From Lignipirellula cremea (lineage in GTDB: Bacteria > Planctomycetota > Planctomycetia > Pirellulales > Pirellulaceae), in NCBI RefSeq assembly GCF_007751035.1, contig NZ_CP036433.1, forward strand, positions 4,941,001 to 5,005,000: a DNA stretch of 64,000 bases, read 5' to 3'. The position numbers and the translations under genes were made by a program. Numbering within the stretch: the first letter of the stretch is position 1; each line of letters opens with the position of its first letter. The notes beneath the pieces are model-generated. The model had not been told where the DNA came from and did not search any database. It saw nothing but the letters and a program-made list of their open reading frames with translations. This document shows positions 1 through 64,000 of this stretch, piece by piece.

Positions 1-116
1 TCGGCCTGGCGGAGATCCACGATCTCTTCCAACTGGGCAAACACGGCGTCAAACTCCGCCGCCCGCGCCTGCTCAGATTTCTGTGCTTTCTGCTTACGTT
101 TCTGTTTGGCCGCCAT
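1..116 (-). CDS. 5' part of an unrecognised gene (cut by window edge)
   Basis: The ATG lies at 116-114 on the minus strand and the frame stays open to the window edge, giving about 38 residues. The peptide begins MAAKQKRKQKAQKSEQ and is very basic for the first 13 residues, then becomes an acidic, probably helical stretch with FAQLEEIVDLRQ. I do not recognise the family. A short tandem repeat at 155-201, just upstream, resembles the end of an insertion element, so it could be the first gene of such an element, but this is inference from position only. Confidence 0.5.
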   Translation of the reverse strand, partial: MAAKQKRKQKAQKSEQARAAEFDAVFAQLEEIVDLRQA

Positions 117-154
117 CGCAAGACTCCTTATCAATGAGTAAGAGGTCAGGAAGG

Positions 155-201
155 GGCGCAAATTTCATGCCAAAACATGCGGCGCAAAATTCATGCCAAA
201 A
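155..201. repeat. Tandem 21-bp repeat, possible insertion-sequence end
   Basis: Two copies of a 21-bp unit (155-175 and 181-201) containing TTCATGCCAAAA are spaced 26 bp apart and differ at one position. Short repeats with this spacing occur at the ends of some insertion-sequence families. They sit directly upstream of the incomplete gene at the left edge. No second end is visible in the window. Confidence 0.5.
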
Positions 202-240
202 ACCACCCCAGGCAACGGATTTGGTAAAAACAGTGCCATT

Positions 241-320
241 GGGCGCTAGCCCCCGGTTTTTTTGGCAGCACAGCAGTACGGCCGACATCGCTCACTCTAA
301 GATTGAAGATTGACGCAGCA
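241..320 (+). repeat. MITE type A, left-truncated copy
   Basis: This 80-bp stretch matches the right-hand part of the complete type A element at 26870-26993 with only a few differences. It ends in the same TTGACGCAGCA terminus. The left part of the element is not recognisable upstream of 241. It abuts the type B element that begins at 325, with TTAG between them. The same A/B pairing, in the other arrangement, occurs near 26.8 kb. Confidence 0.75.
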
Positions 321-324
321 TTAG

Positions 325-449
325 TGCTGCGTCAAGGCAAAGAGTTCGGGTTCTTCCCATTAGCCGTTTTGGCGATAGCCACGGTTAACTAAAAGGAACA
401 GCGGCTCGCGCGAAAATGGCCAAACCTAAAATTGAAACTTGACGCACCA
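325..449 (+). mobile_element. MITE type B, copy 1 (125 bp)
   Basis: A 125-bp non-coding element is nearly identical to those at 18083-18207, 26741-26865 and 39337-39461. Its ends are imperfect inverted repeats: TGCTGCGTCAAG on the left, and TGGTGCGTCAAG on the right when read inward. It is flanked by TTAG on the left and CTAG on the right, consistent with a 4-bp NTAG target duplication that has picked up a change. It lies about 45 bp downstream of the transglutaminase-like gene. Confidence 0.85.
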
Positions 450-494
450 CTAGTGCGGGGGCGTCGCCAGTTTTTGTCACGGGCCGCCTGCGGC

Positions 495-2576
495 TTACTG
501 CGCTTCTATGCGGACGAAGTCGTTGACAATTGCTTTCCCGGTGGGAACCGTGAAGGTATGCGTCTCCGCTCCGGCCGGGATTTGCTCGGTATGAGTTTTG
601 GACTGGGCGCCTTCCTTCCAGCCGAAGCTGACGATCGTCGCCTGGGGAACGTTCGTTTGGTACAGACCATAAAGGCGCACATCGAACAGGCCCGTGCTGT
701 AGCCGCCCTGGTAGACCTGGACTTTGACCAGGGCGGAGCGGACGTCGGCGTCGCTGACGTCCGCGGAGCCGTACATCCAGCCGTTGGAGTAATCGTTGTC
801 GGTGGGCAGTTCGGCCTTGCCCAGCGGGCGCCAGGACTTGCCGCCATCGGTGGAGACTTCCAGCTTGAAGTCGGTCCCGCTCGGGGTGGGCGAACGGACC
901 TTGAAGTTCGCGGCGGCGGTCACCTGGCGAAGCATCCCCGGCGAGTCGACTTGGAAGACCACCACGCCTGGCTTGTTGTCGGTGGTCTGGTACGCCATGT
1001 CCCGCAGGACCTGGCTTCCTTTGAAGACCATGTTTTTCGATCGCAGGGCGACCGCTTCGACCTGGGCGATGGTTGCTTCGCTGCGTGCGAAGTTCGGCCT
1101 GACAGCAACGACGCCGCGGGAGGCGCAGCGATACGTCACCTGCGAGCCGTCGGCCTGCAGCTGCGGGTACATCGCCTGGTTCATTTGACAAGTGGTGGCG
1201 AAGGTCACGGCGTTGAGGCCGCTGTCGCCCTTCATCCCCAGACGAATCCGCCAGTCGTGTCGACCCTTGAGCTGCTCGGTCAGATCCAACCGGAATTCGC
1301 CGCTGAGGTTGCCGGCAGGCTTCCAGCTGAGCCCTTGGTCGGTCGACACTTCCACGCCGAGCTGGCCGATTGCCTGGCCGGTCATCACCACGCCGTCGGT
1401 CGCCTTGCCACCCATCGGATTCTTGTCATCCACCGGATCGCCAGCGATCACGTACGGCGAGCAATGGCTAAAGACGATGCTGGCGGGCTGGCCGTCGCGG
1501 CTCTTGAGTTTCGGGGAGCCGCCTGCAGCAAGGTTGGCGGTTTGCTCGACCACGCCTTCGCGATAAGAGTCGGCGCCCAGATCGGGCGTAAACACAAACT
1601 CCGCGTTGCAGTAGCTGGCGTCGCCCCGATACGCCTGCCGGTCCATCGTCGCCGGATGCGATGCGTGGCCCGTGTTCACGAACGTCCAGTCGCGGAACGG
1701 CCCGCCTGCATTCTTGGGGTCGCCGTGCCAGAAGCGGCGTTTCTCCATCCCGCCGAAGTGGTCGCGATCGAACCAGCGGGTAAAACTCTCGCCGCTGCGC
1801 AAGTGCACGACGCCTGGCTGGGCGGCATAGCCGGTGCTGTACAACCGGTGCCACTTGTCGGCGCCCTGTTTGGCGATCACACTCCAGCCGCCTTGCATGC
1901 TTTTGAAATCCGACGGCCAGGCGAACGGGTAACAGGGGGTCGGCGGATGGGAATGTCGCACCAGGCTGTGATCCTTGGCGATATCTTCATACCCGGCGAC
2001 CACGCCGTCTTTCCGGAAGACCAGACCCGCCATATCTGTATCATAGGCATGCCAGCCGCCGTCGTAGCGAATCTCGCTGTTGGTATGACCGGGGAACGCG
2101 CGCCGCCTCGGCTCGAAACCGAGCGCACGCCAGTAAGGTTCATTCCAGGCGTGAACCGTCCCGCACAGGCCGTACCCATACGAAAACCTCGCAATGTTGG
2201 CGTCGTAAGGGATCAATTCGTTCTGCGGCTGGGCGACGTCGGGCGCATGGTCGGTAGCTCCCCATTCCTGCGGCGAGTGCAGGTGGTACTGGTGCTGCAG
2301 GATCCACTGGAACATGGCGATTGCCTTGTCCTGGGGCGTGCTGGCGCCGCGGGTGGCGAACGTCACGCAGTCTTCGATCTCCTGAAAGGCGCCTTCGCCG
2401 GCGTAGACCGGGTGGTCCGTTTGCAAAGTAGGATCGCCCACTTCGGCCTGCACGGCGCTGGGCAAAAGGAAGATGACGACAGCGGCGATCATCGTGGATC
2501 CGACGATTCTCTTGAGCATCGATTTACCTGCAGCCTGAATAGCGAAATCGGGAAAGAGCGAGACCTGGCGTCGCAC
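495..2576 (-). CDS. Secreted transglutaminase-like protein
   Basis: The 693-residue product has a hydrophobic export signal at about residues 20-45. A papain/transglutaminase-like core follows: Cys138 in GLCGT, His164 in GHTNSEI and Asp179 in HAYDTDMAG have the order and spacing of the Cys-His-Asp triad. Residues 190-693 are beta-rich and hold repeated VSTDGG-type patterns, suggesting Ig-like or sugar-binding modules. I chose the GTG at 2576 because a strong TAGGAGGG site lies 8 bp upstream; the ATG at 2519 would give a more standard signal peptide and is a real alternative. The gene upstream on the same strand is the acetolactate-decarboxylase-like lipoprotein. The substrate is unknown. Confidence 0.8.
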   Translation of the reverse strand: MRRQVSLFPDFAIQAAGKSMLKRIVGSTMIAAVVIFLLPSAVQAEVGDPTLQTDHPVYAGEGAFQEIEDCVTFATRGASTPQDKAIAMFQWILQHQYHLHSPQEWGATDHAPDVAQPQNELIPYDANIARFSYGYGLCGTVHAWNEPYWRALGFEPRRRAFPGHTNSEIRYDGGWHAYDTDMAGLVFRKDGVVAGYEDIAKDHSLVRHSHPPTPCYPFAWPSDFKSMQGGWSVIAKQGADKWHRLYSTGYAAQPGVVHLRSGESFTRWFDRDHFGGMEKRRFWHGDPKNAGGPFRDWTFVNTGHASHPATMDRQAYRGDASYCNAEFVFTPDLGADSYREGVVEQTANLAAGGSPKLKSRDGQPASIVFSHCSPYVIAGDPVDDKNPMGGKATDGVVMTGQAIGQLGVEVSTDQGLSWKPAGNLSGEFRLDLTEQLKGRHDWRIRLGMKGDSGLNAVTFATTCQMNQAMYPQLQADGSQVTYRCASRGVVAVRPNFARSEATIAQVEAVALRSKNMVFKGSQVLRDMAYQTTDNKPGVVVFQVDSPGMLRQVTAAANFKVRSPTPSGTDFKLEVSTDGGKSWRPLGKAELPTDNDYSNGWMYGSADVSDADVRSALVKVQVYQGGYSTGLFDVRLYGLYQTNVPQATIVSFGWKEGAQSKTHTEQIPAGAETHTFTVPTGKAIVNDFVRIEAQ

Positions 2577-2770
2577 TCGAATAACCCTCCTATCCTACCA
2601 CTCCACCGTCGAGCGGCAGCCGCGACGTGATTGACAATGACCTGGTAATTGAACCACTGGGGTTTCACGCGGCGCAGGCGGTCTTCGTCAGACGAGACTC
2701 CCTGCCCCTTGGGACAGCGAAGAATGCGACCTTCAAGGTGCTGGCCGGACGTCGCTATGGCGCCAATTTG

Positions 2771-3655
2771 CTACTGCGCCGATTTGTCGGTGCGAGCGCG
2801 TTCGACCGCATCGAGTTCCGTGCGCAAATCGGCGCCCAGGTCCGATGTGTTGAATCGCGGGTTATCGGGCAATTTGATCAACCAGTCGCGGCAGATGTCG
2901 TACTGCAGGCGGGCCTCACGCAGCTGACAAGCGAGCACATGGCCGCCTACCGTTCGGTCGGCCGAAAGGAAATGCCAGTGGTATCCCGGCACGTTGAGAC
3001 CGTGCACCCAGGTCGGACAACGTATCCCCACCAGTGTGCCCCGTTGAGCGGTGTGCGTCCACACGCTTTGGCTGGACGCCACCTCCGCCAGCGGCTTGTA
3101 AGGCGGCTGCTGAGGGTGAACACTGCGAACGGTGATCGTGGGAAACTGTCCCTCGACGCGGATGGCGATGAAATGGTTTTTCTGTGCCAGTGTTTGATCG
3201 ACAAGACGTTCCAGATCCGCCAGCCCGGCCAGGGCGTCGCACGCAAACTCCCCTTCGGGCTCCAGCCTGGCGACAATAGCGAACGGCGTGGTCTGCTGGG
3301 GATCGACCTCAACCACCTTGCCGTCGCCCCGCACCTGAAAGACTTGACCATCGAGGATGATCATCTCGCCGTCGAGGTGATCGAGCGTGCCCAGACCGAA
3401 GTCCCCATATTCGAGCACTTCCTGAAAGGTAAACGAGCCATCGTACTGCCCCAGCATAAGTGCGTTGATCACAGAAAACTGCGTGATCTGGTCCTGACGA
3501 TCCCCAGCGGTCCTTACGGCCGCGGGTTGACCTGCGGGAGAAACACCAGGCGGCTCCTCCACTACGAGTCGCGTACAAGAGGCCGTCGCTAGCACCGCCA
3601 GACCGATTACTGCCAGACCGAGTCCGCCGCCTCGACATGATCTACGCGTTCGCAT
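2771..3655 (-). CDS. budA: Acetolactate decarboxylase family lipoprotein
   Basis: The family converts (S)-2-acetolactate to (R)-acetoin using a zinc ion. The sequence has the family core from about residue 56 (ITQFSVINALMLGQYDG) onward. The three zinc-ligand histidines fit His226 and His228 in GYHWHF and His239 in GGHVLAC. The N-terminus (residues 1-27) is a lipoprotein signal with ATAS-Cys27, so the enzyme is predicted to be anchored outside the cytoplasm, which is unusual because most relatives are cytoplasmic. The 294-residue length fits the family plus the signal. No acetolactate synthase gene is nearby, so a butanediol pathway is not supported by context. Confidence 0.85.
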   Translation of the reverse strand: MRTRRSCRGGGLGLAVIGLAVLATASCTRLVVEEPPGVSPAGQPAAVRTAGDRQDQITQFSVINALMLGQYDGSFTFQEVLEYGDFGLGTLDHLDGEMIILDGQVFQVRGDGKVVEVDPQQTTPFAIVARLEPEGEFACDALAGLADLERLVDQTLAQKNHFIAIRVEGQFPTITVRSVHPQQPPYKPLAEVASSQSVWTHTAQRGTLVGIRCPTWVHGLNVPGYHWHFLSADRTVGGHVLACQLREARLQYDICRDWLIKLPDNPRFNTSDLGADLRTELDAVERARTDKSAQ

Positions 3656-3968
3656 CTTTTTCCTTTGCTGCTGAATTTCGACCAGGAAGCGTCTAGCGCT
3701 GTCAATCGCCGAACATCATACCACCTTGTCGCCTGTTCCAGCCTGGGCCAGTCGCCGATCCTGTGCCGGGCGTATGGCTCGACGATCGGAAGTTGCATGC
3801 CGGATCGGGCGTCCCTTACAATGTGGCCAGGATCACCAGGACCCTGACTCGGCGGCCGGTTCGACCGGAGACTGCACAGCGCCGTCCGTTTGCTTTGCTC
3901 TACAGGATCTTCTTTCGGCGCCGTGATCCTCCATGTCCCTCATCCATGACGATCTCTCGGAGTTGCAA
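3656..3968. other. Intergenic region, divergent promoters expected
   Basis: This gap separates the minus-strand decarboxylase-like gene from the plus-strand secreted protein, so both promoters should be here. I see no convincing hexamer pair, repeat or small gene. Confidence 0.4.
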
Positions 3969-4577
3969 ATGCGAACCTTTGTTTTGTTGACGGTGGCGTC
4001 CGTCTTTCTAATGGGGACGGCGGCGCACTCCGCGGAACCGGACTTGAAAACGCGCATCGGAAAAATCGTTGCTGCGGCGAACGGGGAAGAAAAACTGCTC
4101 AAACTGTTTCGCATTAGAGAGGAACTCAGCGTCGGTTCCGATCCCGAAAAAAAAGGGAAGGAGCGAGTGTCTATCCTGGAACCGCCAAATCATTGGTGGA
4201 TCGGGAAACGCGAACGCGGCCCCGAGCCCGCCAAGTTTTTAGCGTGGGCCTGGACGCTGGGAGCACTGACGGATCCCGCTTCCGTTGTGGAATCGATTCC
4301 CGAAATCACCGAGTCCGGCAAGACCGTGTACGGCCTGCGGGTGAGTGGAACCATGGATCCGCCGATGGATCTTTACTTTGACAAAGAGAACGATCGCCTG
4401 ATGCGTATCGACTGGCGAAAGGACATGCACCGACTAAGTGAGTGGCAGGAGCGCGACGGGGTCATGTATCCGGCGAAGTGCATCGGGTACAAAAAATCTA
4501 ACGGCAAGCCGTGGTACTTTAGCCAGATCCTTGAACTAGAGCCGCTCAGCGAACTGCCCGAAGAGCTGACGCGATAA
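3969..4577 (+). CDS. Secreted protein of unknown function
   Basis: The product has 202 residues and starts with a clear signal peptide (MRTFVLLTVASVFLMGTAAHSA). The start at 3969 has a GGAG site 7 bp upstream. The mature part is a mixed alpha/beta protein with no motif I recognise. Its last third (WQERDGVMYPAKCIGYKKSNGK) recalls the outer-membrane lipoprotein-sorting type of fold, in which a sugar- or lipid-carrying beta sheet reads similarly, but this is only an impression. It stands alone between divergent and co-directional neighbours. Confidence 0.7.
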   Translation: MRTFVLLTVASVFLMGTAAHSAEPDLKTRIGKIVAAANGEEKLLKLFRIREELSVGSDPEKKGKERVSILEPPNHWWIGKRERGPEPAKFLAWAWTLGALTDPASVVESIPEITESGKTVYGLRVSGTMDPPMDLYFDKENDRLMRIDWRKDMHRLSEWQERDGVMYPAKCIGYKKSNGKPWYFSQILELEPLSELPEELTR

Positions 4578-4591
4578 GCCTGCCAGCACTT

Positions 4592-4616
4592 GCGCCCCGC
4601 GTAGCCGGGGTGCTTT
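4592..4616 (+). terminator. Possible weak terminator
   Basis: An 8-bp GC-rich stem (GCGCCCCG with CGGGGTGC, one G-U pair, loop CGTAGC) followed by TTT lies 15 bp after the stop of the secreted protein. The U tract is short, so termination is only probable. Confidence 0.35.
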
Positions 4617-4731
4617 GGCAGCAGGAACAACGGAGAGCAGATTCGATGAAGACTCCAGCGCCGATCGGCCGCCGACGACCGCCAGGGGGCGGCAATTTTC
4701 GCGACGCATTTCCCTCCACCGGAGGCGTGCG

Positions 4732-5328
4732 ATGACCCTTCGCCTGTTCTTCATGCGGCATGGGGAAACGGAGTGGGCGCTTTCGGGGCAACATACGGGT
4801 CGCGCTGACATTCCGCTGACCGAGCACGGCGAAGTCGAAGCTCGCCAACTGGGCCTGCGTATTCGCTCGGTCGCGTTCGATCATGTTCTGACTAGCCCCT
4901 TGCAACGTGCTCGCCGTACCTGCGAACTGGCAGGTCTTTTGCATCAGGCAGAAATCGATCCGGACCTGGCGGAATGGGACAATGGCGACTACGAAGGCCA
5001 AACGCTGGCCGAGATCCGTGCAGCGAGACCCGGCTGGAATCTCTTCCGCGACGGTTGCCCTCAAGGGGAAACGCCTGAGCAAATTTCGGCGCGAGCGGAT
5101 CGACTCGTCCAGCGACTGTCCGGTCTGGAGGGCAATGTGGCTCTCTTTTCACACAGCCATCTGGGGCGCGTCCTGGCCGCGCGCTGGATCGGACTCCCAG
5201 TAGAGCGGGCACAGCATTTTCTGCTCGGCACCGCATCGCTGAGCATCCTTGGCTACGAACACCATCGCACCGATGAGCCTGCCATTACGTTATGGAACTC
5301 CCCTCCCTTCGAGACTTACGGTGCGTAA
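4732..5328 (+). CDS. Histidine phosphatase family protein
   Basis: This 198-residue protein belongs to the phosphoglycerate-mutase-like histidine phosphatases. The phosphorylated histidine is His10 in MRHGETEW. The later FSHSHLGRVLAARW segment provides the second conserved histidine, and LTSPLQRARRTCELAG gives the phosphate-binding arginine. The ATG at 4732 has a GGAGG site 6 bp upstream; an earlier in-frame start would add an implausible arginine-rich leader. The length and the lack of a long insertion fit a phosphatase (PhoE/CobC-like) better than a glycolytic mutase. The substrate cannot be inferred from the neighbours. Confidence 0.85.
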   Translation: MTLRLFFMRHGETEWALSGQHTGRADIPLTEHGEVEARQLGLRIRSVAFDHVLTSPLQRARRTCELAGLLHQAEIDPDLAEWDNGDYEGQTLAEIRAARPGWNLFRDGCPQGETPEQISARADRLVQRLSGLEGNVALFSHSHLGRVLAARWIGLPVERAQHFLLGTASLSILGYEHHRTDEPAITLWNSPPFETYGA

Positions 5329-5352
5329 CCCGCTCGGATGCTGGCTTCGACG

Positions 5353-5769
5353 TTAGCGGATTGTCAGGTCGCCATTGAAAATCCATAACAGCAGGCCGAT
5401 GTCCGCCAGGGAGAGCGCGACCGAGAAGAACATCGGATGCAGGTCCAGAATGATGCAAGACAGAAAGACCACTACGGCTGCCACAAGCAGGAAACCAATG
5501 TCGCCCCACGTCAGTTCTTCCAGAATGCGGCCGGCAACCAGGAAGACCACAAAGGCGATGATCGGAAAAAGCATCATGGCGAAGAAATTCTCAAATGCAG
5601 GGAACCGGGGCTTCTCGCAAGGTTGCGTTGTCCGCCATGGAGTTATCACCCATTCCATGGCGCCGCGGTCAAAATAAAGTTCGCTGGATTGCGATTTCGT
5701 GTTGGCTGCGTCTTCCAGCAGTAGCAGGCGGCAGGCGAACACCGCATCCAAAAAACGATTGTCCGGCAT
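5353..5769 (-). CDS. Small membrane protein of unknown function
   Basis: The 138-residue product has an unremarkable soluble N-terminal half (residues 1-60). Three hydrophobic segments follow in residues 65-133 (LFPIIAFVVFLVAGRIL, IGFLLVAAVVVFLSCIIL and FFSVALSLADIGLLLWIF). No known domain is visible. It is convergent with the phosphatase gene and divergent from the acyl-CoA synthetase gene. The start is not fixed by a clear ribosome site; a start further downstream would remove part of the soluble half only. Confidence 0.6.
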   Translation of the reverse strand: MPDNRFLDAVFACRLLLLEDAANTKSQSSELYFDRGAMEWVITPWRTTQPCEKPRFPAFENFFAMMLFPIIAFVVFLVAGRILEELTWGDIGFLLVAAVVVFLSCIILDLHPMFFSVALSLADIGLLLWIFNGDLTIR

Positions 5770-5811
5770 CAGATCGACCGCTCCCAGCGGGCCTTTCGAT
5801 TAGAGTTACCC

Positions 5812-7341
5812 ATGAACGAACGCTCCCCGCTGCAGGCGTTGCTGGACGGTCCGCTGCGCGAGAATCCCGACAAAATCGTCCTCCGGACAGACGCGGGGCA
5901 GCTGACCTGCCGTGAATTGCACGAGCAGGCGGGTCGCGTGGCGGCGGGTCTGCAGCGATGCGGCGTGCAGTCGGGAGATCGGGTCGCCTGGGTGCTGCCA
6001 AACGGTATCGAAGCGGTTCTGGCAACGCTGGCCTGCTACCGCCTGGGGGCGGTCGCGGTTCCGCTGAATGTTCGGTACGTCGCGAGTGAAGTGCGAGACG
6101 TCATCGAACGTGTCGATCCCCGGGTGATCATTTTCGACGTCGCATGCGACGCGGCCCTCAGGCCTGTCCTGGAGTCCAATCGCCAGCGAGTGGCAGTGAC
6201 GGTCGGCGCCGCCGAGGATTCGTCGAAGAGTTTCGCGTCGCTGCAAAAGCACGCCCAATTCGAGGACCAGCCTGTCGGAGCGGATCATCCCGCATTGATT
6301 CTTTTTACGTCAGGCAGCACCGGGCGTCCCAAGGGAGTGGTCCATTCACACCAGGGCGCTTATGGCGCTATCGATGCCTCGCGACAGCTGTTTGATTTCA
6401 AGGCGGACGACATTGTTCTGGTCGGCAAGCCGATCTGCCACGCGGGAGGCCTGCAGACGCAGCTCCTGCCAGCGCTCCTTGCCGGCTGCCAGGTGATCCT
6501 GGCCATGAAGCCGACGCCCGCGGCGGCGGTTGCGTTGCTCCAGTCCCTTTCCGTGACGGAGTATGGGCTGCTGGCCAGCGATTTGCTGGATTTTATCGAG
6601 TATCTGGAAGCGCGCCCGGTGGACCTGCCGAGCCTGAAATACGGTATCGGTTCCGGCGATACCGTTCCCGTCGACTTGCACCAGCGATTTCGAGAGCTGT
6701 TTGGCTGGGAAATCATGGAAGGCGCCGGCATGACCGAGATCGGCTGCTACTATGCGGCCAATCCACGTTACGGAAAGCGGAAGTGGGGCTCGCTGGGCCT
6801 GCCCGCCCCCGGCGTCGAGCTGAAGATTGTTGATGAAGCGGGAGTCGCTTGTTCGCCGGATCAGACAGGAGAAATTCTCCTGCGAACTTCCTCCGCCATG
6901 ACTGGCTATTGGAATGATCCGGAAGCAACGGCGGAAATCTTTCACGATGGCTGGCTGCATACGGGCGACCTGGCCTACCGGGACGCGGATGACTACGTAT
7001 GGTTTGTGGGTCGCAAGAAACTGATGATCGTGCGGCGCGGCTCTAACATCGCTCCGATCGAGCTCGAGAATATCCTCGATGAGCATCCGCGCGTGCACGC
7101 CTCGGTGGTCGTCGGCATTCCCGATCGGCGGGACGGGCAAGTTCCGGTGGCCTGCGTGGCGGCAGTCGAAAACCAACGGGACCTGCTGGAAGGAGAACTC
7201 CGCGACTATGCAGCCAGTCGACTGTCGGCGTACAAGAACCCCGCGCACTATCTGTTTCTGGAAGATCTGCCGCGCAATGGCGTCGGCAAGTTTGATCGGC
7301 ACAAGCTGCAGGAACTGGCGGAGCAGGCCTTCGCAGGTTAA
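5812..7341 (+). CDS. Class I acyl-CoA synthetase (AMP-binding)
   Basis: The 509-residue protein is a complete member of the adenylate-forming family that activates a carboxylic acid as acyl-AMP and then acyl-CoA. The P-loop-like A3 motif LFTSGSTGRPKG lies near residue 165. GAGMTEIG (A5), HTGDLAYRDADDYVWFVGRKK (A7/A8 region) and the C-terminal NGVGKFDR with the catalytic lysine are all present. The length is that of stand-alone fatty-acid or cyclohexanecarboxylate/aromatic acid CoA ligases. The neighbours give no hint of the acid used. The start follows a GAG-containing stretch, and a longer form is unlikely. Confidence 0.9.
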   Translation: MNERSPLQALLDGPLRENPDKIVLRTDAGQLTCRELHEQAGRVAAGLQRCGVQSGDRVAWVLPNGIEAVLATLACYRLGAVAVPLNVRYVASEVRDVIERVDPRVIIFDVACDAALRPVLESNRQRVAVTVGAAEDSSKSFASLQKHAQFEDQPVGADHPALILFTSGSTGRPKGVVHSHQGAYGAIDASRQLFDFKADDIVLVGKPICHAGGLQTQLLPALLAGCQVILAMKPTPAAAVALLQSLSVTEYGLLASDLLDFIEYLEARPVDLPSLKYGIGSGDTVPVDLHQRFRELFGWEIMEGAGMTEIGCYYAANPRYGKRKWGSLGLPAPGVELKIVDEAGVACSPDQTGEILLRTSSAMTGYWNDPEATAEIFHDGWLHTGDLAYRDADDYVWFVGRKKLMIVRRGSNIAPIELENILDEHPRVHASVVVGIPDRRDGQVPVACVAAVENQRDLLEGELRDYAASRLSAYKNPAHYLFLEDLPRNGVGKFDRHKLQELAEQAFAG

Positions 7342-7564
7342 AGGAGCGGGATCAGCCAGCCGTCAACGCAGATCGCGTTTCCGTCCCTGAAATAACCGTC
7401 GCAACTCGATGCAACCGGGCTGCGAAACGAACGGATTCGCCCTGACCTGCTGCACGATCGACTGTTTCCCCATTGCCGAAATGCGTCTTGCTGCAATGGC
7501 GGGACGCGCCAGCTACAATCGTTGTTTTGGGAAATTGTCGGCCGAGTTTACCTGGAGAAGCGTT

Positions 7565-8332
7565 ATGGTTCGTTCGTTGCTGGTGCTGGTTTCGTTCTGC
7601 CTGTTGACCGTCGGCTTCTGTCGCCAGGCCAGCGCGGAGATCATCGGGATTGGACTCGACTGGCGAAAGAACATCTTCGTTCAGGAGTACTGGAGCGAAG
7701 GGAAGCCGTACTACGCCATTGCCAACAAAACCGATTCCGACCAGACGATCGTCTGCGTCGCCTATCGGGGCCAGGCAAAACTGGCTGGCCCCTGGAAGGC
7801 GCCGGCCAATTCGGTCGTGCATGTGGATGCGTCGCCATTGATCGGAAAGGACCTCGTCCAGTTTGACCTGGAAGGCGGCTCTTCACTCGGGCTGATGGCG
7901 GCTCCTCCAGCCCCCGGCGATATCCCCCAGGCGCCAGTGGTCAGCTTCGACGGACTCAACGGTTCCGGCGGGCGGCACACCGATATCTGGGTCGAGCAGA
8001 ACGCTACGACGTTCACCTCCGGCAAGCCAGTCGAATTGCGGATGCAGATCCCGGGAACGCAGGGAGAGCTGATGGTCAAAAAGGGCGACCTGCCCGCCAT
8101 CGAGGTCGTTTGCGACACCCTCAAGGTTACCCCGGGCAAGAATGGCGGCTTTACGCTCGACTTTGCCAAACCCACCAAAGCCCAGGACGTTCACACGGTC
8201 GTACTGAAGTTTGTCGCCCCCACGGTCAAAAGCCCGACGATGCTCACCGTCGACAACTGGCTTTGGGCGCAAGGGAAAAGAGGCGGCCACGGCATCACCC
8301 GCGGCGTGGTCGTGGAACCGGCAGGGAAGTAA
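7565..8332 (+). CDS. Secreted protein of unknown function
   Basis: The product has 255 residues with a signal peptide (MVRSLLVLVSFCLLTVGFCRQASA). The start at 7565 follows a GGAGA site 7 bp upstream. The mature part has two beta-rich halves: residues 25-110, and a second half around VELRMQIPGTQGELMVKKGD. I do not recognise the family. It lies between the acyl-CoA synthetase and the DUF2071 fusion gene on the same strand, but gaps above 200 bp argue against one operon. Confidence 0.7.
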   Translation: MVRSLLVLVSFCLLTVGFCRQASAEIIGIGLDWRKNIFVQEYWSEGKPYYAIANKTDSDQTIVCVAYRGQAKLAGPWKAPANSVVHVDASPLIGKDLVQFDLEGGSSLGLMAAPPAPGDIPQAPVVSFDGLNGSGGRHTDIWVEQNATTFTSGKPVELRMQIPGTQGELMVKKGDLPAIEVVCDTLKVTPGKNGGFTLDFAKPTKAQDVHTVVLKFVAPTVKSPTMLTVDNWLWAQGKRGGHGITRGVVVEPAGK

Positions 8333-8589
8333 CGCAGATCGCTTTCGCAATTCAGGTTGCGATCCGCTGACGAGTTGCAAAGGCAGCGGCGACTACCAGG
8401 ATATGCCTGCAGTTTCTCAACGCTAGTCTGGCCCTGTAGTCGGCTAGTAGCTCGACGATCTTTTCTCGTTAATCGTCCAAGACCTTTCACGGTTACGTCG
8501 CTTGACGTCGCGTCGTTTCCGGCGTTGCTAACCTTTAACGACGGACGTTGCAACGAACCGCTTGATACTCCTGCGAAGATCGTCCCTCT

Positions 8590-10248
8590 ATGAATTTTCC
8601 CTTCCGGTCGATTTCTCGCTACCGACTGCTGCTGCCTGTCGTGCTGTTGTCGGCGGTCCTGCATGCGGTGGCGGTGGCGGCCATGCTGCTGGCGATCCAG
8701 CCGGGATTTGATTTTCTGGCGACCTTCCCGCAGCGGGCCGCGTATGTGGCGGAGCATGGCTGGCTGTGGCGTCTGGGATGGATTCCCTGGCAGCTGACGG
8801 CCGCGTCGGATCTGGCCGTGAGCATCCTGCTTGCCATGTATCTGGCCGTACATCGGCGCGATTCGCCGGCGCTGCGACTGGCGTTTCTGGCAGCGATGGC
8901 GAGCGTAGTGGCGACGGTCGCCGCTATTGTTCCCGAGCAGTGGGCCGAGTGCTATCTGCTCACCGGGTATGTGCCGCTGGCCCAGTCGGCGGTGGCGAAC
9001 GGGGCGTCCGGCGAATCGCTGGATGCCTTTGCCGCGGCCGAGAAATGGGCGCTGTTGATGACGGGCGTCTGTGGCAACACGGGTTACACTTGCATGGCGT
9101 TGTTATGGACGGCGGCGACCGTGCTGGCCGCGCCATCTTCCTGGCGGCGAGCGGCGTTTGCGCTGGTGGGGCTGATCTCCTGCGCGGCGTTTGCAGGAGC
9201 GTCCGTGTTGCTCTGGCAAAGCGTTCCCGCGGCGACTGCGGCCGGCGTCTATCCTTATGCCGATCAATTATTGGCGTGCAACGCGCTCGGCTTCGGCTTA
9301 CTGATTCCATGGATGGTCTGGATGGCCGTGCTGCTGGGCGACGGCCATCATCAGCGCTGGCCGCGGGACGACGACGCGTTGCATCGCTTCCGCTGGCCTG
9401 CCGGAAGTCTCTGGAGCTGCCTGCTCCCTGCCGGCCCAGGTTTGCGGGATGTGGCTCGCTGTACGTTCGGCGGGCTGCCGGCGCCTGTCCTGGCCAGCGA
9501 CATCACCGACGTGGTGTACGTGAGCTGGCTGGTTCCGGCTGATCGCGTGAAAGCCCTGCTGCCGCCGCCGCTGCGCCCGCACTGTTTGGGCGACCTGACG
9601 TTTGTCACGGTGCTGAGCTACCAGCATCATTACTTCGGGCCGGAGCTGGCGGGGCGATTGCGTCGGCTGTTCCCTTCGCCTGTGCAAAGCAATTGGCGGT
9701 TCTATTTGGAGCCAGAAACTGACACGGCGGAGCGCGACGGGATTTACTTTTTTGCGACGTGCATCGGCCATCCGCTACTCGCCAGCGCCAGCCGATGGAT
9801 GAGCGACGGCCTGCCTTCCCATTACCCGCAAAGGATCACGCACCAGGCAGACGGCGGCCGCTATGAGACGCGGATCGATCCCGGCAACGGCTCTGCGTCC
9901 GCTCTGCATGTAGAGGTGGAAACGTTCCCTGGTGGGACGGGCAGCCGTACCTTGCCGCCGAACCTCGCCGAGCATTTCGACTCCTGGTCGGCGGCCGTGC
10001 AGTATCTCATTGAGCAGAACCGCGCCGTCGGTGTGATTCCCGCCCACGGCCGGATCTACGAATCGAGAATTGAAATCCCGATCGATGGCGCCCTGGTCCT
10101 GCCTGCTCAGGTTATTGGCCCGATCACCAGTCCGCTGCTGGAACCACTTGTTGCCGGCTGCGATCCGTTCGCCTTTGTTGTTCCCAGCGTTCCCTTCAGG
10201 GCCACAGGGGAAAAGTGGACCTGCAAGTTGCGGGTGCTCGGCGAGTAG
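8590..10248 (+). CDS. Membrane domain fused to DUF2071/acetoacetate decarboxylase-like domain
   Basis: Residues 1-255 hold about seven hydrophobic segments (for example LLLPVVLLSAVLHAVAVAAML and LLIPWMVWMAVLLG). Residues 295-552 are soluble and begin VVYVSWLVPADRVKALLPPPLRP, the typical opening of DUF2071/YqjF-like proteins, which share the acetoacetate decarboxylase fold. The first part resembles no transporter I know. The combination in one 552-residue chain suggests a membrane-tethered ligand-binding or enzymatic domain. Function is not known. Confidence 0.75.
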   Translation: MNFPFRSISRYRLLLPVVLLSAVLHAVAVAAMLLAIQPGFDFLATFPQRAAYVAEHGWLWRLGWIPWQLTAASDLAVSILLAMYLAVHRRDSPALRLAFLAAMASVVATVAAIVPEQWAECYLLTGYVPLAQSAVANGASGESLDAFAAAEKWALLMTGVCGNTGYTCMALLWTAATVLAAPSSWRRAAFALVGLISCAAFAGASVLLWQSVPAATAAGVYPYADQLLACNALGFGLLIPWMVWMAVLLGDGHHQRWPRDDDALHRFRWPAGSLWSCLLPAGPGLRDVARCTFGGLPAPVLASDITDVVYVSWLVPADRVKALLPPPLRPHCLGDLTFVTVLSYQHHYFGPELAGRLRRLFPSPVQSNWRFYLEPETDTAERDGIYFFATCIGHPLLASASRWMSDGLPSHYPQRITHQADGGRYETRIDPGNGSASALHVEVETFPGGTGSRTLPPNLAEHFDSWSAAVQYLIEQNRAVGVIPAHGRIYESRIEIPIDGALVLPAQVIGPITSPLLEPLVAGCDPFAFVVPSVPFRATGEKWTCKLRVLGE

Positions 10249-10294
10249 AAACGGATCAATTCGCGAGGGGAGCAAGCGGCGACATGTCCGCCGA

Positions 10295-10837
10295 TTACTT
10301 TTCGCTCTGCCGGATCGCCTGCTCAAAGAAATGCCGGACGGCGCGACCGCTAACGGTTGTTTTCTGCAGCAGCTCGCGCGCGATCAGTTCGACAGCCAGG
10401 GCATGTCCTGCTTCGCCCAGCAGATGTTCCGTCTTGTCGAGTAACCGTCGCTGGAGCCGTTCCAGCTGGTTCTCGCTACTGGCGCGCTGGGCGAGCAGTC
10501 GCCGCACATGGCGCAGGTCCTGGCTCGCCCCGGACTGGCAGTATTCGCCCGTGAAGCGTGACTCGGCGACCATCCCTGCGAGCAGGATGAGGATTTCATC
10601 TTCCAGCTGATCCTTCGAGGCTTTGGACCGCCCCTTGCCGATCTCACAAACCCCAAGGCGTCCGACGCCGAATTGCGATTTGCCCGGCATGATGGTGACT
10701 TTCTGAACCAGCCGGCCCAGGGAAATTGCCATCACGGCATGGCCCGCTTCGTGCCATGCGGTAGCCATAAGCTGCTGCAAATCCTTTTGGGAAGGTTCCT
10801 CAGCGGTCGAATCGGGATCGGGGGTTTCGTTGTTCAT
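10295..10837 (-). CDS. FtsH (M41) peptidase-like domain without AAA module
   Basis: This 180-residue protein carries the zinc-metalloprotease signature HEAGH at residues 29-33 inside TAWHEAGHAVMAISLGR. The following helical region (EDEILILLAGMVAESRFTGEY and GASQDLRHVRRLL) corresponds to the C-terminal peptidase part of FtsH. The AAA ATPase and membrane segments of FtsH are absent, and there is no signal peptide. The start at 10837 is chosen because the residues before it have no family character, though the ribosome site is weak. It may act on already unfolded or small substrates, or be regulatory. Confidence 0.8.
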   Translation of the reverse strand: MNNETPDPDSTAEEPSQKDLQQLMATAWHEAGHAVMAISLGRLVQKVTIMPGKSQFGVGRLGVCEIGKGRSKASKDQLEDEILILLAGMVAESRFTGEYCQSGASQDLRHVRRLLAQRASSENQLERLQRRLLDKTEHLLGEAGHALAVELIARELLQKTTVSGRAVRHFFEQAIRQSEK

Positions 10838-11230
10838 GGCAATCCAGTGTACGGTTCGTTGCGGACCGTTGAAATATGGCCGGAGTTGCTTCACGGCTTC
10901 AACTTTCTGGCGACATCGCAACTTCCTCCTGGGTGCAATCTGGTTCCCCCGGCAGTGGCAGTTTCCTCAGTGAATCGCCGTTTTAACAGGACGATTCTTC
11001 CTCTCCAGGAAAACCTGGGAAAATTCACAGGCCTGGAAGCATCCCACAAGTCAAATGGCGGGCTAGGGTTTAGCAGAGCAGTAAGGATTCCAGCCGGAAA
11101 AGATCAACCAGTGTAGATCCTTTCCGCTCTTTTCTTGTCGATCTGCTCCGCCCAAATTCTGCCCTGCTGCCTCAAGGGCTCGCCCACAGCACGAGCCCGT
11201 ATTGCATTGCCTCCTGAATAGAGAAAACTC
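10838..11230. other. Intergenic region between divergent genes
   Basis: This gap of about 390 bp lies between the M41-like gene (minus) and the choloylglycine-hydrolase family gene (plus). I see no small gene, repeat or strong hairpin; both promoters presumably lie here. Confidence 0.4.
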
Positions 11231-12280
11231 ATGAATCGAAGTCGCATTGCCTGTTCGTTTGGTCTGGCCGTACTCACGCTGGCCCTGGTCGCCGCGCCCG
11301 GTCATACCTGTTCGCGGATTCTCTGGAACAGCAACAAGCTGGCCGTGGTCGTTTCTCGGACGATGGACTGGCCCGAATCGACCGAGCCGATCCTGACCGT
11401 CTTTCCGCGCGGCATGAATCGCGACGGCGGCATGGTCGCCACCGAGCAGGTGGTGAAGGTCAATCCGCTGAAATGGACCTCGAAGTACGGCAGCCTGGTC
11501 ACGACCCTGTATGGAATGGGCACGGCCGACGGACTGAATGAGAAAGGCCTGGGCGTCCACTTTCTGTATCTGAACGCCTGCGACTTTGGCCCGCGCGACG
11601 AGAGCAAGCCGGGCGTGCAAGCGGCGCTCTGGGGTCAGTACCTGCTCGACAACGCAGCCGATGTGAACGAAGCGCTGAGCCTGCTCGACAGCATTCAGGT
11701 GGTCCCGGCCGAAGCCCACGGGTACAAGACGAACGTCCACCTGGCGATTGAAGACGCCAGCGGAGACTCCGCCATCATCGAATACATTGGCGGCAAGCGC
11801 GTGGTTCACCACGGTCGTCAGTACACCATCATGACGAACGACCCCACCTACGACGAACAACTGGCCATGCTGCACAAGCTGGATTTTTCCAAGCCGAGCA
11901 GCGATACGCCCCTACCGGGCAACGTGACCGCCGCCGACCGATTCCAGCGGGCCGCCTACTACGAAGCTCTGCTCCCGCAGCCGAAGAGCGAGCGTGAAGC
12001 GGTCGCCGGCGTACTGGCGATCGCCCGTAACGTCTCCGTGCCGTTCGGCGCGCCTTACAAAGGTTTCGGCATCTACAACACCGAGTACCGTACGGTCATG
12101 AACCTCACCCAGCGCCGCTACTTCTTCGAGCTGACCACGAGCCCGAACGTGATCTGGGCCGACCTGTCGAAGATGGACCTGTCGCCGGGAGCCCCGGTAA
12201 AAACGCTGAACCCCGACAATATCAATTTGTCGGGCGACGTAACCGACCAGTTCCAGACCGCCAAAAAGGCGCCCTTCTAA
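11231..12280 (+). CDS. Choloylglycine hydrolase family protein (Ntn hydrolase), exported
   Basis: The family cleaves linear amide bonds in bile salts, penicillin V or acyl-homoserine lactones, using an N-terminal cysteine freed by processing. The 349-residue product has a signal peptide ending in APGHT, directly followed by Cys27 (CSRILWNSNK), which becomes the nucleophile. Further family marks are RTMDWPES (substrate-binding Arg and Asp), GMGTADGLNEKGLGVHFLYL and TNDPTYDEQL. Export signal and cleavage site coincide with the catalytic cysteine, as in other secreted members. In a marine or freshwater planctomycete the substrate is more likely a quorum signal or other amide than bile salt. Confidence 0.88.
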   Translation: MNRSRIACSFGLAVLTLALVAAPGHTCSRILWNSNKLAVVVSRTMDWPESTEPILTVFPRGMNRDGGMVATEQVVKVNPLKWTSKYGSLVTTLYGMGTADGLNEKGLGVHFLYLNACDFGPRDESKPGVQAALWGQYLLDNAADVNEALSLLDSIQVVPAEAHGYKTNVHLAIEDASGDSAIIEYIGGKRVVHHGRQYTIMTNDPTYDEQLAMLHKLDFSKPSSDTPLPGNVTAADRFQRAAYYEALLPQPKSEREAVAGVLAIARNVSVPFGAPYKGFGIYNTEYRTVMNLTQRRYFFELTTSPNVIWADLSKMDLSPGAPVKTLNPDNINLSGDVTDQFQTAKKAPF

Positions 12281-12348
12281 TCAAGCACCCCAATACTCCC
12301 CCGCACCAAGTAATCGTGGGAAAAACGTAACACATCACGTAAAGACAA

Positions 12349-12382
12349 GGCCAGGACAACCACCCAGGTTGCCCTGGCCTTT
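12349..12382 (+). terminator. Rho-independent terminator
   Basis: A 13-bp stem (GGCCAGGACAACC paired with GGTTGCCCTGGCC, one non-Watson-Crick position) with a 5-nt loop is followed by TTT. It lies about 70 bp after the stop of the choloylglycine-hydrolase family gene and fits its transcription end. Confidence 0.7.
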
Positions 12383-12433
12383 CCGCGTTGCAACTCCAGA
12401 AAAAGATTCCCTGCACCAAAGCGATAGCAATCA

Positions 12434-12489
12434 CCAGACACCCACTTTTTCGCACCCGCGATAACCCGATTCCCAGACACCCACTTTTT
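12434..12489. repeat. REP-like repeat pair, left flank of RAYT
   Basis: Two identical 17-bp copies (12434-12450 and 12473-12489) read CCAGACACCCACTTTTT. Their reverse complements occur on the other side of the RAYT gene (13641-13656 and 13698-13714), so the gene is bracketed by inverted repeats, as is typical for REP-associated tyrosine transposase loci. Confidence 0.8.
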
Positions 12490-12676
12490 GGCCAGACCGA
12501 TTGATCGACCTGAAGGGATCGAGGTCGCGAAACGGGGAATTGGCGAACGGAAGAGCGTGACGGAGGAAGGAGTTTAACGCCAGAATGCTGAAAAGACGGC
12601 GTGAAAAGAAGCGTCGGCGCGCACCGCTGGCGGTGGTGGGTGGGGAGGTCGGGTGATCGACGGTTGCCAGGTGGCG

Positions 12677-13549
12677 TTATTTGAGAATCGCCACCCGGTT
12701 GCCGCGATGGAAGCGGGGGTTGAAGCCGAGTAGCTCGTCCGGCGACAGATTCAGACGTTCGAGAATTGGCGGCAATGCGGCCGGCGTGACGCCCGGCTTG
12801 CATGGCCGGTGGAGACGGGCGATCCGGTCGAGCAACGACAGATACCCGTCACGCGTGAGCGGCAGGAAACCGCCGTCGCGCTCGTCGATCTGGCAAAGCC
12901 GCACGACAGACGATGGGCGGCGGGAGTCGCCGGCCGACCGCTCTTCGATCCGCTGCTGGACGGACGTAAAGTCGCTCTCCTCCAGGGTTTCGGCGATGGC
13001 CGCCCGGATTGGATTGAGGTCGACGTACGCCGCGCAAGCGAGCACGGCCGCCTCATCGAGCAGGGCCTGGCTGGTGAAGCGTCCCTCCCAGAAACGGCCG
13101 GAGACCTCCTCTTCCGCGTTGGCCCGCCGAGCGATGTACTCCTTCAAATACCGCATGAACCAGGACAGGCTGGCCAGTCGCGTCCGCAGTTCGGCGATCC
13201 GTCTTTCGTTACCTGCGAGCGTTTCAATCTGCTCGGCGGTGGCCGAGCCGGACAGCTTGAGCCAGCGGCTGGCGACCTCTTCCGCGGTCCACTTTTCGGC
13301 CAGATCGGGCCGGATGCGGAGCAGCAGATGCAGGTGGTTACTCATGGCGGCGTAAGCACATACGTCGATGGCGAACACCTGGGCGAGCAGCCCGATCCGC
13401 TGCCGGACCCATTCCTTGCGGTGGTCGAAATTCCGCCCGGTGACGCCGTCATCGCCGCACAAACAGGCTCGGCGAACGCACCGCGAAATGCAGTGATAAA
13501 ACCCGACTTCCCCCGCCGCCACAATCTCCGCCCGCGCTGCGCTTGGCAT
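12677..13549 (-). CDS. REP-associated tyrosine transposase (RAYT, Y1/IS200-like)
   Basis: The 290-residue protein carries the HUH motif as His72-Leu-His74 in SNHLHLLLR. A plausible nucleophilic tyrosine is Tyr138 in KEYIARRAN, followed by the family block GRFWEGRFTSQALLDE and YVDLNPIRA. Such single-strand nucleases process REP palindromes. The ATG at 13549 has a GGGGAGGGG site a few bases upstream. The frame continues open far upstream, but that part translates REP repeats and the DUF1559 gene antisense, so it is not coding. The gene is bracketed by inverted copies of a GTGGGTGTCTG repeat, its probable substrate. Confidence 0.9.
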   Translation of the reverse strand: MPSAARAEIVAAGEVGFYHCISRCVRRACLCGDDGVTGRNFDHRKEWVRQRIGLLAQVFAIDVCAYAAMSNHLHLLLRIRPDLAEKWTAEEVASRWLKLSGSATAEQIETLAGNERRIAELRTRLASLSWFMRYLKEYIARRANAEEEVSGRFWEGRFTSQALLDEAAVLACAAYVDLNPIRAAIAETLEESDFTSVQQRIEERSAGDSRRPSSVVRLCQIDERDGGFLPLTRDGYLSLLDRIARLHRPCKPGVTPAALPPILERLNLSPDELLGFNPRFHRGNRVAILK

Positions 13550-13640
13550 GCCACCCCTCCCCAAAATACGCCCTTGAATTAACTGAACGTGAGTATACCC
13601 AACCAACGGCATACTGCAAGGAAAAAGCAGAGAAAGCAGC

Positions 13641-13735
13641 AAAAGGTGGGTGTCTGTCTTGGAAGGGTGGGTATCGGGATTGGGTAACGGATCTCGAGAA
13701 AGGTGGGTGTCTGGTTTTGGGGATGGGGTGTCTCG
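13641..13735. repeat. REP-like repeats, right flank of RAYT
   Basis: Two good copies of AAGGTGGGTGTCTG occur at 13641-13656 and 13698-13714, with two degenerate copies near 13662 and 13724. They are inverted relative to the copies at 12434-12489. Confidence 0.75.
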
Positions 13736-13826
13736 GTGTGGGGTGGATTCTGTCATAATTGGGGGGCTGCGATGAGTCCTGGCGTGGCTTTCGCGCTGAA
13801 ATGACCTCACAAAAAGGAGTTTTGCG

Positions 13827-15662
13827 ATGCGTTCGATTTCCTGGATCTGGCTCGCGCCGTTGCTCTGCGTGTTGGCGATTGGCTGTGGGACCAAGGCTCC
13901 AGATTCGCCCGATGCGCCGACTGATCCGCCGAAGAAAGTAGCGTCTGATGCGACCGCAGATTCAAGACAGCCAGCGACGACGGATCTTCCCGTTGCGTCG
14001 TCTTCCAACAACACGGCTGCTGCTCCGACAAACAGCTCTTCGGCATTGACTTTGTCGCAAGCGGCGACAACTTTTGTTTCCGATGACTACTTCGTGGCGA
14101 TTGCACTGCACCCGAAAAAGATCGGTGATCGACGGCTCGTACAGAACTTGCTATCGATCGATATGGTAAAGGAGCGACTGGCAGATAACCCCGCCGAAGT
14201 TCCGTTCGATCCGATGACGATCGACTGGATTCTGGCTGTCGTGGGACATCAAATGGGCGACGGCGATTCGCCGCTGGCTGGCGCTTTTCAATTCGACTCT
14301 GTCGAGGCTGCCGAAAAAATGCGGGCTGTCGGCCAGAAAGCGGAAGTCGCCAAGGTGAAAGGCGTATCGATTTATGTTGCCAGCGACCCTGCGTATCACA
14401 TGTACTGGGCTAACGAAACGACGGTCGTCTTTGGCTCGGCGGAACGGTTGACTCGATTCCTGAATGGGTCCCAGAAGCCGGCGGTCGAATTGCTGGATCG
14501 CCTGAAGCAGGTTGGCTACGACCACGATATCGCCGTCGTAACGCACATGGCTCCTGTCCGGGATTTGGTCGCCAATTCCGTGGCGGGACAGGGGAAAAGT
14601 GTCGAAAATATGCCTGACCAGGTGAAAGCGGCCACCCTTACCTTTGACCTGGAAGGGGCGAAGCTGCTCAACGTGCTGATCGAAGGAAAAGATCCTGCCG
14701 CCGGCGAAGCCATTGGCGGTCTGCTGAATCAGGGGCTGGAAGCGATCAGCACCCCGCTCGGCCTGTTCGGTATGGACTATCTGGCGCCGCGAGTCGGAGA
14801 AGAGGGGGCGGTAACGCTACTCGACGCCGCCAATTCTTTGCTGCAGAACGTGGAGATCCAGCAGAACGGACCCGACGTTTCTTTGTCGATTGCCGCGCCC
14901 GAAGGTCTGGCTGATCTGCCGACAAAGCTGGCGCCCTTGCTAGCGAAGTGGCAAGAACAAGTCGCCGGCCCGCAGGAACGTATCAACAATCTCAAACAGG
15001 TAGGGCTTGCCCTGCTTAGCTACCACGACCAGAACGGCCGTTTTCCGGCTGCGGCCCTGTACAACGAAAAAGGAGACGCGGTACTGAGCTGGCGCGTGGC
15101 GATTCTCCCTTTCATGGAAGGAACCACGCTCTACGATGCTTTCAACATGGATGAGCCCTGGAATAGCGAACACAACCTGCAGACGTCGCAGGTCATGATT
15201 CCCGTTTATGGCCCTCCGAAAGATTCACGCAAGCCGGGGCCGCTGTTGCCGGGGAACAATACCGCACCGAAACTGCCCCAGGAAGCCCAGCCTGCCGTCG
15301 CTGTGCCGCCGTCTGACGGGCCCGATCCCGCCAGCGTGCCACTGACCCGTTTCCAGGTGTTTGTCGGCCCTTCGACGTTCTTTGCGACAACGCGAGGAAC
15401 CCGCATGGCGGAGGCGACCGACGGAACGTCGAACTCGATCCTGGTCGTGGAAACGGGGCCCGACAAAGCCGTCCCGTGGTCGAAACCGGCCGACCTGGCG
15501 GTGGACGACGATCCGGTGGCCGCGCTGGGAACGCTTGATCCCGAAGGCGCCCTGGTGCTGTTTGGCGACGGTTCCGTTCGACGCATGTCGCCGTCGGAGT
15601 TAAAAGCGGTGCTGAAAGATATGATCAGCATCAACGGGGGCGAAGTGATTTCCGAAAACTAA
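13827..15662 (+). CDS. DUF1559-type lipoprotein
   Basis: The 611-residue product has a lipoprotein signal (LAIG-Cys near residue 20) and a low-complexity Ser/Thr/Ala linker to about residue 80. A central domain follows (about 85-370) with repeated alpha/beta units (FVSDDYFVAIALHPKKIGD). The C-terminal DUF1559 region starts at INNLKQVGLALLSYHDQNGRFP (about residue 388) and ends with LVLFGDGSVRRM, the H-x-DG-like motif of this large planctomycete family. The usual prepilin-like N-terminal helix of DUF1559 proteins is absent; lipid anchoring replaces it. The role is unknown. Confidence 0.85.
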   Translation: MRSISWIWLAPLLCVLAIGCGTKAPDSPDAPTDPPKKVASDATADSRQPATTDLPVASSSNNTAAAPTNSSSALTLSQAATTFVSDDYFVAIALHPKKIGDRRLVQNLLSIDMVKERLADNPAEVPFDPMTIDWILAVVGHQMGDGDSPLAGAFQFDSVEAAEKMRAVGQKAEVAKVKGVSIYVASDPAYHMYWANETTVVFGSAERLTRFLNGSQKPAVELLDRLKQVGYDHDIAVVTHMAPVRDLVANSVAGQGKSVENMPDQVKAATLTFDLEGAKLLNVLIEGKDPAAGEAIGGLLNQGLEAISTPLGLFGMDYLAPRVGEEGAVTLLDAANSLLQNVEIQQNGPDVSLSIAAPEGLADLPTKLAPLLAKWQEQVAGPQERINNLKQVGLALLSYHDQNGRFPAAALYNEKGDAVLSWRVAILPFMEGTTLYDAFNMDEPWNSEHNLQTSQVMIPVYGPPKDSRKPGPLLPGNNTAPKLPQEAQPAVAVPPSDGPDPASVPLTRFQVFVGPSTFFATTRGTRMAEATDGTSNSILVVETGPDKAVPWSKPADLAVDDDPVAALGTLDPEGALVLFGDGSVRRMSPSELKAVLKDMISINGGEVISEN

Positions 15663-15983
15663 GAACCGCTTGCCGACCCGCCGCGTAAAGAATATCCAGG
15701 AAGACCTGGAAATTGACGGCAGGCGGCTGGTTACGCATGCGACGCATTGCCTCGACGGCCGCGCAGGTACAACCTGCGCGGCCGTTCTGTTTGCGCTACG
15801 CGGCGTTTCCGTTATTCTGCGCAGCGACGCTGGGATCGCCGTCAGTGGTGAAATCCGGGCAAGCGTTATTTCGCCGGCCGGACTGATCGCCGGGCGAGTT
15901 TGCAGACGAATACCATTTGGGGCCAAGGAAGGCTGCTCGACTTGCCGCTGCGCTTGTTCGCTTTCCTTTGAGGACCGTCCGCT
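15663..15983. other. Intergenic region with a terminator
   Basis: The first half holds the strong terminator at 15755-15793 and a small CCAGG-AAGA-CCTGG hairpin at 15696-15709. The second half (15794-15983) is the presumed promoter region of the next gene, with no motif I can name. Confidence 0.5.
15755..15793 (+). terminator. Rho-independent terminator
   Basis: A perfect 14-bp GC-rich stem (15755-15768 with 15772-15785) and a 3-nt loop ACA are followed by a T-containing tail (TCTGTTTG). It lies about 90 bp after the DUF1559 gene. Confidence 0.75.
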
Positions 15984-16610
15984 ATGAACGCTCGCCGAAT
16001 ATCCATCAGAGTCGCGGCGTTGTCGTTACTGCTGCTGCCCGGCGGTCTGGCGGCGGACGCGCAATCTCTGCCCTGTCCCCCAGGAAAAGTTCTGATTTTT
16101 CGCGGGATTTTCACCGTCTTCTCGCTCGGACTCGACGAACTAACCGGCGACCTGCAGAACGCGGGCTACGACGCCCAGATCGCTCCGCCGTCGATGGGGG
16201 TGATTCCCGCGGCGACGTTGCGCGAAGAATACCTGGCCATGGCCGACCGCGGGCCGATCGTTCTGGTCGGGCACAGCATGGGCGGGCGCCTTTGCTTGCA
16301 TGTCGCGCGGTGGTATCAGCAGGCGGGTATCCCCGTCAAACTGATCGTTATTCTCGATTCCAACCCGCTCACGACGGTGCCGTCGAATGTGGAGCGTTGC
16401 GTGAATCTGTACGTGACGAACTCACTGGGCGTGTTCCACGGCAGCCCGGTGCGGGGAGACGATCCGCGCACTCCCATTTTTAACATCGACGTGAGTAAAA
16501 TCCCCAAACCCCAGCAGTCCTGGTCGGTGGATCACTTCAATATCGACGATTCCCATTGGATGCATGCCGTGGTGCGTCAGGAGATCGCCCAGGCGATGGG
16601 CGGACCCTGA
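15984..16610 (+). CDS. Secreted alpha/beta hydrolase
   Basis: The 208-residue protein has a signal peptide (MNARRISIRVAALSLLLLPG, cleavage after about residue 26). The nucleophile elbow GHSMGG lies near residue 95 (IVLVGHSMGGRLCLHVARWY). The catalytic aspartate is probably in VILDSNP and the histidine in DDSHWMH at the end. It is short for the fold, as in small thioesterase- or lipase-like members. Substrate unknown. It is preceded by a terminator and stands alone. Confidence 0.8.
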   Translation: MNARRISIRVAALSLLLLPGGLAADAQSLPCPPGKVLIFRGIFTVFSLGLDELTGDLQNAGYDAQIAPPSMGVIPAATLREEYLAMADRGPIVLVGHSMGGRLCLHVARWYQQAGIPVKLIVILDSNPLTTVPSNVERCVNLYVTNSLGVFHGSPVRGDDPRTPIFNIDVSKIPKPQQSWSVDHFNIDDSHWMHAVVRQEIAQAMGGP

Positions 16611-16738
16611 TACCCAAGCGTCGCATCCGCCACAGAAGACGGGCGCCTTGATTGTTGTCCCTCTCGATTGTTGACCCTTGGCGATGCGCCCGATACGATT
16701 GAGATTGCTTTCCTTTACCCAGCAAGTTTGGATCGAAG

Positions 16739-17299
16739 ATGGGCGTCACCTATTTCAAGCGTTACCGCATGGAATACGATCTAACGGGGCCGCTCTTTGC
16801 GCCGCCGGAGCTGCCGACGGGCTACTCTTTGGAACCCTGGTCCGACGAACTGGTCGACACGCACGCCGACACCAAGTACCGCAGCTTTCGCTTTGAGATC
16901 GATGCTTGTGTGTTTCCGTGTCTGGGCCAGAGCGAAGGGTGTTCCCGATTGATGCGAGAGATCGCCCGGCGGGATGGCTTCATGCCCGAGGCGACCTGGC
17001 TGATGGCCTGGCGTTCCCATCCGCTGGATCGGCCGGATTATTGCGGCACCATTCAGGGAATCCTCGACAAGAGCCGTGTCGGTTCCGTCCAGAACATCGG
17101 CGTCACGCCGGAGCATCGGGGGCGATTGCTGGGCACGATTTTGATCTACCATGCTCTACGCGGTTTTCGCGAACAAGGCATGCAACGGGCTTTTCTCGAA
17201 GTCACGGCCCAGAATCAGGGTGCATTGCGGCTGTATCAGCGGCTTGGTTTTCGCACGACGAAAACCGTCTACAAAGCGGCGGAAGTCGCGTACGCGTAG
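16739..17299 (+). CDS. GNAT family N-acetyltransferase
   Basis: The C-terminal half of this 186-residue protein has the acetyl-CoA-binding signature: VGSVQNIGVTPEHRGRLLGTILIYHAL matches motif A (Q/R-x-x-G-x-G/A region, here HRGRLLG), and AFLEVTAQNQGALRLYQRLGF matches motif B. The N-terminal 90 residues form a longer substrate part with a cysteine cluster. No neighbour indicates the acceptor. The start has no strong ribosome site. Confidence 0.85.
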   Translation: MGVTYFKRYRMEYDLTGPLFAPPELPTGYSLEPWSDELVDTHADTKYRSFRFEIDACVFPCLGQSEGCSRLMREIARRDGFMPEATWLMAWRSHPLDRPDYCGTIQGILDKSRVGSVQNIGVTPEHRGRLLGTILIYHALRGFREQGMQRAFLEVTAQNQGALRLYQRLGFRTTKTVYKAAEVAYA

Positions 17300-17557
17300 C
17301 ATGGCGCGGTCGTCGGCTGTGCGGTGGTCTCTGCTCGCCGCGCCGTCGAGCGGACGTCGCCCCCAGCCAAATCTGGTCCGCCCCCTTCCCAGGCTGGGAC
17401 TTCTGCGGTGGAATGCGGGTTGGAACCAGCAATCGAAGGGGAAGGACGGCCCGTTACCGCGGCCCCTTCGCCAACGGTTCAGGGAGAGAGAACCTCCGCC
17501 GCACCGATCACGCTGTTCTCCACGCAGTCGCCGCCCCGGACGAGTAGAAAGTGAGCC

Positions 17558-17944
17558 ATGAATGTGATTGGGATCGGCACCGACATTGTCGAGTGCCTGC
17601 GAATCGCTCAAATGATCGAGCGGCATGGCGAGTTATTCGTCGGTCGGGTCTACACGGACCATGAGATTGAATACTGCAGCTCTCGCAAAGCGGCCACGCA
17701 GCATTATGCGGGACGCTGGGCCGCCAAAGAAGCCGTCCTGAAAGCACTGGGGACGGGCTGGTCGCGCGGCATTACCTGGCGCGATATTGAAGTGCACAAC
17801 GAAATCGGCGGCAAGCCCCATATCCGCCTTTGCGGCGGCGCCGGAGAAGTCAGCCAGCGACTGGGCATCACGGAAATGATGATCAGCATTTCGCACTGCC
17901 GCTCGCACGCTACGGCCTACGCGCTCGCCGTGAGCGACGCATGA
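17558..17944 (+). CDS. acpS: Holo-[acyl-carrier-protein] synthase
   Basis: AcpS transfers phosphopantetheine from CoA to a serine of acyl carrier protein. The 128-residue product has both family motifs: GTDIVE with the metal-ligand Asp9, and RWAAKEAVLKALG with Glu58. HNEIGGKPHIRL and ISISHCRSHATAYAL are further conserved blocks. The length is normal. The ATG follows GTGAGCC without a strong ribosome site. The gene is monocistronic as far as can be seen. Confidence 0.95.
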   Translation: MNVIGIGTDIVECLRIAQMIERHGELFVGRVYTDHEIEYCSSRKAATQHYAGRWAAKEAVLKALGTGWSRGITWRDIEVHNEIGGKPHIRLCGGAGEVSQRLGITEMMISISHCRSHATAYALAVSDA

Positions 17945-18082
17945 AGTCGTGAGTGACGAGTCAACAGAAGCGGAGCCGAAGCAGGGCTTAAGGAATGCAG
18001 AGCCCCGGCGAGGTCGTGCGCCGTCAGGGAAACGCCCTGGCATGCGTAGCGGCGGACGTGCGTCGACCCACGGTTGCACGAG

Positions 18083-18207
18083 TGCTGCGTCAAGGCAAAG
18101 AGTTCGGGTTCTTCCAATTAGCCGTTTTGGCGATAGCCACGGTTAACTAAAAGGAACAGGGGCTCGCGCGAAAATGGCCAAACCTGAAATGGAAACTTGA
18201 CGCACCA
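18083..18207 (+). mobile_element. MITE type B, copy 2 (125 bp), at the csrA stop codon
   Basis: The 125-bp core is nearly identical to the other type B copies, with the same 12-bp terminal inverted repeats. The right flank CTAG (18208-18211) contains the stop codon of csrA, read on the minus strand; the left flank is CGAG. The insertion therefore separates csrA from whatever followed it without altering the protein. Confidence 0.85.
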
Positions 18208-18384
18208 CTAGGCGCTTTTTGCTTCGGGCGGCGCGTGCGGTTCCAGCTCTTCACGGAGCACTAGCAAGTCGGCTGGAGCTTCGATTCCCAGACGCACCTT
18301 TTCTCCGGAGACTCGTACGACCGTGATCACGATCGAGTCGCCGAGTTTAAGGCGTTCGCCTTCCTTCCTTGAAAGGACCAACAT
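18208..18384 (-). CDS. csrA: Carbon storage regulator CsrA
   Basis: This small RNA-binding protein controls translation by binding GGA motifs in mRNA leaders. The 58-residue product starts MLVLSRKEGERLKLGDSI, contains ITVVRVSGEKVRLGIEAP and then the LLVLREEL helix, which covers the whole CsrA family. The conserved Leu4 and Arg6 and the GxKVRLGI block with Arg31 are present. The ATG at 18384 has a GGAAG site 9 bp upstream. The TAG stop lies in the 4-bp flank of a MITE. The gene upstream on the same strand (18459-18743) probably shares its transcript. Confidence 0.93.
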   Translation of the reverse strand: MLVLSRKEGERLKLGDSIVITVVRVSGEKVRLGIEAPADLLVLREELEPHAPPEAKSA

Positions 18385-18458
18385 AATATCGCGCTTCCGT
18401 GGGCTAGGGGGCCGTTCCTCACTGCGGAGTGAGGCTTGTAGTCAAATGGTGCAGATCT

Positions 18459-18743
18459 CTAGGCGGCTTTGGCAAGGGCCGGGGCCTGTTTCAATTCGGT
18501 CTTGTAAACCCGTTCGCCCGTCGACCCATAAAACAGGATCGTATTCCGGTCGGTTTCCCAGATGGCGGTCAGTTTGACGCTACGCGGTCCATGCAGACAG
18601 AAATAGATGCCGCACGGAGCGCCTTTGCGGACCAGGTACCGTTCCGTGATCTCGAACGCGCCAACTTCAAAGTCGTTTTTCTCGCAAAGAGTTTGATGAA
18701 CATACTCACGAAGCTCTTCTAAACTGGCGATGTCGGCGGGCAT
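18459..18743 (-). CDS. Small protein of unknown function upstream of csrA
   Basis: The 94-residue product starts MPADIASLEELREYVHQTLC at 18743. It has one N-terminal helix and then a beta-rich part (GAFEITERYLVRKGAPCGIYFCLHGPRSVKLTAIWE). There is no signal peptide or membrane segment. It precedes csrA with a gap of 74 bp on the same strand, so co-transcription is likely. The compact form and position next to csrA make a regulatory or RNA-related role possible but unproven. Confidence 0.7.
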   Translation of the reverse strand: MPADIASLEELREYVHQTLCEKNDFEVGAFEITERYLVRKGAPCGIYFCLHGPRSVKLTAIWETDRNTILFYGSTGERVYKTELKQAPALAKAA

Positions 18744-19234
18744 ACGGTTAGCGAGTCCTGGCAAGGGCGTGGGAGAGGGAGTCGTTCTGCCGGTAGGAAT
18801 GCGCAAGGCGGGTGTTCTCTATCATCGGACGAGACTGCCCCGAAATTTGCGATCATTTTGTGAGAACTTTATCGACCGGTGGCTGGAACAGGCGAAAGGT
18901 TCTCGGCGGCGGCAGGGCGTGTGTTTGCACTGCGCCGGCGATGTGTTATCGTCCCCTTCGGCTGCGAACGTTCCACGTTTTCGATCCCGCCGTTAGAGGC
19001 GGTATAAACCGCGAATCCTTGACTGACCCGCAAGGTCGGGCGCGGGAGTCTTCTTAAACGGCTGGCGGACCGCATTACGGTTCAAGCCCGCGTCACCCTC
19101 AAAGAATGCCGCGACGGGATCCCGTTTTTTCAGGAAAAGAACGAGAATCGGCGGTCTTGACGCGCGCCATCGGGTCGATATTGTAAAAAACTTCCCACTG
19201 ATCGTTAAAGTTTTACTTGAAGGATGCATCGCAC
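18744..19234. other. Intergenic region with hairpins
   Basis: This region lies between divergent genes. It contains two small hairpins: a GCGGT/ACCGC stem with loop ATAA at 19000-19013, and a 9-bp stem with a 2-nt bulge at 19021-19050 (GACT-GA-CCCGC with GCGGG-AGTC) followed by TTCTT. The second could be a terminator of a short transcript, but I see no promoter to go with it. No small gene is visible. Confidence 0.4.
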
Positions 19235-20734
19235 ATGACTGCAACTGCCAGGGTCTACCTTGCTATCGACCTGGGAGCTTCCAGCGGACGGGTGCTGGCC
19301 GGCCTGTTCGACGGGAAGCGGCTGCAGCTGGAGGAAGTGCATCGCTTTGAGAATGGCGGCGTGCGGGCCGCCGGCCGCATGTACTGGAATGTGCTGCGAC
19401 TGTGGCGCGAGATCCAGAACGGCTTGCGGGCGGCGAGCGCGAAATTTGGCGACGCCATTGTGAGCATCGGTGTAGATACCTGGGGCGTCGACTTCTGCCT
19501 GCTGGGCCGGAACGACGAACTGCTGGGGAATCCGTTCCACTATCGGGATCCGCAGACCCAGGGAATTCTCGACAAGGCCTTCGGCATTGTCAGCCGGGAA
19601 GAGATTTTCGAAGCGACCGGCCTGCAGTTCATGGAGTTCAACTCGCTGTACCAGTTGCTGGCGATGAAGCTGCAGGATTCGCCCCTGCTTAACATGGCCG
19701 ATTCGTTTCTGATGATGCCCGACCTGTTCCACTGGTTGCTCACCGGGCAGAAGTGCAACGAAATGACGAATGCGTCGACGACCCAGTTTTTCAATCCGCA
19801 AACCGGCGGATGGGCGACCGACCTGCTCGACAACTTCGACCTGCCCTCCCACATTTTGTGCGACCTGCGTCAGCCGGGCGACGTGCTGGGTCCGCTGCGC
19901 GAGGGACTTGCGGCCGAACTAGGCCTGCCGGGCGTCCAGGTGGTGCTGCCAGGCACGCATGATACGGCAAGCGCCGTGATGGCTGCTCCCGCGGCGAGCA
20001 AGCCAGCCGCCCGGCCCGACTGGTGTTACATCAGCTCTGGCACCTGGTCGCTGATGGGGGCCGAAACGCCGCAGCCCAAAGTCAACGCGAAATGCCTGGA
20101 GTTGAACTTCACCAACGAAGGCGGCGTCGGCGGATCCACGCGGCTGCTGAAAAACATTGCGGGACTTTGGCTGGTGCAGGAGTGCCGTCGCACCTGGCGG
20201 GAACAGGGCCACGAATACGGCTGGGGCGAGTTGATCCGCCGCGCCAGCGACAGCCTGCCGCTGCAGTCGCTGGTCAACCCCGACGACGCTCGCTTCACAT
20301 CGCCCCGCAGCATGCCCGAGGCGTTATCCGCGTTCTGCCAGGAAACGGGCCAGCCCGCGCCGCAGACCGAAGGCGCCGTGATTCGCTGCGCGCTGGAAAG
20401 CCTGGCGCTACGTTACCGGATGGGGCTCGACTGGCTGGAAGAACTGGTCGGCGGCACGCTGGACACCATCCACATTATTGGCGGCGGCACGCAGAACCAG
20501 TTGCTGAACCAGATGGCGGCCGACGCCTGTAATCGCAGGGTGGTCGCCGGACCCGTCGAAGCGACCGCACTGGGGAACGTCATGATGCAGGCCATCGCCG
20601 CAGGTGATGTCGGCTCGATCGCCGAGGCGCGGGAGGTGATCCGCAAGAGCTTCGAAGTACAAACGTACGAGCCGAAGAATCCCACACTTTGGAACGACGC
20701 GTTCGACCGTTTCGTGAAAATTACTGCCCAGTAA
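19235..20734 (+). CDS. rhaB: Rhamnulokinase
   Basis: RhaB phosphorylates L-rhamnulose (some members also L-fuculose) in the FGGY kinase family. The 499-residue protein begins with the phosphate-binding loop AIDLGASSGRV. It contains GVDTWGVDFCLLG, FHYRDPQT, the ATP-binding YISSGTWSLMG and IHIIGGGTQNQLLNQM. The ATG at 19235 has an AAGGA site 10 bp upstream. No isomerase, aldolase or microcompartment gene lies beside it, so the rest of the pathway must be elsewhere. The class II-type aldolase at 29914-30687 might be related but is 9 kb away. Confidence 0.92.
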   Translation: MTATARVYLAIDLGASSGRVLAGLFDGKRLQLEEVHRFENGGVRAAGRMYWNVLRLWREIQNGLRAASAKFGDAIVSIGVDTWGVDFCLLGRNDELLGNPFHYRDPQTQGILDKAFGIVSREEIFEATGLQFMEFNSLYQLLAMKLQDSPLLNMADSFLMMPDLFHWLLTGQKCNEMTNASTTQFFNPQTGGWATDLLDNFDLPSHILCDLRQPGDVLGPLREGLAAELGLPGVQVVLPGTHDTASAVMAAPAASKPAARPDWCYISSGTWSLMGAETPQPKVNAKCLELNFTNEGGVGGSTRLLKNIAGLWLVQECRRTWREQGHEYGWGELIRRASDSLPLQSLVNPDDARFTSPRSMPEALSAFCQETGQPAPQTEGAVIRCALESLALRYRMGLDWLEELVGGTLDTIHIIGGGTQNQLLNQMAADACNRRVVAGPVEATALGNVMMQAIAAGDVGSIAEAREVIRKSFEVQTYEPKNPTLWNDAFDRFVKITAQ

Positions 20735-20758
20735 ACGGCGGCTTTTGTTCAAGGATGC

Positions 20759-20777
20759 GGCCGTTCAGCGGCCCTTA
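20759..20777 (+). terminator. Possible weak terminator of rhaB
   Basis: A 5-bp GC stem GGCCG/CGGCC with loop TTCAG is followed by CTTATT. It lies 25 bp after rhaB, at the convergent 3' ends. The stem is short. Confidence 0.35.
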
Positions 20778-21206
20778 TTCGTCGTCTGTCGATTCCGATT
20801 CCGTGGGCTGGGCGGCGGGGGTGATTCCGGTGTGATCGCCCAGTCGGAACGGGTATTCAAAGAAGGCTTCCTTTCCCTGGCGGAGGAAGACCCGCACCCG
20901 GACGCACCAGTGGATTTTGACGATGCGTCCTTCATAGGTCAGAGGGCTGTTGGGCAGCGCTGTTTGAAAGCGATGCAGCGTGCGCAGATCGCCTTCGTCG
21001 GCGTCGCCGGCCGTGCGTCGCTCAAAGTAATGCACGCCGAAGTCTTCGTCCCCTTTGCCTTCCGTCCACCACAGGACAGAGCTTTCGATTGCCTTGACCT
21101 CGCCCGGTCCCACCGCATCGATCTGATGCTCGCATTCCAGGATTTCGCCAGGGCGAAACACATGGTGCGGGTCGCGAATCGTAAGGCTAATGAGCGGCTC
21201 CATCAT
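20775..21206 (-). CDS. Arrestin-like beta-sandwich protein (small)
   Basis: The 143-residue soluble protein lacks signal and membrane segments. Its pattern (SLTIRDPHHVFRPGEILECEH at the start, IVKIHWCVRVRVFLRQGKEAFFEYPFRLG near the end) is that of an arrestin-like N-terminal sandwich, where a first strand is followed by a long stretch and then paired strands. It overlaps the upstream membrane gene by 4 bp (ATGA), so the two are translationally coupled and very likely partners. Function unknown. Confidence 0.7.
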   Translation of the reverse strand: MMEPLISLTIRDPHHVFRPGEILECEHQIDAVGPGEVKAIESSVLWWTEGKGDEDFGVHYFERRTAGDADEGDLRTLHRFQTALPNSPLTYEGRIVKIHWCVRVRVFLRQGKEAFFEYPFRLGDHTGITPAAQPTESESTDDE

Positions 21207-22243
21207 GGCGATGAATCCTGAGGCGAAGGGAAAACAACGATCGGAAAAGCGCGCTCAAATGTGGGCCACGCCCGGGAGCGGCCACGCACCACCAGACGCC
21301 AGCGAACCGCGTTGCACTGCGCGTTAAAGGAGTGCATCGCCCCGGCAGGGATGGTCATGTCGACCTGTTTCTCAAAGGGGACGCCGGGGGCGATTTCAAA
21401 GTCTTTCTCGTTCAGCAAGGTCGCCCGAAAGACCTCCTGCCGCTCGGAACGAACATCGGTGCCATGCCGATAAGCGGCTTCCTCTTCACAGACCAGCGTG
21501 AGCAGCAACTGCTGGATTCGTAACTGGCCGGACTGGGACAGGAAGACCCCGTAGGTTCCCCGCGGGTACAGCGGATGGTCGGAGATTTCGACATTGGTCG
21601 GTCCAATGCCGGTGAACAGCAGCAACCGCCGCAGGAAATAATAGATGGCCCAGAATCCCACCGCCACGAACGGCGCCAGAAAACAGGTGAGAAACCAGTC
21701 GGGCTCTCCTTCGGCATGACGTTTAACCGCCAGCACAATCAGCGAGACGGCGATCACATTCCAGACCACGCAGATCATGGCGATGAATAGCAGTCGCCAG
21801 AACGGGGTCTCCGCCGAAGGCAAGCGATAGGCCAGACGCACGCCCGGGCTGCTGGTAATATCCTCCCGGCTATCAATCGTGGGGTACGTCTGCAAATCAG
21901 GATCGCTGTCGGAAAGCAGGTCGATTTCCCGCGCCTGGCGGGAAATGACGGAACGCCGTTCCGCCGACGCACTAAACTGCAGCAGCGATCGCACAATACC
22001 CGCGGCCCCAATCAGGAAAAACGAGGCCAGCACCAGCAGCACCAGCCACAGCAGCCAGCCGCTGACATACATGGGGCCGCCCTGATCCAGCAGCAACTGC
22101 GAGGCGATCAGGGCCGCCAGGGCAATCGCGCCCACCAGGAAAATGGCGGCAAAAAACAGCGCTTCCCCCACACCGCCTGCAACCGTGGAGCCAGTGGTGC
22201 GATGGCCGCGTTTCTTTTGCCAAAGGGAGAATAGTCTCGCCAC
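21203..22243 (-). CDS. Membrane protein with cytoplasmic arrestin-like region
   Basis: From the GTG at 22243 the product has about 346 residues. Two N-terminal membrane segments (ALFFAAIFLVGAIALAALIA and GWLLWLVLLVLASFFLIG) are followed, after a soluble part, by two more (LFIAMICVVWNVIAVSLIVLAV and FLAPFVAVGFWAIYYFL). The C-terminal region ends FEKQVDMTIPAGAMHSFNAQCNAVRWRLVVRG, the typical second half of an arrestin-like sandwich. AGGA lies 10 bp before the GTG; an ATG at 22330 or a start at 22366 would add a basic leader. The downstream gene overlaps by 4 bp. Confidence 0.7.
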   Translation of the reverse strand: MARLFSLWQKKRGHRTTGSTVAGGVGEALFFAAIFLVGAIALAALIASQLLLDQGGPMYVSGWLLWLVLLVLASFFLIGAAGIVRSLLQFSASAERRSVISRQAREIDLLSDSDPDLQTYPTIDSREDITSSPGVRLAYRLPSAETPFWRLLFIAMICVVWNVIAVSLIVLAVKRHAEGEPDWFLTCFLAPFVAVGFWAIYYFLRRLLLFTGIGPTNVEISDHPLYPRGTYGVFLSQSGQLRIQQLLLTLVCEEEAAYRHGTDVRSERQEVFRATLLNEKDFEIAPGVPFEKQVDMTIPAGAMHSFNAQCNAVRWRLVVRGRSRAWPTFERAFPIVVFPSPQDSSP

Positions 22244-22554
22244 GATGATTGGATCCTGGCGCCTTGCCGGACGCACGGAGGGGGTTCGAGCAACTAACAG
22301 GACAAGCGGCTTGCAGCGGGGCAAACGCATTGCCGAACTTGACGAGCCCCAGGCATTGTACTCCAATCGCGGAGGCCGACCGGTTCCAAGGTACTCGCTG
22401 GGGAGTCTGATTTATACCCGCTCCCGTTCAGCTTGCGAGGGGATAGTCGGTCGTAGCGGCCAGGACGCCCTCTTCCCCGGCGCCGAATGCAGGGGATTGC
22501 CCCCCCGATGGTCCGCCAACGAAGCTTTCAAACACCTTGCGAAAGATCACCCCG

Positions 22555-23826
22555 ATGCCCAATAATTTCCCCCCTCTCTGCTCCAGCCTGCTGGCTGCCG
22601 TCGCCCTTTGCCTGCCGTATGCATCCGCCGCGCCCGCCAGCGCAGGCGAATGGCCGCAAATCCTTGGCCCCCAGCGGAACGCCCAGGCCAGTAACGAAAC
22701 GCTGGCCGCCCGCTGGCCGGCCACTGGCCCGAAAGTTCTGTGGAAAGCGAAAGTCGGCGACGGTTTTGCCGGACCCGTGATTCAGGGCGATACGGTTGTC
22801 GTTTTTCATCGGGTAGGCAATAACGAACGCCTGGAAGCACTCTCGATCGCTGACGGCAGTTCGCAATGGACGACCGATTTCCCCGCCAGTTACCAGGCTC
22901 GGATAAACCCCGATAACGGCCCACGATGCACCCCTTTGATCCATGGGGACCGCGTGTACGCCTTTGGGGCCGCCGGCGATTTGTACTGCGTGGATCTCAA
23001 ATCGGGGCGAAAAATCTGGACGCGCGGCCTGTACGCAGATTACCGCGGCGATGAAGGCTATTTTGGGGCGGGCAGCACGCCGATCGTGGCGGGCGACAAG
23101 TTGATCGTCAATGTGGGCGGCGCTCGCGAGCAGGCCGGTCTGGTGGCCCTGTCGCTGGATACCGGAAAAACCGTGTGGAAGGGAACCGACGAAGCCGCCA
23201 GCTATTCGTCCCCGGTGCTGGCGAATCTCCATGGCAAAACGCTGGCCCTGTTTATCACCCGCATGCACGCGATGGGGGTCGATCCGACCACCGGAGCCGT
23301 GCGTTTCAGCGTGCCGTTCGGCAAGCTGGGACCGACCGTCAATGCGGCGTCGCCGGTCGTCTTTGGCGACCATGTTTTTCTCTCCTCTAGTTACGGCGTC
23401 GGTTCCCGCGTGATCAGGATCCCGGCCACCGGCGAGCCCCAGGAGATCTGGAACAACGAAGTACTGGCCAGCCAGTACAGCACCAGTATTTATCACGACG
23501 GCTATCTCTACGGCAGCGACGGCCGTGAGGACTTTCACAACGGCCAGTTGCGCTGCGTGAACGCTCTGACGGGCGAAGTCGCCTGGACGGCCGATGAGGT
23601 CAACGTCGCCAACCTGATCCTGGCGGACGGCAAGCTGCTGATCGTTCAAGTCGAGGGCGAAATCGCCCTGGCCGAGGTCACGCCGGAAGCATACCGCCCG
23701 CTGGCGACCGCCCGGATCGCCGATGGCGTCACGCGGGCCTTGCCGGCCCTGTCCCAGGGACGCCTGTTTGTTCGACTTTCCGATCGCGATAACAGCCAGA
23801 TCCTGTGCCTGGAAGTCGGCAAGTAG
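22555..23826 (+). CDS. Secreted PQQ-type beta-propeller protein
   Basis: The 423-residue product has a signal peptide (cut near AAPASAG). It has about seven blade repeats of the PQQ-enzyme/BamB type, each ending in a W- or Y-containing strand, for example DGSSQWTTDF, DLKSGRKIWTRG, DTGKTVWKG and LTGEVAWTADE. The opening GEWPQILGPQRNAQASNE is the usual start of planctomycete PQQ-propeller proteins. The catalytic residues of quinoprotein dehydrogenases are not evident, so it is more likely a scaffold or binding protein. It stands alone. Confidence 0.85.
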   Translation: MPNNFPPLCSSLLAAVALCLPYASAAPASAGEWPQILGPQRNAQASNETLAARWPATGPKVLWKAKVGDGFAGPVIQGDTVVVFHRVGNNERLEALSIADGSSQWTTDFPASYQARINPDNGPRCTPLIHGDRVYAFGAAGDLYCVDLKSGRKIWTRGLYADYRGDEGYFGAGSTPIVAGDKLIVNVGGAREQAGLVALSLDTGKTVWKGTDEAASYSSPVLANLHGKTLALFITRMHAMGVDPTTGAVRFSVPFGKLGPTVNAASPVVFGDHVFLSSSYGVGSRVIRIPATGEPQEIWNNEVLASQYSTSIYHDGYLYGSDGREDFHNGQLRCVNALTGEVAWTADEVNVANLILADGKLLIVQVEGEIALAEVTPEAYRPLATARIADGVTRALPALSQGRLFVRLSDRDNSQILCLEVGK

Positions 23827-23893
23827 ACGGACCGTAAAACGGGCGACTGCGGAACAAGAAGCGGCGCCGATAGAGCCCTGCCGTCAGGCCGCG

Positions 23894-24802
23894 TTAGATC
23901 CGTCCCAGCGAACCGGTCCCCCAGACCCGGGCGATGACCAGCACGATCATCGCCGCCAGCACCATGATCAGCGACACGGCGACGGCCGCTTCCAGGTTGC
24001 CGATGCTCAGCTCCAGGAAGACGGTGGTCGACAGCACTTCGGTCTTGTTCCGGGTGGCGCCGGCAAAGATCAGCAGCGGTCCAAACTCGCCTAGCGCACG
24101 GGCCCAGGAGAGCGTGCCGGCCGTAACCATCCCCTGACGAGCCAGCGGAAACGCCACCATGCGGAACGCCTGGCCGTGGTTACAGCCCAGCGTCAGCGCC
24201 ACCTGTTCCGGCCGTGGGTCGATCTGGTCAAAGGTCGCCCGCATGGTCCGCACCGCAAAGGCGGCCGCCACCATGAACTGAGCCAGGATCACTGCGGGAA
24301 TCTTGTAGACCACCATCCCGCTGGCCAGATTGAACGGCCAGAACTGGAACAGAATCAGCAAGCTCAGTCCCACCACCAGCGGCGGCAGCACGATCGGAAT
24401 GTCCAGCATGGCGTCAAGCAGCGTGCGGCCCGGAAACCGGAATCGCGAGAGCGAATAACCCAGCGGCACCGCCACCAGCACCGACAGGATCGCCGTGAAA
24501 AAACAGGAGATCATCGTCAGCTTGATGGAGTATTGAATCTCGGGCTTGCCGAGCGCGGCCAGCATCCCCAGAACGGGACGCAGCACCACGCGGGCCCACT
24601 CCAGCCAGGCCGGCAGGGCGAACGTATCCGTTCCGTCGGACGTCATCATATAAACGACATCCGCCGCCAGCATGCCGACCAGCAGCACGACGTAAACGCC
24701 GCCCAGCACCAGCAACATCAGGTAAAAGGGGACGTCGGACCGCGGCATGTACAGCGGTTCCTCAGCGTCCGACGGATCGGATTTTTTTGCCAGGGTGCTC
24801 AT
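23894..24802 (-). CDS. modB: Molybdate-type ABC transporter permease
   Basis: The 302-residue inner-membrane protein has about six membrane segments. It carries the EAA-like ATPase contact loop in EQVALTLGCNHGQAFRMVAFPLARQGMVTAGTLSWARALGEFGPLLIFAG, which is diagnostic for ModB/CysT-type permeases. The N-terminal 40 residues are an extra cytoplasmic leader. It overlaps the binding-protein gene by 4 bp (ATGA) and is its downstream partner. No ATPase gene follows: the next gene is convergent. The substrate could be molybdate, tungstate or another oxyanion. The symbol is by family resemblance. Confidence 0.82.
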   Translation of the reverse strand: MSTLAKKSDPSDAEEPLYMPRSDVPFYLMLLVLGGVYVVLLVGMLAADVVYMMTSDGTDTFALPAWLEWARVVLRPVLGMLAALGKPEIQYSIKLTMISCFFTAILSVLVAVPLGYSLSRFRFPGRTLLDAMLDIPIVLPPLVVGLSLLILFQFWPFNLASGMVVYKIPAVILAQFMVAAAFAVRTMRATFDQIDPRPEQVALTLGCNHGQAFRMVAFPLARQGMVTAGTLSWARALGEFGPLLIFAGATRNKTEVLSTTVFLELSIGNLEAAVAVSLIMVLAAMIVLVIARVWGTGSLGRI

Positions 24803-26403
24803 GGGGTGGTGGAAGGCGATTCCAGTTTGCCGGCAGGAATGCGGAAGTGGAAACCGGCGCTTTCAAACGGATCGCGGGCGGCGGCAATCGCCGCGTAGAA
24901 CCGCCGGGCCAACTGCTTCTGCTCGCTGGAGCGGGCAATGGCGAACGGCTGCACGGCTTTGGCCGCATTGGACTCGATAAAAATCGTGTCGATCTTGCTC
25001 GCTTCCGGCAACGTGTCGGTGGCGTAAGCTAGTGCGGCGTCGACAGACCGGGTGGTCACGGTCGGCACCAGCAAGGCCGAAGTCGCTGTCTGCGTGACGA
25101 CATTCTCCATCACCTCGTCGTAAACGTTATGCGCTTCCAGGAGTTGGCGGGTGATCGCGCCGATCGTGCATTGCTCGGGCTGTCCCATGGCGATCTTCAA
25201 TCCCGGTTTGGTCAGATCCTGCAGGCTCTGGATGTTGCCGGGGTTCCCTTTGGGAACGGCGATCACCACGCTGGTATCGGAAATGTCGACATCTTCCTGG
25301 AACCAGTCCTCGACCGAATCCAGGTAATACCGGTCGCACGCCATGTACACATCGGGAAACCCGCCGGTCTGGTTCTGGTCGTGGATCGTTTTCATGGTGC
25401 CGGTGAGAATCCCGCAGCCGTTATACACCGTGTTGATCCGTACGCCTTCGCGCTCTTCAAACGCTTTGATGACGCCTTCGACCGCGCGACGATTCACGGA
25501 TCCGCAGAAGAAGGTCAGCTCAGGCGTTTCCACCCAGGGATCGCCTTTGAGCATCGAGTACCCCTTTTCCTGGAAAACCTTCTGCCCCTTGTCGCTTGCC
25601 GCCATGTACCGCGCGAACCGCAGTGCGGCCGCAGAACGCGGCGTATTGCTGAGGACGCCGACGGCAATGTTCGCCACGCCCAGGTCAAATTCAGGCACGC
25701 TAACGGCCTCACAGTCGGGATACAACGCCAGGGTCGTGTCCCAGACCACCGCCGCATCCGCCACGCCCAGCTTCACGTCGTTGGCCACTTCGGGCACGGT
25801 CGGTTTGAACACGCCGGTCTGCGTCACATGCTTTTCAAGTTTTTTCCAATGCCCGGACTTCAGAAGCAGGGTCCGGGTGGTTTTGCCGATGGCTGCCTGG
25901 TCGGGATTGCCGAGCGCCGTGCGGACGTCGTCGCGCAGCAGGTCGTCGACGGTCTGGATCTTTTTGGGGTTCCCTTTTTTCACCATGATGACCGGCTTCA
26001 TGACAGCCAGCGGCAAGCTCTCGCGGACGAGGCCTTTCTTCTGGGCCAGCTCGATGTAGCTTTGATCGGCCGCCAGATAAAGATCGCCGACTTTCGCGAT
26101 TTCAATCTGGCTGAGCAACGAGTTCGAACCGCCATACATCAGCTGCACCTTCACGCCGTACTCGCGTTCATAGTCCGCCGCGATCTGTTCGACAGGCGGT
26201 CGAATCCCTGCGGCGCAGTACAGCAGCAAGTCGCCATTCTGCTGCGACGAACCCGCGTCGCCATCTGCTGCGGGCGATGGCGTAGTCGAGGACGGATTAC
26301 CCATGGAATAGAGCATGACTCCCAGCAACGCCAGGAGTCCGATGCCGCCGAGGATGGCGACATAGAATCCGTTGGCGTTGCCTGGTCGAAGTGGAAAGGG
26401 CAT
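24799..26403 (-). CDS. Membrane-anchored protein with two tandem oxyanion-binding (ModA-like) domains
   Basis: The roughly 534-residue product has an N-terminal membrane anchor (VAILGGIGLLALLGVMLYSMG). Two similar periplasmic binding domains follow. The first begins GDLLLYCAAGIRPPVEQI and contains GDLYLAADQSYIELAQ; the second begins LTFFCGSVNRRAVEGVIKAF and contains FPDVYMACDRYYLD. In ordinary ModA proteins there is one such domain. The start at 26403 has an AGAAGG site 8 bp upstream; ATGs at 26424 and 26484 are alternatives. The stop overlaps the permease start by 4 bp. Confidence 0.85.
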   Translation of the reverse strand: MPFPLRPGNANGFYVAILGGIGLLALLGVMLYSMGNPSSTTPSPAADGDAGSSQQNGDLLLYCAAGIRPPVEQIAADYEREYGVKVQLMYGGSNSLLSQIEIAKVGDLYLAADQSYIELAQKKGLVRESLPLAVMKPVIMVKKGNPKKIQTVDDLLRDDVRTALGNPDQAAIGKTTRTLLLKSGHWKKLEKHVTQTGVFKPTVPEVANDVKLGVADAAVVWDTTLALYPDCEAVSVPEFDLGVANIAVGVLSNTPRSAAALRFARYMAASDKGQKVFQEKGYSMLKGDPWVETPELTFFCGSVNRRAVEGVIKAFEEREGVRINTVYNGCGILTGTMKTIHDQNQTGGFPDVYMACDRYYLDSVEDWFQEDVDISDTSVVIAVPKGNPGNIQSLQDLTKPGLKIAMGQPEQCTIGAITRQLLEAHNVYDEVMENVVTQTATSALLVPTVTTRSVDAALAYATDTLPEASKIDTIFIESNAAKAVQPFAIARSSEQKQLARRFYAAIAAARDPFESAGFHFRIPAGKLESPSTTP

Positions 26404-26487
26404 GAGGTTCGCCTTCTGAAGCATCAAAGAATCATCCCTTCCTGCCGGACGCGGGGTCGGCTGGAAAGGCACAACGTTTCGCACGAG

Positions 26488-26550
26488 GTGCTGGCGGTAA
26501 ACCGCTGGCTGTGGCGTTTATCAAATCGCCACAGCGCTAAGCCGCCAGTG
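26488..26550 (-). promoter_or_regulatory. Structured leader candidate upstream of the binding-protein gene
   Basis: On the minus strand, about 85 bp before the binding-protein start, an outer 7-bp stem (26491-26497 with 26542-26548, CTGGCGG/CCGCCAG) encloses a perfect 9-bp stem (26508-26516 with 26527-26535, GCTGTGGCG type) with a 10-nt loop. The layout suggests a folded mRNA leader. Because the gene is of molybdate type, a cofactor-sensing element is conceivable, but I cannot match it to a known riboswitch. Confidence 0.45.
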
Positions 26551-26740
26551 CCGGTCAAGTCGTCGGCGGGGACTTCCCACAGGGGCTGCCGAACTGAGGA
26601 CGGGCGGGCGAGGAGCTAAGACCGAACCCTCAGGAAACAACAGCTTACTACTTTCGCAGGCCTCGGAAAACTAGCTTCTGGTATTCCACCTGGACTTCCT
26701 TCGTGGAACCCGCCTGCCGGAAAAGAAGGTTCGCGACTAG

Positions 26741-26865
26741 TGGTGCGTCAAGTTTCAATTTCAGGTTTGGCCATTTTCGCGCGAGCCGCTGTTCCTTTTC
26801 GTTAACCGTGGCTATCGCCAAAACGGCTAATTGGAAGAACCCGAACTCTTTGCCTTGACGCAGCA
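26741..26865 (-). mobile_element. MITE type B, copy 3 (125 bp, inverted)
   Basis: This is the same 125-bp core as the other three type B copies, here in reverse orientation. The left flank is CTAG (26737-26740) and the right flank is CTCG (26866-26869), shared with the adjoining type A element. Confidence 0.85.
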
Positions 26866-26869
26866 CTCG

Positions 26870-26993
26870 TGGGGCGTCAAACCATAAAATCAGGTTTCTC
26901 TCAATCAGCCGCCGGGCGCTAGCCCACGGTTTTCTTGGCAGCACAGCAGCACGGCCGAAATCGCTCACTCTAAGATTGAAGATTGACGCAGCA
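26870..26993 (+). mobile_element. MITE type A, complete copy (124 bp)
   Basis: This element has almost the same terminal repeats as type B: left TGGGGCGTCAA, right TGCTGCGTCAA when read inward, and CTAG as right flank at 26994-26997. Its interior is unrelated to type B. The truncated copy at 241-320 is its only other occurrence here. Shared ends suggest that one transposase moves both types. Confidence 0.75.
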
Positions 26994-27112
26994 CTAGTCA
27001 GACGGCGTCGCTTTCCGTCGGCAGGCATCGCAATCGCCGAGAATTTCTTGCGGCGCCAGTTCGACATGCGTCACGGTCTGGGTATACTCATTCCTGGGGG
27101 GGATCTCATTGG

Positions 27113-27907
27113 ATGCCACAGCCGATAGCGAATATCCAGGCGCTGCATCGGTCGAACCTTCCAGACGGACAGAAAGAGAAAATGCTTTACCTTGGTGTGA
27201 TCGTGTGCGCTGCCCTGCTGGCGGCGATGGTGTACCGCTACGATCTTTATGATCGTGAGCCCGTTTTGCTGCTGGCGCTGGCGTTCGCAGGCGGATATGG
27301 GCTCATGTATAGCCTGGGATTCCTCGAAGACTATTCGCTTGATTTGCTCTCCATCGGCTACGATGACTTTGCCGGGCAGGCGATGGTGGCGTCGACCCAT
27401 GAAGAGATCGCCAAGATGATCCTGGTGGTGCTGATCGCCTTTATTTTTCGGCGCCACTTTAACGACCCGATGGATGGCCTGGTCTATGGCAGCTTTGTCG
27501 GACTGGGCGCCGGCCTGTGCGAATCGGTTTTTTACCTGTCGCTTGTCTCCGATCCGAGTCCCTTCCTGATCGGGACGGAAGCCGTCCGGCTCATCCTGCA
27601 TCTGCTGTTTGGCGGATTAACAGGCTTTGGCGTGGGAGCAGCCTGTCTGCAGTTTAAAGCCTGGCCCGCGTTCCTGATTGCGTGGGTTGCGGCCTCCATG
27701 ACGCTGCACTTCTGTTGGGATTACTGGCTGGGCATTCCCATTGCCAACGGCATGGAGCCGCCGGTCGATCCCAGGATTACCGCGGTTATCCTGATGCTGG
27801 GGGCCATTGGTGCGTTTGCCCTCACCATTATTCTGGGCAGCAGTTGGTCCCGGGCCAAGTTTGCTCCCGACAGCCAGCATTCCGTCTGGGGCTGGCCGTT
27901 CTGTTAA
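27113..27907 (+). CDS. PrsW-like intramembrane metalloprotease
   Basis: The 264-residue protein has about seven to eight membrane segments. It shows the PrsW-family residues: the EE pair in STHEEIAKM near residue 95, GLGAGLCESVFY with a conserved glutamate near 135, and HFCWDYW with a histidine and aspartate near 200. PrsW cleaves anti-sigma factors in Bacillus, so a role in stress signalling is plausible. The ATG at 27182 (MLYLGVIVCAALLAAMVY) would give a protein that starts right at the first membrane segment; 27113 is less certain. Confidence 0.82.
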   Translation: MPQPIANIQALHRSNLPDGQKEKMLYLGVIVCAALLAAMVYRYDLYDREPVLLLALAFAGGYGLMYSLGFLEDYSLDLLSIGYDDFAGQAMVASTHEEIAKMILVVLIAFIFRRHFNDPMDGLVYGSFVGLGAGLCESVFYLSLVSDPSPFLIGTEAVRLILHLLFGGLTGFGVGAACLQFKAWPAFLIAWVAASMTLHFCWDYWLGIPIANGMEPPVDPRITAVILMLGAIGAFALTIILGSSWSRAKFAPDSQHSVWGWPFC

Positions 27908-27959
27908 GCGCCTGGTTCGTGAAACGCGGCGTGGCTTGAATCGCCGCCAGCGGAAATGG

Positions 27960-27991
27960 CCGCAGGGCGAGCGGCGCCGGCTGCCCTGCGG
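27960..27991. terminator. Hairpin between convergent genes
   Basis: A perfect 9-bp stem CCGCAGGGC/GCCCTGCGG (27960-27968 with 27983-27991) with a 14-nt loop lies between the convergent 3' ends. It has no U tract on either side, so it may act as an mRNA-end hairpin rather than a strong terminator. Confidence 0.4.
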
Positions 27992-28011
27992 GAATGGCGA
28001 AGTAAGCTCGC

Positions 28012-29364
28012 TTACTCCGCGACGAAGGAAACGGGCCGAGCAGTTCCTTTTCGATCGACGGCCGTCAGCGTGACCTTGTCGCCTGGGTCCACGTTCATGC
28101 GGAACCAGACCAGGAACGGCCGACCAGTCAGCGGCGGGCTTTGGCCGTTCACCGCCGTCACAGTGTCCGTTGTGCGCAGCCCAGCTTTGTAGGCTGGCAA
28201 CTTCTGATGGTACTCGCCCATGAACGGCGCGATGGCCATTTTGTCGTCGGCGATTTTCAGCGTCTTCCTCAGGTTCTGATTTGCCTTAAGGGGGAAGAAT
28301 CCCGGGCCGCAGCCGATGTTTCCCTGCGAGATGCTTTGGCGCCAGCCCAGGTCGGTTTCGCGCCAGTCGCCCTTTACTTCGAGCACACCCTGGTGCAGTT
28401 TGTCGCCGCGTGTCCAGTACAGCGGAATCTGGCCGTCCCCTTTCGGTCCGCGATGCAGCACGCCGCGGAAGTCCGCCTGGCCAAACAGCCTCCGCTCTCC
28501 CGCCGCGGCCAGACTGTCGCCCGGTTGAACTCCAGCTTTTGCCGCAGGGCTGCCCGCATCGACCTGAGTCACCTTCAGGCCGTCGTCGCGGTCCAGCGTG
28601 ATGCCGACATTTTCCGGCAGGGGCCAGATTTGCGTGTCGAGCTTCTTGTCGAACGTATGGGCATCGATGGCCGGCTGTCGCAGGATATCCGAGACCTGAT
28701 GACAGTGGATGCAAGTCTGCTTCTCCGTCATGCTGGACTGCCACGACTTGTAGCCCGGCAGCGAGTCGGTCGGCGTCGGCGCTGTGGAGAAGTCAGGCAA
28801 CGGGCCGTCGATGTCCCACGCTTTCCGCTGGGGATGGTAGTGATGCTGCAGCACCCGCTTCATGGTGTTGGACAATGCCTCGATCGAGATCCGCGTGCTG
28901 TCGGAGACTTCATCGCGACCGCCGAAGATCGCGTAAATGCGACCCTCCGGCGAGACCAGATAGCCCCACCAGGACAGATCCAGATCCTGATAGCCTTCGA
29001 TCGGAAACAGACGCAGGTCGATATACCGCGCATCCGTGACACGCAGGGTGACAAATTGTCGCAGCAGCGGGTCAATTTCGGCGCCGCCTTCCAGCACATT
29101 CTTGTCAAAGTCCGCGCATTGTTTACAAGGCAGGCAGCGGAACGTAATGAAGAGCGGGCGATTCTCGGCGCGAGCGATGCGGAATGCCGTGCTGAAATTA
29201 TCCAGCCACACAACTTCAGATCGGGGCGCGGGAAGCGGGAACTCGCCATCTTCCGGCGTGAGCACTTCTTTCCAGGGCGCCTCCGCCCCGGCAGCTAACG
29301 ACGCCAGAAAAATCGAACAGGCAAGCAGGGACGTTGTTGTCGTAACCGACGACCAGCGAATCAT
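28012..29364 (-). CDS. Exported thioredoxin-like / CxxCH / PDZ protein
   Basis: The 450-residue product has a signal peptide (MIRWSS...ASLAAG) and then three modules. A thioredoxin-like domain (about 35-180) contains CLPCKQC at residues 77-83. A single CIHCH heme-c-type motif sits at 218-222. A PDZ domain lies at about 260-320 (LKVTQVDAGSPAAKAGVQPGDSLAAAG), with a second PDZ-like part near the end (HQKLPAYKAGLRTTDTVTAVNG). The start at 29364 has a GGAG site 7 bp upstream; a longer frame exists but looks non-coding. A redox role in envelope quality control would fit. The gene stands alone. Confidence 0.82.
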   Translation of the reverse strand: MIRWSSVTTTTSLLACSIFLASLAAGAEAPWKEVLTPEDGEFPLPAPRSEVVWLDNFSTAFRIARAENRPLFITFRCLPCKQCADFDKNVLEGGAEIDPLLRQFVTLRVTDARYIDLRLFPIEGYQDLDLSWWGYLVSPEGRIYAIFGGRDEVSDSTRISIEALSNTMKRVLQHHYHPQRKAWDIDGPLPDFSTAPTPTDSLPGYKSWQSSMTEKQTCIHCHQVSDILRQPAIDAHTFDKKLDTQIWPLPENVGITLDRDDGLKVTQVDAGSPAAKAGVQPGDSLAAAGERRLFGQADFRGVLHRGPKGDGQIPLYWTRGDKLHQGVLEVKGDWRETDLGWRQSISQGNIGCGPGFFPLKANQNLRKTLKIADDKMAIAPFMGEYHQKLPAYKAGLRTTDTVTAVNGQSPPLTGRPFLVWFRMNVDPGDKVTLTAVDRKGTARPVSFVAE

Positions 29365-29604
29365 TCCAGATCTCCAGGAAAAGGATGGTAAACATGCAAT
29401 CCGATCGTCGTCGAAAATACGGGACGATGCAAGCCGCAGGCAATCGTGGAGCAAAAGAAAAGACTTCGCCGTGCGGGCTTCCACCCTGGCCCACGGGATC
29501 TCTCGCACTTTCAAGGCATCGCCTTGAATTCCGGCAAATCTGCAGCCGATTACTGGAGTTGAATCCGGCATAAACGATTACCTATGAAAACTTTCGCCCC
29601 ATTA

Positions 29605-29632
29605 TTGCATCAACAGGCGAGGAGCGTATATT
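29605..29632 (+). promoter_or_regulatory. Candidate promoter of the small RNA
   Basis: TTGCAT (29605-29610) and TATATT (29627-29632) are separated by 16 bp, close to the housekeeping pattern, although the -35 box matches at only three positions. Transcription from it would begin near 29638-29640, directly before the first of three hairpins ending in a terminator. Confidence 0.45.
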
Positions 29633-29637
29633 GACCA

Positions 29638-29736
29638 GTCTCTTCTGGGCGATGCTCGCCCTTGGTGGCTAACGACTGCCCCGTTATGCCACTGGCCCGT
29701 GTGATTACTGCCCGATCACACGGGCACTTTTATTTC
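29638..29736 (+). ncRNA. Candidate small RNA with three hairpins and repeated loop sequence
   Basis: Three stems follow one another with almost no spacer. Hairpin 1: GGGCGA/TCGCCC with loop TGC (29647-29661). Hairpin 2: a 10-bp stem with one bulged T (29665-29674 with 29682-29692) and loop ACTGCCC. Hairpin 3: a perfect 11-bp stem (29695-29705 with 29715-29725) whose 9-nt loop TACTGCCCG contains ACTGCCC again, followed by ACTTTTATTTCTT. The last is a good intrinsic terminator. No coding gene precedes it on this strand. It may be a free small RNA, or an attenuated leader of the aldolase gene 180 bp downstream. Confidence 0.6.
29695..29736 (+). terminator. Rho-independent terminator
   Basis: A perfect 11-bp stem GCCCGTGTGAT/ATCACACGGGC with a 9-nt loop is followed by a T-rich tail. 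It has no protein gene upstream on the same strand and is best explained as the end of the small RNA. Confidence 0.75.
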
Positions 29737-29913
29737 TTGGCAGAGTTTCTGCCCGCCCGCTCTACAATCCCCTCCGGACAGACTTTATAAAGGCCACAGA
29801 TGCATGCCCCCGGGGTGCATGTCCCGTGCTTCCCCATGCGTCGACGCCGTGCTTCTGGAGTCAGGCTGCACGGGAGCCGTTTCCATCCGTCTGCCTGTTT
29901 GCTGGAAAAGATC

Positions 29914-30687
29914 ATGATCCCTTCATTTAAAGAACTCCTGGCCAGCGACGAACTGATCCGTGTGTTTGCCCTGGCTCGGATCCCGCATCCGATCATCGTA
30001 GAACACTACGCGCTGATTGGCGGCTATCACGGTTTCTGGATTGATCAGGAACACGGCGGCACAACCACGCAGGAAACGATCGTGCTTTCAATGGCGGCCC
30101 GCGCCAATGGAATGGACAGCTTTGTCCGCGTGGCGCCGGAAGGCTACTGGGCCGTCAGCCATGCTCTGGAAAGCGGAGCCGGCGGCGTAATGGGCGCGCA
30201 AATCCAGTCGGCCGAACATGCCGAAGAATTCGTCAGTTGGACGAAGTTCGCCCCCCGCGGAAAACGCGGCTTCAACACCAGCGGACGCGATGCGCAGTAC
30301 ACGCACAAACCGGCGGCGCAGTTTGCCGTCGACGCCAATCGGGATTCGTTCGTCTCGATCCAGATCGAAACGTTAGGCTCCCTGAACGAGGTCGATGCGA
30401 TCGCCGCGATCGACGGCGTTGATCTGCTTTTTGTCGGACCCGCCGACATGTCGCAGTCGCTGGGATGCGTGGGCCAGTATGAGCACGCCAAAGTCTGGGA
30501 GGCGATCGACGCCGTCGCCGCCGCTTGCCACAAACACGGCAAGCACTGGGGCACCCTGCCGGCGAGCGCGGAGTTTGCCCAGAAATCGCTCGACCGCGGC
30601 TGTCGCATGCTGACGCTGGGGAACGAAATGCTGGCCATGCGTCGCGGCCTGCAGGCAGTGAAAGACACCTTCGCCCAGTGCTTCTAA
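29914..30687 (+). CDS. HpcH/HpaI-type class II aldolase
   Basis: The family splits 2-keto-3-deoxy acids into pyruvate and an aldehyde with a divalent metal. The 257-residue protein has the TIM-barrel features of this family: GYHGFWIDQEHGG early, GAGGVMGAQIQSAEHAEEFV, the PRGKRGFNTS loop, VSIQIETLGSLNEVD with the metal-ligand glutamate, and VDLLFVGPADMSQSLG. The ATG at 29914 follows GGAAAAGATC. Relatives include 2-keto-3-deoxy-rhamnonate aldolase and hydroxyheptanedioate aldolase; which applies cannot be decided here. A small-RNA candidate with terminator lies upstream. Confidence 0.85.
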   Translation: MIPSFKELLASDELIRVFALARIPHPIIVEHYALIGGYHGFWIDQEHGGTTTQETIVLSMAARANGMDSFVRVAPEGYWAVSHALESGAGGVMGAQIQSAEHAEEFVSWTKFAPRGKRGFNTSGRDAQYTHKPAAQFAVDANRDSFVSIQIETLGSLNEVDAIAAIDGVDLLFVGPADMSQSLGCVGQYEHAKVWEAIDAVAAACHKHGKHWGTLPASAEFAQKSLDRGCRMLTLGNEMLAMRRGLQAVKDTFAQCF

Positions 30688-30926
30688 TGGAGAGCAAACC
30701 GGGCCAGCAGCCGGAAAAGAGCCTCCGCCGTGGACCCGGGTCGCAAGTCCCTTTCTTCTCACGGACAGAACACAGCTGCCCGGTGAAACAACATCAGGCT
30801 AAACAACATCAGGCAGCGACCGCAAATGGCCGACTGCCTGGGGGGTGGACCTGGCCCCAGGTCCCTTCGTTTTCGCGATTCCCGCGGGGCTCGTTAGCGA
30901 GTCCCCGAGCGTTAGAACAGGCGTGA

Positions 30927-32312
30927 CTAGCGACGCGGAACCGAAGCGACTCGCATGTGCCCGTACAGGGTTTCGCCGCCGCGAAGAATATAGAATTTGA
31001 TCGGCTGCAGGCGGTCAAATTCCGGACGGTCGAGAATGTAGTCAACGTTGTCGGCGGTCACCGTTTCCCAGATATGCATCCCCACCAGGACGTCGCCGGA
31101 ACGAATTCCCTGCTGGAAGGCCGGGCTCTCCGCCCGTACTTCGACCACTTTCAAACCGCCGCGATACCGGGCGCCGTAATTCTGGAACTGACGCTGCGGA
31201 ATCGCTTCCAGTCGCAGGCCCAGAATGTCCCAGCCGCGGGTGTCGTTGTTGCTGTTACTGCTGCTCCGCAGCGCGACCGTCGCTCCGACAGCCGGCTGGG
31301 TGCGGTCGATGACCAGGTTCAGCGGAATCTCTTGCTGCTTCCGTTTCACCTGGAGCTCGATCTCTTCCCCCAGATGGGCGCCAAGCAGGGCTCGTTCAAA
31401 ATCGAGAGGGCGTCCGATCTTCAGGCCGCGGGCGGCCGTGATGACATCGCCGGCCTGCAGTCCGCTTTGCTGGGCGGGGCTGCCGGCTTCGACAACCTGC
31501 ACCAGGAATTGAACGCCAGCGGGCGTGGTGGTGGTTTTCCCACCCACGCCGTGGGCCAGGTTCTCAATCTTCTCAATGCTCATCAGGCGGGCGGCGATAT
31601 CCAACGCCTGGTTGACGGGAATCGCAAAGCCGATGCCCTGGGCTCCGACCCTCACGGCCACATTGATGCCGACCATTTCACCGTCGATGTTCAGCAGCGG
31701 TCCGCCCGAGTTGCCCGGGTTGATGCTGGCGTCGGTCTGAATCAGATCCTCGTAGGTCTGTTCGTCGCTGACCTGGACCGTGCGATGCAGCTGGCTGATG
31801 ATGCCTTCGGTGGCGGTATGGTTATAGCCATAGGCATTGCCCAGAGCGATGACTTTCTCACCCACCATCAGGTCGTCGGAAGTGCCGAACGCAATGACGG
31901 GCATCTCCCGGTCGACATTGATTTTGATCACGGCCAGGTCGGTCGAAGGATCGTTGGCGACCAGCTCGGCCGTCACCGTGGAGTCATCTTCAAAGGTGAC
32001 CTGGATGCGGGAAACGCCTTCGATCACATGATAGTTCGTCACGATATAGCCGCGGCCGTCGATGACAACGCCGGTGCCCATGCCGTTGACCTGGCGGAAG
32101 GTTTCGGTCTGGCCATAGCTGGCGTCGCCGGGGATCGACTTGCGGCCATGAATGTTGACCACCGAAGGCGCCGCACGCTTGATCGCTTTGACCTCCGGCG
32201 TATTGCGCAGCTCGGAGCCCTTTACGTGGCCGCCTCCCAATGCCGTGACAGCCGCGATCGCGATTATCGTCGTTGCTGCCCAGCGGCGATTTTGTGAGTG
32301 TCGTCGTTGCAT
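30927..32312 (-). CDS. Exported trypsin-like serine protease with PDZ domains (HtrA/DegP type)
   Basis: The 461-residue product has an N-terminal signal or anchor (ATTIIAIAAVTALGGG). The protease domain has the triad His95 (VTNYHVIEG), Asp125 (DPSTDLAVIKI) and Ser202 (INPGNSGGPL). PDZ 1 (about 265-345) contains QVVEAGSPAQQSGLQAGDVI. A second, more divergent PDZ near 385-455 contains LKVVEVRAESPAFQQGIRSGDVLVG. This is a complete HtrA layout for envelope protein quality control. The start at 32312 lacks a strong ribosome site, but the longer frame upstream has no family character. Confidence 0.9.
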   Translation of the reverse strand: MQRRHSQNRRWAATTIIAIAAVTALGGGHVKGSELRNTPEVKAIKRAAPSVVNIHGRKSIPGDASYGQTETFRQVNGMGTGVVIDGRGYIVTNYHVIEGVSRIQVTFEDDSTVTAELVANDPSTDLAVIKINVDREMPVIAFGTSDDLMVGEKVIALGNAYGYNHTATEGIISQLHRTVQVSDEQTYEDLIQTDASINPGNSGGPLLNIDGEMVGINVAVRVGAQGIGFAIPVNQALDIAARLMSIEKIENLAHGVGGKTTTTPAGVQFLVQVVEAGSPAQQSGLQAGDVITAARGLKIGRPLDFERALLGAHLGEEIELQVKRKQQEIPLNLVIDRTQPAVGATVALRSSSNSNNDTRGWDILGLRLEAIPQRQFQNYGARYRGGLKVVEVRAESPAFQQGIRSGDVLVGMHIWETVTADNVDYILDRPEFDRLQPIKFYILRGGETLYGHMRVASVPRR

Positions 32313-32563
32313 GGAAGACTCGTCGATGTGGGGGCCGGAATTATCGCGCCCCAGTTCCGGATCATGTGGGCCGCGTAGCGACGCTTGGGTGGCGCCGGTT
32401 GGTTTGAACAAAGCAGTAAATCGGCCTCTGCTCCTACGTGCCTTGACGGGCAAAAGGTCAGCCGGAAAAGTCTTCCTGGACTGCCTGTTTTCTGCATCTC
32501 CGGACTTCACACTTTTTTCACGCGCTGCGTAACATGTTGTCGGCGACTGCCCTTTCGATCCGT

Positions 32564-33265
32564 TCATGGTTGCACCAGCCCGCTCCAGCGCCGCGTACTG
32601 CGGGCTTCAAAAATCTTCGGCGAGGGAGGAGCCGCCAACGGATTGGCGTCCTGATCGGGCAAGATTCCGGGCGCCGGCGCGGGAATTTTTTCCGAATTTC
32701 CTGCCCCGCCGGAGGTTCCTGGAGCGGCGCCCGGGCGTGAATCGGCTGGAGGAGCCGCAGGGCGACTCTCGCTTCGCGCGGCGTCCGGCGGTAACAAAGG
32801 CGGCGGCGCCAACTGCGGCTGGCTCTCCAGACGCGAAGCATCCGGGGGCAGCATGGGCGGCGGAGCCAACTGCGGCTGGCTCGGCGGATTTGGCGGAAAG
32901 GAAGGTCGCGGCGACGGGGACGGCGCACGCATCGGCTGCTCATATGCGGCGGGGGGCATCTCCTCGCGGGGTGCGAAAACAGGCCGCGTAGGGGCCGGGA
33001 AGAACCGCGGCTGCGGTCGCGGAAAGGTCCGTCCCCCGGGGGAGCCGTGGTGGGAACTGGTGGCCCAGGGACGACAGAAAAGGCAATCCCGGAGACCCGC
33101 CCAGGCAAAGCGGCGCGACGGGTCAGTGCAGTAAGCGGCATCCTCGGAAAACGTCGCCTCGGTTTGTCCGACCGGAAAGCGTTCGTTCCCGTAGTCGGCT
33201 GCCATTGCTGCCACCGGCAGCATGGCGGCGATGCACCACGACATCCTGCATAACTGCAATCTCAT
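32564..33265 (-). CDS. Secreted proline-rich protein
   Basis: The 233-residue product has a signal peptide (LCRMSWCIAAMLPVAAMAA). A short cysteine-containing part follows (residues 35-72, with CTDP and DCLFCRPW), and the rest is a long proline-rich disordered tail. The tail contains a 19-residue direct repeat built on QPQLAPPP-LPPDA. No enzymatic motif is seen. It lies upstream of the HtrA gene on the same strand with a gap of about 250 bp. It may be a surface or cell-wall-associated linker protein. Confidence 0.65.
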   Translation of the reverse strand: MRLQLCRMSWCIAAMLPVAAMAADYGNERFPVGQTEATFSEDAAYCTDPSRRFAWAGLRDCLFCRPWATSSHHGSPGGRTFPRPQPRFFPAPTRPVFAPREEMPPAAYEQPMRAPSPSPRPSFPPNPPSQPQLAPPPMLPPDASRLESQPQLAPPPLLPPDAARSESRPAAPPADSRPGAAPGTSGGAGNSEKIPAPAPGILPDQDANPLAAPPSPKIFEARSTRRWSGLVQP

Positions 33266-33379
33266 TCAAGCTCCCCCGACCAGGCTGGTCACACAAACTT
33301 TGAAGTTGTGGAACTAGTTCCTAGATCGGCCAGAGCCGGCGACGTCTTTGCCGTAAACGGAAAATTCGACCCGCGATCT

Positions 33380-34618
33380 CTATTTGTCGGAAGCCGGAGA
33401 TTCGTCCAGATTCGCCTGGATTGCCTGATTTTCCCCGCCGGGCGATACAAAGACAAACTGAAGTGACTGCAGCAGTAGAAAAACGAGTAAAGGCGCCAGC
33501 ACATAGGCCGGCCAAAGGCGCCACAGCAGGTGGTCGCGAAACGGCGGATGAAAACCATCGATCAGCATCGCCAGCATGAATAACGCTAGCGTCAGCATCA
33601 GGAAACCGCAGCCGCCGGCCGCCATGATCCCTTTGAACGTGTCCTGTTCCGACGGACGATGGCGCCGCATGGGAATCGCTTTTCCACGGCGCAAACTGTC
33701 GCGCGTGGTTTCCGCAACTTCGAGCGCCACACAGGCCTCCGACCAGCTCAGCGGCGGCCAGGCATTTTTCCCCCAGCTGGCTGGGTCGGCCGCGGCCGCG
33801 ACACATTCTTCAAAATGCTGGAGGGTGGCGATCGGCTCCACATAACAGGGAAACTGCTCCGCCGGCTGACTGTTGATAGAAAGCTCCCACTCGGACGGAT
33901 CATTCTGCATCCGCAATTCGGCCGACCCCGCGCTCCCGATCAGTCGCAGCACCGCACCTTTGACCAGCGGCAGGGTCGACCAACGGGCCAGCCGCGGCGG
34001 CGATTCCATGGTGACCTGCAGATTGGCGAGCGAGGTCGCGTCGCCCATCGCGCTGACCCGTTCGATCTCGCCGATCACCTGATGCACAAGCAGTGCGTCG
34101 CAGGTCAACTGGCGCAGGATTCTGTCGGCAGGACGCTCGGATTCCTTCCGTTCTCCGGGGAATGGGACGCCCCGTTCAAAAACAATCTGATCGACGTTCC
34201 CCAGCGGCGAGTCAGGCGCCTGGCACAAGTCGCGCAGTCGGGCAATCGCCGGATGCAGCGCGCCGGGCGAAAAAGGAATCAGCGGAGCACGGACGTCGGC
34301 CTGGATCATGTCCAGGTGCAGCGCTTCGATCGCTTCACAAGCCGGATGGGCGATGAGCATTGGCTTGCCGCTGGCAGCCAGCTGCGGCAGGCATAAGTCG
34401 GCCTCGGGCAGAAAACTGGCTCCGACCAGCACGGCGTCAATGTCCGACTCCACCAGCAGCTCTTCCCAGGTCAGGTGTTGGCCGGGAAAACGCGGGTAGG
34501 TGCTGGTCCAGGCGGGACCAACGGCAGCGACGGCCGTCAGACTATGTTGTGGGGAAGCCAGAATGGCCTGCAGAAGCGGCGTGGTTTCTTCGTCGAAACC
34601 GAGCAGAGCAAATCGCAT
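33380..34618 (-). CDS. Gfo/Idh/MocA-like protein with C-terminal membrane tail
   Basis: The 412-residue protein begins MRFALLGFDEETTPLLQAIL and has the Rossmann-type N-terminal half of the oxidoreductase family (SDIDAVLVGASFLPEADLCLPQLAASGKPMLIAHPA). The classical GxGxxG dinucleotide loop is changed (LLGFDEE) and the catalytic EKP motif is replaced by IAHPA, so dehydrogenase activity is doubtful. Residues 330-400 hold two membrane segments (GCGFLMLTLALFMLAMLIDG and PAYVLAPLLVFLLLQSLQFVFV). A membrane-tethered, possibly non-catalytic member is the best reading. Confidence 0.75.
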   Translation of the reverse strand: MRFALLGFDEETTPLLQAILASPQHSLTAVAAVGPAWTSTYPRFPGQHLTWEELLVESDIDAVLVGASFLPEADLCLPQLAASGKPMLIAHPACEAIEALHLDMIQADVRAPLIPFSPGALHPAIARLRDLCQAPDSPLGNVDQIVFERGVPFPGERKESERPADRILRQLTCDALLVHQVIGEIERVSAMGDATSLANLQVTMESPPRLARWSTLPLVKGAVLRLIGSAGSAELRMQNDPSEWELSINSQPAEQFPCYVEPIATLQHFEECVAAAADPASWGKNAWPPLSWSEACVALEVAETTRDSLRRGKAIPMRRHRPSEQDTFKGIMAAGGCGFLMLTLALFMLAMLIDGFHPPFRDHLLWRLWPAYVLAPLLVFLLLQSLQFVFVSPGGENQAIQANLDESPASDK

Positions 34619-34967
34619 GCGGGCCAGATGTTCCTGTTCCAGCGTCCAGTGGGCGGCGAAGGACGCCAAGAAATTTACTGCCGGATTTCGGATCGTCGTA
34701 GCGAAAGTCGGCTTTCGTTCCGCGAAAGCAGACGCTTCGTGTGAGGGCGGTGGTCCTGCATCGAGCCAAGGCGTCGATTCACATCGTCAAAGGCAACAAT
34801 CCGTCAATTTCCGTCAGTTGTGAAAGTTGATCGTTCCAAGCAAAGGAGGACGCTCCTCTGATCGTCAACTGCGAACGGTATCGCCGATAAACGGTTTACC
34901 GTCGCAGCTGGGCGTCGCCGAAGTTCTTCAGGGAATCTCCGGCGACGCAGTTTACTACGGGCGAGTG
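34619..34967. other. Intergenic region with a palindromic repeat
   Basis: This lies between two minus-strand genes. It holds one copy of the dispersed palindromic repeat at 34707-34728 and the stop-codon hairpin of the glutathione peroxidase gene at 34960-34976. Nothing else is recognisable. Confidence 0.5.
34707..34728 (+). repeat. Dispersed palindromic repeat (single copy)
   Basis: A 22-bp unit with the core CTTTCGTTCCGCGAAAG is shared, with small changes, with the four units at 50506-50634. The core is an imperfect palindrome of the REP kind. Confidence 0.6.
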
Positions 34968-34984
34968 TTACTCGCCTGCTTTTT
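34960..34984. terminator. Hairpin enclosing the stop codon of the glutathione peroxidase gene
   Basis: A perfect 7-bp stem GGCGAGT/ACTCGCC has a 3-nt loop that overlaps the TAA stop of the minus-strand gene; on the plus strand it is followed by TGCTTTTT. A similar arrangement occurs at 60215-60239. It may shape the 3' end of either transcript. Confidence 0.45.
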
Positions 34985-35543
34985 CAGCCAGGGCGGCGGC
35001 CAGCGTTTTGAGCAGCAGCGGATCCGACGGTTTGGTGCGGGGCTCAAAGCGGGCGATCACTTCGCCGTTCCGGTCGATCACGAACTTCTCGAAGTTCCAG
35101 GCCACTTTGCCGTCGCCTTTGGGGGGCGTTTTGAGCGAAGTCAGGTGCTGGTAGAACGGCGCGGCGTTTTCGCCGTTGACGTCGATCTTTTCAAACATCG
35201 GAAAGGTGACCGAGTAATTGTCGCTGCAGAAGGTGGCGATGTCGGCGGACGTGCCGGGTTCCTGCTTGCCGAACTGGTTGCAGGGGAAACCCAGAACCAC
35301 CAGGCCGTCGTCTTTGCTTTCTTCGTACAGGGCCTGGAGACCTTCATAATGGGGAGTCAGGCCGCAACGGCTGGCGACGTTCACCACCAGCAGCACTTTT
35401 CCTTTGAACTGCGACAGATCCACCTCTTTGCCGTCGAGCGACTTGACTTTGAAGCTCAGCGCGGCGGGCGCCTCGTCGGCGGCGAAAGCCGGCGACAACA
35501 GCGCGCAGCAAAGCAGGCAGGCGGCAGGAAGCATCCACTTCAT
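34968..35543 (-). CDS. Exported glutathione peroxidase-like thiol peroxidase
   Basis: The family reduces hydroperoxides with a catalytic cysteine or selenocysteine. The 191-residue product has a signal peptide (to about residue 21). Cys60 in NVASRCGLTPHY is the peroxidatic residue. GFPCNQFGKQEPG supplies Cys88 and Gln90, and WNFEKFVIDRNGE supplies the Trp-Asn of the active-site tetrad. The second cysteine suggests thioredoxin-type recycling rather than glutathione. The export signal points to peroxide defence outside the cytoplasm. Confidence 0.9.
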   Translation of the reverse strand: MKWMLPAACLLCCALLSPAFAADEAPAALSFKVKSLDGKEVDLSQFKGKVLLVVNVASRCGLTPHYEGLQALYEESKDDGLVVLGFPCNQFGKQEPGTSADIATFCSDNYSVTFPMFEKIDVNGENAAPFYQHLTSLKTPPKGDGKVAWNFEKFVIDRNGEVIARFEPRTKPSDPLLLKTLAAALAEKAGE

Positions 35544-35994
35544 GGTTTGATTCTCCGGAAACTGTCATTGGGCGGGAAGGCGAGCCCGGGTTTGGGAGCC
35601 CACCGGTGGGAACGAGCGGTCAATGCCGCATCACGTCGCCTGTCGACGACGCCTTTGATTCTAACCGATCCATTTTACACAGGCGAGGAACCCCCTTGCC
35701 AGCTGGCAAGACCGGCTATTTTTGTGCAGGCGACAAGATCCACGGGAATTGCGGTTAAAAATTGACTTTTCTTGGTCGGGGGAATTTTGCGAGCCGGGGC
35801 GATCCGACTATGATGAATCGATAGCCGAGGTTGCGCGCACGGCCTGATTGACTTTGCAGCCGGGCCGCACCTTTTCTTGCTGCTTTCCAAAAGCAGACTT
35901 TTTCAACTACGCGCCTACAAACCACATGCAGAGCGACGCTCGTTCCTGTTTGATGTGGGGCCAATGTTCGTTTTATTGACCGGGGAAATTGCTG
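35544..35994. other. Intergenic region between divergent genes
   Basis: This region holds two perfect palindromes, CCCACCGGTGGG at 35599-35610 and the 16-bp one at 35695-35710. A possible promoter for the plus-strand gene is TTTGCG (35786-35791) with TATGAT (35809-35814), 17 bp apart; its -35 box is weak. No small gene is visible. Confidence 0.45.
35695..35710. promoter_or_regulatory. Perfect 16-bp palindrome, possible operator
   Basis: CTTGCCAGCTGGCAAG lies between divergent genes, upstream of the exported peroxidase gene. It could be a repressor binding site, or a small hairpin because TATTTTT follows 7 bp later on the plus strand. Confidence 0.4.
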
Positions 35995-36630
35995 ATGAAT
36001 CGCTTGAGTTGCCTGGCGCTTGTCGCCGTGGCGTTTGCTGCATCTCGTACCGCAGTCGCCCAGTATCCTTATGGCTATGGCGGCGGATACCATGCTTCGA
36101 CCGCTGCTGAAGGAGCCGCCCGCGGCATGGCGGATGTGGTCCGCTCCGCGGGAGCGGCAAACCTGATGAATTCCGCGGCCGCGCAGAATTACCAGCAGGC
36201 CTATTCCTCGTACCTGGACAATCGCCTGCAGGCGACCGACACGTATTTTCAAATGCGTCAGGCGAACACGCAGTACCGCGCTGCGGCGGCCGGCCCTCGT
36301 CCCACGCAGGAAGATCTGGTGCGTTACTCGGAGTCGCGCGTGCCGAAATCGCTGAGTTCCAGCCAGGCTGATCCGCTGACGGGCCAGATCGCCTGGCCGA
36401 TCGTGCTGACCGACAAAGCGTTTTCCGACAAAACGGCCGCCCTGGAGAAACTCTTTGCCGATCGGGCCGCCCATCACGGCCAGGTCACGCTTGATGAAAT
36501 GCAGGACATTCTGAGCCTGACGGGATCACTGGACGAAGAGCTCAAGGCGCGGATCAAAGACTACCCGCCGCAGCAGTACGTTAAAGCGAAGAGCTTTCTT
36601 AGCAGCCTGGCATACGAAGTGAACAACTAA
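35995..36630 (+). CDS. Secreted protein of unknown function
   Basis: The 211-residue product has a signal peptide (MNRLSCLALVAVAFAASRTAVA) and a Tyr/Gly-rich start (QYPYGYGGGYH). Alanine-rich helices follow with QQAYSSYLDNRLQATDTYFQMRQANTQYRAA, and then an acidic helical C-terminal part. The start at 35995 follows GGGGAAAT. Coiled-coil character is likely. No enzymatic motif. It precedes the HEAT-repeat gene by 70 bp on the same strand and could be co-transcribed. Confidence 0.7.
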   Translation: MNRLSCLALVAVAFAASRTAVAQYPYGYGGGYHASTAAEGAARGMADVVRSAGAANLMNSAAAQNYQQAYSSYLDNRLQATDTYFQMRQANTQYRAAAAGPRPTQEDLVRYSESRVPKSLSSSQADPLTGQIAWPIVLTDKAFSDKTAALEKLFADRAAHHGQVTLDEMQDILSLTGSLDEELKARIKDYPPQQYVKAKSFLSSLAYEVNN

Positions 36631-36703
36631 CCCGCCGGCTTGACCGCTCTCGCCCGGTCTCTCCCTTCAACCTAGCTACCTTTTGAGAATACGCATCGAA
36701 GCT

Positions 36704-38485
36704 ATGAATAAAACCTTTTTTTTCTGCCTGGTGCTCGTGCTGGCGCCGGTCGCAGTCGCCCAGGAACCGATCGAAACGCAGCCCGCGTTTGAACAATTGC
36801 TCGAGCAGGCCGCCGCTGCAGGCGCCGACAGCTCCGTACAAATCGCCGCAGTCGACGCCCTGGGCGGAGCTGAAGGCGATCAACTGGCCGCCGCCGCCGA
36901 TGCTTTGGGCGTTGCCCTGAAGAGCGACAACGTCGAGATTCGATGGCGCGCCGCCCGTTCGCTGGGTTCGCTTGGCCAAGGCGTCTCCGCCACCGCCGTC
37001 CCGGCGCTTACCGTCTCGCTGACCGACGACGACGCCAAAGTTCGCGCCTATTCGGCTTATGCCCTGGGCGAAATGGGCGAAGCCGCCCGGCCGGCCGCTC
37101 CGGAACTCGTCAAACAGGCGATCGACGGCGACCCGCTGGTTCGCCGGGCCGTGTTTGGCGCCTTGCGGCGCATCAAACCGGGGCTGGACGTTACCATCCC
37201 GTTGTTCACCAAAGTCCTGGCGGAGGCCGATCCGGCCGCCGTCATGCCTGTGCTGCAGACCCTCGCCGATGGCGGACCCGAAGCGGTCCCCGCCCTGCGT
37301 GAAGCCCTCAAGAACGAAAAGGCCGCGTACTGGGCGACGCTTGTCCTGGCCGATCTGGGACCGGTCGCCGCCCCGGCGGTGCCGGAACTTGTCGCCCTGC
37401 TCGAGGACAAAGAACCGGTGGTGCGGCTCCAGGCGATCCTGGCGCTGGGAAAAATCGGCCCCGAAGCCAAAGCGGCCTGTCCCGGGCTGGTTAAAGCACT
37501 TGAGAACGATAAATGGGAGTCGGTCCAATACGCCGCCACCTACGCCCTGGCCACCATCGGCGACAAAGACAGTTGCGAAGCGGCCATCCGTCAGGCCGGG
37601 CTGCACGGCGACGACTTCCAGGCGGTCGCCAGCGCCTGGGCCCTGGTCCAGCTCAATCCCAACAACGAAGAGCTGAAAAAGAAAGCCGTCAAGCTGCTGG
37701 TTCAGGCCCTGAAGAACTCCAACTCGCACGTGCGACGTGCGGCCGCCAGGGCGCTTTTTGAAATCAAAGCCTCAGGCGAAATGATCGGCCCCGCGATTAT
37801 CAGCGCGCTGGAAGATGCCGATCCCGAAGTGGTCAGCAACGCGGTGCGGTCGATTGTCGCCCTGGGTCCCAGCATTGTCGACCAGGTTGACGAGGGCCTG
37901 GAGAACGACAAACTGCGCATGATGACCGCCCGAATCCTGTACCGCCTGGGTCCCGATGCGGCCGACGCCGTGCCGGAACTGATCGAAGCACTGGAAGCGG
38001 CCGGCGATGACAAAGAAGACAACGATTTCCGCGAAGTGGCCCAGTTTGCCCTGGGACGCATTGGCGCCGCTTCGGCTCCCGCGGTCGAAGTGCTGGTTGA
38101 TTCGCTCGACAGCGACGATCCCGAGGTTCAGGGCTCGGCCATTTTCGCTCTGGCCAAAATCGGCCCCGGCGCCCAAGCGGCGTTGCCTGCTCTCAAGGAA
38201 AAACTCAATTCCGAGAATCGCCGCGAGAAGCTGCTTAGCGCCTGGGCCATCATGAAGATCCAGACGTCGGATCGTAAGCTGCTGGCCCCGCTGGCAATGC
38301 CCTTCCTGGTGGAAGCGCTGACCAGCGACCACGAATTTGTGCGTATCGAAGCTGCCAAAGCCCTGGGGGAACTGGGACCGCTCGCCGCGACGGCGGTGCC
38401 CGCACTGGAAGAGGCCGCCACCGACTCCAGCAGCGACGTTCGCGAAGCCGCTGCCGCTGCTGTCGCCCAGATCAAAGGCGAATAG
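36704..38485 (+). CDS. Secreted HEAT-repeat protein
   Basis: The 593-residue product has a signal peptide (KTFFFCLVLVLAPVAVA). It consists almost wholly of HEAT/PBS-lyase-like repeats of 35-40 residues, visible as recurring A-x-P-x-L and LG-x-x-G-x-x-A patterns (for example EIRWRAARSLGSLGQGVSA, KVRAYSAYALGEMGEAARP and VVRLQAILALGKIGPEAKA). Such solenoids bind other proteins. Export and lack of catalytic motifs suggest a scaffold at the cell surface or in the periplasm. It may share a transcript with the secreted helical protein just upstream. Confidence 0.88.
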   Translation: MNKTFFFCLVLVLAPVAVAQEPIETQPAFEQLLEQAAAAGADSSVQIAAVDALGGAEGDQLAAAADALGVALKSDNVEIRWRAARSLGSLGQGVSATAVPALTVSLTDDDAKVRAYSAYALGEMGEAARPAAPELVKQAIDGDPLVRRAVFGALRRIKPGLDVTIPLFTKVLAEADPAAVMPVLQTLADGGPEAVPALREALKNEKAAYWATLVLADLGPVAAPAVPELVALLEDKEPVVRLQAILALGKIGPEAKAACPGLVKALENDKWESVQYAATYALATIGDKDSCEAAIRQAGLHGDDFQAVASAWALVQLNPNNEELKKKAVKLLVQALKNSNSHVRRAAARALFEIKASGEMIGPAIISALEDADPEVVSNAVRSIVALGPSIVDQVDEGLENDKLRMMTARILYRLGPDAADAVPELIEALEAAGDDKEDNDFREVAQFALGRIGAASAPAVEVLVDSLDSDDPEVQGSAIFALAKIGPGAQAALPALKEKLNSENRREKLLSAWAIMKIQTSDRKLLAPLAMPFLVEALTSDHEFVRIEAAKALGELGPLAATAVPALEEAATDSSSDVREAAAAAVAQIKGE

Positions 38486-38527
38486 CATCGATTCCGCCGT
38501 CAGCGGAATCCGCGTGAAGATCCTCCT

Positions 38528-38563
38528 GCCCGGAGGGCGACCCACTAGCGTCGCCCTCCCGGG
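38528..38563. terminator. Hairpin terminator between convergent genes
   Basis: A 13-bp GC-rich stem (38529-38541 with 38550-38563, one bulged G) and an 8-nt loop sit between the HEAT-repeat gene (plus) and the SASA esterase gene (minus). No U tract is present. Confidence 0.5.
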
Positions 38564-38594
38564 AACCTGGCCCTGCCGGCTCGAACGGCTGGGC

Positions 38595-39272
38595 TTACTT
38601 CTTCTCCTGATTCAACAGAGTGATGGCCGCCTGGGCAAAGCGGGAGCCCATCTCTTTGTAGCCTTCCTGGTTGTAGTGCAGGCCGTCTTTGGGGCCGTTC
38701 AGGTCGTCGGTATCGACAAGCACCGTGAGCGGATCGGCGTCGGCTGCTTCCGCCTGGGCGGCGCGCAGGTCGTCCCAGTTTTTCTCACCATTCTGGTAAT
38801 CGCTCAGCCGCCCAATAACCACCGGTATGTCCTCCCGTTTCAGGTCGGTGCGCAGCTGCTTGATCAGGCCCTGCATGCTGGCTGAGTAAACGCTGGCCAA
38901 ACCCTCGCGAGCGTCGCGTTCCCCCTGCATCCAGACGAAGACGACCGACTTGATCTTTTTGCCGGCCGTCGCTGCGTTGACGTCTTTCATCAGACTGTCG
39001 TACAAGGATCCGGGAACAAAAGCAGCAGTCGCTTTGCCCTCAGGCGCTTTCCAGTCTTTGTACCACAGGCGAATCGGTTTGCCGCCGCTGGCGTTTTTGA
39101 CCACGACGACTTCCTCGCCCGCGTACGCATCTTTGACGGCGGGTGTGAAGCTGACTTCGGGCTTCAGGCCGACCATGTTCGACTGGCCCGAGAGAATAAA
39201 CAGACGAATTCCTTCGTCCGCCAGAAGCGACGAAGGTAACAGGCAAAGACAGGCAGCAAGCAGTAATCTCAT
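38595..39272 (-). CDS. Secreted SASA-type (sialate O-acetylesterase-like) SGNH esterase
   Basis: The family removes acetyl groups from sugars. The 225-residue protein has a signal peptide (MRLLLAACLCLLPSSLLA). The SGNH block I Ser is in LFILSGQSNMVG, block III is in VVFVWMQGERDA, and the Asp/His pair is in DGLHYNQEGYKEMG near the end. The start at 39272 follows GAAAGAGA. In planctomycetes such esterases often act on algal or plant polysaccharides together with sulfatases. The nearest sulfatase is 7 kb away, so no operon link is shown. Confidence 0.85.
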   Translation of the reverse strand: MRLLLAACLCLLPSSLLADEGIRLFILSGQSNMVGLKPEVSFTPAVKDAYAGEEVVVVKNASGGKPIRLWYKDWKAPEGKATAAFVPGSLYDSLMKDVNAATAGKKIKSVVFVWMQGERDAREGLASVYSASMQGLIKQLRTDLKREDIPVVIGRLSDYQNGEKNWDDLRAAQAEAADADPLTVLVDTDDLNGPKDGLHYNQEGYKEMGSRFAQAAITLLNQEKK

Positions 39273-39707
39273 GGGGGTCTCTTTCAGAAAGCGGATCGCC
39301 CCCGGCTTCGGCGGCGCGTACCGTACGCACCAGTAGTACTGCGTCAAGGCACAGAGTTCGGGTTCTTCCAATTAGCCGTTTTGGCGATAGCCACGGTTAA
39401 CTAAAAGGAACAGCGGCTCGCGCGAAAATGGCCAAACCTAAAATCGAAACTTGACGCACCAGTAGAGGCGGGGGAACCGCCCCATCATAACAACCCGCCA
39501 GGCCCGCGTCGCCAATTCGGGTCAAGAGAAGCGATCGGCGACGACAAAGCATCGCGGCGCCGGGTGTCGGGACGCCTCAGCCCCGTACTGGCGGAAAGAG
39601 AGAAAAGCGATTGCGGTAGTGGAAGACATGCGACGCCAAATCCGCTGTGTGGCGAAGATGGCGAAGGTGATGGATTCACTGGAGCGGCGACTTGCCCGTC
39701 CGCAGGT
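39273..39707. other. Intergenic region with MITE
   Basis: This gap holds the type B MITE at 39337-39461. The part from 39466 to 39707, downstream of yidC, shows no gene and no clear terminator. Confidence 0.5.
39337..39461 (+). mobile_element. MITE type B, copy 4 (125 bp)
   Basis: This copy has the cleanest target duplication: GTAG on both sides (39333-39336 and 39462-39465). The core has the same length and nearly the same sequence as the three others, and it differs from them at its left end (TACTGCGTCAAG). Confidence 0.88.
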
Positions 39708-42161
39708 TTACTTGCGGTTCTTTTGGCGAGCCTTGGCGCGATCCCGCTTTTCCTGCTTCTGCTGTTCCGGCGTCAGCGGGGCCGGGGTTCCTTTGCCGAG
39801 CATGCCCAGCAAGGAAGGTCGGGGTTCGCCCTGGGGCTTGCTGGCGTCGGCGAGGGCTTTCTCTTGCGGTTTCGCCGGCGGCAGCACCAGTCGCTCGACA
39901 ATGCTGAACAGACTGGTCGTAATGAAGTACAGGCACAACCCGCTGGGAACCTTGAAGAACATGAGGCCCATCATGATCATCATGACGTTCATCATTTTCT
40001 GCTGGGCCCGCGTCTGGTCGTCGGTGGCCGGCGGCATAAACAGTTTTTGCTGCAGGATGAACAGGCCAACAGTTACCAGCGGCAGGATGTTCAAGTACGG
40101 TCCCAGCCAGCCCGTTTCGCCAAAGATCCATTCCGGCGAAGTGCCCCAGTTGTAAAGGCGATCCGGAGCGGCCAGGTTGTCCGCCCAGGAGATGCCGGGG
40201 ATCAAAGGCTGATCGCGCAGTTCCAGGTCGACCGACAAGCCGCGGTACAGTCCCAGGAAAACGGGCATCTGGAAGAACATCAGCAGGCAGCCGCCAAACG
40301 GATTGACGTTGTATTTGGCCATCAGCTCGCGTTGCGCCTGGCCCTGTTTTTCCATGTCGTTCTTGTACTTTTCCCGGATGACGTCCATTTCCGGTTTGAG
40401 CACTTGCATCATCTGGGCGTTGCGGGCCGCCTTGCGGCTGAGCGGCCACAGGCAGGCTCGGACCAGCAACGTCAGCATGATGATCGCCAAACCGTACCCC
40501 ATGAAGGAGAACAGGTGCAGCAGATGCAGCAAGGGGGTCGAAACAATGCCAAACCAGCCGTAATAGACGCACTCGTCAACGCCATAGACGGCCGCCAGGT
40601 CGGGATCCTTCGGGCCTGCGTAGATCACAAACGACTGCGAGGCGGCGCCTGACGGCCCGACGGTGTAGTTCAGGCTTTGCAGGTTGAAGGAAATGTCGGC
40701 CGCTTTGGCCCAATTCAAATGGGGCTTGCTGCCTTCATCCCAGGTGACGGCTTCGCCGCGGCGATACTCGGCCGAGGACAGTTCTTCCACCGTGCCGGGG
40801 ATCAGGATCGCGGCGAAGTACTGCGTGTCCACGCCGATAAAATCCAACTCGCGTTTCGGTTCCGCGTCGTTCACGCTGAACAGCAGGTTCTTTTCCGGCT
40901 TGGTATAGGAGTTCTGGAACACGCTGCGGGCGCCCCAGACCTTGTATCCCTGACCAGGCGAATCAAACACCACGTCGCGGGCGCCTGCGGAATATCCCAT
41001 GCTGGGATGGATTTTGTAGGAGTACCACCAGCCTTCCGACGGCAATCCGGTCGGCCCTTCAATCCAGGAATTAACGACTTGCTCTTTATCGCTGTCGTTA
41101 TGGATCTGAATGTCCCAGGTCAAATGCTGGGCCGCGGTCCGGCGAGCGTTGGCCGCATCGGCGGGCGCGCCTTCAACCGTGGTCGATTTTGCGACGCGGA
41201 AGGTTTTTTCAACGCGCCAGGCGCCTTCGAGACCGATGCTGCTGGCTTCGTCCTCGGTCAGTCGCCATTCAAATTTGACTTCATTGGGCGACGAAGAAAC
41301 CAGCTCCCAGTTTTCGGTCAGCAGCGCGGCGATGTTTTTGGTTTTGTCCTGGTATTCGTCCGGCGCCTTGGCGAGCGTAAAGCGGAACGAATAGGGATGG
41401 TCTTTCCGGGGCGGGGCATTCGCAGGGATATCGTCGTAATCGATACCGTGATCGGGACGAATCAATTGTTGCGGCGCCCTGATCAGCGTAACCGGGATCT
41501 TGAGTGTCTGGTCGCCGCGGCGGACCGTTAACTCGACCGAGTCGCGGGGACGCGTACGAGCGAGAAGCCGCTGGAATCCACTGACCGAATCCAGTTTCTT
41601 GCCGTTGAAACTGGTCAGAATGTCGTCTTTCCGCAGTCCCGCTTTGGCCGCGGGCGTGCCGGTTCCCTCCAGATTGACCCCTACCTGCAGTCCGTCAGCC
41701 ACGAATTGCAGCTCCAGGTGCCCCAGGTAGCCATGCTCGATTTCAACATCTTTAAAGTGCGGGTCGGTCAGCTCCAAACGCTTGAGAGAAGCCCCTTTGG
41801 TGGTGAACAGGGCGAGCATTTTGTAGCCGCTGGCCGGATCCAGCGAGCCAATCGCGGCCAGTTCTGTCGGCCTGGCGGGTGTTGTGTCGTCTTCCGCCGG
41901 CGGTTCTTCGGGTTTTTCCGCAGTCGTGTCGGTCCCCTCGCGATCTGGCTCGGGCGGGGAGTCAAACTCCGGATCGGCCTTCAGCTCGCTCGTTTTTCCG
42001 CCATCTTCTTTGGCGTCGGCCTGCGCCTCGTCCGCTTTCTCTTTTGCCGCCTGGGCGACCGGTTTGGGCTTGGGCGGCGGAGCGAAATACCAGTTCGCCC
42101 ACATGTAGGTCCCCATCGTAAGGACACATACGGCGACAAATAGAAGCGAGCGTTTTTCCAC
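39708..42161 (-). CDS. yidC: YidC membrane insertase with PDZ domain in its periplasmic part
   Basis: YidC inserts and folds inner-membrane proteins. The 817-residue protein has an N-terminal membrane segment (LLFVAVCVLTMGTYMW) and an acidic, proline-rich linker (residues 28-100). The large periplasmic domain carries a PDZ domain at about 155-226 (GVNLEGTGTPAAKAGLRKDDIL and LLARTRPRDSVELTVRRGD). The conserved insertase core covers about residues 550-780 (LLVRACLWPLSRKA, GCLLMFFQMPVFLGLYRGL, KVPSGLCLYFITTSLFSIVERL). The tail is lysine/arginine-rich, as in other insertases that contact ribosomes. It is far longer than the 548 residues of the E. coli protein. No rnpA, rpmH or mnmE gene is beside it. 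Confidence 0.93.
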   Translation of the reverse strand: MEKRSLLFVAVCVLTMGTYMWANWYFAPPPKPKPVAQAAKEKADEAQADAKEDGGKTSELKADPEFDSPPEPDREGTDTTAEKPEEPPAEDDTTPARPTELAAIGSLDPASGYKMLALFTTKGASLKRLELTDPHFKDVEIEHGYLGHLELQFVADGLQVGVNLEGTGTPAAKAGLRKDDILTSFNGKKLDSVSGFQRLLARTRPRDSVELTVRRGDQTLKIPVTLIRAPQQLIRPDHGIDYDDIPANAPPRKDHPYSFRFTLAKAPDEYQDKTKNIAALLTENWELVSSSPNEVKFEWRLTEDEASSIGLEGAWRVEKTFRVAKSTTVEGAPADAANARRTAAQHLTWDIQIHNDSDKEQVVNSWIEGPTGLPSEGWWYSYKIHPSMGYSAGARDVVFDSPGQGYKVWGARSVFQNSYTKPEKNLLFSVNDAEPKRELDFIGVDTQYFAAILIPGTVEELSSAEYRRGEAVTWDEGSKPHLNWAKAADISFNLQSLNYTVGPSGAASQSFVIYAGPKDPDLAAVYGVDECVYYGWFGIVSTPLLHLLHLFSFMGYGLAIIMLTLLVRACLWPLSRKAARNAQMMQVLKPEMDVIREKYKNDMEKQGQAQRELMAKYNVNPFGGCLLMFFQMPVFLGLYRGLSVDLELRDQPLIPGISWADNLAAPDRLYNWGTSPEWIFGETGWLGPYLNILPLVTVGLFILQQKLFMPPATDDQTRAQQKMMNVMMIMMGLMFFKVPSGLCLYFITTSLFSIVERLVLPPAKPQEKALADASKPQGEPRPSLLGMLGKGTPAPLTPEQQKQEKRDRAKARQKNRK

Positions 42162-42413
42162 GATTTAGCCTTAGTTTGGCGAACGCCCAGCAGTCGCGGC
42201 GCCAGGCGTTAAAAGTTTTCTGGGCGATTCCTCCCCGTTGATGGCGGGGATCGCTAACGTGAGGGGTGGTTAAAGGGAAGCCCTGGGAGAAACCAACGCC
42301 CAACCGCTTATTCTCCCCCTGGGGCATGATCTTGCAATGGGAGACCGTTGCGAGGAGCAATTTTCCCGATTTTTTTACCATCGACCCCCGTAGAAGCCGT
42401 GGCGACGGCAAGA

Positions 42414-43523
42414 TCAGGCGCCGTTGTGCACAAAGACGGGGTCGCCCAGCACTTCCATGCGAGGGGTAATCCCCAGTCCGGGCGCCTGCGACGCCGACAT
42501 GCGGCCATTCTCCCGCTGGGGGGCGCCCTCGGCCGTACTCACGGTGACGTAGCTGTTAAAATCGGTCGACGTGAACAGGAGTTCCGGCGGGGTGCTATGC
42601 GCCAGGTGGGAGATGGCGGCGGTGACAATGTCGCCGCCCCAGGCGTCTTCGATCGTCATGGCGATGCCCAGGCTGGCGCACAAATCGCGGGCCTGGCGGG
42701 CCTTGGTCAGCCCGCCCAGTTTGCTGATTTTCAGGTTCACCACGTCCATGGCCAGATCGGCCCGACCGCGAAGGAGCACCTCGACCGAGTCGATGGATTC
42801 GTCCATCACAAACGGGTGGTCGGTCCGCCGCCGGATCGCCAGGCACTCTTCATAGCTGGCGCAGGGCTGTTCGATATAGACATCGATATCGCGGACGGCG
42901 CGCACTACGCGGGCCGCTTCGTGCATCAGCCAGCCCGTATTGGCGTCGGCGATCAGTTTGTCGCCAGGCTCCAGGACTTGCGACGCTGCCCTGATGCGGG
43001 CGATATCGGTATCCGGGTCGCCGCCGACTTTCAGCTGGAAGCGACGATACCCTTGCTCCCGATACCCGACAATATTGGCCGCCATTTCCTCGGGCGATTG
43101 CTGTGAGATGGCCCGATACAGCACAAAGTCGTCCCCGTAACGCCCGCCCAGCAGTGTGCAGACCGGCAAGCCAGCGACTTTTCCTAGTATGTCCCAGCAA
43201 GCCATATCGATCGCGGATTTGACATACGGATGGCCTTTCAAAGCCGCATCAAGCCGGCGATTCACGGCGGTGGTTTCCGTGGGATCCATCCCGATCAGGT
43301 GCGGCGCCAGTTCCGCCATGCCGGCCCGGGCGCCGGCCGCGTAAGAAGGCAAATAGAAGGGGCCCAGGGGGCAAACTTCGCCGAAGCCGGTAACGCCGGC
43401 GTCGGTTTCCAACTGGACAACGGTGCTATCGAACACCTCCACGCTTTTGCCGCCGGACCACTTATAGGTTCCTTCGTGAAGCGGCAAGTCGACCTGGTAA
43501 ACGCTGACTCGAGTAATTTTCAT
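42414..43523 (-). CDS. Enolase-superfamily dehydratase (cis-3-hydroxy-L-proline dehydratase-like)
   Basis: The 369-residue protein has the capping domain and barrel of the mandelate racemase/muconate lactonising group. The opening [27 protein letters not shown] closely resembles that of cis-3-hydroxy-L-proline dehydratases. Metal ligands fit [15 protein letters not shown] and FVMDESI; catalytic lysines fit QLKVGGDP and LKISKLGG. The start at 43523 has a GAGG site about 6 bp upstream. The transporter gene upstream on the same strand ends 43 bp before, so they may be co-transcribed. Exact substrate unproven. Confidence 0.85.
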
Positions 43524-43566
43524 GGCGACCTCGCAGGGGAAACAGAGGCCGCAGTGTACGCGATGC

Positions 43567-44892
43567 TTATTCTCCGAGAAAGCGCCCAAACGGTTCGGTC
43601 GTCTCGTGATGGTCGAGCCCAATTTTGATGACCGCCAGAGCCGGCACGGCGATGATCGCGCCGCCGATCCCCCACATCCAGGCAAAGAACGTAAAGGTAA
43701 TGATCAGAATGGCCGGGTTCAGACTGATCGACCGCCCCAGCAGCGTCGGCGTCACAAAGTTCGCTTCGATCACATTGACGCCCAGGTAAATCGCCGGGGC
43801 AAGCGCCGCGTACGACAGCGAATCGAAAGACAGCACCCCGACCAGAAAGACCACCACCGCCCCCGCACAAGCGCCCAAAAACGGCACATAGTTGAGCAGC
43901 GTCGCCATGACGCCCCACAGCAGGGCATTCGGAATTCCAATCGCCCACAGGCCAAGACCGATACACGCCCCCAGGCCGATGTTAATTAGCGTGGTGGTCA
44001 TCAGGTATCGCGACATGCCCACCTGTAGATCGCGAGCAATCTCCACGATCCGCCGCTTGTCGCGAAAGGTCGGCATCAACTCCACCATTTTCTCCAGCAT
44101 GCGATCGCCTGCCGCCAGCAGGAAGAACAGCATCACCAACGCGAGAAAACCAGTGACGATCGTTTCGCCGGCGCCGTTCAGGGCGGCAAACGTCAGGCTG
44201 GGCTGCTTGATTTCCACCTGGACGACCTCGGCCTTGTTGCCAACCTTCGTCATATTGTCGATCTTCTCCGAGACTTTCCCGATATCGTCAAAAGGTTCAC
44301 GCAACTTGCGCAACTTGTATTCAATCCGCCGCAGATGGGCCGGCAATTCGGCGTACCAGTTTTGCACCGGACGAAACAGGGCCAGACCCAGCAAGGAGAC
44401 CAGCACGATCGAACCCAACAGCACCAGCGCGGTCCCGAAAATCGGCGGCAGCCCCCGGCGGCGCAGCCAGCGAATCATCGGGCTCAGAACAAAGTTCAGC
44501 AGCAACGCCAGAACAATCGGGAACAGCACCGCCCGCGCGCAGTAAAATCCCGCCAGCAGGGCAAGCAGGGTAAGAATCAATAAACAGGATCCCTGCAGAC
44601 CGATACCCGTCAACCGTTCGGTCAGGCCGATGTCGGATTGCCCCCGCCCCGCCAGTCCTTTGACCACGTCCCCCGCTTTTTCGTCGCCGCCCACACGCGA
44701 AGCGCTTTTCTCGCCCGCCAGGATCCGCGCCGTAGGCGTTTCGGGCGGAATCTCAATCGGGTCATGCGTACCTGCCGCAGAAGCCGGAACGGCCGCTGGC
44801 GCGATCGCCGCCGGGAGAAAGGTATCGTCCTGCCCCTCGCCAGGCAGTCCAGGAGAATCGGCGTCCGAGTCGGTCGGCGGCTTGAGCAACAT
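43567..44892 (-). CDS. AI-2E/PerM family transporter
   Basis: The 441-residue protein has a soluble, proline-rich N-terminal part (residues 1-95) and then about seven to eight membrane segments in the layout of the AI-2E family. It has a long periplasmic stretch between segments 3 and 4 (about 180-230), [29 protein letters not shown]-type core (here [20 protein letters not shown]) and a final [22 protein letters not shown]. Members export autoinducers, sodium/protons or other small solutes. The start at 44892 has a GGAG site 10 bp upstream. The gene precedes the enolase-superfamily gene by 43 bp. Confidence 0.85.
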
Positions 44893-45308
44893 GGACGAAA
44901 ACTCCAAAAATGGGGAAACCAACCGAAACCCATCCTGTTTGACACCGAACAGGAGCCGCTGTCTCAGAAAAAGGACGGGACCCAACAAATAAGCACATTC
45001 CATGCCGCTCGCTGCATGCCGCGCCGAAAAAGACGATGGCAGGGATTCCCCCAGCAAAAGCGATAAACGGGCGCACTGCCACGCGAGGGTGGATGAACCG
45101 CAGGCAATCAGGCTGGCAGATCAGCGACCCGCAGGAACGACGGGCAACCGCTGCCAAAAGAGCAAAAAAAACCAACGCCCACGCATGGAAAGGGCGCCCG
45201 GAGAAAGCCCAGCGGTTGGATTGTCGTTCCCCGCCCGATATACTGGTCTCATTAGGGGGGCAGCGAAATGCCCCCTCTCCTTCCTCAATTCGGCAGGGCA
45301 ACCTGGAT
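44893..45308. other. Intergenic region between divergent genes
   Basis: About 415 bp separate the transporter gene (minus) and the zinc-ribbon membrane protein gene (plus). Frames are open in places, but none has a usable start or family likeness. No repeat or strong hairpin was seen. Confidence 0.4.
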
Positions 45309-46214
45309 ATGTCGGTTGAAGTTTCATGTGCCTGCGGGCAACGGTTTGCGGCCGAACGTCGCCTGATTGGCAAGCGCGTTCAGTGCCCATCGTGCGGCGG
45401 ACCAATCGATGTCCTCGACAGTCGGGGTTCCGCCAGTTCCCACTTTGCCAACGCTCCGCCGCCGCCGAGCAACTACCCGGCCCAGGGCGGTTATCCATCG
45501 CCAGGCGGGTATCCGCCCCAGGGCGGATATGCGCCGCAGACACCGACGTATGTCCCGCCGACCTATACGCCGCCGGCCCCGAAGAAACGGAAGATGAAGA
45601 AGGCCCCCTTCGGCGTTGCGGCCTCGGATAGTTGGGCGAGTAACCCAGGGAGACTACGGGCGAATCCGTTTCAGTACTGCCTGCATTATCCGCTATGGCC
45701 TGCCGTTTATGGCCTGATGTTTGTGGGCTTTCTACCGCTTATCTTTGCGGTCCATTGGTTGTTTTGCTGCGTGTCGATAACAGGGCTCATTTTGCTGATT
45801 CGCGAGTGGTTTGTAGTCCGGCAACATTTCTGGTGCGGGTGTGTGAATCCCGGCGTGGTTGTATCGTTGAATCCGATGCTAATCGCCGTTTGCACAGATC
45901 TGAGCAAGGGTAGCGGCACCTATCTGGCGGTGAAAGTGATTCGCTCCCGGCTCGACAGAATCCAGGGGCAACCGCCCCAGATCGGCACGCGTGTGGCTAC
46001 GGTGGCGTTGTACGACGGCGCCCCTATCGATTTAGGTAAACCGGCCTGGCACACCTTTTACCCTGTGCCCGTCGAATGCGTCACAACCGATCTGGCGGAT
46101 ATGCAGGGCGTGCTGGCCTCCATTTCCGCCACAGACTGGCAAGACCTGAGCACGTGTCTGGCGCAAGTACCGCAACCTTTCCGGACTGGCTTGTATCGCA
46201 TGGGCAGGCACTAA
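45309..46214 (+). CDS. Zinc-ribbon membrane protein, DUF3239-like
   Basis: The 301-residue protein starts MSVEVSCACGQRFAAERRLI with a zinc-ribbon of the form CxCG...CPSCGG (residues 7-30). A Pro/Gly/Tyr-rich linker contains four GGY repeats. Two membrane segments follow (LWPAVYGLMFVGFLPLIFAV and LFCCVSITGLILLI), and then a soluble C-terminal domain with VNPGVVVSLNPMLIAVCTDLSKG, which resembles DUF3239 proteins. The role is unknown. The start at 45309 lacks a strong ribosome site, but the zinc ribbon begins right there. Confidence 0.75.
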   Translation: MSVEVSCACGQRFAAERRLIGKRVQCPSCGGPIDVLDSRGSASSHFANAPPPPSNYPAQGGYPSPGGYPPQGGYAPQTPTYVPPTYTPPAPKKRKMKKAPFGVAASDSWASNPGRLRANPFQYCLHYPLWPAVYGLMFVGFLPLIFAVHWLFCCVSITGLILLIREWFVVRQHFWCGCVNPGVVVSLNPMLIAVCTDLSKGSGTYLAVKVIRSRLDRIQGQPPQIGTRVATVALYDGAPIDLGKPAWHTFYPVPVECVTTDLADMQGVLASISATDWQDLSTCLAQVPQPFRTGLYRMGRH

Positions 46215-46404
46215 CGCACCCCTTGCGACCGCACGGGAAGGCCGCTGCTGTCGTCCCTTCTGCGGCGCCTTTCGATCGCAGCGCGGCGAAAATTCGCATC
46301 GGGCCGGACCACAGGTTAAGATCCAGCGCTGGCGGTTTGCTCTTGATAAGGTTTGTCGGGACGACCGCTCCATGCCCCTTTGACCCGCGCAAGGAATCCC
46401 CCGC

Positions 46405-47853
46405 ATGAAGTCTGCAGCCCTGTTCCCGATCCTGCTGGCGGCCCTGTTGGTTTGGCCCGGCGACGCTCCGGCAGCGGACGCCGCCCGGCCGTATAACGTG
46501 TTGTTCATCATTTCCGACGACCTCACGGCGACGGCACTCTCCTGCTACGGCAACCAGGTCTGCAGCACGCCCAATATTGATCGCCTGGCCGCCCAGAGCG
46601 TCCGCTTCACCAGGGCGTATTGCCAGGGAACGTACTGCGGTCCCTCCCGGGCGTCGTTCATGTCGGGCTACTATCCCCACGCCACCGGCGTGCTGGGTTA
46701 TATCAGCCCGCGGAAAGCGATCGGCGACCGAGCGATGTGGGCCGAGCACTTCAAAAATAACGGTTACTACACGGCCCGCGTCAGCAAGCTGTTCCACATG
46801 GGCGTGCCGGGCGGCATCGAAGCCGGCACCGACGGGGCCGACGATCCGGCCTCCTGGACGGAACGCTTCAATAGCCAGGGGCCCGAATGGAAAGCGCCCG
46901 GCGACGGCGAAACGCTCGAAGGAAATCCCGACGGGAAAAAGCCGGTTGTCGGCGGCAACACGTTTGTGGTCGTGGAAGCCGAAGGCGACGACCTGGTCCA
47001 TTCCGACGGCAAGACAGCCGCCAAGGCGTCGGAGCTGCTGCGGCATCAAGGGAAGAAGCAGGAGCCGTTTTTCCTGGGCGTCGGGTTCGTTCGTCCGCAC
47101 GTTCCGTTTGTAGCGCCCCGGCCGTACTACGAGCGGTTCCTGCCGTACGCCAGCATGACCTTGCCGGAAAAGGTCGCCGGCGACTGGGACGACATTCCCG
47201 CTGCCGGCATCAACTACAAGACCAGCCTGAACATGAAAATGGATGAACGGCGCCAGAAAAAAGCGGTCGGCGGCTACTACGCGTCGGTCGCCTTTATGGA
47301 CGCCCAGGTCGGCAAGGTGCTGGACGCTCTCAAGGAATCCGGCCAGGAAGAAAACACGATCGTGATCTTCACCAGCGACCACGGCTATCACCTGGGCGAA
47401 CACGACTTCTGGGCCAAGGTTAGCCTGCACGAAGAATCCGCCAAGGTGCCGCTCCTCATCCGCGTACCGGGAAAAAAGCCGGCCGTCTGCGACTCGCTGG
47501 TCGAGCTGATCGACCTGTATCCAACTATCGCCGGGCTATGCGGCCTGGAGGTTCCGGCTCGCCTGCAGGGGAAGAATATTGCCCCCCTGCTCGACGACCC
47601 GTCGCTGTCGGTGCGCGACGCGGCGTTCTGCGTGAACGGACGCGGCATGCTCCTCCGCGAGGATCGCTGGGCCTATATCCAGTACGGCGAAGATGCGAAA
47701 AAAGGGATCGAGCTGTTCGACATGCAGCAGGATCCCGAGCAGTACGACAACCTGGCCGACAGCCCCGAGCACCAGGAAATCGTCGCCGCCTTTGCTAAAA
47801 AGATGACGGCCCGGCTGCTGGAAGTTCGCACCAACGATCTCGACAAAAAGTAA
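46405..47853 (+). CDS. Secreted sulfatase (iduronate-2-sulfatase type)
   Basis: The 482-residue protein has a signal peptide (to about residue 24). Asp38-Asp39 in FIISDDLTATALSC are metal ligands. The formylglycine motif is Cys78 in YCGPSRASFMSG (C-x-P-S-R). LGVGFVRPHVPFVAPRPY, FTSDHGYHLGEHDFWAK and SAKVPLLIRVPGK complete the active site, and the whole pattern matches iduronate/choline-type sulfatases common in planctomycetes. It needs a formylglycine-generating enzyme encoded elsewhere. It is convergent with the polyferredoxin gene, only 16 bp away. Confidence 0.93.
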   Translation: MKSAALFPILLAALLVWPGDAPAADAARPYNVLFIISDDLTATALSCYGNQVCSTPNIDRLAAQSVRFTRAYCQGTYCGPSRASFMSGYYPHATGVLGYISPRKAIGDRAMWAEHFKNNGYYTARVSKLFHMGVPGGIEAGTDGADDPASWTERFNSQGPEWKAPGDGETLEGNPDGKKPVVGGNTFVVVEAEGDDLVHSDGKTAAKASELLRHQGKKQEPFFLGVGFVRPHVPFVAPRPYYERFLPYASMTLPEKVAGDWDDIPAAGINYKTSLNMKMDERRQKKAVGGYYASVAFMDAQVGKVLDALKESGQEENTIVIFTSDHGYHLGEHDFWAKVSLHEESAKVPLLIRVPGKKPAVCDSLVELIDLYPTIAGLCGLEVPARLQGKNIAPLLDDPSLSVRDAAFCVNGRGMLLREDRWAYIQYGEDAKKGIELFDMQQDPEQYDNLADSPEHQEIVAAFAKKMTARLLEVRTNDLDKK

Positions 47854-47869
47854 GCCGGTCGGTCGCTGG

Positions 47870-50410
47870 TCAGGGCTGCCCCAGGCCAAACGGATCCGCG
47901 TCAGGTTCCCCTGTTGAACCTGCCGCGGGCAGGCCAAAGGGGTTCTCTTCTGCGGGAACGCCGAAGGGGCTTTCCTCCGCCGGCACGCCAAAGGGCGAGT
48001 CGCTGGGAGGAGGACTGGTCGAGGGCGGCGCGGCGTCGTCGGGCACGTAGAACTCGGATTGCTGTTCAGGCAGCCGCTGTTGCTGTTCGATCGCCTTTTT
48101 CCGGGCTTCGTCGCGGCGGAGCTGGCGGTACGAACCGCTGTGGAGACGATCTTCTTTGCCGGGGCCCGCCTCGACGACAATCGCCGACGCGCCGAGCTTG
48201 CCCGTTTGATGCACGTTGAACTGGTAGCAACTCATCTGGCACAAACCGCAGCCGACACACTCATCGGCCAGCACGACCGGCGCCAGGTAGCCGGAACCCT
48301 CGATCGGCAGGCCGTCGTCGTCGACTTCGGTATGCACCCGGGTGAACTCGATCGCATGGTACCCCGCCGCCGAACATTCATCGACGCACAGCTGGCAGGC
48401 TTCTTTCCCGGCCAGCGGCAGACAGGTCTGCTCGTTCACAATCGCCAGCCCCATCCGGGCGACCTTCTTCTCCGCCAGCGGCAACGCCCTGATGGCTCCG
48501 GTCGGGCAGACTTGACCGCACGAGTTACAGCTCGAAGCGCAACCGGCATGGTCGGCGATGACTTGCGGCGTCCACAACCCTTCCAGTCCCTGGGAGAATC
48601 CCATCGGCTGCAGTACGTCGAAGGGGCACGCCTTGAAGCACTCGCCGCAGCGGATGCACATCTCCAGGAACTCTTTCTCCGGCAGACTTCCCGGTGGCCG
48701 GACGGGCGGCAGGGCGTCGCCCGCATCCAGCCCGGCGCCAAAGGTTTTGGTGATCGTCGCCAGGGCTCCTCCGCCCACAACTGCGGCAGCGGCGCCAGCG
48801 GTCAGGCTGATAAAGCCGCGACGTCCCAAAGCCGTTTCGTGCGTCGGCGGATCGTTGAGGACTTTCAGTTCGACCACGTTCCAGCGTTCAACAAACTTGA
48901 TGGCATGCGTCGGGCAAACGCCGGCGCAGGTCTGGCACATCGTGCAGTCGGTGACCCGGGTGGTGAAGTCGGGCTTGATGGCGTCGAACGGGCAAATCTC
49001 CACGCACTTGTTGCAGTTGATGCAGGAGCTTTCCACCTTCCGCTCGGTTACTCGGAACAGGTTTCCCAGCGAGAACACGGCGCCGCTGGGGCAAACATAC
49101 TTGCACCAGAATCGCGGCTTGAGAAAGCCAAGCGCCAGCACCAGAAAGAACAGCCCGATCGATACGAAATGCCCCGCATTCAGCGGGACGACCTGGCTCC
49201 ATCCGCGAGTGAGGCCCGTCTGCAGCGGACTGCCCAGGAAAAGCAGCGCCCTGGTAATGACCGGAATGGCCGACACGTATCCAGAGACCAGCACCCCCAG
49301 CAACGCTGAGACCAGCACGCCGGTGAGCAGGTAATATTTAATGTGCACCCACCAGCCGTCTTTGGTCACCCGGAACCGTTTCACGCGATTGCTGACCGAC
49401 CAGTCAAAAAGGTCGATCACGGTCCCCAGCGGGCAAAGGTAGCCACAGAATCCTCGCGGAATCAAAATGCAGGCGATCAGGATCACGGCGGCGCAAGCCA
49501 GCGACCAGGCCCAGCTGCGCCCCGCGAGGGAGGTGGAAATGCTGACCAGCGGATCGATCAGCAGAAACACCTCGGCCGACACCCATTCTTTGCCGGCCAG
49601 GTTCTCGGCATAGTGCGACGGCCAGGGGGACCGTTCATGCAGGGCCCAGCCGCCGCTGCTGAGCAGGAACGTTTCCAGCTGCTCATCGGTCAGTCGTTCT
49701 TCCGGAGACAGCGTGACACTGCTTTCGTCCGAGGCAACGACCGTGAACGCGCCGACCTCGCCGCGGATGTCGTCCAGCGCTCCCTCTTCGACCACATGCA
49801 CCGTGTCGACGGAACGGAACCAGGGGCTGGTTGCAACGTCGCCACTTTTCTCGGGCTCGGCCGGTTGGGTCAGCCGCAGATTGCCCGTTTCGGCTTCGAT
49901 CTCCTGCAGTCGCCAGCCGTGGGAGACTTCTCCCGGCGCCGCCGGGCGGGCGTCGTACGGCGTACAAACATAGAAGAACAGGATCAAAAACAGCACCAGG
50001 CAGAGGCCTTGCACCACGCGCCGCAGCGGGGCCGAGAGCACGCTGGGGCCCAGCCGTTTCAGCGCTTTGCGAATAGAGCCCGGCTTGCCCGTGACGCGAT
50101 CTGATAACCACGACGCAGGAAGCACCGCCTGCGCGGTGCGCAGGGCGATTCCCGGCGGCGGCAGCTCGGCGTTTTTCTTCTTCTTTTTCAGAAACGGAAG
50201 AAAGGCGTCCAGCCGCAGCAGAGCCGCGGAACGGTTGCTGCGCGACGTCGCCAGCACCAGCACGCCGGCGCTCACCAGTACGCCCGCGACGGCGAGGGCG
50301 ACCTCGAACAGACCGAACAACCCCCGGCTGGCCTGCTCTTCGAGCAGACAGGAAGCCAGGATCGCTCCGCCCAGGAGAATCAGCAGCAGGCCGACAAGAT
50401 TTCGTTTCAT
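47870..50410 (-). CDS. NapH-NapG-like membrane polyferredoxin fusion
   Basis: The 846-residue protein joins two modules. The first (1-460) has about six membrane segments, a periplasmic part at 150-290, and the two NapH/NosR-type CxxxCP motifs at 322-327 (CGYLCP) and 436-441 (CKYVCP). The second holds six cysteine clusters for 4Fe-4S or similar centres: 463-474, 489-500, 585-596, 624-636, 663-679 and 718-728. A twin-arginine-like segment (GRRGFISLTAGAA, about 529-541) lies in the middle, as at the start of NapG. The tail has three SPFG/NPFG-type repeats. It is the last gene of the ApbE row and probably carries electrons across the membrane to or from the flavin protein. Confidence 0.88.
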   Translation of the reverse strand: MKRNLVGLLLILLGGAILASCLLEEQASRGLFGLFEVALAVAGVLVSAGVLVLATSRSNRSAALLRLDAFLPFLKKKKKNAELPPPGIALRTAQAVLPASWLSDRVTGKPGSIRKALKRLGPSVLSAPLRRVVQGLCLVLFLILFFYVCTPYDARPAAPGEVSHGWRLQEIEAETGNLRLTQPAEPEKSGDVATSPWFRSVDTVHVVEEGALDDIRGEVGAFTVVASDESSVTLSPEERLTDEQLETFLLSSGGWALHERSPWPSHYAENLAGKEWVSAEVFLLIDPLVSISTSLAGRSWAWSLACAAVILIACILIPRGFCGYLCPLGTVIDLFDWSVSNRVKRFRVTKDGWWVHIKYYLLTGVLVSALLGVLVSGYVSAIPVITRALLFLGSPLQTGLTRGWSQVVPLNAGHFVSIGLFFLVLALGFLKPRFWCKYVCPSGAVFSLGNLFRVTERKVESSCINCNKCVEICPFDAIKPDFTTRVTDCTMCQTCAGVCPTHAIKFVERWNVVELKVLNDPPTHETALGRRGFISLTAGAAAAVVGGGALATITKTFGAGLDAGDALPPVRPPGSLPEKEFLEMCIRCGECFKACPFDVLQPMGFSQGLEGLWTPQVIADHAGCASSCNSCGQVCPTGAIRALPLAEKKVARMGLAIVNEQTCLPLAGKEACQLCVDECSAAGYHAIEFTRVHTEVDDDGLPIEGSGYLAPVVLADECVGCGLCQMSCYQFNVHQTGKLGASAIVVEAGPGKEDRLHSGSYRQLRRDEARKKAIEQQQRLPEQQSEFYVPDDAAPPSTSPPPSDSPFGVPAEESPFGVPAEENPFGLPAAGSTGEPDADPFGLGQP

Positions 50411-50698
50411 AAAGGCGCCCAGGAACGTGCGATGGATTACTTTCGGAACTTGAAAGGACGGCTGGATACGGATTCGTTGTTTTGAGGAAGAACAGACGCC
50501 GGACAGTCGCCTTTCACTCCGTGAAAGATCGCGTTCTTTTGCGGAGCAAAAGACGACTAACCGTGGACTTCCGTCAGTTAAAAGTTTCTCGTTCCGTGTG
50601 AAAAGACCCGTACTTTTGCGGAGCGAAAGGCGACTTTGTGCGCCCGCCATCATGCAGATCGACGAACAAATATCGTGCTGTAATTTCCCTCGCGTTCC
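50411..50698. other. Intergenic region with palindromic repeats
   Basis: This gap of 288 bp between the FMN-protein gene and the polyferredoxin gene holds the repeat pairs at 50506-50634. I see no gene. The repeats could form hairpins in a shared transcript. Confidence 0.6.
50506..50634. repeat. Two BIME-like pairs of a 22-bp palindromic repeat
   Basis: Pair 1 is a forward unit at 50506-50527 and an inverted unit at 50536-50557. Pair 2 is a degenerate forward unit at 50583-50605 and an inverted unit at 50613-50634. The inverted units share CTTTTGCGGAGC. Each pair can fold into a long hairpin. A fifth unit is at 34707-34728. Confidence 0.7.
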
Positions 50699-52009
50699 CT
50701 ATTGCGACAGCGCCTTGGCGGTCGCGTTGATGATAGCTTCGGCGGTGATGGTGGCGCCGCTGGTGGCGTCGACGCCCTGGACCGCCTGTTTTTCGACAAT
50801 CTGCTGCGGTACGTCGGTCAGCGAGGAGTAGAACTGCTTCTCCTTGTGCTTCGTCACGCGTAGCGATTCCAGCCGTCCCTTGGCGACCCGGGCCTCCACA
50901 TGGACTTCGTCCTCGTAACCGCGAGAGCTGGCGGTGTACGTTCCGTCGGCGACTTTGGAAATGTCAAACAGCTCAAAGCGGCGGACCGCGTCGAGATTGT
51001 TGCGAGCGCGTGTTCTATCCCGGTCCGCATAGCGATAAGAGCCGTTAGGGGAGTCGATCACTTCCTGGTAGAACGCCATTGCTTCTTTAAAACGGCCCAC
51101 CGTGCGGCAAGCGTCGCCAGCGAACAGATAGGCGGAAAACTTGGAACCGCCGCTGCGCACGTAGAGTCGAGCCAGCTTGACGGCTTTGTCGGTTTCGCCC
51201 ATATCAGCCCACAGTTTGATCATCCGATCGGAAACGGGCGTTCTGGAACTGCGATCCGGGTCGTGCAAAAAGGCTTCCGCCGCCGCCCTGTCGCCCAGCC
51301 GGAAGTAACATTCGGCCAGCGAAACGGCCTGCCGGTCGGTGGGACCGACACCGCCATGCTCCCACCAGAACGCGGCCCGCGCATAATCCTGGAACAGGTT
51401 GAAGTACATGTTGCCAAGGGAACGTATCACTCGCGTACGCACTTCGGCATTGTCCTTGTGCATCGCCAACAGATGATGCAATAGCTTGACGCCGCCGCGC
51501 CAGTGGCTGGGGTTGGGGTTGATTTCACTCCACACATATTGCCCCATATTCTTTTTGCTGTTCCAGCCGCCCGGCGGTTTCTCCGGCCAGGATAGATCCA
51601 GCGTTGGGGGATAATCCAATGGCGTACTGTTGTACCAGTCCGGCGGCGTGCGGCCGGCCTCGCCGATGATCGATTTGACGTCGACCTTCGCAGGCGAAGC
51701 GGTCGTTCGGCCTGTGCCCGCGTCGGGTTTAGCCGGCTCGGCAGACGGGGCGTCGGTCTTGGGGTTCAGCACGTAGCGTTTCCCCTGATACGTCACGGCG
51801 TGAATCTGGCTGTAGGTGTAAACGCGGTCCAATGAGCGACCGCCAATCAGCGCGGCGAAGGTTACCAGCTTTTTCGTCTGGTCGATCGATTCCACCTTCC
51901 CTTCGACCCGGGCGCCGGTGAGGAACTCCACGACGTCTTGTGCATCGGCGGCGGCGGACAGCAGCAGGAGCATGCTGCAGGCGGCCAGCCCTGTGAGGAT
52001 TTTCTTCAT
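50699..52009 (-). CDS. Exported FMN-binding protein with TPR-like region
   Basis: The 436-residue product has a signal peptide (MKKILTGLAACSMLLLLSAAADA). An SHD1-like beta region follows (about 25-85, VVEFLTGARVEGKVESID), then a helical TPR-like part (about 170-340, with NAEVRTRVIRSLGNMYFNLFQ and FSAYLFAGDACRTVGRFKEA). The C-terminal FMN-binding domain ends in DATSGATIT, where Thr420 is the expected site of covalent FMN attachment by ApbE. The ApbE gene lies directly upstream (98 bp) on the same strand and the polyferredoxin gene downstream. Confidence 0.9.
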   Translation of the reverse strand: MKKILTGLAACSMLLLLSAAADAQDVVEFLTGARVEGKVESIDQTKKLVTFAALIGGRSLDRVYTYSQIHAVTYQGKRYVLNPKTDAPSAEPAKPDAGTGRTTASPAKVDVKSIIGEAGRTPPDWYNSTPLDYPPTLDLSWPEKPPGGWNSKKNMGQYVWSEINPNPSHWRGGVKLLHHLLAMHKDNAEVRTRVIRSLGNMYFNLFQDYARAAFWWEHGGVGPTDRQAVSLAECYFRLGDRAAAEAFLHDPDRSSRTPVSDRMIKLWADMGETDKAVKLARLYVRSGGSKFSAYLFAGDACRTVGRFKEAMAFYQEVIDSPNGSYRYADRDRTRARNNLDAVRRFELFDISKVADGTYTASSRGYEDEVHVEARVAKGRLESLRVTKHKEKQFYSSLTDVPQQIVEKQAVQGVDATSGATITAEAIINATAKALSQ

Positions 52010-52107
52010 CGGTTGCCTGCTCCCATTCAGGCGGGGATCACATCTCTCGAAGTCATGTTATTCAAGGAAAAGCACGGCGCAAGCGGGGGCGCCATCCGAC
52101 AAGACCG

Positions 52108-53118
52108 TTAAACCGGAAAGCCCCCGCTCCGGCGGATGCGGCCGTCCTTTTGCACCAGCAATACGTCGACCCCAGGCAACTGGGCGGCCAGTTCTTCCCC
52201 GCGGGCCGGGCCCAGCACAGCGATGGCGGTCGACAACGCGTCTGCTGTCATGGCGCTGGGCGCCGCGACGGAAACGCTTGCCAGCTCTGTCGGCGAGCAT
52301 CCCGCATGCGGATCCAGCAGGTGGTTCTGCCGGAAGTCAGGAGAGAAGGTCGTGGCGTAATCGCCGCTGGTGGCCAGGCTGCGTCCGGCCAGCTTTGCCA
52401 GAGACAGATACGCCGACGGACGCCGCGGGTGCTGGATGCCAACGGTCCAGGGCTGGCCGTCTGCTGTGCGACCGAGCGCGCCGATTTCGCCTGTGTTGAT
52501 CAGCGCATGCTGGACGCCATGCTGCTGGATCGCGTCGCGAGCTTTGTCAGCCGCGAAGCCCTGGGCGATGCCGTTCAGGGTGATCTGCGTCCCCTGTCCG
52601 TGCAGGCGGATGCGGGCCGCGGTTGTCTCCACGCGACGCCAGTCGACCTGTCGCCGGGCCGCCGCCACTTCGTCCGCCGCTGGCAGGCGATTGGCTTTCT
52701 GGGCTTCGTAATACAGGCTCCACAACGGCTGGACGGTGATATCGAAAGCACCTTCGCTGCGACGAGAAACGTCTTCCGCCTCTCGCAGCACTTCCACCAG
52801 GTAACGATGCGGGCGATCCAGCCGGCCTGTGCGATTCAACTGGCTGAGCTGGCTATCAGGGCGATAAATACTCATCACCTGCTCGACCCGTTCCAACTCC
52901 GCAAACGCGGCGTCAATGGCGGCCCGGGCCGTCGCTTCGTCGGCATGCAGGGCGACCATGGAGACATCGGAACCGAGCGCCCAGGAGGTGCGCCTGGCGA
53001 CGGCCAGCGGCTGGCCATCTTCGCTGGCGAATGCCTGTCCGGCCAGGCTGTGAACAAGGGGCCAGCAAACAGCCCCGCCAGCGGCGACGCAGAAAAACTG
53101 ACGGCGGTTGGAAATCAT
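52108..53118 (-). CDS. apbE: FAD:protein FMN transferase (ApbE)
   Basis: ApbE attaches FMN covalently to a threonine of partner proteins outside the cytoplasm. The 336-residue protein has a twin-arginine-type signal (NRRQFFCVAAGG). The family marks are SIYRPDSQLSQLNRTG, ITLNGIAQGFAADKARD, ALINTGEIGALG, WTVGIQHPRR, LATSGDYATTF with HLLDPHAG, and MTADALSTAIAVLG with the metal-ligand aspartate. The usual GG of the NxGG block is GE here. The start at 53118 has GAGGA 7 bp upstream. The neighbour downstream carries the matching flavinylation motif. Confidence 0.93.
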   Translation of the reverse strand: MISNRRQFFCVAAGGAVCWPLVHSLAGQAFASEDGQPLAVARRTSWALGSDVSMVALHADEATARAAIDAAFAELERVEQVMSIYRPDSQLSQLNRTGRLDRPHRYLVEVLREAEDVSRRSEGAFDITVQPLWSLYYEAQKANRLPAADEVAAARRQVDWRRVETTAARIRLHGQGTQITLNGIAQGFAADKARDAIQQHGVQHALINTGEIGALGRTADGQPWTVGIQHPRRPSAYLSLAKLAGRSLATSGDYATTFSPDFRQNHLLDPHAGCSPTELASVSVAAPSAMTADALSTAIAVLGPARGEELAAQLPGVDVLLVQKDGRIRRSGGFPV

Positions 53119-53189
53119 CAGGGAGTCCTCAAGGCAGACAAGGGATAAACGGTTAGCCACATCGCCAGGCGACGGGGAAGACGTTATTT

Positions 53190-54497
53190 TTACTCGGGAT
53201 CGAATGGGGTTTTCGGTTTCTCGCGGGTCTTTTCCGGTTCCAGGACTCGCAGCCCTGTCACCCGCTTCCCTTCGGACATGGACCAGGTCAGCTCCACCTG
53301 GGCGCCGATCGGAGCGGCCCGGATTTGCTGCAGCATCTTGCGGTCCAGGCCTCCGCCGTCGCGTGGCATACCGCCGATCCAATGCGGCGTGAATAGCTGC
53401 GGCCGTTGTCCCTCGACGGCGACCTCAATCCCGCGTGGCTGTTTGTCAGTGACGATTCCTCGAAGCGTCCCTTCGCCGCGAACATTCTGGATGTAACGCT
53501 GCCCTTCGTGCTCGTACCACTCGATAGAAACCTGGTCGCCCGGCCGCAATGCGGACGCTTCTCGCACGGCCAGTTTGTCGGCGGGCGCCGCATGGAAAGT
53601 CAACTGGCTATTTTCCGTTTTCAGCGTCACGGTAGCTTCGGCGGCGGCGACGACCGATCCATGCGCGGAAGGCAGTTCGCCGGTGAAGACTCGCCGGTCG
53701 CCTTTGTTCAGCGTGAGGGGCGGGTCGCTCAGGCGGCAAATCACCGCGCCCGACGACACGGCCACGGTCACCTGGACCGCGCGGTCCCGGTCCCAAGACT
53801 TGGCTGATGTGGTTACGGGGTATTCAACGATCGTTTCAAATTCGGTGCCGATCACTTCCAGGAGCCCCAGCGGCGTGAGCACCTCAAACTGACCCTTGCG
53901 GGGCGTCACCCGGGCGCGGATCTGTCCCTGATGCAGTTCGATTTTTTCCTTGTGCGGCGAGCCTTTCACGGTGACTTCGGTGTTTTCCGCCAGCTCAATG
54001 TCGCAATAGCCGCCCAGTTCCATCTCCACGCCGCCGATCGCCACAAAGCGGTCTTCCCGTTCAATGTGGCGGGGGTCTCCCGGGAGCGATCCCAGCAAGC
54101 GGATGCTGCCTTCGGTCAGCGGCGACTGGTAGGGGGCCGGCGCCAGGAACCAGGCTGCGACGACCAGGACCACTAGCGCCAGCGCTGCGACGGCCGCCGA
54201 GCGAAGCAGAATGACGGGTCGTCGGCGACGGTTGACAGGTCGCACCGGCGGGGGAGTCAGCGAGGCGCGTTTCTCCCTCAGGATCACTTTGGCGAACAGT
54301 CGTTCGCGGGAACGGCGGAGCGTTTCCGGGTTCTGCCGCATCTGGTCAGACGCCGTCGCCTGCCAGCGCACCCAGGCGATTGCTTCGGCGCGGATCGCCG
54401 GATCGGCAAGCGCCTGCTGCAGGCGAGCTGCGTCCCCCGCTTCCAGCGGTTCCCCGTCAAGTGCTCGGAGCAACAGTTCCACCAGGAGGTCGTTCAT
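53190..54497 (-). CDS. FecR-like anti-sigma factor
   Basis: The 435-residue protein has a cytoplasmic N-terminal part (residues 1-90, MNDLLVELLLRALDGE), one membrane segment (VAALALVVLVVAAWFLAP, about 100-118), and a FecR domain in the periplasm (about 125-260, with FVAIGGVEMELGGYCDIELAENTEV and EVLTPLGLLEVIGTEFET). A further beta-rich part follows to the end. Its start overlaps the stop of the ECF sigma gene by 4 bp (ATGA), the classic sigma/anti-sigma arrangement. It precedes apbE by 71 bp, which links the regulators to the redox genes. Confidence 0.88.
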   Translation of the reverse strand: MNDLLVELLLRALDGEPLEAGDAARLQQALADPAIRAEAIAWVRWQATASDQMRQNPETLRRSRERLFAKVILREKRASLTPPPVRPVNRRRRPVILLRSAAVAALALVVLVVAAWFLAPAPYQSPLTEGSIRLLGSLPGDPRHIEREDRFVAIGGVEMELGGYCDIELAENTEVTVKGSPHKEKIELHQGQIRARVTPRKGQFEVLTPLGLLEVIGTEFETIVEYPVTTSAKSWDRDRAVQVTVAVSSGAVICRLSDPPLTLNKGDRRVFTGELPSAHGSVVAAAEATVTLKTENSQLTFHAAPADKLAVREASALRPGDQVSIEWYEHEGQRYIQNVRGEGTLRGIVTDKQPRGIEVAVEGQRPQLFTPHWIGGMPRDGGGLDRKMLQQIRAAPIGAQVELTWSMSEGKRVTGLRVLEPEKTREKPKTPFDPE

Positions 54498-55135
54498 GAG
54501 CGGGCTCCTCCCAGCGCCAGTTCCAGGCAAGATTTCAAGCTCTTGCGGATACGGAACAGGGCGACCCGGGCTGTCGCTTCGTTAATTTTCTCCTGCTGGG
54601 CGATCTGCGTGATGCGAAGTCCCTGCTCATAACGGGCCGTCACCATCCGTAGTGCGTTGGGCGTCAGTCGCCCCAGGCAGCGTTGCAAGGCCGCGTTCCG
54701 TTCCGCGCGCAGCACATCGGTCGCGGCGTCATCGGCGGCGTCCGCGATCTGGCTGAGCTGGTCAGACAAATCCTGGGGCAGACGCTGCTGTTCCCGCCGC
54801 CAGACCGCTACCAGCCTGCGCACCACTCCCCGTAGCCAAAGCTCGGGATCGCGGATCGGTTGCGTAGGGTCGTCCAGCCGATCAAACGCCGCCAGAAACG
54901 CCCGGTGCAGGATGTCTTCTCCTTCGGGTGCGGAGCCCATCAGGCAGGAAACATACGCCCAGAGCGATTCGTAATGCTGGTCGACAAGCCGCTGGAACGA
55001 CTGTTGTAATTCAGAAATCGTACTTGCTCCGATCCGGCTGGCGACGCCCATGCAGGCGGCGAGGCTGTCGAGAATTGGCCGCGGCTTGCCTGATAGTGCG
55101 TCAAAAAAGGAAAACGTTTCATGAAATCTGCGCAT
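54494..55135 (-). CDS. ECF-type RNA polymerase sigma factor
   Basis: The 213-residue protein has region 2 in VDQHYESLWAYVSCLMGSAPEGEDILHRAFLAAF (about 45-80), followed by a linker and region 4 with GLRITQIAQQEKINEATARVALFRIRKSLKSCLE, the helix-turn-helix for -35 recognition. I chose the ATG at 55135; GGGATT lies before it. An ATG at 55051 would remove 28 residues of uncertain character. The gene is first in the row that continues with FecR, ApbE, FMN protein and polyferredoxin. Confidence 0.88.
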   Translation of the reverse strand: MRRFHETFSFFDALSGKPRPILDSLAACMGVASRIGASTISELQQSFQRLVDQHYESLWAYVSCLMGSAPEGEDILHRAFLAAFDRLDDPTQPIRDPELWLRGVVRRLVAVWRREQQRLPQDLSDQLSQIADAADDAATDVLRAERNAALQRCLGRLTPNALRMVTARYEQGLRITQIAQQEKINEATARVALFRIRKSLKSCLELALGGARS

Positions 55136-55362
55136 TTTTGTCAAATCCCAAACATCAAGGCGATCTGCTTCGTACCGCCTGTATCCCGCGGTCGAGCTCA
55201 GTCGGGCCAGCGATCGATGGCGACAGGGCTCGACTGGTGCGGGCGGCGGCGACGCAGACATGACCGCCTGGCGGGGGTCCGCTATCCCGCTGTGGAGTTT
55301 CTTTTCGCCAAGGGAATCTGATAAGATAGGCGGTTCCACGAAAGGCTGAAGGACGAAGGTCG

Positions 55363-55956
55363 ATGCGGCAGGGGTGGGAGATGCGAAACGATTCAGCGCC
55401 ATTCGAGATACCGGTTCGTGATAGAATTCGCCTGACCGCTCTCTACGAAGAGGACCAGACCTGTCTGGTTGGGTTACTGAACAACCCGGCCATCTCGCGG
55501 AATACCAGTCGGATTCCGGATCCCTATACGCTGGCCGACGCCCAGGATTTTATCGGGCTGGCAGCCACCGCCTCCGCGCGGCATGGGCATCCGGTGCATT
55601 TCGCCGTGCGCTCCACCGCTGGCCCGCTAATGGGAGTGTGCAGTCTGGAAGGTCTGGCTTGTTTTCATCGAGCCGAGATTGGCTACTGGCTGGGGCAGCC
55701 GTACTGAGGCCAGGGGATCATGACCGATGTGGTGAAATGCGTCTGTCGGTTTACCCAGCAGAACTGCGGCGTGGTCCGCATCACCGCGCACGTTTTTGCG
55801 ACCAACCCAGCGTCGGCCCGGGTGCTGGAGAAATGCGGATTTGTTTACGAAGGCTTGCTGCGAAAGTACTATCGCAAGAACGGCGAGTATCTGCATGCCC
55901 GGCTCTTTGCCCTGGTGAGCGATCAGGTGGGAATGCCCGACCTTTGCGGACGATAA
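55363..55956 (+). pseudogene. GNAT acetyltransferase (RimJ-like) broken by a nonsense codon
   Basis: Two frames lie in the same register: 55363-55707 and 55720-55956, separated only by one TGA codon and four sense codons. The first ends IGYWLGQPY-stop and the second resumes GQGIMTDVVKCV. In this family the block reads GYW(L/I)G-x-PYWGQG(I/Y)M(T/S), so the TGA stands where a conserved TGG (Trp) is expected. The rest (NPASARVLEKCGFVYEGLLRKYYRKNG) is intact. A single G-to-A change, or a sequencing error, explains it. The start at 55363 has AAGGA 9 bp upstream. Confidence 0.82.
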
Positions 55957-56219
55957 GGGGGAAATCTTCCCGCTTACGCGATGAATCCCGCCGGCCAGAG
56001 TCTCGACAAAGGGGGTCCCATCTGCCACAATCCATGGTTGTGGCAGCCGTCCTTACGGCGCCCAGATCCTGCCTGTTGATCCTGCCTTTGTATCTGATCG
56101 AGCGCCATCGCTTGGGGCTGGCGTTTGCCCCCGACCTTCGTGTGGGTGCTGATCTTCTGGTCGCCAGGAAAGTTTCCCTGCCACGACGGTAAACAACTCT
56201 ATCTCTGCTGAGAGCCTGG

Positions 56220-57791
56220 ATGAGATACTTTTCGATTGTTGTTCTACTAACGGCTTGCCTCGGGGTATCGCCTGCCTCCGCGCAGCCGCTGCATACGCGG
56301 ATCGATGCCTCCATCGCCGCCCAGGCAAACGGCCCGCTGGGTCCGGCCAGTTCGGATGCGGAGTTTGTCCGCCGCGTCTATCTGGATCTGTCGGGCGTGA
56401 TTCCCACCGCCGCGGACGCCCAGGCGTTTCTCGCCGACAAGGATCCGCAAAAGCGAGTCAAGCTGATCGACCGTTTGCTGGCCGCCCCGGAGTTTGGCCG
56501 GCGGATGGAAGAAGCCCTGACCAGCATGCTGCTGGAGCGCCGTAAAGAAACGACCGTCGCCGACGCCGACTGGAGCGTGTACCTCAGCACCTCGTTCAAT
56601 CAGGGGAAGCCCTGGGATCAGCTGGTGCGGGAACTGCTTTTCGCCGATGACGAACCGGCCCTGCTGCCGGCAAGGAAGTTTTTCCTGGCTGCCGGTCGCA
56701 AGGATCCGCACCAGCGGACGCAGGACGTCTCCCGGATTTTCCTCGGCCGCGATATCACTTGCGCCCAGTGCCACGATCATCCCGTGGTCAGCCACTATTA
56801 CCAGGCCGACTACTACGGGCTGTATTCTTACCTGCAGGAAAAACCAGAGCAGGCAAAGAACGAATTTGAATCGGTTTTTGTGCCGGGCAAGCATTCGACT
56901 TTTCCCCGCCTGCCGGATGCCGAAGAAGTCGAGATTCCGACCTTCACCAAAGAGCAAAAGGAAGAGGCCCAATCGTATCGCCCTCGCCTGCTGCTCTCCC
57001 GAGATCTGCCGACCGCTGAGAACAGCCTGTTTGTGCAGAACAGCGTGAACCGTTTCTGGTTCATGATGATGGGCCGAGGTCTGGTGCATCCGCTGGACAT
57101 GCTGCATCCCGACAATCCGCCGTCGCATCCGCAAGTGCTGGACGCGCTGGCCCAGGAGTTTGTCGCCCACAAGTTTGACGTCAAACACATAATCCGCGAG
57201 ATCGCCCTCACTCAGGCGTACCAGCGTACGGGCGTGCTGCCGTCCGGCAGCGATGAGCCGGTTCCGGTCGATTCCTACCGGGTCGCCCTGGCCAAACCGC
57301 TGTCGCCGGAAATGATGGCCTGGAGCGTCATGCGGGCGACCGGTAATTTGAAAGCAATGCAGGCCGCCAACCTGCCGGCGGACGACGCCTATAACTATTA
57401 CGACTATCTCAACGGCCGGATCGACGCGCCGCCCAAAACCATTCCCGACGTGCACAAGCTGTTCATCGGCGTGTTCGGCAACTCGCCGGGCGAAGCAGAA
57501 GTGGAGTTCAGCGCGTCGATGTCGCACTCGCTGTTCCTGATGAATGAACGGCTGATGCTGAACTGGCTGGAGCCGCAGCCGGGGAACCTGGTCGATACGC
57601 TTGGCAAGCAGAAAGAGACCGACGCACTTCTGGATACGCTGTACCTGCATGTGCTGACCCGCCAGCCGACCGACGCTGAAAGGTCGCGCATGGCGGAACA
57701 CCTGGAACAGAATCCGAAGCGTCGGACCGCCGCCCTGGGCGAACTGGTCTGGGCGTTGATCACGTCGACAGAATTTCGTTTGAACCATTAG
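56220..57791 (+). CDS. DUF1549/DUF1553 secreted protein
   Basis: The 523-residue protein has a signal peptide (MRYFSIVVLLTACLGVSPASA). The DUF1549 part (about 25-200) contains DAEFVRRVYLDLSGVIPTAAD and a CAQCHDHP motif of the heme-c type (CxxCH). The DUF1553 part (about 265-500) has FVQNSVNRFWFMMMGRGLVHP and KFDVKHIIREIALTQAYQRT. These proteins are almost exclusive to planctomycetes and their relatives and usually pair with a DUF1501 protein, as here. The next gene starts 10 bp after its stop. Function unknown. Confidence 0.92.
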   Translation: MRYFSIVVLLTACLGVSPASAQPLHTRIDASIAAQANGPLGPASSDAEFVRRVYLDLSGVIPTAADAQAFLADKDPQKRVKLIDRLLAAPEFGRRMEEALTSMLLERRKETTVADADWSVYLSTSFNQGKPWDQLVRELLFADDEPALLPARKFFLAAGRKDPHQRTQDVSRIFLGRDITCAQCHDHPVVSHYYQADYYGLYSYLQEKPEQAKNEFESVFVPGKHSTFPRLPDAEEVEIPTFTKEQKEEAQSYRPRLLLSRDLPTAENSLFVQNSVNRFWFMMMGRGLVHPLDMLHPDNPPSHPQVLDALAQEFVAHKFDVKHIIREIALTQAYQRTGVLPSGSDEPVPVDSYRVALAKPLSPEMMAWSVMRATGNLKAMQAANLPADDAYNYYDYLNGRIDAPPKTIPDVHKLFIGVFGNSPGEAEVEFSASMSHSLFLMNERLMLNWLEPQPGNLVDTLGKQKETDALLDTLYLHVLTRQPTDAERSRMAEHLEQNPKRRTAALGELVWALITSTEFRLNH

Positions 57792-57801
57792 GACGACGGC
57801 C

Positions 57802-59091
57802 ATGAACAATCCTTACGCCTGTCGCACCAGCGACCATGAAATTTCGCGCCGCCGCGTCCTGGGCGCTCTGGCCGGCGCCGGGGGAGCCATCGGTCTGGGC
57901 GGGATGCTTTCGCCGGCAATGGCCGCCGAAATCAAAAAGCAGGACAAGCAGGTGCTGTTTATCTGGCTCGACGGCGGCATCAGCCAGCTGGAAAGCTGGG
58001 ACCCCAAACCGAAGACGGAATTCGGCGGCCCTTACCGCAGCATTCCTACCTCGGTGCCGGGCGTCCACTTCAGCGAACTGACCCCGCTGACGGCCGCCCG
58101 CATGGACCGGTTGACCGTGATCCGCACCATGTCGACCAGCGACCCGAACCATTCGACCGGTGTCCCACGGATCCAGCGCGGCGACCCCAAGAACCGCGGC
58201 GTCGACTACCCGTTCCTGGGTTCGGCCCTGGCCAAACTGTTGCCCTGGCCGACCAACGACCTGCCGCCCTACATGCACATCAAGCCGGGCCGCGGCGGGT
58301 TCCAGTACCAGGACGCCGGCTTCCTCGGCGCCAAATACGGAGCGCTCGCCCTGGGCGAAGGTAAGCCGCCGATCCACCTTTACCGGCCGGATTCGATCAG
58401 CGATGAGGCCGACGAAGTCCGCAACGACCTGCGTCGTTTCGCTAACGCCCAGTACCGCGAGCAGGGGCGCCGGGATTCTTCCGTCGATGCGTATGAGTAC
58501 TCCTTCAAAATGGCGGAGCAGCTCATGAAGCGGAAAGACCTGTTCGACGAATCGACTGTCGCTCCCAAAGATGTCGAACGTTACGGATCGCACCCGCTGG
58601 GGCGGCACCTGCTGCAGGCCCGTCGCCTGCTGGAAGCGGGCGTGCAGTTTGTCAAAGTCACGTCGTATCACTGGGACATGCACGGCGATAATTTCAACAT
58701 GCACAGGGCGCTGGTGCCGCAAATCGATCGACCGTTTTCGGCCATCCTCGATGACCTGTCGGACCGCGGCATGATGGACCGGGTGATGGTCGTGCTAATG
58801 TCGGAGTTTGGCCGCACCCCCAAGATCAATACGCGGATCGGCCGCGACCATTATCCGAATGCCTGGTCAATGGTGCTGGCCGGAGCCGGCATCCAGAGAG
58901 GAGTCGTGGTCGGCAAAACCACCGCCAATGGCGTCGCCTGCGATGATTCCCAGTACGATGTGGGGCATCTGTACCACACGATTTTTCAGGCGCTGGGCAT
59001 CAACTCCAAAACGACTGAATACATGAATAACGGGCAGCCGCTGCCGATCGCCCACGACGATTATTCTCCCATCCAAGAGGTGCTCGCCTGA
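57802..59091 (+). CDS. DUF1501 secreted protein (Tat signal)
   Basis: The 429-residue protein has a twin-arginine signal (SRRRVLGALAGAGGAIGLGG). The sulfatase/phosphatase-like DUF1501 fold follows, with LFIWLDGGISQLESWDPKP at the first strand, TVIRTMSTSDPNHSTG, YHWDMHGDNFNMH and VVLMSEFGRTPKIN with GRDHYPNAWSMVLAG. It follows the DUF1549/DUF1553 gene by 10 bp and shares one base with the start of the WD40 gene, so the three form one operon. Families of this kind are thought to act in polymer handling at the surface, but no activity is established. Confidence 0.93.
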   Translation: MNNPYACRTSDHEISRRRVLGALAGAGGAIGLGGMLSPAMAAEIKKQDKQVLFIWLDGGISQLESWDPKPKTEFGGPYRSIPTSVPGVHFSELTPLTAARMDRLTVIRTMSTSDPNHSTGVPRIQRGDPKNRGVDYPFLGSALAKLLPWPTNDLPPYMHIKPGRGGFQYQDAGFLGAKYGALALGEGKPPIHLYRPDSISDEADEVRNDLRRFANAQYREQGRRDSSVDAYEYSFKMAEQLMKRKDLFDESTVAPKDVERYGSHPLGRHLLQARRLLEAGVQFVKVTSYHWDMHGDNFNMHRALVPQIDRPFSAILDDLSDRGMMDRVMVVLMSEFGRTPKINTRIGRDHYPNAWSMVLAGAGIQRGVVVGKTTANGVACDDSQYDVGHLYHTIFQALGINSKTTEYMNNGQPLPIAHDDYSPIQEVLA

Positions 59092-60179
59092 TGTTTGCCG
59101 CTACAGAATTGGCGCCGCCTGATGTCTCCCAGACCTGGGAATCGCAGAAACTGGAACACGACCGCCCGCTTCTGGCCGCGGCGTTCAGCCCCTGCGGCCT
59201 GTACGCGCTGGCCGGCGCCCAGGACGAAGGCGTTCACCGTTGGCATCTGGAAAGTGGAGAAAAGACCACGCTGGCCGCCCATCAAAGCTGGGTGCATTCC
59301 CTGGCCTTTTCTCCCGACAAACAGCACGCTTTTACCAGCGACCTGCACGGCGTCGTGCACTGCTGGAAGTACGCCGACAAGTCACCCAGGCCGGTCTGGT
59401 CGATTGTTGACGCCCACGACGGCTGGGTGGTGGCGACGGCCGTCAGCCGCGATGGGAAACAGCTGATCACCGCCGGCAACGACGGCCGGGTGCGACTCTG
59501 GTCCACCGCGAATGGCAAGCATCTGTCCGATCTGCTCGGCCATGGGACCGAGGTCTACAGTCTGGCCCTGCATCCTGACGGGAAAACACTCGTCAGCGGC
59601 GATCTGCTGGGCAACGTGCTGGTCTGGAATCTGGCCGACGGCAAGCTGCTGCGGAAGCTCGATGCGAAAGTGCTGACGACGCGGGAAGAAGATTTCCTGG
59701 CCGATGTGGGCGGCGTCCGCTCGCTCGCTTTTAACGCGGACGGCACGCGACTGGCAGTCGGCGGCATGACCGACGCCACGACCAACGCCTTTTGTGCAGG
59801 CAAGCCGGCGATCCTGGTCTTTGACTGGTCCTCCGGCAAGCTAAAGAATACGCTTCGCCTGCAGAAGAAATCGGACGGACCGGTCAAGGGTGTCGTTTAT
59901 CTGGAAGGCGACATCCTGGCGGGCGTGGCTGAGAATCTCAACAGCTCCTCGGCAATGGAGTTCTGGAAGCCGAACGAAGAGGCGTCCTTCCACGCCGTGG
60001 TGCGCGACAGCGGGTACTCCCTGCACCTGCACCCGGACCAGCGGCACCTGCTCGTCGCCGGTATTACGAACAACGGCCGCGGCGGCAACGGCGGCGTCGA
60101 GTTAAAAGACTACGTCAGCCACAACGGCTCCCTGATCGTCTATGCCTTGCATGCCAAGGCCGAAGCCGCCAAGAGCTGA
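59091..60179 (+). CDS. WD40-repeat protein
   Basis: The 362-residue protein has no signal peptide. It is built of seven WD40-like blades, seen as repeats such as PLLAAAFSPCGLYALAGAQD, HSLAFSPDKQHAFTSDLHG, DGKQLITAGNDGRVRLWS and YSLALHPDGKTLVSGDLLG. It forms a beta-propeller for protein contact. Its ATG overlaps the stop of the DUF1501 gene by one base, which shows translational coupling. Lack of an export signal suggests a cytoplasmic partner role, unless a non-classical signal is used. A strong terminator follows at 60215-60239. Confidence 0.88.
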   Translation: MFAATELAPPDVSQTWESQKLEHDRPLLAAAFSPCGLYALAGAQDEGVHRWHLESGEKTTLAAHQSWVHSLAFSPDKQHAFTSDLHGVVHCWKYADKSPRPVWSIVDAHDGWVVATAVSRDGKQLITAGNDGRVRLWSTANGKHLSDLLGHGTEVYSLALHPDGKTLVSGDLLGNVLVWNLADGKLLRKLDAKVLTTREEDFLADVGGVRSLAFNADGTRLAVGGMTDATTNAFCAGKPAILVFDWSSGKLKNTLRLQKKSDGPVKGVVYLEGDILAGVAENLNSSSAMEFWKPNEEASFHAVVRDSGYSLHLHPDQRHLLVAGITNNGRGGNGGVELKDYVSHNGSLIVYALHAKAEAAKS

Positions 60180-60214
60180 TCGCTCCAGGCGGAAGGAGCC
60201 AGATCGCGATGACG

Positions 60215-60239
60215 GCCCGAGTGTTTACTCGGGCTTTTT
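60215..60239 (+). terminator. Rho-independent terminator of the DUF1549-DUF1501-WD40 operon
   Basis: A perfect 8-bp stem GCCCGAGT/ACTCGGGC with loop GTTT and a TTTTT tail. It overlaps the 3' end of the convergent alpha/beta hydrolase gene: that gene's TAA stop lies partly in the loop. Confidence 0.85.
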
Positions 60240-61121
60240 CGTTTTCCCTTTGAGATGCCGGTCGAAGAAGCTGAGCATCATCTCCCGGCGGGTCTTGTCC
60301 CAGTATTCCTTCGGCACATGGCCTGCATTCGGAATAATCTCCAGCGTTGCTTCCAGCTTCTGCTGCAGGTACTGGTCGCGCAGGTGCTCGCTCTGACCGG
60401 GACTGACCGTCGGATCGTCGGCCCCATGAAAGATCAACAGCGGCGCGTCGTCGGGCGTCACATGCTGGGCCGGACTGGCCAGCCGGGCCGCCTCGAGGTT
60501 TTCCGACGCCGGACCGCCCAGCAGCAGAGCGACAGAAGAGCCCGGCGCATTGACCGACTTCGGTTTGGTCTTCAGACGCAGGACGAAGTCGGTAGGGCCG
60601 CACATATCCAGCACTGCCTGGACGCGACTGGACTGGTCCAGGTTCCCGCCCACGTCTCCTTCCAGTTCTTTCATCTCGCCGCTCACCCCCAGCAGCGCCA
60701 CCAGATGCCCGCCAGCCGAAATGCCCAGGGCGCCGATCTTGTCCGCATTGTAGCCGTATTCGTCCGCATGCGCGCGCAACCACCGCACGGCTCCTTTGCA
60801 GTCATGGATCTGCGCGGGGAAAGAGGCCTTTTCCGTCAGCCGATACTGCACGCTGGCCACGGCGTATCCGTAGCCCGTCAAAAAGGCAAACGGGCAGCGG
60901 TCTTTGCTGCCGTTCCGCCAACCGCCGCCATGAATCCACACGAGCAGCGGCGGGGCCGGCTCTGTCTTGTCGGGCATATACAAATCCAGCCGCAGCTTCA
61001 CGTCGCCTGCCTCGGCGTACTGCAGATCGCGCTGCGGTTCTTTGGCTGCCAGCGGAGGAACGGCTGCCAGAAAGGCGAGCAGCCCAATTGCCAGGTATCG
61101 AAGGGGGAACGTTGATTTCAT
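60225..61121 (-). CDS. Secreted alpha/beta hydrolase (BD-FAE-like esterase)
   Basis: The 298-residue protein has a signal peptide (to about residue 26). The oxyanion-hole motif is in LLVWIHGGGWRNGSKD, the nucleophile elbow in IGALGISAGGHLVALLG, the Asp in LLIFHGADDPTVSPGQ and the His in IPNAGHVPKEYW. This is the esterase/lipase layout that includes feruloyl and acetyl esterases. The last codons and stop overlap the terminator of the convergent WD40 operon. Substrate unknown; a polysaccharide ester is plausible in this organism. Confidence 0.88.
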   Translation of the reverse strand: MKSTFPLRYLAIGLLAFLAAVPPLAAKEPQRDLQYAEAGDVKLRLDLYMPDKTEPAPPLLVWIHGGGWRNGSKDRCPFAFLTGYGYAVASVQYRLTEKASFPAQIHDCKGAVRWLRAHADEYGYNADKIGALGISAGGHLVALLGVSGEMKELEGDVGGNLDQSSRVQAVLDMCGPTDFVLRLKTKPKSVNAPGSSVALLLGGPASENLEAARLASPAQHVTPDDAPLLIFHGADDPTVSPGQSEHLRDQYLQQKLEATLEIIPNAGHVPKEYWDKTRREMMLSFFDRHLKGKTKKPE

Positions 61122-61376
61122 GAAAACCTCAGCAGGAAGAGACGACGTGGAATAGAAACAGGGCGACTGCTCATGCTACCACGCCGCCCCGGCCCGGTCA
61201 GGCTTGCTCCTGGCCAACACGCCTGGTCGAAACGCCTGGCCGGGCTCTTGCGTTCCTTGTTCCGTTGAGGGCCTTCCCCTGGGCCGCTTGTTCTGGCAAG
61301 TTGAACGAACTGGCCGGGCTCGCCGCTCCGTAGCGGCGGTAGGGAAGGGTTTGTCAACATCTGGAGGAAAGTCGCC

Positions 61377-62600
61377 ATGAAAATCCTGTTTCTCCACGGC
61401 TGGAACTCCGTCCCCGGCGGCGTGAAACCTTCCTGGCTGATCAAGCATGGCCACGAAGTACTGAACCCCAGCCTCGACGATAACGACTTCGCCGCCGCCG
61501 TGGCGACGGCCCAGGCGGAATACGACGCCCACCAGCCGGACGTGATCGTCGGTTCCTCCCGCGGCGGCGCGGTGGCGATGAACATCCACGTCGACGGCAA
61601 GCCGCTGGTCCTGCTCTGCCCTGCCTGGAAGAAGTGGGGCGCCGCGACCGCCATCAGCGCGAACTCAACCCTGATCCACAGTCGGGCCGACGACGTGGTG
61701 CCGTTCGCCCATAGTGAAGAGCTGATCCGCAACAGCGGCCTGCCGGCGACGTCATTGCTTGAGGTCGGAACCGATCATCGGCTGGCCGATCCGGAACCTC
61801 TGGCGGCCATGCTGGCTGCGTGTGAGAAACACGCCCCGCCGAAAGAAAGTCTGCTCGACCATCCGGCCATTAGCGGACGCTACCTGTTCCCGCAGCCGCG
61901 GCGGGTCAGGCAGCCTTTCCTGGTCCCCGTCGATGGCGCCGAGCTGGCCTGTTATCGTCACGACTTTGACGCCGACGCTTTGACGCTGGTTCACTTCCAC
62001 GGCAATGGCGAAGCGGTCGCCGACTACCTGCCCGACATGGCCGAGGCGCTGGCCGCGATCGGCCTTAACTCGCTGTTCGTCGAGTATCGCCAGTACGGCG
62101 GCTCCACAGGCAAAGCCCAGCTAACGACCATGCTGGGCGACGGCGAGGTCGTGCTGCAGGAAGCAGGGCTGGAGCCTGGCGAAGTGATCGCCCTGGGCCG
62201 TTCGATCGGATCCTTGTACGCGATTGAGCTGGCCCATCGCTTGCCGTCGCTGGGGGGATTGATCTTGGAAAGCGGCATCGCCGATCCGGGCCAGCGTTTT
62301 CTGCTGCACGGCGATCTGGCCGCGGCCGGACTGGCTCCGCAGCAGGTGCTGGCGGAGGTCGAGCGACACTTTAACCATCAGCGCAAGATGGCCGGATACC
62401 AGGGGCCGCTGCTCGTTCTGCATACCGAGAACGACGGACTGGTCGACATCGACCATGCCGAGCGGAATTACGCATGGGCGGGATCGACAAAGAAGCAACT
62501 GGTTCGTTTTCCTCGCGGCAACCACAATTCAATCCTCGCGGTGAATCGTCGTGAGTACCTGGCCGCCGTGAAACAGTTCGCCGGGGAGATTCGCGGTTAG
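61377..62600 (+). CDS. Tandem fusion of two alpha/beta hydrolase domains
   Basis: The 407-residue protein has no signal peptide. Domain 1 (about 1-160) is a small YqiA/RBBP9-like hydrolase: MKILFLHGWNS, nucleophile Ser61 in VGSSRGGAV, Asp in HSRADDVVPF and His in VGTDHRLAD. Domain 2 (about 185-407) is a second fold copy: LVHFHGNGEAVADY, nucleophile in ALGRSIGSLYA, Asp in TENDGLVD and His in RGNHNS. Both triads look complete. The two domains are not close copies, so the fusion joins different subfamilies. Confidence 0.85.
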   Translation: MKILFLHGWNSVPGGVKPSWLIKHGHEVLNPSLDDNDFAAAVATAQAEYDAHQPDVIVGSSRGGAVAMNIHVDGKPLVLLCPAWKKWGAATAISANSTLIHSRADDVVPFAHSEELIRNSGLPATSLLEVGTDHRLADPEPLAAMLAACEKHAPPKESLLDHPAISGRYLFPQPRRVRQPFLVPVDGAELACYRHDFDADALTLVHFHGNGEAVADYLPDMAEALAAIGLNSLFVEYRQYGGSTGKAQLTTMLGDGEVVLQEAGLEPGEVIALGRSIGSLYAIELAHRLPSLGGLILESGIADPGQRFLLHGDLAAAGLAPQQVLAEVERHFNHQRKMAGYQGPLLVLHTENDGLVDIDHAERNYAWAGSTKKQLVRFPRGNHNSILAVNRREYLAAVKQFAGEIRG

Positions 62601-62703
62601 CCCAGGCGATCGGCCTGGAATCGCGGGACACGAATTGGCGACGAGGTCGCCGGTTGAGTAAGATGGCCGCATTCTTTGCTGCCACTCCTGAAGGAAAAAA
62701 CTG

Positions 62704-63570
62704 ATGCTTCGCTGCCTCCTTGCACTCAGCATGACCTTGTCCCTTGCCGCCGGCGCCCTGGCTGCCGACAACGACGACGCGATCACTTACCGCACCGAAG
62801 CGGACATTTCCTACCTCGACCCGGAAAAAGACGCCACGCCGTACCAGCAAGAGCGCTGCCGGCTCGACGTGTACTATCCTGAGAACCGCACCGGCTTCGC
62901 CACGGTTGTCTGGTTCCATGGCGGCGGACTCAAAGGCGGCAACCGCTCCATCCCCCAACAGCTGCAGGGGAAGGGGGTCGCCGTGGTCGCCGTGAATTAT
63001 CGCCTTTACCCCAAGGTGAAGTGTCCGGCTTACCTGCAGGATGCGGCGGCCTCGGTCGCCTGGACGTTTCGCAATATTGAGAAGTACGGCGGCGACCCGA
63101 AAAAAATCTTCGTCTCGGGCCACTCCGCCGGCGGCTACTTGACCAGCATGCTCGGCGTCGACAAGCGCTGGCTGCAGGAGTGCAAGATCGATGCCGACCA
63201 GATCGCCGGGCTCATCCCGCTCTCCGGCCACACGATTACGCACATGACTGTGCGCGAGGAACAAGGCATCCCGCAAAAGCAGCCGACCGTCGACGAGTTC
63301 GCCCCGCTGTACCATGTCCGCGACGACGCCCCGCCGATGCTGCTGATCACCGGCGACCGGGAAATGGAAATGCTCGGCCGATACGAAGAGAACGCCTACT
63401 ACCAGCGCATGCTCAAAGTGGCCGGCCACAAAGACGTACAGCTTTATGAACTGCAAGGTTACGGACACGGCATGGTCGATCCGGCCGTGGCGCCCATGCT
63501 GCGGTGGATGCAGGGGAAGGGCAGCCATAGCGGACTGGCGCCGCGAGCGGAGACGACGGCTGGCAAGTAA
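62704..63570 (+). CDS. Secreted alpha/beta hydrolase (esterase)
   Basis: The 288-residue protein has a signal peptide (MLRCLLALSMTLSLAAGALA). The catalytic features are VVWFHGGGLKGGN (oxyanion hole), IFVSGHSAGGYLTSMLG (nucleophile), LLITGDREMEMLG (Asp) and LQGYGHGMVDPA (His). It is of the same broad esterase type as the 60225-61121 product but distinct in sequence. It follows the fused hydrolase gene by 103 bp on the same strand. The start has a GAAGGAAAA ribosome site close to the ATG. Confidence 0.88.
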   Translation: MLRCLLALSMTLSLAAGALAADNDDAITYRTEADISYLDPEKDATPYQQERCRLDVYYPENRTGFATVVWFHGGGLKGGNRSIPQQLQGKGVAVVAVNYRLYPKVKCPAYLQDAAASVAWTFRNIEKYGGDPKKIFVSGHSAGGYLTSMLGVDKRWLQECKIDADQIAGLIPLSGHTITHMTVREEQGIPQKQPTVDEFAPLYHVRDDAPPMLLITGDREMEMLGRYEENAYYQRMLKVAGHKDVQLYELQGYGHGMVDPAVAPMLRWMQGKGSHSGLAPRAETTAGK

Positions 63571-63651
63571 CCGGTCGAACAGGGCGTCAGCGACGCAGTT
63601 TTGTTGGATCCCGCCGGACTCCAGGCGCAGGAAACGTAAAGGGCCTCTCCC

Positions 63652-64000
63652 ATGTGGTTCTGCAGAAACTGTGATCAATGGAACAAGACGGATCAGTGCG
63701 ACAAGTGTGGAGATCGGCAGCCGGTCTCCCTGTCCCCGGCCGGATGGACTGCCGGAGAGCCCCTGGCGACCCTTATCAGCTGCCCTGTTTGCCAGCGGGA
63801 GATTTCCTCCGCGGCCGAGTCTTGTCCCCAGTGCGGGCATCCGCTGCGCGCCGCCGCGCCAAAACGGTCGGGGCCCAAATGCTACCGGTGTTCCGCGACC
63901 GCCACGACAAAATGTCCGTCTTGCGGCAAGATGAGCTGCGTCCACCATTTGAACAGCACCTTTGCCGGATCTGGACGTCGCGTCGGGCATGAGCTTCTCT
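63652..64000 (+). CDS. Zinc-ribbon protein, 5' part (runs off the window)
   Basis: From the ATG at 63652 the frame stays open to the window edge, 116 codons. It starts MWFCRNCDQWNKTDQCDKCG and shows three or four cysteine pairs of zinc-ribbon type: CRNC/CDKC, CPVC/CPQCG, CYRC and CPSCG followed by CVHH. The spacing between pairs is that of multi-ribbon proteins with unknown partners. The end of the protein, which might hold a membrane or catalytic domain, is not visible. There is no good ribosome site. Confidence 0.75.
   Translation, partial: MWFCRNCDQWNKTDQCDKCGDRQPVSLSPAGWTAGEPLATLISCPVCQREISSAAESCPQCGHPLRAAAPKRSGPKCYRCSATATTKCPSCGKMSCVHHLNSTFAGSGRRVGHELL

Follow-up and report, generated by a model that had tools for sequence, protein, structure and literature searches.

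What is encoded between two divergent genes of Lignipirellula cremea, where three predicted hairpins follow one another and two of them expose the same loop? A first-pass annotation of this DNA had proposed a small RNA whose repeated loop offers a double contact site for an RNA or a protein. Here, "the window" means the whole stretch that was analysed, 64,000 nucleotides of contig NZ_CP036433.1 (positions 4,941,001 to 5,005,000 of the forward strand), and all coordinates are counted from its first letter. The features at the locus are as follows.

28012–29364, minus strand: left neighbouring gene, divergent, with thioredoxin-like and PDZ domains; start codon inferred
29605–29610, plus strand: −35-like box TTGCAT; paired with the −10-like box it gives the top score upstream of the element (8.5)
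29627–29632, plus strand: −10-like box TATATT, 16 bases after the −35-like box
29638–29736, plus strand: predicted small RNA of about 97 nt; ends inferred from the promoter-like boxes and the terminator
29647–29661, plus strand: hairpin 1, 6 bp, loop UGC; not part of the twin-hairpin core modelled from relatives
29664–29693, plus strand: hairpin 2, 11 bp with one bulged U, loop ACUGCCC at 29675–29681
29695–29725, plus strand: hairpin 3, 12 bp including a closing U-G pair, loop ACUGCCC at 29707–29713
29728–29735, plus strand: U-rich tail UUUUAUUU
29914–30687, plus strand: right neighbouring gene, HpcH/HpaI aldolase family; start codon inferred

Most of what the first-pass annotation had described at the locus was borne out. 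Three consecutive hairpins span 29647–29725 and are followed by ACUUUUAUUU, the loop ACUGCCC occurs identically in hairpins 2 and 3, and the element lies between divergent genes, the left one on the minus strand and the right one on the plus strand. No protein gene precedes the terminator on this strand, as the left gene is on the minus strand and no plus-strand reading frame of at least 60 amino acids covers the element. The loops and the order of the stems also stood, but hairpins 2 and 3 contain 11 and 12 pairs, not the 10 and 11 originally given. Hairpin 3 is the stem of an intrinsic terminator, which was detected by a scan of 29360–29930, and the sequence directly 3′ of it is ACUUUUAUUUCU. 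A comparison of fold energy with shuffled sequence, which had been recommended as a check, gave a minimum free energy of −45.6 kcal/mol for 29638–29737 (z = −6.8), and none of 200 shuffles was equally good. The raw energy is unexceptional, as 164 of 6390 100-nt segments from both strands of the same 64 kb fold as well or better. This, along with the quality of hairpin 3 as an intrinsic terminator, speaks for an explanation in which an ordinary terminator is accompanied by chance hairpins and the loop has no function. In the surrounding sequence, a small inverted repeat (GGCAGA-GTT-TCTGCC, 29739–29753) that includes a piece of the loop motif together with its complement was observed immediately 3′ of the terminator, and a GC-rich inverted repeat, TGCATGCCCCCGGGGTGCATG, lies at 29801–29821, in the interval that separates the small RNA from the aldolase gene.

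The promoter candidate of the element, TTGCAT-16-TATATT, is only partly supported: both boxes and their spacing are present, and transcription would be expected to start near 29639–29640, but the match to consensus is weak (three of six bases in TTGCAT and five of six in TATATT). With these scores the pair is missed by a simple promoter scan requiring at least 4/6 in each box and at least 9/12 in all, and that scan found no promoter in 29360–29930. Since the aldolase gene begins about 178 bases past the element on the same strand, the element could also be a cis-acting leader, that is, a regulated terminator (attenuator) of this gene. Against such a role, nothing comparable precedes the gene at 21 loci of other aldolase relatives: a scan of the 900 bases upstream at these loci for same-strand terminator-like hairpins of at least 11 pairs gave a single one (L038), with a different loop, and none with this loop. 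On the other side of the element, no counterpart adjoins the closest thioredoxin-PDZ relative, the only one of 29 loci looked at (L062).

Relatives of the element were not evident from primary sequence. With blastn against 60 relatives at E values up to 1, only matches of 16 to about 40 bases were obtained beyond its own locus, and the surroundings of 29 fetched matches, inspected by eye, contained no such loop pair. A covariance model built from the single sequence gave, in 241 genomes of the host family, one weak match in each of six others. Five of these six were folded and dismissed, four because they overlap reading frames and one (L055) as a terminator behind a reading frame. In the genome of L. 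cremea itself, the same model matched the locus and, weakly, one other place, which lies inside reading frames, and plasmid and phage collections contained no match to the element. A bare pattern of two ACTGCCC loops followed by TTTT occurred 30 times in 25 of the 241 genomes. The reversed pattern, used as a control, occurred 29 times by our own summation, so the count is not in excess, and this too favors an ordinary terminator with a meaningless loop.

Five of the loop-pair matches, including the original locus, nevertheless form a pair of hairpins in a row, each with the motif in its loop and the second followed by a T-rich stretch. Their stems are nearly all different, with 16 of 18 pairs changed on both sides in a hand alignment of shortened strings. 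The twin-hairpin model R2, built from these five loci, matched 76 of the 241 genomes at E ≤ 0.1, which is an upper bound because the weaker matches include ordinary terminators (e.g. L164, L168 and L186). R3, a model built from 20 real members, had matches at E ≤ 0.001 in 109 of 296 genomes sampled within the order, which fall in 68 of 122 genera. Across the phylum, it matched six of 246 sampled genomes, four of them in the same order, including L. cremea (the share of the order among the 246 is not given). The two matches outside the order were set aside, L207 as an ordinary terminator and L205 as doubtful. The search of planctomycete genomes with a covariation model, proposed with the candidate, thus yielded matches in many genera of the order and few outside, and the family appears to be largely confined to one order, inferred to be Pirellulales. 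Both models cover hairpins 2 and 3 only and say nothing of hairpin 1, and not all matches were inspected, as about 70 R2 places and about 50 R3 places were fetched (L123 is the same place as L109).

In the alignment of 20 members, 95.8% of the pair cells are standard and 17 of 18 pairs are changed on both sides, with a covariation score of 1.02 vs 0.25 for shuffled sequences and at most 0.16 when the partner was slid. These figures lean to the favorable side because the alignment was fitted to a structure model. The pair counts are also favored by the choice of the 20 rows, which were taken for carrying the motif more than once, and in one row (L143) the first model hairpin was put on a stretch with the loop GCTCCCCC and not on the motif hairpins. 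The computation shows that the stems of hairpins 2 and 3 exist and are held by compensatory change while the loop sequence stays constant, so the absence of conservation in relatives that would have refuted the original proposal was not found for these two hairpins.

Constancy of the loop was further examined in 101 terminator-like hairpins whose loop contains TGCCC, and 89 of them carry CTGCCCC. The TGCCC core was the selection criterion for these rows; the flanking Cs were not, but the models used to fetch the rows prefer them. The 101 rows represent 99 loci, some of which may be ordinary terminators, and they are not independent because many come from related genomes. Within each of four groups of rows that share neighbours, the stem columns vary and the loop columns do not. 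Among ordinary terminator-like sites, TGCCC loops occurred in none of 135 in 0.8 Mb of the L. cremea genome and in none of 203 in 0.8 Mb of a relative (G105), so ordinary terminators do not use this loop. These counts, the covariation and the near-restriction to one order stand against a functionless loop on an ordinary terminator, and covariation with a constant loop already counts against that explanation for the family; we consider it hardly tenable.

Promoter-like sequences and gene neighbourhoods were then compared across the family. The best upstream promoter-like score averages 7.5 (100 of the 101 elements) vs 5.5 in shuffled sequence and 4.4 downstream, with weights based on E. coli preferences, and 43 of 100 best −10 boxes begin 50–62 bases ahead of TGCCC. 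The orientations of the upstream and downstream neighbours (n = 96) are mixed: 31 −/−, 30 −/+, 22 +/+ and 13 +/−. The genes were called by a simple codon-position rule, and rows from related genomes are again not independent. The upstream gene is on the same strand in 35 cases, and the downstream gene in only 52, which further weakens the case for an attenuator of the aldolase gene, a role that we judge very unlikely. Mixed orientations favor an RNA that stands free of its neighbours over a leader, a gene terminator or a fragment of a 3′ end, and the computation shows that the element has neither a fixed neighbouring gene nor a fixed orientation. Promoter-like boxes before many members, together with varied neighbour orientation, make a stand-alone trans-acting RNA most likely. 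What is expected of a trans-acting small RNA is met by the terminator and the neighbour-independent position, and for the promoter by resemblance only, weakly so at this locus.

Several further regularities were observed around the family members. TGCGC occurs within 18 bases behind the stem and T tract in 51 of the 101 rows, often as TTTTTTATGCGC (for example in L135, L145, L191, L202 and L230), and may be part of termination in this order or of the RNA 3′ end. In one group with shared neighbours (group A), 11 of 13 members (L128, L129, L140, L141, L153, L155, L156, L160, L162, L172 and L196) have GCCGAT 70–85 bases ahead of the terminator loop; it may be the site of an activator or belong to a different type of promoter. 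In another (group C: L183, L185, L201, L212, L214, L220, L221, L222 and L243), the same two divergent gene families flank the RNA, an arrangement that recurs in several families of the order; in L201, the one example tested, no Pfam match was obtained for either neighbouring gene.

The number of loops per RNA and of copies per genome bears on what the loop may contact. At least one further motif hairpin upstream was detected by scan in 26 of the 101 rows, with two further ones in L143 and L166, and L194 maybe has three loops, as judged by eye. The double contact site suggested at the outset fits the repeated loop, given that the loop is present two or three times in other members, but the contacted partner has not been identified. 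The L. cremea genome carries one copy of the element, and R3 matched seven places in G298 and eight in G322, not all of which were inspected. Four of the seven in G298 (L193, L208, L209 and L210) were inspected and are twin-loop copies of similar make, in which the terminator stem is less regular. Elsewhere, L199 has two tandem terminator hairpins with this loop (1329–1362 and 1524–1555 in the numbering of that locus, about 195 bases apart), and a possible second copy beside L105 proved to be an ordinary terminator with another loop.

A repeated loop would suit a protein partner as well. The RNA might act as a sponge, in which a sequence-specific RNA-binding protein recognises the CUGCCCC loop and is titrated by multi-loop, multi-copy RNAs, in the way that CsrB-type RNAs titrate CsrA. 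The same loop two or three times in one RNA, several model matches in some genomes and a constant loop on free stems are all compatible with this, and so is the lack of enrichment of the loop complement at ribosome-binding sites (see below). A second loop upstream is missing in 75 of the 101 rows, an upper bound because the scan missed some (e.g. L165), which leaves few loops for a sponge. Sponges of the CsrB/RsmZ type that bind CsrA carry GGA in their hairpin loops; the loops here (UGC, ACUGCCC and ACUGCCC) have no GGA, so CsrA is not a likely partner. No candidate protein is known, and Hfq was the only one searched for. We regard titration of a protein as possible but rather unlikely.

Hfq (PF17209) was detected in none of 40 genomes of the order, L. 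cremea included, while five of 14 control genomes were positive, so the expectation for an Hfq-dependent trans-acting small RNA, that Hfq be encoded in the genome, is not met. The loop complement GGGGCAG is not enriched at ribosome-binding sites, with 0 seen vs 0.8 expected at 545 start sites of L. cremea and 1 vs 0.5 at 577 start sites of G105, and in the 64-kb window it occurs at chance level (14 seen, 14.3 expected). AGGAG is enriched 2.5- to 3-fold at the start sites, with 47 vs 15.8 expected in L. cremea and 40 vs 15.9 in G105. The shorter GGCAG is slightly raised in L. cremea (21 vs 12.8) and not in G105 (13 vs 11.5). Low counts of GGGCA at start sites were discounted, being no lower than further upstream once the dinucleotide expectation was used. 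The start-site samples cover about one tenth of each genome, with starts called by a simple rule. As the loop complement is not enriched where AGGAG is, a general blocker of Shine-Dalgarno sequences is unlikely, and anti-Shine-Dalgarno action is unsupported.

Small RNAs of the SmelA075 type go by the name of "cuckoo RNA". According to the available portion of their description, RFMSmelA075 and RFMSmelA099 of Rhizobiales contain three and four hairpins (two in a Rhodobacter relative), each with the same C-rich loop, on stems so diverged that the authors judged a covariance model inadequate; the loop, CCUCCUCCC, is described as anti-Shine-Dalgarno (PMC3927594). As far as that portion goes, the planctomycete element meets the likeness that was tested, the same loop in several hairpins with free stems. 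It differs in its loops (ACUGCCC here and mostly CUGCCCC in the family, not CCUCCUCCC), in the lack of enrichment of the loop complement at start sites and in phylum; sequence relation beyond the loops was not compared. For RepG of Helicobacter pylori, the accessible text reports that the C/U-rich loop of the terminator hairpin is the pairing site and targets a homopolymeric G-repeat (PMC8295292). The C-rich terminator loop is shared with our element, and RepG differs in using one loop against a G-repeat; this is an analogy without a claim of homology. LhrC of Listeria, in the part of the report consulted, has C-rich loops with redundant motifs that pair with G-rich mRNA sites without the need for Hfq (PMC4132741). 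It differs, again by way of analogy, in its motif (CUCCC/UCCC), in sites that include Shine-Dalgarno sequences and in its five almost identical copies (PMC4132741). On these partial descriptions, the element may work most like LhrC, RepG and the Rhizobiales small RNAs with repeated loops.

Our preferred explanation, held with moderate confidence, is that the element encodes a small RNA of about 97 nt that stands alone and acts in trans, from a family whose CUGCCCC terminator-loop seed pairs with a limited set of mRNAs; both transcription and pairing are inferred. The locus would be a small RNA gene with its own sigma-70-like promoter and intrinsic terminator. The constant part of the family would be a rigid hairpin whose loop presents CUGCCCC, twice in this genome and others and three times in some; in the members that were fetched, this hairpin is the terminator. 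Each loop may serve as a ready-made seed for G-rich mRNA sites (GGGGCAG and the like), putatively with no need of Hfq, for which these genomes gave no match, and doubling of the loop may provide avidity or allow two targets to be bound. A small set of mRNA targets remains the first choice and a loop-binding protein the second, with no target identified.

Rfam 15 gave no match above the curated threshold in the 64-kb window or in 20 member loci, and three matches in 29350–29950 (E 7.4 to 10) are far below threshold. Searches of the literature on planctomycete small RNAs, Rhodopirellula baltica non-coding RNA and Pirellulales small RNA brought up no description of the family, and a literature search for ACUGCCC returned no such bacterial RNA, by title, among the matches listed. 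The Rhodopirellula-1 motif, in what could be consulted of its report, is a candidate RNA from Planctomycetes and Proteobacteria, probably cis-regulatory and without an Rfam number (PMC2864571); it resembles our element in being a candidate RNA from Planctomycetes, and with no structure comparison, identity is not claimed. The available part of a 2022 survey counts eight annotated small RNAs in the Planctomycetes-Verrucomicrobia-Chlamydiae group vs 345 in Proteobacteria (PMC9029176). The element thus belongs to a family of repeated-loop small RNAs with a motif of its own, in a group with few annotated small RNAs; its transcription has not been shown. More tentatively, we propose an unrecognised RNA regulatory system in Hfq-less planctomycetes, in which CUGCCCC may be read by a protein or by GGGGCAG-type mRNAs, and one to three loops per RNA and one to about eight copies per genome may set its level. 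The seven-base loop can be mutated, which makes the family directly testable, and an RNA family to which the model found matches in 68 of the 122 genera sampled from one order, where no Hfq was detected in the genomes examined, would be a handle on RNA regulation in planctomycetes.
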